Below, in pieces: positions 1 through 32,481 of a stretch of DNA of 32,481 nt; position 1 is the stretch's first letter; the number at the start of each line of letters is the position of its first letter. The position numbers and the translations under genes are program-made. The notes under the pieces are model-generated. The model searched no databases and was not told the origin of the DNA. It saw nothing but the letters and a program-made list of their open reading frames with translations. This stretch comes from an uncultured Gammaproteobacteria bacterium (GTDB taxonomy: Bacteria; Pseudomonadota; Gammaproteobacteria; Steroidobacterales; Woeseiaceae), in the NCBI GenBank assembly GCA_937899415.1, contig CALBPI010000037.1:1-32481 (forward strand), in the 5' to 3' direction.

Positions 1-23
1 TGTTGTCGGGAACGCTCGAGTCC

Positions 24-250
24 ATCCATGGATCGCTTGGCGAGCGACATCCCTGTCGCTCGACATCCCGCCAACACCGATCGGCGGCACAGACAGGCTG
101 CCTTGGCGACACCCTGTGAGCTCACCGCACTCGGTAAGGCAGCCATCCTGTCGGGGCGGAGGGGTTTGACGGACCGTTGGGCGACAGGACGTCGCCCAGC
201 GAGCGATACAGGGATGTACTCGAGCGGGTCCGGCAAACCCCTCCGACCCG
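24..250. repeat. Mosaic of nested palindromes (intergenic repeat element)
   Basis: Bases 1-293 hold no convincing gene but are packed with inverted repeats. ATCCATGGAT (24-33) is a perfect palindrome. CGAGCGACA (41-49) pairs with 54-62 around a TCCC loop. GGCTGCCTT (96-104) pairs with 136-144 and encloses the palindrome GTGAGCTCAC (116-125). Two 24-nt arms at 152-175 and 227-250 match at 22 of 24 positions, and between them sit a perfect 8-bp hairpin (178-185 with 191-198) and an imperfect hairpin at 200-223. That last hairpin carries the GGGA loop that is the reverse complement of the loop at 50-53. The composition resembles the mosaic palindromic elements scattered between genes in some marine gammaproteobacteria (recollection, not a search). 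An open frame from 28 to 612 is produced by this structure and is not called as a gene. Confidence 0.7.
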
Positions 251-293
251 GCGGGATGGCGGGAGAGTTCATCCAAGCGCGCTATTTCGTTGC

Positions 294-383
294 GAGATCG
301 CCGCGGCGCTACGCGCCTCGCGATGACGGGGCACCGCGTGCCGCCGTCAGATTGCCGCGCCCACTGTGTGGGCTCGCAATGAC
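294..383 (-). repeat. Two REP-like hairpin units
   Basis: On the minus strand, unit one (383-349) begins GTCATTGCGAG, carries a CCCACA/TGTGGG stem and ends GGCAATCT. Unit two (327-294) begins GTCATCGCGAG, has a GCGC-rich stem and ends GGCGATCTC. Both belong to the family also seen at 1948-1983 and 22809-23056: a conserved head and tail that pair with each other (ATTGC with GCAAT), around a variable GC-rich stem. The units overlap the 3' end of the sterol desaturase reading frame. Confidence 0.85.
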
Positions 384-1262
384 GAGTGCTTGGCGTTCCG
401 GCTTCCACCCAGGCGGCTTCACGAGCACGCGTAATTTGTCGCCAAATCGTGGCTCGTCACGCACCGCGCGCCAAAGCCGTGCGAATCCGTGGAAGAACAC
501 GACAAAGGGATTCACGGACTCAACTTGCGGGGAAACCCCGAACTCGACGGTCTCGGTTTCCTCAGCGAACGTGCCAAACAAGCGGTCCCAGACGATGAAC
601 ACACCGCCGTAGTTCTTGTCGACGTAGGGCTTGTTAGTGCCGTGGTGGACGCGGTGGTGTGAGGGCGTGTTCATGAGCCATTCGATCGGGCGCGGCAGCT
701 TGCCGACGATCTCGGTGTGCAGGAAGGTCTGATAGAGCAGCACGATTGCCTCGGCAAACAGCACGAGGTACGGGTTGAAGCCAATCAGGACCAGCGGCAC
801 GTAAAAGAACACGGACCAAAAGGCGTCCATGGGGCCGAATCGGTAGGCCACGGACATGTTGAAGTGCGGCGATGAGTGATGAACCGTATGCGTGGCCCAG
901 GCCGCGGCGACGCGATGGCTGAAGCGGTGCTCCCAGTAGTACATGAAGTCGGCCAACAGCACGGCCGCGACGAGCGTCATGCCGTTCACGGGGATCTCGA
1001 ACAGCGCGAACCCAGCGGCGACCGAAAACGTGGCGAGGTAGAACGCGTAAAAGAGCACGAGGCCCAGACTGACAAAAAACGCCTGGGTGACGAAGTTGGT
1101 CACGGTATCGCCCGCTAGGCGCCAGTTGAGCCGCTTGCGCACCGCGTAGCGGATGAGCTCAACAGCCAGGATGGCAATGGAAATGAGGAAGAAGCTATCG
1201 CCAAGGGCCAGCTCCCAGTTGTAGAGCGTGCCCTCTGTGATCGAGTCGAACAGCCAGTTCAT
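309..1262 (-). CDS. Sterol desaturase / fatty acid hydroxylase family membrane protein
   Basis: This is an integral membrane di-iron oxygenase that would hydroxylate or desaturate a lipid; the substrate cannot be read from sequence. The histidine clusters of the superfamily are present: HRFSH at residues 112-116, HTVHH at 125-129 and HHRVHH at 202-207, with a further H at 182. Hydrophobic segments lie near 22-40, 56-80, 95-110 and 146-180, so the His clusters would face the cytoplasm. Start is ATG at 1262. The gene is divergent from a tetR gene across 83 bp with two operator-like palindromes, so TetR control is likely. Residues 294-317 are encoded by two REP-like hairpins and are unlike the family, so the ancestral protein probably ended near residue 293. 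The family call is firm; the physiological role is unknown. Confidence 0.9.
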   Translation of the reverse strand: MNWLFDSITEGTLYNWELALGDSFFLISIAILAVELIRYAVRKRLNWRLAGDTVTNFVTQAFFVSLGLVLFYAFYLATFSVAAGFALFEIPVNGMTLVAAVLLADFMYYWEHRFSHRVAAAWATHTVHHSSPHFNMSVAYRFGPMDAFWSVFFYVPLVLIGFNPYLVLFAEAIVLLYQTFLHTEIVGKLPRPIEWLMNTPSHHRVHHGTNKPYVDKNYGGVFIVWDRLFGTFAEETETVEFGVSPQVESVNPFVVFFHGFARLWRAVRDEPRFGDKLRVLVKPPGWKPERQALVIASPHSGRGNLTAARGAPSSRGA

Positions 1263-1274
1263 GACAGTGCCTTG

Positions 1275-1334
1275 TAAATTATCGATGTAGATAATTTATG
1301 GGCTCTGTGGTAAATTGTCAATACAGATAACTTA
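1275..1334. promoter_or_regulatory. Two tandem palindromic operators, likely for the adjacent TetR
   Basis: Site 1 (1275-1298) has perfect 9-bp arms, TAAATTATC and GATAATTTA, around a 6-nt spacer. Site 2 (1311-1334) has arms TAAATTGTC and GATAACTTA with the same 6-nt spacer and two mismatches. Their centres are 36 bp apart. The tract is much more AT-rich than its surroundings and fills most of the space between the divergent desaturase and tetR starts. This is the usual arrangement for TetR autoregulation plus repression of the neighbour. Binding by this TetR is inferred, not shown. Confidence 0.75.
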
Positions 1335-1345
1335 CTGATTTCGCC

Positions 1346-2056
1346 ATGCCTCGACCCAGCCTCAAAAAGGAACGCCGCGCCGCCATACTCCGCGCCTTTG
1401 GCGACTGTGTGGCTAGGTTCGGCGTTGAAGGCGCCACCCTGGAGCGCACGGCCGAAGCCGCGAATCTTGCGCGCGCGCTGATCCGCCACAACGTGGGCAA
1501 CAAGGATGCGTTGCTCGACGCCTTTATCGAGCATTTCCTGACGCAGGCCACCGCGAGCGTCGATGAGCTGTTTGAGGCACTGCCGACACGTCACCGCATC
1601 GATGCCCTGATCGACTATGTGTTTGACCCGGAGTATGTCGACGAAACCGAGGTGCGCGTGACGAATGCGCTCACCATGGCCGCTGCCGATCGACCGGCGC
1701 TGGCGCGACGGCTCATGACCTGGACGGCCGATTTCACGGCACGTATTGCGGCTGAACTTGAGCACGCCTTCCCGGGTGCAGCCGAGGACGATATCGAAGC
1801 CGTCGCGACGGGCATCGTTGCGATTTACTACAACGTGGACACGGTCGGGCCGGTTGGCGCTGTCGCGAGGTTGCGGGAGGCGTCGGTGCGGGCTGCGCGG
1901 TTGTTGGGTGTGGGGCTGGGGCGAGCGGGACGTTGCGGTAGCGTCTGGAGATTGCCGCGGGGCCTGCGGCCCCTCGCAATGACGGCTGATCGCCGTCAGT
2001 CGTCGAGGTCGTCCGAGGCGAACCGATGGCCTTTTTCACTCTTGGACTGCAGGTAG
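1346..2056 (+). CDS. TetR/AcrR family transcriptional regulator
   Basis: This is a one-component regulator with an N-terminal helix-turn-helix and a C-terminal ligand/dimer domain. Residues about 9-56 fit the TetR DNA-binding domain: a first helix RRAAILRAFGDCVARFG, then TLERTAEAANLARALIRHNV and the NKDALLDAF helix typical after the HTH. Start is ATG at 1346, 11 bp after the second palindromic operator. The domain looks complete by about residue 190. The last part is odd: residues 201-213 are the translation of a REP-like hairpin (1948-1983), and residues 218-236 run antisense through the 3' end of the ribA-like gene. The ancestral stop was probably lost on repeat insertion. The likely target is the divergent desaturase gene. 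The inducer is unknown, perhaps a lipid (inference). Confidence 0.88.
   Translation: MPRPSLKKERRAAILRAFGDCVARFGVEGATLERTAEAANLARALIRHNVGNKDALLDAFIEHFLTQATASVDELFEALPTRHRIDALIDYVFDPEYVDETEVRVTNALTMAAADRPALARRLMTWTADFTARIAAELEHAFPGAAEDDIEAVATGIVAIYYNVDTVGPVGAVARLREASVRAARLLGVGLGRAGRCGSVWRLPRGLRPLAMTADRRQSSRSSEANRWPFSLLDCR
1948..1983 (-). repeat. REP-like hairpin inside the tetR 3' end
   Basis: On the plus strand this runs GAGATTGCC, a GGGGCC/GGCCCC stem, then CTCGCAATGAC, which is the reverse orientation of the family head and tail. The preceding 20 bases (about 1929-1947, starting GACGT and containing GCGTCT) resemble the spacer before the copy at 23001, so the repeat unit extends beyond the hairpin. 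It lies between the convergent tetR and ribA-like genes and could act as a bidirectional terminator or mRNA stabiliser. Confidence 0.8.
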
Positions 2057-2814
2057 CGGCGGTTCCAGTCGCTGACGCCCAGCAAGTGCTTCTCGGGCGT
2101 CAGACCCGTAAGGCCCGCCGCCGTGAGGTCGGCGATCTTTTTGGGGTTGTTGGTCAGCAGGCGAAACGGGCGTGTATCGAGGAAGTGACGCAGGATCGCT
2201 GCGGCCTCGCTGAAGTCGCGTGAGTCGTCGGGCAGGCCCAGCGACCGGTTGGCCTGGTAGGTGTCCTGACCGCCGTCCTGGAGCAGGTAGGTGGCCGCCT
2301 TGGCCCAGAGACCGATGCCGCGACCTTCGTGGCCGGCCATGTAGACGAGCATGCCGCCGTCGGGGTGCTCCACGATGCGCTGGAGCGCGCCCTCGAGCTG
2401 GGGCCCACACTCGCAACGCTGGGAGCCGAAGACATCACCCGTCAGGCAGCTCGAGTGCACACGAACGAGCGGCTCCGCGGCCGCATCGACGTCGCCGTAC
2501 TGCAGGACACTGTTCACGGCCATCGATGACGCCATCTGTGCGAACAGGTTCTGCCCGCCCTCGCGTCGCAGCGACGCCGCCAGTGCTTCCACCCTGCTGA
2601 GCTCCGTGTTGCGCACAGCCGCGTACCACTGGAACGTTTCCTCAACGGCGCCCAGCCGCATGGGCAGCGGGATCGGGCCCAGCAGGTTAACGGACAGCTG
2701 CCCCGGAACGGGCTCGGCGTCGACATCGAGCGGCTGGCCGTCAGCATCGATGCGGCGCAGCTTGCCGTCCGCCACGAGTTGGCGGCGTACAGCGGGGTCG
2801 AGATACGTGAACAT
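1996..2814 (-). CDS. ribA: GTP cyclohydrolase II family protein (RibA-like) with N-terminal extension
   Basis: GTP cyclohydrolase II opens the guanine ring of GTP and releases formate and pyrophosphate, the first step of riboflavin synthesis. Zinc ligands C123, C134 and C136 lie in VRVHSSCLTGDVFGSQRCEC. GHEGRGIGL (161-169) is the usual EGRGIGL motif. DSRDF (197-201) carries the Arg that is catalytic in E. coli RibA, and LLTNNPKKI (219-227) is also conserved. The first 110 or so residues are an extension not present in the 196-residue E. coli enzyme and do not look like the DHBP synthase half of RibBA. ATG at 2814 is chosen because the longer frame starts at TTG 2886, inside the terminator of the upstream receptor gene. 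No FMN riboswitch or other rib gene is next to it, so a paralogous or specialised role is possible. Confidence 0.85.
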   Translation of the reverse strand: MFTYLDPAVRRQLVADGKLRRIDADGQPLDVDAEPVPGQLSVNLLGPIPLPMRLGAVEETFQWYAAVRNTELSRVEALAASLRREGGQNLFAQMASSMAVNSVLQYGDVDAAAEPLVRVHSSCLTGDVFGSQRCECGPQLEGALQRIVEHPDGGMLVYMAGHEGRGIGLWAKAATYLLQDGGQDTYQANRSLGLPDDSRDFSEAAAILRHFLDTRPFRLLTNNPKKIADLTAAGLTGLTPEKHLLGVSDWNRRYLQSKSEKGHRFASDDLDD

Positions 2815-2884
2815 TCTGCGTGTTGCGGCCACAGACCGAGATGGCCGCGTAGTGTAGTTGGCGGGCGCCCGGAGGGCCACCGGC

Positions 2885-2921
2885 AAAGAAAAAGGGGCCG
2901 CCGACCTAGGCCGACGACCCC
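2885..2921 (-). terminator. Rho-independent terminator of the first TonB receptor gene
   Basis: On the minus strand, 22 nt after the receptor stop, arms at 2921-2909 and 2906-2894 form a GC-rich stem of 11-13 bp that includes three G-U wobbles. A T-rich run (TTTTTCTTT, 2893-2885) follows. The structure also rules out the upstream TTG as the ribA-like start. Confidence 0.88.
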
Positions 2922-2943
2922 TCCCCCCAGACCGGGACAGGCG

Positions 2944-5622
2944 TTAGAACGCCTGCTTGAAACGAACGTAGAACAGGCGACCGCGTGGGTCATGCACCTT
3001 CGAGTCGAAACCGCCGTTGGTGAACACCTGCGGCGGATCTTCACCCGTCAGGTTGATGACACCAAACGTCAGGATCGGCGCGACCTCACGATCGAACAGC
3101 ACCGCCGTGTCGACCGCGTACTGCGCGTCGAACGACGTCCATGAGTCGATTTCGGGCAGTGCGCCTGTCGTCGCATCGGGGTTCTGATCATCGTCGTAGG
3201 CCGAGATGTAACGCGCAAAGAGGTTCGCCGAGTGCGCGCCGTTGATCCAGCCCACACCTGCGTTGAAGCGCAGTTCCGGCGTCGACGTGCCAAAGTTCGT
3301 GAAGTTGCGTCGGCCAGCGCCGTCAACCGAGCCCGCCTGCGGATCTTCGAGATCGTACTCGAGCACGTAGGTGCCTTCGATGAACGGACGGACGAGACCA
3401 GCAGAGGTGTCCCAATCGTACTTGGCACTGAAGTCGACACCGCTGGTCGTCACTTCACTGGCGTTCACGAAGCCCACGTTGACCTGCAGGATCTGGCCAC
3501 CCGCCGAACGCACGACGCGGGTCGGGTCGTTCGGGAAGGCGTTGATCACCGCCTGGAAGTTCTCCTGGATGATCACGTCCGTGAAGTCGAAGCTCCAGTA
3601 GTCGAGATCCAACACAAGACCGTCGGTCGGCTCAAACGAGAAACCGATGTTGAACGTGTCCGACTCTTCAGGCGTCAGCGCCGGGTTGGCCGACGAGCGT
3701 ACGGCTGCGAAGAACGCGCCACCCGGGTTGAGCGGATCCGATACCTGGTTCAGAGACGTCGAGCCACCGAACTGCTGGAACAGCGACGGCGCACGGAAGG
3801 CCGTGCTGTACGACGCACGCGCCGTGAACGTGTCCGACGGGCGGAAGATACCGGCGATCTTCGGATCTGTCGTGCTGCCCGTGGCACCACCGTAGTCCTC
3901 GTAGCGCACCGCAAGCTGCAGGTCGAACGTGTCAGCGATCGGCAGAGCGAGCTCGACGAACGCCGCGTTCACGTCACGGTCCGCATTGAAATCGGGGTTA
4001 CCGATGACGAACGCGAAGCGATCGGCGTTGGCCAGACTGTTGTAGTCGTGCTGCAGCTCTTCCTTACGCCACTGGCCACCGATGGCGATGCTCGCCATAC
4101 CCGCGTTCATCTCGAACAGCTCGCCCGAGACGACGCCTTGCACGGTTTGCAGCTCGGACGTGGTGTCCAGCACCTGTGAGGCGATGAAGCTGTCGATGGT
4201 GTCCTGCGAGTTCGGGATCGTCGTAAACGACGTGGCGAACGGGTTGAAGTACGAGCAAGGGCCGACGCCTGGCTGGGCCGCCGGGTTCGTTGGACCGTCG
4301 CAACGCGTGCCGCCAAAGCCATTCAGCGCGTCCTGGAATTCCTGACCCAGCGTGTCTTCGGTATCGTTGACCGACTCGTTCTTGCCGCCGACGTAGCTCA
4401 GCTCCCAGAACCAGCCGTTGTCGAATTCGCCTTCCAGGCCGCCCGAAAAGCGCCAGGTGTCGAGCTCGTTGCGGCTCGGCGAGACGTCGCCGCCGTTACC
4501 GATGGCGCGACCGAAGAAGATGACCGGCTGACCGTAGATGTTGCCCGGGTTGTCCGTCGGCACGATGGGGCCGAGCAGGTTCGGGAACGTCGGCGAGTTG
4601 CCGCGCAGCACCCGGTTGCGGGCAAAACCCACTTCCATGTTGGCTTCAATCGAATCCGTGAGCTGGAACGCGCCTCGGGCGAAGCCGTTTAGACGCGTCT
4701 CATCGGGAATCAGGTTGAAGAAATCACCGAAGTCGAAGCCGCAGAATCCGATGTCGCCGAACGCGCCCGCAGCGCCCGGAGGTGCGAGCAGGATCGGGCC
4801 ACCACCGGCAGCCGCACAACCCGGATCGATGAGCGGCACACCTGCGAGACCGGCAACCGGCGGCGCCGTCAGGAAGTAGGCACCCGGGTTACCCAGCGAG
4901 CTGGTGTCGTCCTGCGGCCGACTCAGACGCTTCTCAGCGGTCGTGAGCGGCTGGCGGTCCGTGTAGCTGATGGCAGCGATCACGCTCGAGCGGTCACCCT
5001 GCGCGCCGTACAGTGCCTGCAGCACGTATTCGCTCTGGTCACCCTCGTCAGAAACGAACTGATAGTCGCCCGTGATCTCGAAGCCTTCGAAGTCGTCGCG
5101 TGTGCGGAAGTTGACCACACCAGCAACGGCGTCAGAGCCGTAGAGCGCCGCAGCGCCGTCTTTGAGGATCTCGATGTTGTCGACGGCGATGAGCGGCACG
5201 AGTGAGCTCGTGTCGACAAAGTTCAGGCCGTCGTTGGTGGGCAGACCCGTGAGTACCTGGCGCTTGCCGTTCAACAGCACGAGCGTCGAGGCAACGCCCA
5301 GACCGCGCAAGTTGAAGTTTGAGGTACCCGTCGTCGAGTTTTGCGTGAACGCGTCCGGGTTGTTTTGCGAACCCGTGTTGATCGTCAGCGTCTGGACGAT
5401 GTCCGCGATGTTCTTGGCGCCGATACTTTCGAGCTGCGTCGCGTCCACGTTCTGGATCGGCGACGGCGAGTCGAACTGAGAAGTGCGTCGAATGTACGAA
5501 CCGGTGACGACAACCTCTTCAATGGCGTCATCTTCGTCCTGTGCCTGCGCCTGCGCCGGAATGGCGGTCAGCAAAAGGCAGGACAGCGGTAGAGCCGCCA
5601 GCCTGGTCGAAATGCGTCTCAC
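2944..5622 (-). CDS. TonB-dependent outer-membrane receptor
   Basis: This is a 22-strand outer-membrane barrel with a plug, taking up a ligand with energy from TonB/ExbBD. Start is chosen as GTG 5622: it follows a GGGGGG-A Shine-Dalgarno-like run and begins a good signal peptide (RRISTRLAALPLSCLLLTAI, then AQAQAQ). The longer frame up to 5886 crosses both the promoter and the previous terminator. That gives 892 residues. EEVVVTG soon after the signal cleavage is the TonB-box-like start, followed by a plug with AALYGSDAVAGVVNFRTR. The C-terminus YVRFKQAF ends in the Phe required for barrel insertion. Cys pairs in the loop regions resemble the Caulobacter/Xanthomonas-type receptors used for carbohydrates and other organics. 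The ligand is unknown. It is a single-gene transcription unit. Confidence 0.93.
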   Translation of the reverse strand: MRRISTRLAALPLSCLLLTAIPAQAQAQDEDDAIEEVVVTGSYIRRTSQFDSPSPIQNVDATQLESIGAKNIADIVQTLTINTGSQNNPDAFTQNSTTGTSNFNLRGLGVASTLVLLNGKRQVLTGLPTNDGLNFVDTSSLVPLIAVDNIEILKDGAAALYGSDAVAGVVNFRTRDDFEGFEITGDYQFVSDEGDQSEYVLQALYGAQGDRSSVIAAISYTDRQPLTTAEKRLSRPQDDTSSLGNPGAYFLTAPPVAGLAGVPLIDPGCAAAGGGPILLAPPGAAGAFGDIGFCGFDFGDFFNLIPDETRLNGFARGAFQLTDSIEANMEVGFARNRVLRGNSPTFPNLLGPIVPTDNPGNIYGQPVIFFGRAIGNGGDVSPSRNELDTWRFSGGLEGEFDNGWFWELSYVGGKNESVNDTEDTLGQEFQDALNGFGGTRCDGPTNPAAQPGVGPCSYFNPFATSFTTIPNSQDTIDSFIASQVLDTTSELQTVQGVVSGELFEMNAGMASIAIGGQWRKEELQHDYNSLANADRFAFVIGNPDFNADRDVNAAFVELALPIADTFDLQLAVRYEDYGGATGSTTDPKIAGIFRPSDTFTARASYSTAFRAPSLFQQFGGSTSLNQVSDPLNPGGAFFAAVRSSANPALTPEESDTFNIGFSFEPTDGLVLDLDYWSFDFTDVIIQENFQAVINAFPNDPTRVVRSAGGQILQVNVGFVNASEVTTSGVDFSAKYDWDTSAGLVRPFIEGTYVLEYDLEDPQAGSVDGAGRRNFTNFGTSTPELRFNAGVGWINGAHSANLFARYISAYDDDQNPDATTGALPEIDSWTSFDAQYAVDTAVLFDREVAPILTFGVINLTGEDPPQVFTNGGFDSKVHDPRGRLFYVRFKQAF

Positions 5623-5682
5623 GATTTTCCCCCCGTGAACAACAATTGCGGCGGGCCACCCCCGCGGCCGCCGTCGGATGTT

Positions 5683-5712
5683 GTTATACGCCGACATGAC
5701 ACTGGGAATCAA
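5683..5712 (-). promoter_or_regulatory. Sigma-70-like promoter of the TonB receptor gene
   Basis: On the minus strand TTGATT (5712-5707) and TATAAC (5688-5683) are separated by 18 nt. Transcription would begin near 5676, giving a leader of about 55 nt to the GTG start. It lies just downstream of the preceding gene's terminator, as expected for an independent unit. Confidence 0.55.
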
Positions 5713-5765
5713 TAAACAATGCGCTTCAAGCCGTTGTTTTCGCGCATCCATTTTTGTTGCGGCGC

Positions 5766-5795
5766 AAAAAAAAGCGGGTCCCGAGGGACCCGCTT
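5766..5795 (-). terminator. Rho-independent terminator of the second TonB receptor gene
   Basis: On the minus strand, AAGCGGGTCCC (5795-5785) pairs perfectly with 5782-5772 and is followed by a run of eight T (5773-5766). It sits 30 nt after the receptor stop. It is a strong intrinsic terminator. Confidence 0.95.
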
Positions 5796-5824
5796 CGTAC
5801 ATCGTTTGCAGGGCGTTCAGGGCA

Positions 5825-8551
5825 TCAATAGGACCACTGGAACGCAAATGAGAACGTTGAGCCCGGATCTTCGCGGAAGGTCTCAATGCCTTCGCGCTCG
5901 ATCGTGACTTCCTCGCCCAGCAGGTTTCGCGCCTTGAATTTCAACACGATGCGGTCGGTCGGGAACCAGCTGTAGGTGGCGTCGAGACCGTGGAAGGGCT
6001 GCTCGAAGCCGTCGGGTGCACCATTTCGGCCCGCGACATAGAGGCGCTCACCGAAGACGTTGTAGACGAGCGTGGCTGCGTGCTTACCGTCGTCGGAGTC
6101 GTAGCCCAGCGTGACGTTGGCGACGTAATCCGATGCCGCAGTCAATTTGCGCACGGGGTTAGTTGGCGCATCAGCCTGCTCGCCCGCGACCAATTCCGAG
6201 TCCTGCAGCGTCACGTTGCCCTGCAGGAAGAAGCCCGCAAACGGGTCGCCCAGGAACGCGAGGTTCTTGAGGCCTTCGATTTCGAGGCCGTAGACCTCGG
6301 CCGACTCGGCGTTGATGATCTCGCGCGCGACCGTCAGGTCACTGGCCGCCGACTCGAAGAACTCGATGGGATCATCGATTTCTTTCAGGAAGGCCGTGAC
6401 CGTGAAGTTGTCGCCGTTGTTGAAGAACCACTCACCACGAATGTCGTAGCTCGTAATCGTCGACGGGATCACGCCGGGGTTACCGTCAACCAGGTCGTCG
6501 GTGATCGGGTCGATGTAACTCGCGTCCGTGATCTCACGGAGGTCTGGTCGAATAGCCGTCTCGGAGTAGCCGAAGCGCAACTGGAAAGTCTCGGCCAACC
6601 AGTCCGACATATAGGTCACCGCCAACGACGGGTACAGGTCGTCCTGCTGGAACACGGCGTTCTCGAGTGCCGCCGGGTCAGTCGTAACCTGTGGGCTGGC
6701 TTCGGTGAAGCCGAAGGGGTTCCAGTCGAGGGCGGCCTGACGGTAATCCTCCCAACGCAGACCGGCGGCGACGCGCCAGGTGTCGTTGAAGGTCCAGTCG
6801 ACCTGACCAAACGCACCGTCCGTAATCGTCGCTGCCAGGTAGCTCTGGTTCTGCGTGCCGCGGCGGTCGAACAGGTAGTTGTTGGCCGGGTTCAGGATGT
6901 TCTCGTCCGAAAACACCTCGCCCAGGGGCTGCGAGAGGATCGAGGGATCATCGGCATTGAGTACGCCGATGCTGAACTCGTCCTGGCGGTAAGTGCGCGC
7001 CTTCGAATCCGTGTCGAAGCCGAACTGGATGTTGCCGTAGCTTCGATCACGGCTGAACGGCACTTTGAATTTGATGCCGCTAGAGTCGACGTCATCGTCG
7101 AGATCCGTAAAACGGAATAGAGCCGTCGTCGCGTCCTGCGTGACAAACGACTGCTGTACAGCGCCCGTCTCAGTATCCGTAATGGTCTGCGCGGTGACGT
7201 TGACCTGGTTCGGGATGTCTGTGCGGGCATCAGCCTGCGAGACGAACCATTCTATCTCCGTGTCAGCGGGCAGCCAGCTGATGAGCCCAGCGAGCGGACC
7301 CAGCACTTCGCGAGTGCGCTCCCCAAGCCGGTGCTCACCGCGGATCTGATTGACGACCATGTTGCGTTCTTCGAATTGGAACCGGTAATTGCGGCTACCA
7401 AGACCATCTGAGCGCTGGCGGTTGTCATCGAAGAAGTCGTCGATTTCGGTCTCGTCGTCGGTGTTACGCAAGAACAGCGTCATCGTCGAGATCGAGTGTT
7501 CGTCGGTGTAGTTGATGCCGAGGTTTCCGATAGCATTGATGGCCACGGTGCGCGTCGACTCGATCTGGTTACGCGTCTGCTCTTCAGGGAAGTTGAAGTT
7601 CGTCTGGAACGTCTCTTCCTCGCGCCACTGATGCTCGTAGCTCGCGCCCGCGAAGTAGCCGATCTCCCAATCCTCGTTGAGGATGAAACTGTCACCGATC
7701 GACCCGCGAACGTCGATGTCCGGAATCGGATCGGTTTCTTCCACTGAGAAGTCGCGGTTGAGTGCCAGGCCCAGCTGACGGTTGATCTGCTGCGCGTCTG
7801 CCAGCGGGGTGAAAGGGTCTTGGCGGCGCAGGAAACTCAGGATTTCCTGCGTGCCCACCTGGCCCTGGAAATTCTCAACCTGGTTCAGGAGCTCCGGCGA
7901 GATGCTGCGTTCGCCGTTGTCGTAGCCGAGTGCGTCGCGGCTGCCGCCCGCGTAAGTAAACACGCTGCCATCGACGGCCGTGTTAAAACCAGAGCCAATC
8001 TCGAACATGACCGTGAAGTCGTCAGGAATGCCCTTCGTGCGGATGTCGACGCTGCCACCTGCGAAGTTGGCACGCATGTCTGCCGTGTAGGCCTTCTGTA
8101 CCCGCAGCGACTCGACAATGGCCGTCGGGAAGATGTCCAGCGGGATCACGTAGCGAGTCAGATCGGGCGAAGGAATGAAGGCACCGATCAGCGTGCTCTG
8201 CGAATAGCGCTCACCCAGGCCACGGATGTACACAAACTTGTTGCCGACCACCGAGAGCCCGGGAATACGCTTCAGGGCAACGGCCACGGTGGAATCGCCA
8301 AGACGACTGATCGTCTCTGCACCCAGCAGGTCTGTGACGGCCGCGTCGTCCATGCGCTCCAGTGCCAGTGACTGACTGCTGTCGATGAGGCGCCCCATCA
8401 CGACGACTTCCTCAATCGTCGATTCGGGCGGCGCTAACGTCGGCGCGGCGATACCGATACGGTTCTCGTCCTCGGTCTCCTGCGCGATCACCGGTGTGGC
8501 GACAAAAGTCGCGCCCAGGGCGCAGGCAATCGCAAATTGCAATCTGTTCAT
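5825..8551 (-). CDS. TonB-dependent receptor, paired with a surface lipoprotein
   Basis: Outer-membrane TonB-dependent transporter, 908 residues from ATG 8551. That start begins a signal peptide (MNRLQFAIACALGATF...VIAQ) and has GGAAG upstream; the frame opens 17 codons earlier without a signal sequence. IEEVVVMG near residue 50 is the TonB-box-like element. The plug contains RIPGLSVVGNKFVYIRGLGE and AGGSVDIRTKGIP, a subtype common in Caulobacter- and Shewanella-like bacteria and often encoded beside a secreted beta-rich protein. The C-terminus FSFAFQWSY is a normal barrel end. It lies downstream of the lipoprotein gene in the same direction; the 113-nt gap holds a hairpin with T-run that may set the ratio of the two products. 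The ligand is not evident. Phosphate-linked control is suggested by the upstream TGTCA array. Confidence 0.92.
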   Translation of the reverse strand: MNRLQFAIACALGATFVATPVIAQETEDENRIGIAAPTLAPPESTIEEVVVMGRLIDSSQSLALERMDDAAVTDLLGAETISRLGDSTVAVALKRIPGLSVVGNKFVYIRGLGERYSQSTLIGAFIPSPDLTRYVIPLDIFPTAIVESLRVQKAYTADMRANFAGGSVDIRTKGIPDDFTVMFEIGSGFNTAVDGSVFTYAGGSRDALGYDNGERSISPELLNQVENFQGQVGTQEILSFLRRQDPFTPLADAQQINRQLGLALNRDFSVEETDPIPDIDVRGSIGDSFILNEDWEIGYFAGASYEHQWREEETFQTNFNFPEEQTRNQIESTRTVAINAIGNLGINYTDEHSISTMTLFLRNTDDETEIDDFFDDNRQRSDGLGSRNYRFQFEERNMVVNQIRGEHRLGERTREVLGPLAGLISWLPADTEIEWFVSQADARTDIPNQVNVTAQTITDTETGAVQQSFVTQDATTALFRFTDLDDDVDSSGIKFKVPFSRDRSYGNIQFGFDTDSKARTYRQDEFSIGVLNADDPSILSQPLGEVFSDENILNPANNYLFDRRGTQNQSYLAATITDGAFGQVDWTFNDTWRVAAGLRWEDYRQAALDWNPFGFTEASPQVTTDPAALENAVFQQDDLYPSLAVTYMSDWLAETFQLRFGYSETAIRPDLREITDASYIDPITDDLVDGNPGVIPSTITSYDIRGEWFFNNGDNFTVTAFLKEIDDPIEFFESAASDLTVAREIINAESAEVYGLEIEGLKNLAFLGDPFAGFFLQGNVTLQDSELVAGEQADAPTNPVRKLTAASDYVANVTLGYDSDDGKHAATLVYNVFGERLYVAGRNGAPDGFEQPFHGLDATYSWFPTDRIVLKFKARNLLGEEVTIEREGIETFREDPGSTFSFAFQWSY

Positions 8552-8611
8552 CTTCGCTTCCGTCTCAATGTGCCGGTCAGACCGGCTGTTTTCGCTCGTC
8601 ATCTAAACGGC

Positions 8612-8641
8612 AAAAGCGTCGTACCCGTTTCGGCACGACGC
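8612..8641 (-). terminator. Attenuator-like hairpin between lipoprotein and receptor genes
   Basis: On the minus strand GCGTCGTGCC (8641-8632) pairs with GGTACGACGC (8625-8616), with one G-U wobble and a GAAACG loop, followed by TTTT (8615-8612). It resembles a short-tailed intrinsic terminator. It could be the lipoprotein terminator or a partial attenuator, because no separate strong promoter is obvious before the receptor ATG. A second small hairpin (8572-8586) follows. Confidence 0.65.
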
Positions 8642-8664
8642 CCGCCTTAGTCCTTACGCTAGGC

Positions 8665-10353
8665 TCACTCGAACCAGAGCGCGACACCGCGGTTCGGGTC
8701 CTGCAGGCCGTAGGTCCAGTCGGTGGTCCAGTCCGTAATCGAGAGCGCAATGCCACCGATGTACGTCGTCGTAGGCGTCAGCCCGGGGTTCGCACCGTCC
8801 ACCGAAATGGCGTTGGCCTCGATCGAGAAGTACGGGGGTGCGCCTTCGAGCAACTGCAAATCCGTGTCGGCCGAAGCCGTCGGGTTGCTCGCACCCGTCA
8901 GCGTGGCGAAGGCACCCGTCGCAGACGCGAACGCGAGTTCCGTCGTCGTGCCGTCGGGGAAGGTCTGACCGCGCGTCTGCTCTTCGCAGGCGTAGACGAT
9001 GTTGTTCAGGACCAGGTCGCCATCCAGGGCGGCCTGCTGCGAGCGGTTGTCGATGCGCAGGCAGTAGTTGTCGTTGCCAACGGTGGTGTCAGCCGCCGAG
9101 TTGAATGAGATGACCTGCGAGTCGTTGATCGTCGGGAAGATGCCCTCGCGCAAACGCCAGCCTGCGCCCGGATCATGCGTCGCCGTGATGGCACCGTTCG
9201 GCGAGATGATGCAGGTCAGGTTGTTGATCGTCGGCCGCGAGTTGATGCCCTGCGCAATGATGTCCTCGACCGCCTGCGACGTCAGACCCGAGAATCCGCC
9301 GATACCATCAGCCTCGATGCAGTGGTTGCCGTCGTCTTCGTTCTGGATCACAAGGGCGTTGGTGATCGTGCCGCTGTAGCCTTCGTCGATGTCGATGGAG
9401 TCGTCACGAACGTAGAGTGCGACAAAGTTGGTGATGTCGAAGTTGCCACCGAACATTTCGATGCCGTCATCGAATGTGGAGTAGACCTGCAGGTTTTGAA
9501 CAATCGTGTTGCTGCCGACACCGCTGAACGAAATACCGTTCAGTTCGTCGCCGTTGCCGACCGTGGCGCCCGTGTGCTTGACCACCACGTACTCGAGACG
9601 GCCCGAGCTATCGTCAAGAACGTCACCGCCGTATTGCGACTCGTCGAGGCCTGCGGCGCCTTCGGCGTCCACGTGGCAGTCGACCGTGGCGAGATCACCA
9701 CCCGCGACCGAGCCCGTGTAGGCGCAACGGTTGGTAATGCTGAAGCCGTTGATGACGATGCCACCCCACTGCTGCACGTCGGTCGCGCCGACCGTGCCGT
9801 TACCCGGGCCGGGGTTCTGGCCCGTGAGGTCGAGGTCCGTCGTTGAGGTGAAGGTGATCGGCGCATCGGCTCGGCCAACGGCAAAGACCTGCGAGCCGCG
9901 GTTGACGATCAGGAAGTTCTGGCTCGACTGCCACGCCAGCGTGGCGCCGGCTTCAATCGTCAGCACGGGGCCGTCGCCGCCTTGAGCGATACCGGCCGCC
10001 GCGAGATCGGCGTCGGTGTCGAAGGTCTCACCCACGAACAGGCTGCCCTCAAAGATGTGCGCACCACCAGAGGCCAGCGCGGGAATCGTGAGGTCGACGG
10101 TCAGGTTGTTGCCCGCATCGGCAAAGGCCGGCGAGTAGGTGCAGTTGGTACCGTCGAAGGTGCCTGCAATCGTCTGACCGCCCGAGTTGGTGTAGGACGC
10201 GCACTCGGCGCTAGGGCCACTGCCGCCGCCGGAGTTGGTCGTGTTGTTGCTGTTCGATACGTTGGTCGACGGCTGAATGTTGATGTCACCGCCGCCGCAG
10301 GCTGCGAGTGCGGCTACGGCCAAAACGCCGGGTACCAGGTACATGCGCTTCAT
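8665..10353 (-). CDS. Secreted lipoprotein, probable parallel beta-helix surface protein
   Basis: This is a 562-residue exported protein. The lipobox LAAC puts the lipidated Cys at residue 19, followed by a Gly/Asn/Ser linker of about 30 residues. ATG 10353 is chosen because GGAG lies 9 nt upstream and the signal peptide starts there; earlier codons back to 10485 would place charged residues before it. The body is rich in Gly, Asn, Asp and Thr with repeated short hydrophobic strands (for example ITNALVIQN, NTIVQNLQVYSTFDDGIEMF), as in right-handed beta-helix proteins. Cys residues near CAYTG, CHVDAEG, CIEADG, CIISPNG and CLRID could form disulfides. Its partner is the TonB-dependent receptor downstream; it may present or bind that receptor's ligand (inference). 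The upstream TGTCA array suggests induction by phosphate limitation. Confidence 0.8.
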   Translation of the reverse strand: MKRMYLVPGVLAVAALAACGGGDINIQPSTNVSNSNNTTNSGGGSGPSAECASYTNSGGQTIAGTFDGTNCTYSPAFADAGNNLTVDLTIPALASGGAHIFEGSLFVGETFDTDADLAAAGIAQGGDGPVLTIEAGATLAWQSSQNFLIVNRGSQVFAVGRADAPITFTSTTDLDLTGQNPGPGNGTVGATDVQQWGGIVINGFSITNRCAYTGSVAGGDLATVDCHVDAEGAAGLDESQYGGDVLDDSSGRLEYVVVKHTGATVGNGDELNGISFSGVGSNTIVQNLQVYSTFDDGIEMFGGNFDITNFVALYVRDDSIDIDEGYSGTITNALVIQNEDDGNHCIEADGIGGFSGLTSQAVEDIIAQGINSRPTINNLTCIISPNGAITATHDPGAGWRLREGIFPTINDSQVISFNSAADTTVGNDNYCLRIDNRSQQAALDGDLVLNNIVYACEEQTRGQTFPDGTTTELAFASATGAFATLTGASNPTASADTDLQLLEGAPPYFSIEANAISVDGANPGLTPTTTYIGGIALSITDWTTDWTYGLQDPNRGVALWFE

Positions 10354-10696
10354 GGACTGAAACTCCATTGGATGCTCGCGTGCAGCGCACGCGTTGGGGG
10401 GTTCGTAACAAGTCCGAACGCGGCGCGTCCGGTTCTCAAATTCGGGTCGCTTCCGGAGGGGCATGACACGCCCTCGCCTTGGCAAGTGGCCGCCAAAATA
10501 GGAGGGCTTCGTGAAATGTCAGTGACGATCCTGTTACGGGAATGTGACAAGTCATTTGACACTGCTAGGACGCCACACGGCGTGCATTGAGAATCAGTGT
10601 TTTAGAGGCTGTTTCTAGATTCTTACGGGGATGTGATTTGGCGGATGCCAACGACTTTCGCTGGCACGTGAGGCAGCCGCGCGGTAGCGTCTGCGC
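10354..10696. other. 343-bp divergent intergenic region with no gene
   Basis: This lies between the lipoprotein gene (minus) and the substrate-binding/GST fusion (plus). It carries the TGTCA-like array and -10 described separately. The lipoprotein mRNA leader would be about 135 nt. On the plus side, TGCCA (10647) and TGGCA (10662) flank a short stretch before the fusion gene, but no convincing -35/-10 pair is evident. No ORF with coding character or RNA gene is seen. Confidence 0.6.
10495..10563 (-). promoter_or_regulatory. Pho-box-like array and -10 of the lipoprotein/receptor operon
   Basis: Reading the minus strand, five TGTCA-like pentamers occur: TGTCA (10562-10558), TGTCA (10550-10546), CGTAA (10539-10535), CGTCA (10528-10524) and TTTCA (10517-10513), at steps of 12, 11, 11 and 11 nt. 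PhoB binds direct repeats of TGTCA-type cores spaced 11 bp. The last repeat is 12 nt before TATTTT (10500-10495), close to the spacing in E. coli phoA, and there is no -35 hexamer, as expected for PhoB-activated promoters. The assignment to PhoB is inference from pattern. Confidence 0.6.
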
Positions 10697-12175
10697 ATGT
10701 CTGAATTGCGTCTAGCCGTTGCCGGCGTCCCCGAGCACTTCAATCTGGCCTGGCGGCGAATTGCCGAGCGCCGCGCGCTCGAGTCGTTGGCCGTCGATCT
10801 GCACTGGCAGGAAGTCTCTGAAGGCACGGGCCGCATGATCGACCTGCTCGAGGCTGGCGACGCTGATATGGCGCTGCTGCTGACCGAGGGCGCCGTGGCC
10901 GGTGTTGCCAACGGCCGCCGCATCGGCCTGCTGGGCGGCTGGGTGGCCTCACCGTTGCGCTGGGGCGTGCACGTGGCCGCCGCAAGCGAGGCGCAGTCGG
11001 CCCGAGACCTGCCCGGCCAGCGCTTCGCCATCAGCCGCTACGGCTCGGGCTCGCACCTCATGGCCGGCATCTACGCGCAGCAACACGGCTGGCCTGAGGC
11101 GCCCAAGTTCGTTGTGGTCGACAACTTAGCGGGCGCCCGCCGCGCGTTATCTGCCGGCGATGCCGAGATCTTTCTCTGGGAGCGCTTCACCACGCAGCCC
11201 GTCGTGGACGCCGGCGACTTTCGGCGCGTCGACGAGCTGCCCACACCCTGGCCCTGCTTTGTGGCGGCCGTGCGCGACGGCCTGGCGCCCGAAATGCTCG
11301 GCGCGGCGCGCCTGGCCCTGCGGGCGGCGCTGCACGAGGCGCAGGGTCTCAGCTGCGCCGACCGGGCGGCGCACGCCTTTGCCGAGGCTTATGCACTGGA
11401 CCCCGGGCAGGCCAACGAATGGCTTGCGGGGACCCGATGGGCCGACGCCACAGCACTCGACCCCAACATGCTGGCCGGTGTGGGGAATGCCATGCGCGGG
11501 GTGGGTATGATCGAACGAGAGCCCGCGACGGCGGAACTGCTCGTCTCGGCCGACACAGGCGAGGGGGAACAACGCATGGAACTCTACTGGTGCCCGAAGA
11601 CACGCTCGGCACGCGTGATCTGGATGCTCGAGGAAATGGGCATCGACTACACGAAGACCCTCATCGACATTCGCGATCCCGAGGCCCGCAAACACCCGGG
11701 CTTCCTCGAGGCGAGCCCTATGGGCAAGGTCCCCGCACTACGCGACGGTGAGACGGTCATGGCAGACGGGGCCGCCATGTGCCTGTACCTGGCCGACCGC
11801 TACAGCGCAGGCACGCTGGCGCCCACGATTGACGACCCCAGCCGCGGTCGCTTCCTCTACTGGATGTTCTTCGGCCCGGGCGTCATGGAGCCGTCCATGG
11901 GCGAGAAGTTCGGTACAGCCCAGCCCAACCGCGCCGCGCACGGCTGGGGTGACTTCGCGACCATGGTGGCCGCGCTCGAGTCCGGCCTGGCCGGCGGCGG
12001 TCCCTGGCTCATGGGCGAGCAGTTCACGGCTGCCGATGTGGTCGTCGGCTCAACGGCCGCCTTCATGCACCTGTTCGGCATCCCGCCCGAGTCGCAGGCG
12101 ATCACCGACTACGTCGCGCGCTGCACCGCGCGCCGGGCGTATCAGAGCGCCTTCGGCGACTTCACCACGGGCTGA
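10697..12175 (+). CDS. Fusion: cytosolic substrate-binding-like domain plus glutathione S-transferase
   Basis: Residues 1 to about 275 resemble a type-2 periplasmic-binding-protein fold as in ABC substrate-binding or LysR effector domains (MSELRLAVAGVPEHFNLAW; later GQRFAISRYGSGSHLMAGI and a DNLAGARRALSAGDAEIFLW segment), but there is no signal peptide. Residues 294-492 are a glutathione S-transferase: thioredoxin-like half with CPKTRSARVIWMLEEMGIDY, the cis-Pro motif GKVPAL, MADGAAMCLYLAD as the glutathione gamma-Glu site, then an alpha-helical half. The two parts share one uninterrupted frame. ATG 11576 at the GST start is preceded by GAGGGGGA, so GST alone could also be made. Start is ATG 10697; no strong Shine-Dalgarno is visible. 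The 3' end overlaps the GNAT gene antiparallel by 34 bp. The substrate is unknown. Confidence 0.8.
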   Translation: MSELRLAVAGVPEHFNLAWRRIAERRALESLAVDLHWQEVSEGTGRMIDLLEAGDADMALLLTEGAVAGVANGRRIGLLGGWVASPLRWGVHVAAASEAQSARDLPGQRFAISRYGSGSHLMAGIYAQQHGWPEAPKFVVVDNLAGARRALSAGDAEIFLWERFTTQPVVDAGDFRRVDELPTPWPCFVAAVRDGLAPEMLGAARLALRAALHEAQGLSCADRAAHAFAEAYALDPGQANEWLAGTRWADATALDPNMLAGVGNAMRGVGMIEREPATAELLVSADTGEGEQRMELYWCPKTRSARVIWMLEEMGIDYTKTLIDIRDPEARKHPGFLEASPMGKVPALRDGETVMADGAAMCLYLADRYSAGTLAPTIDDPSRGRFLYWMFFGPGVMEPSMGEKFGTAQPNRAAHGWGDFATMVAALESGLAGGGPWLMGEQFTAADVVVGSTAAFMHLFGIPPESQAITDYVARCTARRAYQSAFGDFTTG

Positions 12176-12582
12176 TCCCCACGCTCGCGCACCCAGGCGC
12201 GTTCGTGCCGGACAAAGCGCTGCTCGCCGTAGTAGCTGTCCGCATCGGGCGCGGCCAGCAGGATCAGCGTCGCCTCGGGCGCCAGCCGGTCCTCGGTGTG
12301 GTCGATCAAAGCCCCGCCAATGCCGCGGCCCTGGTATTCGGCATCCACGGCCAGGTCGGACAGGTAGCAACAGTAGGCGAAGTCCGTGACCGAACGCGCG
12401 GCGCCGATCAGTGTGTCGCCATCCCAGGCCGTCATCATGATGTCGGCGTTGAGCACCATGGAGGCGATGCGGTCGCGATCGCCGACCGGGCGGCGCTCGG
12501 CGAGGCCGCTTCGCTTGAGCAGGGACAGAAACTGATCCGCATCAATCGGCTCTTCGTCGGTGTAGTAGATCTCGTTACTCAC
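12142..12582 (-). CDS. GNAT family N-acetyltransferase
   Basis: A 146-residue acetyl-CoA-dependent acetyltransferase, cytosolic. Motif A is clear: YLSDLAVDAEYQGRGIGGAL, with QGRGIG as the acetyl-CoA pyrophosphate loop, and a C-terminal YYGEQRFVRHERAW strand-helix follows. Translation starts at GTG 12582, overlapping the TGA of the propeller/amidohydrolase gene (GTGA), so the two are translationally coupled. Its 3' end overlaps the convergent substrate-binding/GST gene. The acceptor is not predictable; small GNATs like this modify amines, amino acids or proteins. Coupling to a secreted amidohydrolase may only mean shared transcription. Confidence 0.9.
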   Translation of the reverse strand: MSNEIYYTDEEPIDADQFLSLLKRSGLAERRPVGDRDRIASMVLNADIMMTAWDGDTLIGAARSVTDFAYCCYLSDLAVDAEYQGRGIGGALIDHTEDRLAPEATLILLAAPDADSYYGEQRFVRHERAWVRERGDQPVVKSPKAL

Positions 12583-15500
12583 TGCGCTGCCCTTTGGTCG
12601 TGCCAGTAGAACGGCGCCGTCGTGCGGTCGCCGGTAATGCGTTCGTTCATGGTCGCTGCGTCATAGAGACGCCCGTTCTGCATGACCATATTCACGCGGT
12701 CGGTCGCGAAGATGTCCAGCGTGGGGTCGACGTCGAGCACCACGAGATCGGCAAGCTTGCCGGCTACGAGGCTGCCGAGGTCACCCTCAAAGCCCAGGTG
12801 ACGGGCCGGTTGCGTCGTGGCCGTAGCCAGCGCCTCAATGGGGCTCATGCCGCCCTGGGCGAAGCTCCAAATTTCCCAGTGACTGGCGAGACCCTCGCGC
12901 TGCCCGTGCGCGCCGATCGACACGGGCACGCCTGCGTCGGCCAGCTGTTTGGACGTACGCGCGCTGACGATGTGGTAGTAGTCCGACTCGGGTGCGAGCT
13001 CACGGCGCACAGAACGCGGCTGCAGGATGTGCGGCGGCACCCAGCGCGACAGCAGCGGGTGCTCCCAGACGTTGCTCTGCTTGTAGAAGTAGCTCTCGGC
13101 TGAGGGCCCACCGTAGGTCACGACCAGTGTCGGCGTGTAGGCCACCGCCGTCTGCGACCAGAACTGGATGATGTCGTTGTAGAGCACGGACTGCGGCAGG
13201 TTGTGCTCGATGCCCGTATTGCCATCGACGACCATCGACAGGTCCATGTGGAACAGCGAACCGCCCTCGCCCACAACGGCCATGCCTGCCTCGCGCGCCG
13301 CCACGGTCACCTGCTGGCGCTGGTCGCGGCGCGGCTGATTGTAGTTCTTGATGCTCATGGCGCCCTGCGCCTTGAGCCGGCGCACGTGCTCGCGCGCCTC
13401 ATCGATGTTGTCGACCTTGGCGAAAAACGCCGACCGGGCGCCGTAGACGATGTCGCCCGTCGAGTAGATCCGCGGCGCGAGAATCGTGCCCGCGCGCTGC
13501 ATCTCGGACGCCGCGAAGATCTCCGTTGCGTCATTGGACGGGTCATGAATTGTCGTCACGCCCAGTGCCAGCGTGGCGATGTTTTTCCAGTTCTGCTGCG
13601 GGATAATCTCGTTGCCCTGCGGGCCATGGGCATGCGCGTCAATAAAGCCTGGCACGATGGTCTTGCCCGACACGTCGAGCGTCTCGACACCCGCCGGAAT
13701 TCTTACCGATGCGCGGCTGCCGACCGACTTGATGCGGTTGCCCTCAACCAGCACGACACCGTCTTCGATGATGCCGCCCTCGGCGTCGGCCATCGTGATG
13801 ATCTTGGCGCCGACCAGCGCGAGCCGTGTATCGGGTACGTCTGAGGTGAGCTTGACGGCCATGGTCGCGCCCGAGTCCGGCGCCTCGTAACCGTCCTCAC
13901 CGGGCGACAAGGCGTCTGCAAGCTGGGTCGAGTACAGCGTGTTGCCCAGCGACCAGTACGCCGTCGCGCCGTCGCCCGAGAACTGCGGATAGTTGCCGCC
14001 ATCACCTGACAGCCGCACGAAGGGCACCGACGACACACTCGTGGAGAGCGTCAGCGCTTCGCCACCCGGCGGCAGCGGCACGGCGTAAATGTGGTAGTTC
14101 TCACGGAACACCACATGGCGCTCGTCGGGCGCCACGAACAGGCGCCGCGCGTGCTTGGCCGTCGCGTGCACGCGCAGGTCATAGCCATTGAGGTCGGTGC
14201 TGATGAGCTGCTGACCGCCGTCGGCGCGGCGCATGTACACGCGGTCGCTGCTCGCGCCGAAGTGCGGGTCGTGGCCGCGCTCTGCGATGCGCACCGCATT
14301 GCCGCCGCGCGCGGGGACACGGAACACGCCCTTGTCCTCGGACCATTCAGGCGCCGTCAGATAGCCGCCTGAGGTGGCCGAAAACACTACGAAGTCACCA
14401 TTGGGTGCGAAACGCGGGTTGCGGTAGTGACCGGGTTGCGTGGTCAACGTCCGGCTGCGGCCACCCGAGGCTGCGATACTGCGCACCTCACCCAGGCCCT
14501 CATCGGTCCAGTGCACGTAGACGACGCTGCGCCCGTCGGCCGAAAAGCTCGGGAAGAACTCGAATGCCTCGCCCTCGCGAGTCAGGCGCTTCGGCCGCCC
14601 GTTCGGCAGCGACTTGATCCAGAGCCGCCCGTTGGACTCGTACACCACGCGCTTGCCATCGGGTGCTACGGCCGGGTTGCGGATCATCTGCGTCTCGAAC
14701 GACTTGGGTGCCACCTCGATCGCGGGCCGCGGCGGTGCGTACACGGTGCGCGTATCCCGCACGCGGAACGGAATGACTTCAGCCTCACCCGTGAGCACGT
14801 TGACCTTGTTGAGCTTGCCGCCGCCCCAGATCACGACGTGCTGCGAGTCGGGCAGCCAGTCGAAGTTCGGGTAGGCGCCGTGCACGGCCCAGACTTCCTG
14901 CAGGTCCTGATCGAGTCCGTCGAAGACCTCGCGGATCGTGCCGCTCTCGAGGTCCTTGATGAACAGACGGCTGTCGGTGCGCACACGACGCACGAACGCC
15001 AGGTACTGGCCGTCAGGCGAGGGCTCGGGCCGCACGGCACCGCCGGCGCCGGACACCACGTTGGTGACGTCACCTGTGGCGAGCTCGATTCGCTCGATTC
15101 GGAAAATCTCGCTGTTGGAATCCTGGGCGTAGAGGAAGGTGATGCCCGGCGTGGCATCGCGGCTGTAGTAGATGTGCTTGCCGTCGGGTGAGAATTTCGG
15201 CTCACCGATCTCTTTTTGAAACGTGTCGCTGGGGCGCTTGGTGACCTGCACGCCGTTGCCGCCATCGACGTGATAGAGCCAGATCTCACCCGTGCCCAGC
15301 GAGCGCATCGTGGTGAAGTGCTTGCGCGCCGCGATGTACTGGCCGTCCGCCGACCAGGTCGGATTGTTGAGCAGTCTGAAGCTCTCTTCCGTGAGCGGGC
15401 GTGCATTGTCGCCATCGGCGTCCATGATCCAGATGTTGTCGCCGCCACCGGCATCCGAGGTGTAGGCGATCTGACTGCCGTCGGGCGAGAAGCGCGGTTG

Positions 15501-15764
15501 CATGGACCATTCGATACCGGGCGCGAGGTTCACGGCATCGCCGCCGGTCACGGGCACTGTGTAGATGTCGCCGAGCAGGTCGAACACGATGGTTTTGCCG
15601 TCGGGGCTCACGTCAAGGCTGAGCCAGGTGCCCTCGTCGGTGTCGATGCGGATGCTGCTGGCGTCCCCAGGTAGTTCGGTAACGGCCCACGCCGCGTCGT
15701 CGTCGGCAAACGTATTGCCGGACAGGCACAGCACCGTGATCAGGGCACAGGACAGGGTTCGCAT
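12579..15764 (-). CDS. Secreted TolB-like beta-propeller / amidohydrolase protein
   Basis: A 1061-residue two-domain exported hydrolase. Residues 1-20 form a signal peptide ending NTFA. From about 45 to 615 there are repeated PD40 (TolB/tricorn-type) blades marked by SPDGK, SPDGSQIAYTSD, SADGQYIAARKH, SPDGKHIYYSRD, SPDGQYLAFVRR, APDGKRVVYESN, SADGRSVVY and APNGDFVVFSA. Residues from about 648 form an amidohydrolase-superfamily domain: GFIDAHAHG gives the metal-binding H711 and H713, MSIKNYNQ carries a Lys suited to carbamate bridging, EHNLPQ and SIGAHGQ supply later His residues, and GSLVAGKLADLVVLDVDP is the usual terminal strand. Such enzymes hydrolyse peptides, prolyl dipeptides or cyclic amides in the periplasm. 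GGAG precedes the ATG. First gene of a two-gene operon with the GNAT gene. Confidence 0.92.
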   Translation of the reverse strand: MRTLSCALITVLCLSGNTFADDDAAWAVTELPGDASSIRIDTDEGTWLSLDVSPDGKTIVFDLLGDIYTVPVTGGDAVNLAPGIEWSMQPRFSPDGSQIAYTSDAGGGDNIWIMDADGDNARPLTEESFRLLNNPTWSADGQYIAARKHFTTMRSLGTGEIWLYHVDGGNGVQVTKRPSDTFQKEIGEPKFSPDGKHIYYSRDATPGITFLYAQDSNSEIFRIERIELATGDVTNVVSGAGGAVRPEPSPDGQYLAFVRRVRTDSRLFIKDLESGTIREVFDGLDQDLQEVWAVHGAYPNFDWLPDSQHVVIWGGGKLNKVNVLTGEAEVIPFRVRDTRTVYAPPRPAIEVAPKSFETQMIRNPAVAPDGKRVVYESNGRLWIKSLPNGRPKRLTREGEAFEFFPSFSADGRSVVYVHWTDEGLGEVRSIAASGGRSRTLTTQPGHYRNPRFAPNGDFVVFSATSGGYLTAPEWSEDKGVFRVPARGGNAVRIAERGHDPHFGASSDRVYMRRADGGQQLISTDLNGYDLRVHATAKHARRLFVAPDERHVVFRENYHIYAVPLPPGGEALTLSTSVSSVPFVRLSGDGGNYPQFSGDGATAYWSLGNTLYSTQLADALSPGEDGYEAPDSGATMAVKLTSDVPDTRLALVGAKIITMADAEGGIIEDGVVLVEGNRIKSVGSRASVRIPAGVETLDVSGKTIVPGFIDAHAHGPQGNEIIPQQNWKNIATLALGVTTIHDPSNDATEIFAASEMQRAGTILAPRIYSTGDIVYGARSAFFAKVDNIDEAREHVRRLKAQGAMSIKNYNQPRRDQRQQVTVAAREAGMAVVGEGGSLFHMDLSMVVDGNTGIEHNLPQSVLYNDIIQFWSQTAVAYTPTLVVTYGGPSAESYFYKQSNVWEHPLLSRWVPPHILQPRSVRRELAPESDYYHIVSARTSKQLADAGVPVSIGAHGQREGLASHWEIWSFAQGGMSPIEALATATTQPARHLGFEGDLGSLVAGKLADLVVLDVDPTLDIFATDRVNMVMQNGRLYDAATMNERITGDRTTAPFYWHDQRAAQ

Positions 15765-15881
15765 TGAAAGGCTCCGAGCGCTCGTCGTGCCGGAAGCTTA
15801 AACGAATCATCTGCGTCGTGTCGGACCACCCCCCGCGCGTCCGCATCCCTGTAGAATTGCGGGACTTGCATGGGGGCGTGC

Positions 15882-17273
15882 ATGACCATCAGCGTTTTCA
15901 ATCTGTTCAAGATCGGCATCGGGCCGTCGAGCTCGCACACCGTCGGGCCCATGGTGGCGGCGGCGCAGTTCGTCGACAGTCTCGTCGAAGCCGGCACGCT
16001 CGCGAGCGTCGCCAACGTACGCGTGGCGTTGTTCGGCTCACTGGGCGCCACGGGGCGCGGCCACGGTACGCACAAAGCCGTACAGCTCGGCCTGCTGGGC
16101 CACGCGCCGGATGCTGTCGATCCCGACGCTGTCCCTGCGCTGCTCAACCAGATCGCCGACACGCAGTCGCTCACGCTGGGCGGGCAACACGCCGTTGACT
16201 TCGACCCGAAGCAGAATCTCGTCTTCGAGGTGCGCAAGCGCCTGCCCTATCACCCTAACGCCATGCGCATTACGGCCATGGATGCGCGCGGCGACACCGT
16301 GAGCGAGCGCGCCTACTACTCCATCGGCGGTGGCTTTGTCGTCGACGAGGCACAGGCCAGCGAAGGCGTCATCGTGGCCGAGGACGTTGCCTTGCCTTTG
16401 CGCTTCACGACAGGCGCCGAGCTGCTCGCGCACTGCGAGGCTCGCGGCATGGGCATCTCCGACGTGATGCGCGAAAACGAACGCGCCTGGCGCAGCGACG
16501 CTGGAATCGACGCGGGCCTCGACGCCATCTGGCAGGCCATGCAGGACTGCGTCGCACGCGGCTGTCGCACAGACGGCGAGCTACCGGGCCTCAAGGTAAG
16601 GCGGCGCGCTGCCGACCTTTACCGCCAGCTCGAGTCGGGCGCGGGCCCCAGCGACCCGTTGACGATCATGGACTGGGTCAACCTCTGGGCCCTGGCCGTC
16701 AACGAGGAGAACGCCGCGGGCGGGCGCGTGGTGACAGCGCCCACGAACGGGGCTGCGGGCATCGTCCCGGCCGTGCTGCACTACTACACCCAGTTCTGCG
16801 AGGGCGCCTGCGACGACGGCGTGCGCCGCTTCCTGCTCACCTGCGGCGCCATCGGCATCCTGTTCAAGGAGAACGCCTCCATCTCGGGGGCCGAGGTCGG
16901 CTGCCAGGGTGAGGTCGGGTCCGCCTGCTCCATGGCCGCCGGCGCCTTGACCGAAGTGCGCGGCGGCACGCCCGAGCAGTGCGAAAACGCCGCGGAAATC
17001 GGTATGGAACACAATCTGGGTTTGACCTGCGACCCCATCGCAGGGCTCGTGCAGGTGCCCTGCATCGAGCGCAACGCCATGGCGTCCGTCAAAGCCATCA
17101 ACGCAAGCCGGTTGGCGCTGCGAGGCGACGGCCGCCACATGGTCTCGCTCGACAAGGTCATCAAGACCATGCGAGACACGGGCCGGGACATGCAGGACAA
17201 GTACAAGGAAACAGCGCGCGGCGGCCTGGCCGCCAACGTCGTTGAGGTCCCCGTCAGCTTTGTGGATTGCTGA
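15882..17273 (+). CDS. sdaA: L-serine dehydratase, single-chain iron-sulfur type
   Basis: Converts L-serine to pyruvate and ammonia using a [4Fe-4S] cluster; cytosolic. It is 463 residues from ATG 15882, which gives the family N-terminus [20 protein letters not shown]; an ATG 12 nt upstream is in frame but less typical. SSSHT (17-21) is the hallmark of the N-terminal domain. Cys341, Cys383 and Cys394 match the cluster ligands C343, C385 and C396 known in the E. coli enzyme. [16 protein letters not shown] and [19 protein letters not shown] are the conserved catalytic-domain blocks. It is divergent from the propeller/amidohydrolase gene. Its 3' end overlaps the convergent flavoprotein gene by 20 bp. 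A TAGAAT hexamer at 15855 could be the -10. Confidence 0.96.
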
Positions 17274-19278
17274 CGCGGGCGCCCAGCAGCTGCTCCGCAA
17301 TCGCGTGGCCCTCACGCGTTGCCGCCATGACGGTACGCGGTGACAGGCAGTCGCCAATGACGTGCACGGGCAAGCCCGCCGCTTCGAGTGGCGGGCGGAG
17401 TGCGGCTCGCGGAACGCGCGGCGTGGCAAAGGTCACGGCCGCGATGTCCTCAATGCGCGCCGTGTCGCCGTTGAATACGTTGCGATATTCAAACGCAGCT
17501 TCTTCCAGCGCCTCGACGCCCGTCGGCACGGCCGAGGTCACGATGCGAACGCGGCATTCGTAGAGTCGCCGGTACGTCTTCTGCCGCGTGACGAGTGCAA
17601 CGTCCGTGGCCACGCGCTCGCGCGGCGTGATGAGCACCACCTCGTCGAACCAGTCGCTCAAGTACTCGGCGGCCGCGTAGGTCATCTCGGTGTGATCCTG
17701 GTCGTAGATCACGAGCCGGCCGTCGCTCTTGGCGGGGCGTGGCAGAAAATCGGCGCACAGCGTTCGCAGGTCAGGGACGAGTCCCTCCTGGCGCCAGTCG
17801 GCGTCGAGCCACTGCGGTGTCGACAGGCCTGCGCCCGTGGCAAGGACCACAGCGCTTGGATCGCTGCCTGTGATATCGGCCAACTGTGCCTCCGACCCCA
17901 TCACGAACCGCGCGCCGGCCTTTTGCGCGCGCAAGGTCTGGTAGTCGTAAACGCTCGAAAGGTTTTCGCCACCAGGCAGCTCGGCGTGCAGGCGTGTCGC
18001 GCCGCCCGGCTCATCGCCGCGGCCGAACACCGTCACCTCGTGCCCGGCCTCGGCCAGAATCCAGGCCGCCTCCATGCCCGCGACGCCCGCACCCACGACG
18101 GCGAATCGCTGCGGCTTTGTAGTGCGCGCGGGATGCCAGTCCCCTTCGTCGGCACGACCCACGCGCGGATTGTTGTCACACTCGAGGTGGTTCTTTTCGA
18201 TGATCGCGCGCCAGCAGCTGTTGCATGACACGCAGTAACGAATCTCGGCCTCGCGCCCTTCGGCCGCCTTGCGCGGCAGCCAGGGGTCGGTCACGAGCGC
18301 ACGCGCGAGCATGACGAGCTCGGCCTTGCCATCGGCGATCTGTCGCTCACCCTGCATGGGGTCTGTGATGTAGCCCAGCGCGCCCGTCGGAATGTCCGGG
18401 GCGACGGCGCGCAGTTCGGCCGTCGGGTCAACGTAGGGTACGGCGGGCCCGTGGGCGTCGGGAAGATGCTCGTAGAGGGAATTCGCGTGCGAGCCCCAGG
18501 CGAACGACCAGAAATCGATGTGGCCCGTGGCGGCCACGTGCGCGGCGATATCCCGGGCCAACGCAAGGTCGACACTGTTGGCGACGCCATCGATGCCGGG
18601 CAGCTTCACGCCGATGGCGAAGTCTGGTCCGCAGCGCTCACGGATCTCGCTGATGACGCTTGTCAGCAGGCGTGCGCGATTCTCAAGGCTGCCGCCGTAG
18701 TAGTCATCGCGCACGTTCGACCAGGGCGAGAGAAACTGATGGAACAGGTGACCGTGGCCCGCTGAGATTTCGCAGCCTGTGACGCCAACGGCCGCCAGCT
18801 TCTGACAGCTCTCAGCCATGCCGTCGATCATGGCCTCGATCTCTCCCGCCGTCAGCTCGCGCGGCACCGTCCAGCTGATGTCGTCAGGCAAAGGCGAAGC
18901 GCCGTAGGCGTCGTCGATACGCCCGCCCTCGTGACGACCGCGACCGCGGTCCTGCACCTGCACGAAGAAGCGGCAGTCGTGCGCCTCGATGCGCTCGACC
19001 ATACGAGCGATGCCGTCGAGCGCGCGGCCGTCGAACACGGCCAGGCGTGAGGGCGCGTTTTGCCCAGGTGCTACGTTCATCGGTTCACTGACAATCGCAC
19101 CCGCACCGCCCCCGGCGCGACTGACGAAGTAGTTTTCATAGGCGTCTGTGACGAGACCCTCACGCGCATAGCGCGTGGTCATCGAGGCATGAATGATGCG
19201 GTTTCTGAGCCGCTGACCGCCGAGCTGGATCGGCGAGAACGTCAGCGGGTAACCCACGACCGTTGTCTCCGCGGTCAC
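17254..19278 (-). CDS. FadH/trimethylamine-dehydrogenase-like Fe-S flavoprotein oxidoreductase
   Basis: A 674-residue multi-cofactor enzyme, the same size as E. coli 2,4-dienoyl-CoA reductase. Residues 10-345 form an FMN TIM barrel of the old yellow enzyme family ([20 protein letters not shown], then YGGSLENR). C349, C352, C355 and C367 would hold a [4Fe-4S] cluster. The first three are spaced CX2CX2C, as in trimethylamine dehydrogenase, rather than CX2CX3C as in FadH. Residues 390 on form the FAD/NAD(P) domain (VVGAGVAG). GTG 19278 is chosen as start, 4 bp after the stop of the membrane protein gene; the first in-frame ATG lies inside the barrel. Possible activities are N-demethylation, enoate reduction or amine dehydrogenation. 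The substrate is unknown. Last gene of the methyltransferase operon. Confidence 0.88.
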
Positions 19279-19282
19279 GCCG

Positions 19283-19951
19283 CTAGCCGAACGCGTACTT
19301 GGACAGCCCGAGGAACGCCGCGCCAAGCGTGCAGGCGTAAATACCGATGACGCTTGTGTAGGTCGTATCCATGGCACCTTTGATCTGCTTTTCGAGCTCG
19401 GGCGTCGAGCCCGTCTCAGGCAGCGTCATAAAACCGATCACTGCGGGCTGAAACGCTTTCTCGAGCCAGAGTACGAGCACGAGGATCACGGATAGCAGCG
19501 CAAGCTTGCCGAAAAGCCAGCTCGGACCGACGACGGACGTGCCCAGGGTCGCCGAGGCGATCACGCCCAGGAATGCCAACAACAGCAGGTAGTAGATGAC
19601 CTTCTCGGAAAGCTCGACCCAGTGCGGCGCCTGCTCGGACAGCACGCGTGCCACGATCACCACGAACCACGCGATCAGCACGGCAAAGCAGGTAAGCGTG
19701 AGCCAACTCGGCAAGGTGATCCAACCTGCGGTCACAGACAGGTAGAAACCCGTGGACACGGCCGTGACCATACTCACGCGCGGAAACTTGTCGACGATGA
19801 GTGCGACTTGCAATAACAGCAGTCGCTGCTCGACCGTGTAGGCCGGGTTCTGTGCAAACTTGCCAAGGATAAAGACGCCGATGTCAGCGCCGAGCCAGAA
19901 AACGAACGCGAGCAGGTGGACGAACAGGACGAGCGTGTAGAGCTCGCTCAC
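19283..19951 (-). CDS. Six-helix integral membrane protein
   Basis: A 222-residue inner-membrane protein with predicted segments near 6-29, 57-78, 82-102, 118-137, 145-163 and 198-216. His12 in the first helix (FVHLLAFVFWLGADIG) recalls the CopD/DUF2269-type membrane proteins that can bind haem or copper, but the match is by feel only. A short soluble stretch (178-195, GSTPELEKQIKGAMD) precedes the last helix. Start ATG 19951 overlaps the previous gene's stop by 4 bp (ATGA). The next gene, the Fe-S flavoprotein, starts 4 bp after its stop. This tight packing suggests it works with the flavoprotein, perhaps as an electron-transfer or transport partner (inference). Confidence 0.75.
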   Translation of the reverse strand: MSELYTLVLFVHLLAFVFWLGADIGVFILGKFAQNPAYTVEQRLLLLQVALIVDKFPRVSMVTAVSTGFYLSVTAGWITLPSWLTLTCFAVLIAWFVVIVARVLSEQAPHWVELSEKVIYYLLLLAFLGVIASATLGTSVVGPSWLFGKLALLSVILVLVLWLEKAFQPAVIGFMTLPETGSTPELEKQIKGAMDTTYTSVIGIYACTLGAAFLGLSKYAFG

Positions 19952-20298
19952 GCGTCAGCCTCGGCAATTGTGGCGTCGCCGAATTCGTCCTGCGCCTTCT
20001 GGATTTCGGCGCGCGGCGTGAACTCCGACTCGAGCGTGCGCAGGATGGTCTGCAGGTACTCGGCGCGTTTGGCGTCGAGCGCCGCCCGGGCCTCGCCCTC
20101 GGGTTCCCAGGCCTCGATACGCGCGGCCAGATCAGGGGCCGCCTCGCCAAGCACAGCCTCAAGCGCGGCCATGCGTTCCTTGGTCACCCAAAGCTCGGTC
20201 GTGAGCTCCAGCACCATGGTGACCATGGCGTCGAGCGCCTTGTCTTCAAAAAAAGCGGGGCGCCGGCCTTTGGCCGAGCGTGGCATCGGTTCGGACAT
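19948..20298 (-). CDS. Small hypothetical protein, helical and charged
   Basis: 116 residues, not recognised. It begins with a basic stretch (PRSAKGRRPAFFEDK). A mostly helical, Glu/Ala-rich body follows (ALDAMVTMVLELTTELWVTK, ERMAALEAVLGE, LDAKRAEYLQTILRTLESEF) that could form a coiled coil or helical bundle. There is no signal peptide or membrane segment, and no Cys or obvious catalytic motif. It starts 12 nt after the methyltransferase stop and its stop overlaps the membrane protein start (ATGA), so it is translated as part of the operon. A structural or accessory subunit for a neighbouring enzyme is possible. Alternative start: ATG 20286. Confidence 0.7.
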   Translation of the reverse strand: MSEPMPRSAKGRRPAFFEDKALDAMVTMVLELTTELWVTKERMAALEAVLGEAAPDLAARIEAWEPEGEARAALDAKRAEYLQTILRTLESEFTPRAEIQKAQDEFGDATIAEADA

Positions 20299-20310
20299 GA
20301 GGTCGCCGCG

Positions 20311-21498
20311 CTACTTGCGCGCCCCGAAGCCATACCAGCAAATGCCATCCGTGAGCCTGCCCGTCTTGTCGTTGAAGCGGCCGTCGGCGTGAATCACCTC
20401 GTCGAAGAACGCTTCGTCGGAATGGCCCCAGCTTGGCATCACCGTCTCGAAGTAGGCGTCGCCGTCGAAGCCCGCGTCGGCAATCAGGGTCGGGTAGTCC
20501 TGGTCGCGGAACGGTTTGTAGTAGGGCTCCTGGTTGTAGTAGCTGTCCCAGTCCAGGTAGAAGCTGTCGTAAGGCGCCGACTGGTTGTTCGGCGGCAGCT
20601 CCATGGTGAGCAGGATGCCGCCGGGCTTGAGCACGCGGTAGGCCTCAGCCAGCGCCTTGCGGATGTCCTTGAGCGGCAGCTCGTGCAGGAACATCGACGA
20701 GTACACCAGATCGAAGTGGTTGTCGGGGTAGTCGAGCTTCGTCGCGCTCATCTGGCGGAAGTGCACGGGCACCTCGAGCGCCTGCGCGCGCGCGTGCGCA
20801 TAACGCAGCGCGGGTGCGGCCACGTCGATGGCGTGCACTTCGCACTCCGGAAAGAGCTTTGCGAACGGCAGCGTGTTGTGCCCGACGGTGCAGCCCATAT
20901 CCAGCATGCGCTCGGGGTTAAGGTCCTTGAAGCGCAGGCGAACATAGTTCGAGAACGAGTCGCCAATATCGCAGAGGTGCTCGCCCATCATGCCGGCCGC
21001 AAACACATTTAGTCCCTGATCGTAGATGGCGCCCGTGGCCACATCGCCTTCCGTGAATTCGCTGTGGTAGCAACCGGGCGCGAGATGCACGTCCAGACGC
21101 GTTACGTTCTTCGGCACCTCAAACTCAGGGTCGAGCGTCAGCGAACCGCCCACGTCACGATCCGACAACGACTTCGCCTTATCGGCCAGCGACTTGAGAT
21201 TGCGCTCGATGCCCGGGATGACCGACTGCCAGACCATTTCCTGCGCGTTGTAGCGGATGCTCGAATAAAAGCGGAAGTAGTCCTCTTCCTTCATGAGCTT
21301 GTGCACGGTCGGGCCATCGGCAGGCGCCTCGCCGTGCTCGCGCTCGTAACGGGGCGCGACCTGATCGTGATAGTGGCGATGCATATTGTCGGCCATGTTG
21401 ACCAGCACGTGGCCGCGCAGCTGTGCTACGAAACTCTTACGTGCCCGCTCGTCGCGGCTGGCCGTCATGCTCATCTCGTGGGTGAGGTCGGTGATCAT
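20311..21498 (-). CDS. Class I SAM-dependent methyltransferase with N-terminal domain
   Basis: About 395 residues from ATG 21498; the frame also opens at TTG 21540 but the ATG is preferred. Residues about 195-310 form the SAM-binding Rossmann fold: motif I LDMGCTVGHN, acidic residue in EVHAIDVAAP, motif III-like DLVYSSMFLHELPLKDI, and RVLKPGGILLTMELPPNNQ, the arrangement of UbiE/small-molecule methyltransferases. The first 180 or so residues are a helical domain not typical of the minimal fold (DYFRFYSSIRYNAQEMVWQS), perhaps for substrate binding or dimerisation. It heads the minus-strand operon with the Fe-S flavoprotein and is divergent from the HapK/SDR pair across 150 bp. The substrate is unknown, but a pairing with a redox enzyme and an SDR suits a small-molecule pathway. 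Confidence 0.87.
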   Translation of the reverse strand: MITDLTHEMSMTASRDERARKSFVAQLRGHVLVNMADNMHRHYHDQVAPRYEREHGEAPADGPTVHKLMKEEDYFRFYSSIRYNAQEMVWQSVIPGIERNLKSLADKAKSLSDRDVGGSLTLDPEFEVPKNVTRLDVHLAPGCYHSEFTEGDVATGAIYDQGLNVFAAGMMGEHLCDIGDSFSNYVRLRFKDLNPERMLDMGCTVGHNTLPFAKLFPECEVHAIDVAAPALRYAHARAQALEVPVHFRQMSATKLDYPDNHFDLVYSSMFLHELPLKDIRKALAEAYRVLKPGGILLTMELPPNNQSAPYDSFYLDWDSYYNQEPYYKPFRDQDYPTLIADAGFDGDAYFETVMPSWGHSDEAFFDEVIHADGRFNDKTGRLTDGICWYGFGARK

Positions 21499-21648
21499 TC
21501 GGGTACTGCCTGGGTGAGAGTTAGACAGAGCAACATACAAAGCACCCCAGCGCCGGTCAATACAGCCCGGTCGCTGCGACGTCTAATACGTGTTGCGCTT
21601 TCACCCCTCTGGTATGTTGAACGCGCTTCGACACAGCTGGAGTTTGTC

Positions 21649-21972
21649 ATGATGGTCATCATCGCCCTCTTCAACCTGCAGGACGCCGCAGCCAAGGCCG
21701 AATACGAGGCCTGGGCGCTCTCGACGGACCTGCCGACCGTACGCAAAATGGATTCCGTCGATCGCTTCGACACCCTGCGCACCAAGATGCTGCTGGGTAC
21801 CGATTCGCCACCGCCTTACGAATACATCGAAATCATCGAGCTCAATGACTTCGGCCGTTTTGGCGAAGAGGTCGCCACGGAGACTATGCAGCGCGTTGCC
21901 GGCGAATTTCGTGGCTTTGCCAAAGACCCGCAGTTCATTGTCTGCGACCTGCTCGACGGGGGCGGCGCATGA
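21649..21972 (+). CDS. HapK/RedY-like small protein (dimeric alpha-beta barrel type)
   Basis: 107 residues: begins MMVIIALFNLQDAAAKAEYE, then STDLPTVRKMDSVDRFDTLR and PPPYEYIEIIELNDFGRFGE. I recognise this pattern as the REDY/HapK-like family named after proteins in prodigiosin-type clusters; the biochemical role is not established to my knowledge. Size and beta-alpha-beta pattern fit the dimeric ferredoxin-like barrels that handle hydrophobic small molecules. GGAG sits 6 nt before ATG 21649, so the longer upstream frame is rejected. The stop overlaps the SDR start (ATGA), so the two are co-translated. It is divergent from the methyltransferase operon. Confidence 0.8.
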   Translation: MMVIIALFNLQDAAAKAEYEAWALSTDLPTVRKMDSVDRFDTLRTKMLLGTDSPPPYEYIEIIELNDFGRFGEEVATETMQRVAGEFRGFAKDPQFIVCDLLDGGGA

Positions 21973-22799
21973 AGCCGCTCGCAGGCAAAGTTGCCATTTG
22001 TACGGGCAGCGGCCGTCCAGGCGGACTGGGCCAGGGCATCCTGCACAAGCTCGCGGAAGATGGTGCCGACGTCGTCGTCACGGACCTGGGCCGCAATGCC
22101 GAACTGCTCGACGACGGTGATATCGGCAACACTGATGAAATGGAAACCACCGCGGAGGCGCTGCGCGAACACGGCACGCGCGTGCTCGTGCGCCCCTGCG
22201 ATGTGCGCGACCCGGCTGCCGTCCAGGCGCTCGTCGATGCGACCGTCGACCAATTCGGCCGACTCGACATCATGGTCAACAACGCCGGTGTGGGCTTCGT
22301 CATGAAGCCACTGCTCGAACTCAAACCCGAGGACTGGGATCTCGTTATCGACGTGAATCTGACGGGCGCGTTCTACGGCAGCCAGACCGCCGCAGCGCAG
22401 ATGGTCAAACAGGGCGGCGGCGGGCGCATCATTAACATCGCAAGCCAGGCGGCCAAGTCAGGCTTCCCGCACATGGCACCTTACTGCGCGAGCAAACACG
22501 GCATGGTCGGCCTGACGCGGACCTGCGCCATCGACCTGGGTGCGCACGGCATCACGGTGAATGCGGTGTGCCCCAACCATGTCACAACGGGCCTGGGCGC
22601 CAAGCAGAACGAGTACTTTGCGAAGTTTCGCGGCGTGTCCGTCGAGGACTACCGCGCAGCACTGGCGGCTCGCATCCCGCTGGGGCGCCCGGGACTGACG
22701 GATGACACAGCTAATGCTGTGGCCTGGCTTGCGAGCGACGCCGCCCAGTACATCACGGGCGAAGCGCTGAACGTCTCAGGTGGTGAGGAGATGCACTAG
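21969..22799 (+). CDS. Short-chain dehydrogenase/reductase (SDR)
   Basis: 276-residue classical SDR: NAD(P)-dependent oxidation of an alcohol or reduction of a ketone. The nucleotide-binding turn is CTGSGRPGGLGQGI (11-24), longer than the usual TGxxxGxG. D39 after the second strand favours NAD. NNAG (104-107), N130, S159, Y172 and K176 (YCASK) form the catalytic set. The C-terminal ITGEALNVSGGEEMH matches the family's last strand. Translation is coupled to the HapK-like gene by ATGA. Between strand 2 and helix 3 there is an acidic insertion (DDGDIGNTDEMETT), unusual for the simplest members. No terminator is seen other than the REP-like repeats 10 bp downstream. Confidence 0.93.
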   Translation: MKPLAGKVAICTGSGRPGGLGQGILHKLAEDGADVVVTDLGRNAELLDDGDIGNTDEMETTAEALREHGTRVLVRPCDVRDPAAVQALVDATVDQFGRLDIMVNNAGVGFVMKPLLELKPEDWDLVIDVNLTGAFYGSQTAAAQMVKQGGGGRIINIASQAAKSGFPHMAPYCASKHGMVGLTRTCAIDLGAHGITVNAVCPNHVTTGLGAKQNEYFAKFRGVSVEDYRAALAARIPLGRPGLTDDTANAVAWLASDAAQYITGEALNVSGGEEMH

Positions 22800-22808
22800 C
22801 CCGGCACC

Positions 22809-22945
22809 GTCATTGCGAGCCTGCGCAGCCGTTTACCGTCATTGCGAGGGGCGAGCCGTTTGATGTCATTGCGAGGGGCGAGCCGTTTGATGTCATCGCG
22901 AGGGGCGAGCCGTTTGATGTCATCGCGAGGGGCGAGCCGTTTGAT
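22809..22945 (+). repeat. Five tandem partial REP units, 27-bp period
   Basis: The unit begins GTCATTGCGAG, continues GGGCGAGCC and ends GTTTGAT. Exact 27-bp copies start at 22838, 22865, 22892 and 22919, the last two with T to C in ATTGC. A diverged 29-bp copy (22809-22837) has CTGCGCAGCC in the middle. Each unit has the REP head but lost the pairing tail, so it is a local tandem expansion of a truncated REP. It lies between the convergent SDR and small membrane protein genes. Confidence 0.92.
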
Positions 22946-23056
22946 GTCATTGCGAGGGGCGAAGCCCCGCGGCAATCTCCTGACGTCGCGATGCCGTCTA
23001 GAGATTGCCGCGCCTGCTGCGCAGGCTCGCAATGACGGTAGTGGGCTCGCAATGAC
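22946..23056. repeat. Inverted pair of REP-like hairpins (REPIN-like) plus a fragment
   Basis: A complete unit (22946-22979) has the GTCATTGCGAG head, the stem GGGGC-GAA-GCCCC and the GGCAATCTC tail. After a 21-bp spacer there is a complete unit in inverse orientation (23001-23036: GAGATTGCC ... GCCTGC/GCAGGC ... CTCGCAATGAC). A further inverse head fragment GGCTCGCAATGAC lies at 23044-23056. Two REPs in inverted orientation are the mobile unit (REPIN) in REP-carrying genomes; the tyrosine transposase that would move it is not in this window. It probably ends both convergent transcripts. Confidence 0.85.
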
Positions 23057-23065
23057 GTCGGTCGA

Positions 23066-23485
23066 TCAAGCCGCCGCGTGGCGCCGCTTCACGTAATCAC
23101 TTATCGCAGCAGCCAGCGTCGCCATCAACGTGGCAATACCCAGCACGGCCGCAACGGCCGTGTAGCGAAACCAGAGCATGTACGACATGTCGTCGCCGTA
23201 GAAATTGAAGTTCAGGTTGCCGCTTGTTGCGAGGCCGACGGGGATCCAAGCGAGCGACACCATGGTCGTCACGATCGAGAGCAGGCGCAGTACCGAACCG
23301 GATTCGCTGTAGGCCATGCCCGTAAGTCCGGCGCACACCATGCCGGCCGCGACGAGCAGGTTGCCAAACGGCAAACCGCCGGGCAGCAAGGCCTCCATCC
23401 AGGTGGTGGGCAGTGTCAGCAGGCCCACGCCGCCCGCAAGCCAACCCAGCGCCAGCCAGGTCGAGGGATGCCTAAGTATTTGCAT
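23066..23485 (-). CDS. Small four-helix membrane protein
   Basis: 139 residues from ATG 23485, which overlaps the stop of the upstream gene (TGATG). Four hydrophobic segments are visible: STWLALGWLAGGVGLLTLP, NLLVAAGMVCAGLTGMAYS, LLSIVTTMVSLAWIPVGLA and AVAAVLGIATLMATLAAAI. A periplasmic-type loop (SGNLNFNFYGDDMSYMLWF) precedes the last helix and a basic tail (DYVKRRHAAA) follows it. No family is recognised. It is the last gene of a three-gene minus-strand run, ending 9 bp before the REP cluster. A longer frame back to 23599 lies in the coding region of the neighbouring gene and is not used. Confidence 0.72.
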   Translation of the reverse strand: MQILRHPSTWLALGWLAGGVGLLTLPTTWMEALLPGGLPFGNLLVAAGMVCAGLTGMAYSESGSVLRLLSIVTTMVSLAWIPVGLATSGNLNFNFYGDDMSYMLWFRYTAVAAVLGIATLMATLAAAISDYVKRRHAAA

Positions 23486-24021
23486 CAGGTGCCCTTCCCG
23501 GGCTCCGGCGGCACAACCGCGGGCAGCTTGCGCACGGCGGACGCCAAAAGCCGGCGAGAGTACCGGACGTGAAACCCGGTCGTCAGCTTGAACCACCACG
23601 GCGGCGCAAGCCCCACGTCACAGACGGCCGAACCGAAATACAACGCGGTCTGCTGCTCACCCTGGGGCGACGTCTTGGGCGACGCCATAAGCCACGACCG
23701 CGTGCGGCCGCTGCGGTCTACCAGCAGAATCTCGTTGTCGCGGCGCGCCTCAACGCGCCAAGCCGCGAAGCCATCGCGGTGACCTTCCGCGAGCGCCCGC
23801 GCATGCGCATCGCCCGAGCGCATTGAGGGCCACAGGCTTAACAGCATGCGCTCTGGACGAAATGCGCGGGAACAGTAGAACGCGGTCACGTAGTCAGCGA
23901 AGCGCACGGCCCCGGGATACCGCGTCGAAAACGAGTCGCAGTAGTGCTCCCGCTGCTGGTAGGTCTGCAGCAAGCTGCCGCTCGGCGCAAGGCCGCTCTT
24001 GATGGGGTCAGAAGTGGACAT
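23485..24021 (-). CDS. Hypothetical protein, DUF2867-like
   Basis: 178 residues from ATG 24021; the longer frame to 24195 would run antisense-like through the STAS-like gene and lacks support. Conserved-looking stretches are DYVTAFYCSRAFRPERMLLS, DRSGRTRSWLM, TALYFGSAV and WWFKLTTGFHVRYSRRLLAS. They are reminiscent of DUF2867 proteins (a helix-grip type fold with unknown ligand); the match is from memory of pattern and is not firm. No signal peptide or membrane helix. It starts 19 nt after the STAS-like gene's stop and overlaps the membrane protein gene by one base, so the three are probably co-transcribed. Confidence 0.65.
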   Translation of the reverse strand: MSTSDPIKSGLAPSGSLLQTYQQREHYCDSFSTRYPGAVRFADYVTAFYCSRAFRPERMLLSLWPSMRSGDAHARALAEGHRDGFAAWRVEARRDNEILLVDRSGRTRSWLMASPKTSPQGEQQTALYFGSAVCDVGLAPPWWFKLTTGFHVRYSRRLLASAVRKLPAVVPPEPGKGT

Positions 24022-24040
24022 CGGCCCGGATTGTCGCCGA

Positions 24041-24424
24041 TCAGACTCCGAGCAACCAGCGCCGCGCCGAGTCGACGTCGCGAAACAACGCGACGTCTTC
24101 AAGCGTGTTGTCGGCAATGCCCTTGTAGACCTCGATCTGCGCGTAGTTGCCGTCGTCGGGAACCACAAAGGCCGTGCGGAGTTGATGACGCCCATGCTGG
24201 CGCATCGTCTTCACAACGCGCGCCGATATCGCTTCGAAGCCCAGCGGGGGAATGGCCGTGATGTCCGCATTGCTCAGGTCGATGATGCGGTTTAGCTCCG
24301 CCCGAAAATCGGGCGTCGTGTAGAAGGTGGCATAGGCGGCGCGGATGTCGCTCTCGCTGAGCACACCGTCCAGGGTGGTGACGTAAATGCCCGCCTTGTT
24401 GTCGACCGTGAACCGGATGGACAT
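24041..24424 (-). CDS. STAS / SpoIIAA-like small protein
   Basis: 127 residues. The pattern MSIRFTVDNKAGIYVTTLDG, then LSESDIRAAYATFYTTPDF, NRIIDLSNADITAIPPLGFE, TAFVVPDDGNYAQIEVYKGI and DVALFRDVDSARRWLLG fits the SpoIIAA-like/STAS-like fold of small cytosolic proteins: beta-hairpin, helix, central strand with IDLS, then alternating helices and strands ending in an amphipathic helix. The usual phosphorylatable Ser of anti-sigma-factor antagonists sits near IDLS in this family, but equivalence is not proven here. The function may be regulatory or lipid-related. It heads a run of three minus-strand genes. About 155 bp without a gene lie upstream (24425-24580). Confidence 0.75.
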   Translation of the reverse strand: MSIRFTVDNKAGIYVTTLDGVLSESDIRAAYATFYTTPDFRAELNRIIDLSNADITAIPPLGFEAISARVVKTMRQHGRHQLRTAFVVPDDGNYAQIEVYKGIADNTLEDVALFRDVDSARRWLLGV

Positions 24425-24580
24425 GAACCAGGCCGCCTTGTAGGTATCCTTACCGACACCACAATACGGGCCGGCTCCTGGCTTGCCAAGCAGAAATTAC
24501 GGTGGGTCGCATTCGTCAAGCCTGAGACACACCGAGCGCCTTGGGCTTCGCCGACCAGATAATGCGCTCTACGCGAGCAC

Positions 24581-24871
24581 TCAGGCGCGCGGGCTGCCTG
24601 CTTTCCGCATACTTTTCAGCTGCTTGAACAGGAACACACTCGCGATCGCGTCAAGCGAGCCGCCGGTGATCATGGCGCCGACGGCGGCCCCGGACTCGAG
24701 CGACAGCGCCGCGGGTGCGGCGTCGAGCACGTAGTTCATTATGCCTACAACGAGCAGCGCGGTGCCCAGAAGCGACAGCACGCCCAGCGAGACCAGGCGT
24801 ACGGTCGAGTTGCCGCCCCGCCCGGGATGGGTCGGGCCGTCAGGTGTCGGGTCGTATTCGAGTCGGCTCAT
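24581..24871 (-). CDS. Small two-helix membrane protein
   Basis: 96 residues with a hydrophilic N-terminal stretch (SRLEYDPTPDGPTHPGRGG) and two hydrophobic segments, LVSLGVLSLLGTALLVVGIM and GAAVGAMITGGSLDAIASVF, then a basic tail (LKSMRKAGSPRA). No family is recognised. Start ATG 24871 overlaps the stop of the AAC(6')-like gene by 4 bp (ATGA), so it is translated after it. The function is unknown. Confidence 0.7.
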   Translation of the reverse strand: MSRLEYDPTPDGPTHPGRGGNSTVRLVSLGVLSLLGTALLVVGIMNYVLDAAPAALSLESGAAVGAMITGGSLDAIASVFLFKQLKSMRKAGSPRA

Positions 24872-25407
24872 GACGCTGCTCCCCTGTCGTTGGTTGGTTG
24901 CGCCTGCCAGGCATCACGCGTTAGCTCGTGCACGAGGCAGTGGTCCTCGTCGAACCAGCGCTCACCGACAGCGGCAAATCCGAGCCGTCGGTAGAACCGG
25001 TGCGCACGCGTATTGCTGAGCAGCGGGTCTATCAGCACGGCCACCACCTCAGGCGCCGCAAAACACCACCTGGCCAAGGCCTGGCGCATCATCTCGCTGC
25101 CGTAGCCTCTGCCAAGATGATCCTCGGGCCCGATCCAGATGTCGATGGCCCGGACGTGCCTGTCGACATCGCCCCAGTAGCGGTCGGGGTCTCCCGCGGG
25201 ATCCATGACCTGAAGAAACCCGAACGCCTTGCCGGCCCGCTCTGCAATGAGCTGCTGCCGCCAGTCGGGATTGGTTTGGAGTTCGGTTTCCCAGCCCCAG
25301 TCGCTGTCGGGGTCCGAGGCCTGCGCATGCGGCTGCTCGTCCCATTGCCGCAGTAATGGTGCGTCGCTGGGTGTCGCCAGCCGCAAGACGATGGATTCGC
25401 GGGTCAC
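24868..25407 (-). CDS. GNAT acetyltransferase, AAC(6')-like
   Basis: 179 residues, acetyl-CoA-dependent. AIDIWIGPEDHLGRGYGSEM is motif A with the LGRGYG loop, followed by APEVVAVLIDPLLSNTRAHR and FYRRLGFAAVGERWF. This order (a GIDxxIG-like strand, DPxxxNxRAxRxYxxxGF) is that of the aminoglycoside 6'-N-acetyltransferase and siderophore-acetylase branch. Start is GTG 25407; no suitable ATG is nearby. It lies 21 nt after the secreted protein gene and overlaps the small membrane protein gene. It could modify an amino sugar, lysine derivative or antibiotic; a chromosomal housekeeping substrate is as likely as resistance. Nothing in the surroundings looks like a resistance cassette. Confidence 0.82.
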   Translation of the reverse strand: MTRESIVLRLATPSDAPLLRQWDEQPHAQASDPDSDWGWETELQTNPDWRQQLIAERAGKAFGFLQVMDPAGDPDRYWGDVDRHVRAIDIWIGPEDHLGRGYGSEMMRQALARWCFAAPEVVAVLIDPLLSNTRAHRFYRRLGFAAVGERWFDEDHCLVHELTRDAWQAQPTNDRGAAS

Positions 25408-25428
25408 AACGCGGCCCGCGCGACGCGA

Positions 25429-25809
25429 TCAGCTCTCGTTGTTGCCGACGGGAACGATCTTGACCTTGACTGACAGCTGCTCGACGGCGAACGACTTCTG
25501 CGAGTTGAACGCAACGCCAATGACGGGACGCCAGGTCTGTGTGCCGATCGTGACGATGGTGTCGACGCTGGCCGACGCCGTGTTCGCATCGATAAGCGGC
25601 TCGAGCACGATCGTGGCCGCGCCGTCCTTGAGCGTGATCTGCTCGCGCTTGCCTTCGTACATGATCAGGAACGGGGCGCCCAGCAGGTCACCGCCGCGTG
25701 AGACTTCAAAGCTGACACGGTAAGTGCCCGTGCCGTCGGCCGGGTCGTTCTGAGCTTGCGCCGTCATGGCAGCCAGGGCCATGAGTGCGGTAATCACCAG
25801 TCGCTTCAC
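25429..25809 (-). CDS. Small secreted protein of unknown function
   Basis: 126 residues from GTG 25809, with GGAG 6 nt upstream. It has a clear signal peptide (MKRLVITALMALAAMTAQAQ) with cleavage after AQA. The mature 107 residues are rich in beta strands (TYRVSFEVSRGGDLLGAPFL, KREQITLKDGAATIVLEPLI, DTIVTIGTQTWRPVIGVAFN, FAVEQLSVKVKIVPVG), suggesting a periplasmic beta-sandwich. There is no Cys in the mature part. No family is recognised. It is the first of a probable three-gene unit with the AAC(6')-like and small membrane genes. A palindrome TGCAGT-CT-ACTGCA lies upstream at 25839-25852 and may be a regulatory site. Confidence 0.78.
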   Translation of the reverse strand: MKRLVITALMALAAMTAQAQNDPADGTGTYRVSFEVSRGGDLLGAPFLIMYEGKREQITLKDGAATIVLEPLIDANTASASVDTIVTIGTQTWRPVIGVAFNSQKSFAVEQLSVKVKIVPVGNNES

Positions 25810-25909
25810 AGCTGTCTCCGTGTGGGTTCGCGAATCCCTGCAGTCTACTGCAAAGCCCTGCCCGCCACAGGGAGCAGCGCTCAAAACCGGGCCTGCGTCA
25901 TGGCTTATG

Positions 25910-26257
25910 TCAACCTGTGAGCGCGGTGATCCGGCTGTCCAGAAACCAATAAACGGCGAAGGCGATCAGCGCGCCCAACGGCACGACCCAGAGCAACACC
26001 GATGGCCGGTGCCAGGCCGCCACTGAGGCCATGATGAGCGCAGCCAATGCCAGCAGGCCGCCGGCCCCAAAGCCCATCACGTAGACCGTCAGCACATCGC
26101 CAAGCTGGTCCCAGGTCCCCGAACCCGCGTAGAACTGCCAAACGACGACCCAGGCGATCAGCGGAGCGACGATCGCAAGACCCAGGGCTGCGAAGGCACG
26201 ATGCAGCCAGCGCCTGGCGCGCGCGTCACGATCTACTGCGGGGGCCGGTACGCTCAC
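25910..26257 (-). CDS. Small three-helix membrane protein
   Basis: 115 residues from GTG 26257, 9 nt after the stop of the next upstream gene. Hydrophobic segments are AFAALGLAIVAPLIAWVVVW, YVMGFGAGGLLALAALIMAS and VLLWVVPLGALIAFAVYWFL, after an Arg-rich N-terminus (DRDARARRWLHR). It is probably an inner-membrane protein with its N-terminus inside. No family is recognised. It is the last gene of a four-gene minus-strand run starting with the TonB-C-like lipoprotein. Confidence 0.68.
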   Translation of the reverse strand: MSVPAPAVDRDARARRWLHRAFAALGLAIVAPLIAWVVVWQFYAGSGTWDQLGDVLTVYVMGFGAGGLLALAALIMASVAAWHRPSVLLWVVPLGALIAFAVYWFLDSRITALTG

Positions 26258-26266
26258 AAGGTCGGC

Positions 26267-26662
26267 TCAGCTCGCCACCACGCGCGGCCACCGTGCCTGG
26301 CTTGCTGCCACAAATCCAAGCAACACGAGCGCAGCCAGGGACTCGGCAAGAATCAGCGCGTTCATACGCAGCGACAGATCCGAGACGGGCGCGTAGAGAT
26401 AGTGACCGAGCGCGGACGCACTGATCAGACCGAAGCCCGTCAAACCCAGCACCGAAAGCCATCGCCGGCGGCGTCGAAACGCCACGACACCAAGCGCCAG
26501 CAATCCCAGTGCGACCAGGAACAGGACATCGACAACCATGGGCCCCGTGATCCACTCGGGTTCCGGGTAGTCGTCGAAGAACACCATGTTGTCGACGCAG
26601 TGCGCCGTGGCCACGATCACATTGATGACCGCGAGCCAAGTCAGCGTTCGATTCCAACGCAT
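26267..26662 (-). CDS. Small four-helix membrane protein
   Basis: 131 residues from ATG 26662. Segments TLTWLAVINVIVATAHCVDN, GPMVVDVLFLVALGLLALGV, WLSVLGLTGFGLISASALGH and ALILAESLAALVLLGFVAAS give four likely membrane helices. The cytoplasmic loop RRRRRW follows the positive-inside rule. His21 and Cys22 in helix 1 and His101-type residues near helix 3 could bind metal, but no family is recognised. It lies between two other small membrane proteins in one probable transcript (30 nt gap upstream, 9 nt downstream). Confidence 0.7.
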   Translation of the reverse strand: MRWNRTLTWLAVINVIVATAHCVDNMVFFDDYPEPEWITGPMVVDVLFLVALGLLALGVVAFRRRRRWLSVLGLTGFGLISASALGHYLYAPVSDLSLRMNALILAESLAALVLLGFVAASQARWPRVVAS

Positions 26663-26692
26663 TGGGTGTCCCCGCAGGCTTTTGGCGAGGCC

Positions 26693-26920
26693 CTAGTGTT
26701 GTCGCAACGAGTGCGCCAGTCCACCGATGAGCGGACCTGCCGCGCCGAAAATCACGGGCATGGCGATCAGCGCCAGAAACGCGAGTGCCGTGCCCGTATT
26801 GAGCCCGGGACCCATCAGGTCGATGAACAGCCCGCCGACCGAGTAGATCACGCCAAGCACGAGCCCAACGACAACGCCCACGGCCAAGGGCAGCCGCACG
26901 CGTGCCCGAAGTCGTTTCAC
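26693..26920 (-). CDS. Very small two-helix membrane protein
   Basis: 75 residues from GTG 26920, overlapping the stop of the lipoprotein gene by 4 bp (GTGA). A basic start (MKRLRARVRL) is followed by PLAVGVVVGLVLGVIYSVGG and LAFLALIAMPVIFGAAGPLI as two membrane helices, with a short SLRQH tail. No family is recognised. The GTGA coupling argues that it is translated, and that its product is made with the TonB-C-like lipoprotein. Confidence 0.6.
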   Translation of the reverse strand: MKRLRARVRLPLAVGVVVGLVLGVIYSVGGLFIDLMGPGLNTGTALAFLALIAMPVIFGAAGPLIGGLAHSLRQH

Positions 26921-27327
26921 GGCACAAACTCGATGATGACGCGACGTACGCGACTCGTGTCGTACTCGGGCTGGAACCGCCAGCAGGCGAGCGCCTCGAG
27001 CGCGACATCATCGAACACGTTGGCCGGTTCGGCATTGGCGATAGCCAGGTTGAACGGTTTGCCGTCGATGCCGACCTGGAAGGTCATCTCGACGTAACCC
27101 ATCATTCCGCCGGCTGCTGACGGATACGCCGCGTTGCAGGTCCGGATCACGCCGAACTCTTCGGCTTCCGGTTGGGACGCGGGTTGTGGCACGGCGATGC
27201 CCAACGCCTCTGGTGCTTCCGGCGCGGCGGGCGTCACGCAGCCCCCCACGGCGACGGCCGCAAGCGACAACGCAGCAAGACCCATGCAATGGCACGGTGC
27301 GGTGTGTGGTGTAGTGATGTGCATCAT
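26917..27327 (-). CDS. Lipoprotein with TonB C-terminal-like domain
   Basis: 136 residues. The lipobox VAVGGC gives a lipidated Cys at residue 30, after a hydrophobic signal (MGLAALSLAAVAVGG) and an unusual N-terminal extension with two Cys. A Pro/Ala linker follows. The C-terminal 75 residues resemble the TonB C-terminal fold: AAYPSAAGGMMGYVEMTFQV, IDGKPFNLAIANAEP, then VFDDVALEALACWRFQPEYD and a last strand RRVIIEFVP. GGGGGGATC precedes ATG 27327. It has no transmembrane anchor of true TonB, so it would be a periplasmic or outer-membrane accessory or a TonB-like protein. First gene of the four-gene run of membrane proteins. The function is unknown. Confidence 0.8.
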   Translation of the reverse strand: MMHITTPHTAPCHCMGLAALSLAAVAVGGCVTPAAPEAPEALGIAVPQPASQPEAEEFGVIRTCNAAYPSAAGGMMGYVEMTFQVGIDGKPFNLAIANAEPANVFDDVALEALACWRFQPEYDTSRVRRVIIEFVP

Positions 27328-27460
27328 GATCCCCCCAAGATCAAATGCGCCTGCGAGGCAGGCGGAATCCGAGCGGGACCGGCGCGGTCGCGCCCGAGTC
27401 TGCCCCTAGACTACCACGGCCACGAAATTTGCCTGTTCGGCGAACTTCTTCGCCTGAACG

Positions 27461-28855
27461 TCAGGCCATAAAGCCCAGCGCCGGAGCGCTGGCGAAACTC
27501 GCCAGGTTCGGCAGCGCGCCATTCAGTTCCGTGTCGTCGAGCCCGAACCACCGCCCAAGTGGCGCCGCCATCTGTTCGACGGCCAAGGTCGGAATCAGCC
27601 GACCACCGCCTGAATCTTGCTCGTGACCGATGACTGCTGGGGGCAGATCTCCGTAGATGGCGCCGCCCTGCACGCTGCCACCCACCACGAATTGATGACC
27701 GCCCCAACCATGGTCGGTGCCGTCGCCGTTGACGGCGAGGGTGCGACCGAAATCCGATGCCGTAAACAAGGTGACGTCCTGCGCCAGACCGTGCTGTTCC
27801 ATTTCAGCAGAGAACGCCGTGACTGCCCCATCGAGCGCCGACAACAATGCGGGGAGCGCGCCAGCCTGACCGGAGTGCGTGTCGAAGCCGCCCATACCGA
27901 CAAAAAAGACCTGGCGCTGAGCCTGCAGGCTACCGCGAATACTGATGGCCTCAGCCACCGCTCGCAGTTGCTGTCCAATCGGCGACAACGGGAACGACGT
28001 GCTCACCGGCTGCGCACTGGCCAGCGCCGCGTTGTACCGTTCGTTCGCATCCAGCGCCTGGCGTGTTGCCGCACGCATGTCACGCGCGAGCAGCTGCGCA
28101 CCGGCATACGACTCACCGCGCAACAGTGAGCGCATTGGCATACTGACTCCCGACCCCCCAAACTCCCCCAATCGTTCAAGGACGTCGAAACTCGCTGCCC
28201 CGCCCGGCTCGACGTTGTAGGGTTGCGCCGCCTGCCCGGTCAGGAACAAACCGTCACCGACGCTGCTGATCGTCGAAAACTCTGGCGCACCGTTACCGAC
28301 GAGCACCGCATCTGCAAATCGACCGCCCCATCCGAACAAAGCCCCCTCTGGCGCACTCGCCTGCCAGGTTGCCTGCTGATCGTTGTGTGAAAACAAACGG
28401 GGCGGCAACGCCACTGACTCCTGCTCGAACGTCGTTCGGTTCGTCGCCTGCAGCAACGGACCCACGTTTCCTATGATGGCCGCGTTGCCCAGGTCGTATA
28501 GCGACTTGATGCCTGAGAGTTCGGGTGGCAGCGCGAACCGGCGGCTACCAAACTGTGTCGGGTCCGTGGTTGTCAGCGGCAGCAGACTGGTGCGCGCGCG
28601 TGCATTGCCCTGCGCCTGCAGGAGGCTAGTGCGCACACTGGCGAACTGATCGTACGAAGTCTGATCGTAAGGCAGCACAGTGTCATGGTTGTCGAGGCCA
28701 CCGAACAGAAAAACGCATACCAGCGCGCGGTAACCGCTGGTGCTCGCAGCACTGGCTTCGAGACTCGTCAGTGCGCCGCTGAGACCGCCGAAACCGGCCA
28801 TCGCCAGCGATGAGGTCACGGCATTATTGAGGAAAGCTCGTCGAGGCAGTGTCAT
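27461..28855 (-). CDS. DUF1501 family protein, Tat-exported
   Basis: 464 residues from ATG 28855, preceded by GGAG. The twin-arginine signal LPRRAFLNNA and hydrophobic AVTSSLAMAGFGGLSGALT direct export in folded form. The body matches DUF1501: YRALVCVFLFGGLDNHDTVL near the N-terminus, then FFVGMGGFDTHSGQAGALPA and TLFTASDFGRTLAVNGDGTD, HGWGGHQFVVGG, which are conserved blocks of this sulfatase-like (alkaline-phosphatase-superfamily) group with metal-binding-type Asp/His residues. The substrate is not known. It lies 28 nt after the DUF1800 gene; these two families are typically paired in bacterial genomes. The alternative start at 28897 would precede the Tat signal and overlap the DUF1800 stop. 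Confidence 0.93.
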   Translation of the reverse strand: MTLPRRAFLNNAVTSSLAMAGFGGLSGALTSLEASAASTSGYRALVCVFLFGGLDNHDTVLPYDQTSYDQFASVRTSLLQAQGNARARTSLLPLTTTDPTQFGSRRFALPPELSGIKSLYDLGNAAIIGNVGPLLQATNRTTFEQESVALPPRLFSHNDQQATWQASAPEGALFGWGGRFADAVLVGNGAPEFSTISSVGDGLFLTGQAAQPYNVEPGGAASFDVLERLGEFGGSGVSMPMRSLLRGESYAGAQLLARDMRAATRQALDANERYNAALASAQPVSTSFPLSPIGQQLRAVAEAISIRGSLQAQRQVFFVGMGGFDTHSGQAGALPALLSALDGAVTAFSAEMEQHGLAQDVTLFTASDFGRTLAVNGDGTDHGWGGHQFVVGGSVQGGAIYGDLPPAVIGHEQDSGGGRLIPTLAVEQMAAPLGRWFGLDDTELNGALPNLASFASAPALGFMA

Positions 28856-28883
28856 GGGGGGGCTCCGCGTGCTAGTCTCTCTG

Positions 28884-30731
28884 CTAGCGTTGTACAAGGA
28901 AATCGGGAGACAACAGGACGAGCATCACAGCGTTGTGCACAATGTCTTCGTCGTCTGCGAATCCCGCGTCTCGCAGCTGCGTCAAGAAACTTGCAATCTC
29001 TTCGCGCTGCGCTGTTCGCAACGTGCCGTAGGTAAGGACGTCTGCGAGATGATCAACGAGGGCGGCAGGGCGTTCCGCGAGCCCGAGTTCGGTGCGGTAG
29101 TCGGGCACGAAGCTTTGCCGCGCCAGTTCGGGATCGAGCAAGAGGCCGTCGTCTTCAACGAGTCTGCGCAGGTCCTCGGGATCGGTGAATCTGGGTTCAC
29201 CAGTCGCGAAGTAGGTCATGAAATTCGCATACCCGGGCGTCGACGATGCGTTGACAATCTGAAGCTCAGGCGCCGTCAAGCCTTGCGCACCAGACTCGGT
29301 ACCCGGTGCGACGTAGCCAGGCCGAAAGAAATTGAAGACCGACGGCGCACGATAGGGATGCTGCGCGAGTGCAGCAGAATCCTGGGTGTTCCAGAGCTCG
29401 ACGGTCAACTCGGGCGTCACGGTACCTGCGTTGAAAGCGCGCGCCCATGCCGTGAAGCGCAGTATCGGCTCGCGGACCTTCCCGCCCTGCGTGTCGGCGA
29501 GCGCGGTTGCGGCACGGACTTCGTTGTCGAAGAGGACCGCCGCGATGGTCGCTGCAAGATCGCCACGCTGACCCGTGCCTACCCGGGTGCCGTCAGGCAA
29601 GTCGTATCCGCCTGCATCAAACGCGGCGGCGACACGCCCGACATACGCTGGCGTCGGATTACTGCGAGTCAGCCTCTGGATCAGCTGCCGGCCGATGAAT
29701 GGACCGACATTTGGGTGTGCGAAAATCGTATCTAGAGCCTGCGAAATACTCTCGCGCGCACTTGTCCCCGCGGGAATCGTCGTGCCCAGAAACGTCTTCG
29801 CCTCGTCCGAGTGAATTCGCTCATCAATATCCATGGGGCGGCGCCACCCGAGACGTATGGATTCCTCTTCGCCGTTTTCGAGTCTCGGCTCGATGTTCAA
29901 TCCAGTGAAGACTCGTGCAAGCCCCGTAATGTCATCGTTGTTGTAGGTCTCAATGGGTTGCCCGTTCAGGTCAAGGGCAGGAGTGCCGTCACCGTTGAGT
30001 TCAACCAGGCCGATGGAGAACAGCTGCAGGATTTCCCTCGCATAGTTTTCGTCAGGCATGCGCCCAGTGGCAGGATCCGCTTTCTGATTACCCATGTAAG
30101 TGAGGTAGAAGCCCATCGCGGGTGCGTAAGTGACCGCTTCGAGCAGCGTTCTGTAGTTGCCGAACGCATGCTGTCGCAGCACATCCTGGTAGCTCGCGAC
30201 GGCGTCAGGAATGTCACTGAGAACCTCGCCGCCGCCATTCGATACAACCAGTATTTGTGACAGTGCAAACGCGACCCGCTGGCGCAGTTGGTCATCGCCC
30301 GCAACGGCGTGCAGCCAGAATGCAAAGCTCGTTACGCCACCTTGAAGTTCCGAAAACGCTTCAGGCGGCAGTGACTCGTACTGTGCGTATCGCGCAAACT
30401 CGGGAATGATCAGCGACGTGGGCTTATTGAGTTCGCCCACAAACCAGGCCGATGCGCTGGTCCCAGTCAACAAATCGATGTCGGCCGGGGTGGGGCCAAA
30501 GGTCGCCTGAGTGAGGAACCGCGCGGTACCAAGACGGTCCTCGAACGCCGTGCCGGGCAGCGCCGGCGGGGGCGGCGTACCTGGATCCGCGGGTGGGGGC
30601 GGGCTTGGCGGCGGTCCTGCGACCGGCGTCGTTACCGATTCGGATCCGCCACCACCACAACCCGCCAGCAATGCCATAGTCAGGCTGAGCAGGATGGCAG
30701 CACGGCCTGCGCGTATCGTCCCGTTTGTCAT
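28884..30731 (-). CDS. DUF1800 family lipoprotein
   Basis: 615 residues from ATG 30731, with GGAG 5 nt upstream. The signal peptide ends in LLAGC (lipidated Cys25), followed by a Gly/Ser stretch and a proline-rich linker (about 39-60). The DUF1800 body then begins: FLTQATFGPTPADIDLLTG, DQLRQRVAFALSQILVVSN, TYAPAMGFYLTYMGNQKADP and MPDENYAREILQLFSIGLVE, and further on RAPSVFNFFRPGYVAPG, all family hallmarks. It ends with DFLVQR. Function is not established; pairing with DUF1501 suggests an exported complex. It is divergent from the response regulator gene, sharing a 151-bp control region. Confidence 0.94.
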   Translation of the reverse strand: MTNGTIRAGRAAILLSLTMALLAGCGGGGSESVTTPVAGPPPSPPPPADPGTPPPPALPGTAFEDRLGTARFLTQATFGPTPADIDLLTGTSASAWFVGELNKPTSLIIPEFARYAQYESLPPEAFSELQGGVTSFAFWLHAVAGDDQLRQRVAFALSQILVVSNGGGEVLSDIPDAVASYQDVLRQHAFGNYRTLLEAVTYAPAMGFYLTYMGNQKADPATGRMPDENYAREILQLFSIGLVELNGDGTPALDLNGQPIETYNNDDITGLARVFTGLNIEPRLENGEEESIRLGWRRPMDIDERIHSDEAKTFLGTTIPAGTSARESISQALDTIFAHPNVGPFIGRQLIQRLTRSNPTPAYVGRVAAAFDAGGYDLPDGTRVGTGQRGDLAATIAAVLFDNEVRAATALADTQGGKVREPILRFTAWARAFNAGTVTPELTVELWNTQDSAALAQHPYRAPSVFNFFRPGYVAPGTESGAQGLTAPELQIVNASSTPGYANFMTYFATGEPRFTDPEDLRRLVEDDGLLLDPELARQSFVPDYRTELGLAERPAALVDHLADVLTYGTLRTAQREEIASFLTQLRDAGFADDEDIVHNAVMLVLLSPDFLVQR

Positions 30732-30804
30732 ATCGTCTCCGCCGATGCGCCTCGAGTACATTGGCGAGACTACGAAAGCGTGCGTGACATCAAGGTGGCA
30801 CGCG

Positions 30805-30852
30805 CATTAAGGATATTTAATGTGACAGGGCACGCATGCAGCGCCCTAGAAT
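30805..30852 (+). promoter_or_regulatory. Candidate response-regulator site and promoter of the two-component operon
   Basis: CATTAA (30805-30810) and TTAATG (30817-30822) form an inverted repeat with a 6-nt gap. Read directly, TTAAG and TTAAT on the same strand are 11 nt apart, as in PmrA/QseB-type boxes. GTGACA (30822-30827) and TAGAAT (30847-30852) could be -35 and -10, with a long 19-nt spacer typical of activated promoters. The site is 60-80 bp before the regulator ATG. It may serve autoregulation or the divergent DUF1800 gene. Confidence 0.45.
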
Positions 30853-30882
30853 AGTCGCCGAAAAGCGACAGAGATTGGTGTC

Positions 30883-31554
30883 ATGAACATCCTCCTGGCA
30901 GAAGACGACCACGAAATCTCCGGCTACGTCATCAACGGTCTGCGCGAAGCCGGACATACGGCTACGGCAGTGGACGACGGCGACACCGCGTTGATCGAGG
31001 CGACGCATGGCAACTTTGACGTGCTGATTCTCGACCGCATGTTGCCGGGTACGGACGGCCTGTCGATCGTCAAGGCATTGCGGGCCATGGGGAAGACGAC
31101 GCCTGTACTCATATTGAGCGCACTTGGCGAAGTTGATCACCGGGTCGAAGGGCTACGCGCCGGATCTGATGACTATTTAACCAAGCCGTTCGCTTTCAGT
31201 GAGGCGCTTGCGCGTGTCGAGGCCCTCGGTCGTCGACGGCGTGCGGACCCACAGGATACGACGCTGCAGGTGGCCGACTTGGTACTCGACCGCTTGAGTC
31301 GCACGGCAAGGCGCGCCGGACAGTCGATCGATCTGTTGCCCCGCGAGTACGCACTGCTCGAGTACCTGATGGATCATGTCGACCAGGTGGTGACGCGGAC
31401 CATGCTGCTCGAGAAGCTCTGGGGTCTGAACTTTGACCCACAGACCAATATCGTCGACGTGCATATTTCCAGGCTACGTCAAAAAGTCGATAAGGGGCAC
31501 GAGTACACACTGATCCAGACGATACGCGGCATGGGCTATGTCATCCGTGGCTGA
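30883..31554 (+). CDS. OmpR/PhoB-family response regulator
   Basis: 223 residues. The receiver domain (1-115) has D8, D9, phosphoacceptor D51 (VLILDRMLPG), S79 (LILSA) and K101 (YLTKPFAFSE). The winged-helix domain (about 125-223) has DRLSRTARRAGQSIDLLPRE, YALLEYLMDHVDQVVTRTML, VDVHISRLRQKVDK and TIRGMGYVIRG. The string LSALGEVDHRVEGLRAGSDD, followed by YLTKPF, resembles the CopR/CzcR-type subgroup, which answers metals or envelope stress. Start ATG 30883 is the only good start. The histidine kinase gene overlaps its 3' end by 17 bp. It is divergent from the DUF1800/DUF1501 operon, which it may control (inference). Confidence 0.96.
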   Translation: MNILLAEDDHEISGYVINGLREAGHTATAVDDGDTALIEATHGNFDVLILDRMLPGTDGLSIVKALRAMGKTTPVLILSALGEVDHRVEGLRAGSDDYLTKPFAFSEALARVEALGRRRRADPQDTTLQVADLVLDRLSRTARRAGQSIDLLPREYALLEYLMDHVDQVVTRTMLLEKLWGLNFDPQTNIVDVHISRLRQKVDKGHEYTLIQTIRGMGYVIRG

Positions 31555-32481
31555 TCGAGGGTTACTGGCGAGCTCCAGCGTCCGGCTATCACTGGTACTG
31601 ACGCTGGTGATCTGGCTTGTGTCGGCCGGCGTCATCGCGGCCGTCGTGGCGCTGTCTGAACGCACGCTGCTTGCACCGCTCGATCGGCGTACCGAGGGCT
31701 TGCTGGAGGTCGTCGCGGAGCAGGCGCGCAACCCTGAGATTGACCTATTCGACTGGTATGGCGAGAGCTATGAAGCTGACTGGATCGACCCGGATTTACT
31801 CTCGCAAACGAGCTTTGACGATTTCCTCACGGACTATGTCGCCGAAGCGCGCCGTCGCGATGACAATCTGTCGCACGCGCGGTTGTGGCTTCTGCGAGAA
31901 CGAGAGACCTTGCCAACGCAAATGCACCCACTTGAGTACTACGTTCGCGTCGTGCTCGAAGAAACCCCGGACAGCTACCACGAAACGCTGGAACGGCGCT
32001 TTGCCGACAGGCTTGACGACTGGCCGGAGTCAGCACGCTGGGCGACGATGCCGGAGACAAAGAGGCTCGAGGTCATTTTGGACCTGCTTATTGACGAGCG
32101 GCATGACGAGGATCGCTGCATACAGCGCGCGCCGTTCGACGAGGTGACATGGCAACGGACAGGCCTTGCGCGCGGTGGTGCGTACGCCATACAGGTCATC
32201 GACCAGGGCGTCTTTGGCACGGAGGAAACTTTGTGCTGGGTTCGTGAAGTCAGTGGCGAGCCGAGCTTTCGCGTGGGCGCTGTCGCCACAGATACACTGA
32301 CAGCCGTATCGACGAACCGGTTCTGGCGCAATGCAGGCATGCTCGCAAGCCTGATCGCCGCCATGGCACTGGGCACCCTGCTCGGGCAGCGCATCTTTGC
32401 CCGCGTTAAGCGTATCAATGCGCTGACCGAGCGCGTCCGCCAAGGTGAGCTGGGACATCGCCTGCGCCTAACCGGCTCGGG
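31538..32481 (+). CDS. Sensor histidine kinase, N-terminal part (runs off the window)
   Basis: Open frame from ATG 31538 (or GTG 31547) to the window end, 314 residues seen. It starts inside the response regulator gene, so the two are co-translated. Residues 17-40 are a first membrane helix (VRLSLVLTLVIWLVSAGVIA). A periplasmic sensor of about 220 residues follows, rich in Asp, Glu and Arg (FDWYGESYEADWIDPDLLS; DERHDEDRCIQ). A second helix lies near 266-285 (MLASLIAAMALGTLLGQRIF), then the start of a HAMP domain (RVKRINALTERVRQGELGHR). The HisKA and ATPase domains are expected beyond 32481. The sensor is much longer than the typical CopS/CzcS type and has no visible metal-binding His/Met cluster. 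Confidence 0.85.
   Translation, partial: MSSVADRGLLASSSVRLSLVLTLVIWLVSAGVIAAVVALSERTLLAPLDRRTEGLLEVVAEQARNPEIDLFDWYGESYEADWIDPDLLSQTSFDDFLTDYVAEARRRDDNLSHARLWLLRERETLPTQMHPLEYYVRVVLEETPDSYHETLERRFADRLDDWPESARWATMPETKRLEVILDLLIDERHDEDRCIQRAPFDEVTWQRTGLARGGAYAIQVIDQGVFGTEETLCWVREVSGEPSFRVGAVATDTLTAVSTNRFWRNAGMLASLIAAMALGTLLGQRIFARVKRINALTERVRQGELGHRLRLTGS

Follow-up and report, generated by a model that had tools for sequence, protein, structure and literature searches.

Do the six densely packed genes that diverge from one short intergenic region in the genome of an uncultured gammaproteobacterium of the Woeseiaceae belong together, and if so, in which metabolic process might they serve? An initial annotation of the window, by which we mean the whole analysed stretch of 32,481 nucleotides, had proposed that they form one catabolic or biosynthetic pathway. 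On balance, we believe that the six genes belong, as one block, to a catabolic pathway that is conserved and partly dispersed and that acts on a natural compound containing a nitrogen heterocycle (a lactam or a cyclic imide). Gene content, gene order, recurrence, co-occurrence and the conservation of folds and motifs were observed directly for this block; we infer its chemistry, the order of its steps and the partnership of its proteins.

Organization of the divergent gene cluster

ORF calling places four packed genes on the minus strand, encoding, in their order, the methyltransferase MT (20311-21498; 395 amino acids from the ATG at 21498, or 409 from an upstream TTG), its partner protein SMALL (19948-20298; 116 amino acids), the helical membrane protein MEM (19283-19951; 222 amino acids, GTG start) and the flavoprotein OYE (17254-19278; 674 amino acids, GTG start). 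They diverge from the plus-strand genes for the REDY-like protein HapK (21649-21972; 107 amino acids) and the short-chain dehydrogenase SDR (21969-22799; 276 amino acids). MT and SMALL are separated by 12 nt and MEM and OYE by 4 nt, and HapK and SDR overlap by ATGA. SMALL and MEM also overlap by 4 nt, as had been annotated, but the letters read GTGA and not ATGA. The ORF coordinates confirm that two tightly packed units diverge from one 150-bp region (21499-21648, plus strand), the presumed promoter region. This divergent order is beyond chance, as it recurs, without MEM, in seven related loci. The 150-bp region aligns weakly with those of the seven sister loci, and comparison of these divergent regions did not establish an operator common to them and the window.

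Properties of the encoded proteins

All enzymes of the locus are members of known superfamilies; within the window, the family scan covered the genes at about 15.8-24.2 kb. The family match of MT (Methyltransf_25/11) covers residues 199-297 only, and the protein carries extra N-terminal helices. Residues G202, C203, G206, H272 and E273 are present in all 61 alignment rows, D200 and D225 in 60 of them, and the predicted fold matches methyltransferases with Z values of 15.8-17.5 across the best 50 matches listed. By its SAM motif and modelled fold, MT is a class I SAM methyltransferase, to which we ascribe a putative activity. A substrate class was not derived from the fold search, as the 50 listed matches span less than 2 Z units and several kinds of methyltransferases.

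SMALL, for which the Pfam scan found no family above cut-off, is marked by the motif AKGKRPxFF...D (AKGRRPAFF in the window). It adjoins MT at 88 of 115 places, these being the 123 full-length MTs minus eight with less than 500 nt downstream, as scored with a SMALL profile built from the SMALL genes of the same loci. The pair also occurs in many other contexts; the collection scan listed 80 of 317 confirmed loci, so that taxon counts are not rates. Among MT islands at large, HapK lies near MT in only 7 of 93 loci, a count that leaves out L061 and L104 as copies of L039 and L035.

MEM has no family above cut-off either; its match to DUF2269 reaches 15.8 bits at a gathering cut-off of 28. Its predicted model found no PDB chain at E <= 0.001, which does not imply a new fold. 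The previously suggested role of MEM as an electron acceptor is not borne out: its alignment holds one invariant His, the model is without a PDB match, and none of the 11 further loci that carry HapK, MT, SMALL and OYE yielded a MEM gene. The idea of a b-type cytochrome was dropped because of the single invariant His.

HapK is a member of PF11639 (39.4 bits, cut-off 25), a family linked to tripyrroles, and matches PDB entry 2jdj (E 8.5e-7), which we take to be a protein from the prodigiosin-type cluster of Hahella. The family membership behind the earlier prodigiosin hint is hence real, and HapK is the one protein of the locus that provides it; its pairing with an SDR sets it apart from the HapK/RedY family as known. 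SDR belongs to adh_short_C2, and its catalytic residues S159, Y172 and K176 are invariant in 7/7 sequences, as in classical SDRs. In other parts of the phylum, three weak HapK matches (L138-L140) stand without SDR or MT nearby. In a table passage of a lignin-dimer transcriptome study (PMC4609964), HapK appears as a single row with a 1.9-fold change and without context.

Recurrence and co-occurrence within the order

An ortholog of SDR is present in 33 of the 196 genomes sampled from the order. MT, found in 53/196 genomes overall, occurs in all 33 (8.9 expected), and the PD2 hydrolase of the type encoded on plasmid pJE1 in 23 of them (6.7 expected), 10 being without it. HyuA accompanies SDR in 31/33 genomes (16.5 expected; two without it) and is not specific, as 98/196 genomes possess it. 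Counted by genus, the figures are 12/12 for MT, 9/12 for PD2 and 11/12 for HyuA; Fisher values for these co-occurrences are overstated since the genomes share ancestry.

HapK, MT, SMALL and OYE lie within 10 kb in 12 of 36 SDR neighbourhoods (SDR matches below 49% identity to the pJE1 protein are left out of the 36), so that the genes are not, as the initial annotation had allowed for, rarely adjacent in relatives within the order. Eight of these 12 loci, the window included, have the divergent order in common. HapK, MT, SMALL and MEM occur together in three of the 36 neighbourhoods; in L219 and L232, from the window's own family, MT, SMALL, MEM, HapK and SDR are collinear and stand beside LeuCD, MmgE, FADb2 and TonB genes. 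Within 10 kb of SDR, HapK is missing at 17/36 places and MT at 18/36, absences that are to be read as lower bounds where loci (L202, L204, L209 and L213, among others) end at contig ends. These places include eight genomes of the genus g437, in which MT is encoded elsewhere.

Related islands and dispersed genes

Relatives of HapK, SDR, MT, SMALL and MEM are also found in islands of about 40 kb on the plasmids pJE1, pTomTYG65b and pSA1 and the RL4 plasmid, and in two gammaproteobacteria (G547 and G244). These islands contain lactamase/hydantoinase, PuuE-like, maleamidase-like, LeuCD, CoA-transferase and lyase genes together with a TonB receptor and an MFS transporter, and their FADb2 is non-homologous to OYE. 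A near-identical island on two sphingomonad plasmids suggests that the island moves.

Eight island-type genes with 44-70% identity reside on other contigs of the window genome (C54, C61, C68 and C69). Compared with pJE1, these are HyuA (69%), HyuB (70%), CaiB (61%), HMGL (68%), IsoCh (60-61%), PD2 (55-56%), PD1 (44%) and PEPM (55%); LeuCD of the pJE1 type was not found on the contigs examined. Because of these relatives, the six genes are probably not the whole pathway, as the initial annotation would have it; its view that the genes belong together holds, and so does the catabolic setting, since the relatives adjoin TonB receptors, MFS transporters, hydrolases, CoA-transferase and lyases. Identity between the window MT and that of pJE1 is low, at about 33%, and the substrates of the two may therefore differ.

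Two known routes resemble parts of the islands. HyuA/HyuB-type lactam catabolism is known from the N-methylpyrrolidone pathway, and HyuA is nearest to the caprolactamase alpha subunit (541 bits); the order HyuA-HyuB-SSADH on pJE1 is alike as well. However, the score misses the cut-off of 1000, and HyuA/HyuB sit inside an island with MT, HapK and SDR. The fermentation of nicotinate employs 2,3-dimethylmaleate hydratase and dimethylmalate lyase, to which the leuC-leuD-PEPM run of pJE1 and the match of PEPM to 2,3-dimethylmalate lyase 3fa3 (145 bits) correspond. Here, in contrast, PuuE-like and maleamidase-like hydrolases are joined to it, and several PEPM-family enzymes, including methylisocitrate lyase, score higher. 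PD is nearest to the PuuE allantoinase, and IsoCh to 4l07/4l08, presumably the maleamate amidase of Pseudomonas putida S16.

A candidate catabolic route

In the pathway that we favour, the compound would enter via the TonB receptor, and MT would methylate it or an early intermediate, with SMALL as a subunit and MEM as a membrane partner. SDR, coupled to HapK, might carry out an oxidation or isomerisation, and OYE (FADb2 in the sister islands) may reduce or desaturate a C=C bond. Ring opening would fall to HyuA/HyuB and the PuuE-like PD1/PD2, encoded elsewhere in the genome, and the removal of ammonia to IsoCh. The resulting branched unsaturated diacid could be hydrated and cleaved by LeuCD with PEPM, or by CaiB and HMGL. 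HyuAB could also be a ketone carboxylase, and IsoCh and PD could be ureide or other amide hydrolases; the heterocycle is therefore a guess.

A more specific proposal, which we consider improbable, takes pyrrole pigments as the substrate of the island, for instance products of chlorophyll, heme or bilin breakdown. HyuAB would then open lactam rings, PD1/PD2 and IsoCh would hydrolyse dialkyl-maleimides, and two kinds of pyrrole rings would exit by two branches: methyl/ethyl-maleate via LeuCD and PEPM, and a haematinic-acid-like triacid, which CaiB, LeuCD and HMGL would convert into pyruvate and glutaryl-CoA. In agreement with this proposal, though no proof of it, pJE1 carries two sets of LeuCD and two types of lyase, HapK is linked to tripyrroles, and OYE distantly resembles bilirubin reductase (222 bits, cut-off 750).

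Alternative explanations

OYE combines an Oxidored_FMN domain (PF00724, 156 bits) with Pyr_redox_2, and its Fe-S cysteines C349, C352, C355 and C367 are invariant in 8/8 rows, as in FadH, TMADH, histamine dehydrogenase, 2-naphthoyl-CoA reductase, BaiCD and mycofactocin OYE 2; the start of its cluster, Cx2Cx2C, has what we take to be the spacing of TMADH. OYE is an oxidoreductase of the FMN/4Fe-4S/FAD type, from the DCR/TMADH/2-naphthoyl-CoA reductase superfamily. We consider it very improbable that OYE is FadH (2,4-dienoyl-CoA reductase) and that the genes take part in ordinary fatty-acid oxidation, even though 1ps9 ranks third among the PDB matches, behind 6qkg as the best. OYE falls below the cut-off of all 25 NCBIfam families listed, with mycofactocin OYE 2 and BaiCD (NF041087; 243.2 bits, cut-off 825) scoring highest. 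His 177 in OYE and three near relatives takes the place of a Tyr in the other four, more distant alignment rows, which do not include FadH of E. coli, whose catalytic residue is presumably Tyr166. Moreover, a second PF00724 protein of the window genome (C67, L034) matches the family better, has Tyr at this position and looks, by eye, like FadH. Judged from these sequence features, OYE is probably other than a plain FadH. A coupling to mycofactocin, suggested by OYE (TIGR03997; 440.5 bits, cut-off 793.15) and SDR (TIGR03971; 236.7 bits, cut-off 300), was rejected as both scores are below cut-off and the best match to the radical SAM maturase in the 98.4% complete genome reaches 32.2 bits at a cut-off of 265.

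The shared intergenic region might also serve two separate units, MT-SMALL-MEM, acting on a separate substrate that is perhaps of membrane or quinone type, and a redox unit of HapK, SDR and OYE. In four loci, MT, SMALL and MEM indeed occur without HapK and SDR, flanked by a QOR gene and by a gene that looks mutY-like by eye; the three are immediate neighbours in L071 and L117 and are interrupted by other genes in L066 and L080. MT-SMALL has its many other contexts, and the stretches of G580 and G165 that were read contain HapK-SDR and no MT. The presence of MT in every SDR genome and the divergent order kept in seven sister loci argue against such a division, which we regard as unlikely. Rather unlikely, too, is a block that makes or modifies a secondary metabolite, of pyrrole type or other, in which MT, OYE and SDR would tailor the product, HapK would act as in prodigiosin-type clusters and MEM would serve as an exporter. 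Membership of HapK in PF11639, the closeness of the MT model to natural-product methyltransferases (SgMT, DnrK and RedM, among others) and MT-SMALL pairs in Nostoc and Okeania without the labelled catabolic genes speak for it; TonB receptors, CoA-transferase, HMG-CoA-lyase-type, LeuCD and hydantoinase genes in the sister loci speak against it. Breakdown of steroidal glycoalkaloids, an idea that came from an island on the plasmid of a tomatine-degrading Sphingobium, was not supported by PMC10653915: the passages located there by keyword discuss saponin-hydrolysing and steroid-catabolising enzymes, and the word methyltransferase is absent from its main text.

Relation to described systems

The initial annotation knew of no described pathway with this six-gene set, and our literature searches likewise found no description of the set, the MT-SMALL pair or the pathway. 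It is in itself unusual that catabolic islands centre on a SAM methyltransferase. As cultured carriers of the island exist, among them Novosphingobium resinovorum SA1 and Novosphingobium sp. RL4, which both have HapK-SDR-MT, its substrate can be sought in them; if it were a pyrrole pigment, bacterial tetrapyrrole mineralisation would become a testable question. In L217, a gene of the arylmalonate-decarboxylase/maleate-isomerase family adjoins OYE.

Layout of the Six-Gene Block

The gene positions in the initial annotation of this block (17254-22799) were confirmed, save for small corrections to one overlap, to the starts of the methyltransferase (MT) and Fe-S flavoprotein (OYE) genes, and to the extent of the REDY-like gene (HapK). 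The junction between the genes for the 116-residue protein (SMALL) and the 222-residue membrane protein (MEM), taken to be an ATGA overlap, reads GTGA; the best starts are 21498 for MT and 19278 for OYE, and HapK occupies 21649-21972 (107 amino acids). The window spans the whole contig (32,481 bases), so locus sequence beyond its ends is unobtainable. Directly behind the stop codon of the short-chain dehydrogenase (SDR) gene lies a 27-bp tandem repeat (22809-22962; 5.6 copies, 92% matches). On the other flank, an L-serine ammonia-lyase gene (15870-17273; TIGR00720, cut-off exceeded) overlaps the 3' end of OYE tail-to-tail by 20 nt, and a 1061-residue open reading frame (12579-15764) encodes, as judged by eye from its translation, an exported beta-propeller and amidohydrolase protein.

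Conservation of the Block in the Steroidobacterales

The block is conserved. Among 196 genomes of the order, 33 carry an SDR ortholog (E ≤ 1e-70), and all 33 possess MT (E ≤ 1e-60), compared with 53/196 overall. Within 10 kb of the 36 SDR hits in these 33 genomes, the window counted, we found HapK at 19 places, OYE and MT at 18 each, SMALL at 17 and MEM at 8; HapK, MT, SMALL and OYE occur together at 12. Seven of these 12 (L210, L214, L215, L217, L220, L221, L230) display the window-like divergence of OYE-SMALL-MT from HapK-SDR, and MEM is missing between SMALL and OYE in these sister loci. Most of their intergenic regions have in common a TTGTCAAA...TTTGTATA-like stretch ahead of HapK, which is not clear in the window's intergenic region. 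A different gene order, including a VOC gene, is present in four others of the 12 (L038, L200, L201 and L203). In two loci from the window's own family (L219, L232), MT-SMALL-MEM-HapK-SDR are collinear and surrounded by LeuCD, MmgE, TonB and FADb2 genes, the last encoding an oxidoreductase not homologous to OYE; OYE is absent from both loci. Since FADb2 is found at 4/36 SDR places, and with OYE in one of them (L202), this small number of loci hints that OYE and FADb2 replace each other. Two genes of the larger islands described below are also enriched in SDR genomes, the pJE1-type PD2 (23/33 compared with 40/196 overall) and HyuA (31/33 compared with 98/196), an association for which Fisher values ignore shared ancestry and which by genus stands at 9/12 for PD2 and 11/12 for HyuA.

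The Encoded Proteins

OYE combines an FMN domain, Fe-S cysteines and a Pyr_redox_2 domain. Its top NCBIfam scores are for mycofactocin OYE 2 (440.5 of 793) and BaiCD (243 of 825), and no family reached its cut-off among the best 25 of 49 matched. Among solved structures, OYE scores best against 6qkg (NCR, which we take to be 2-naphthoyl-CoA reductase), histamine dehydrogenase, 2,4-dienoyl-CoA reductase and TMADH. A second PF00724 protein of this genome, on contig C67, aligns a Tyr with His 177 of the window's OYE clade. HapK is a member of PF11639, and SDR carries S159, Y172 and K176.

The methyltransferase domain of MT spans residues 199-297; the high-confidence model (mean pLDDT 93.8) predicts additional N-terminal helices, and its closest folds include natural-product methyltransferases (Z 15.8-17.5 among the matches listed). 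G202, C203, G206 and the H272/E273 pair are present in 61/61 aligned relatives. SMALL matched no family above cut-off in the family scan. MEM is modeled with seven helices (mean pLDDT 88.9), and its alignment contains a single invariant His.

MT and SMALL are a pair: among 115 full-length MTs with room downstream, SMALL follows within 170 nt on the same strand in 82 and lies directly upstream in 6 more; for the remaining 27, it is elsewhere in the locus in 13 and was not found in 14. Among the matches listed, the pair occurs in alpha- and gammaproteobacteria, cyanobacteria, one Myxococcota and one Binatota MAG. In Nostoc and relatives (L064, L065, L077, L079, L087, L090, L099), it sits in alike surroundings without labelled catabolic genes, and a trpB-like gene (named by eye) adjoins it in 6/7 of these loci. 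In four alphaproteobacterial MAGs (L055, L059, L093, L106; three labelled Rhodospirillaceae), diverged MTs number four or five and are accompanied by three SMALL genes, MmgE and an FAD monooxygenase.

Related Islands and the Proposed Catabolic Role of the Block

The sphingomonad plasmid pJE1 carries an island of about 42 kb in which HapK, SDR, MT, SMALL and a 27% identical relative of MEM lie together with two LeuCD sets, PEPM, CaiB, HMGL, the two PuuE-like proteins PD1 and PD2, the maleamidase-like IsoCh, HyuA/HyuB, SSADH, MmgE, two FAD-binding oxidoreductases, an MFS transporter and a TonB receptor. A second sphingomonad plasmid, pTomTYG65b (L141), holds the same genes at 92-100% identity to pJE1 (L144) over the 22 kb read, suggesting recent transfer of the island. 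Diverged versions are found on pSA1, on the RL4 plasmid and in the gammaproteobacteria G547 and G244. HyuA of pJE1 is 82-85% identical to that of four alphaproteobacterial MT islands (L063, L068, L070, L118), and all five islands may therefore have an intermediate in common. The literature search, which included passages of PMC4609964 and PMC10653915 and left subscription journals mostly uncovered, returned no description of the island.

Hydantoinase/lactamase, PuuE-like and maleamidase-like enzymes open nitrogen-containing rings and remove ammonia, and enzymes of the LeuCD, PEPM, CaiB and HMGL kinds act on branched unsaturated diacids, which they hydrate and cleave; 4l07/4l08, the structures nearest to IsoCh, are presumably linked to maleamate amidase. 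We infer that the known substrates of these families hold for the island enzymes. Given this combination of enzyme types, we lean modestly toward the block being part of a catabolic pathway for a lactam- or imide-bearing heterocycle. The first group would open the ring and release ammonia, the second would hydrate and cleave the branched unsaturated diacid, and the window's block would contribute redox steps and methyl transfer.

This catabolic reading is weakened by places where the parts lie apart. HapK is found in 8/398 genomes of the phylum, with its surroundings read in seven of them; its three strong matches outside the window's genome (G547, G580, G165) each have SDR alongside, and MT accompanies them in G547, while the stretches read around the pair in G580 and G165 contain no MT. 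Furthermore, HapK is present in only 7/93 MT loci, so that most MT islands do without the HapK-SDR pair. Three weaker HapK matches (L138-L140) have neither SDR nor MT, and eight genomes of one genus (g437) keep SDR with no HapK, MT or OYE nearby. The boldest case, an island acting on pyrrole pigments, strikes us as improbable.

Relatives of pJE1 island genes are dispersed over the window's genome: contig C68 has HyuA (69%), HyuB (70%) and one CaiB (30%); C61 has CaiB (61%), HMGL (68%), a VOC protein (52%) and also a second relative of MEM; C69 has IsoCh (60%), PD2 (55%) and PD1 (44%); and C54 has PEPM (55%) together with two MTs. The pJE1-type LeuCD was not found within the stretches read of this genome. 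C54 bears a second island (L145-L147; about 4.7-20 kb), in which each of the two MTs comes with a SMALL-like match. Its other genes, of which several are named by cluster only, are PEPM, FADb2-like, MFS, PuuE-like, maleate-isomerase-type, FAD monooxygenase and ALDH genes.
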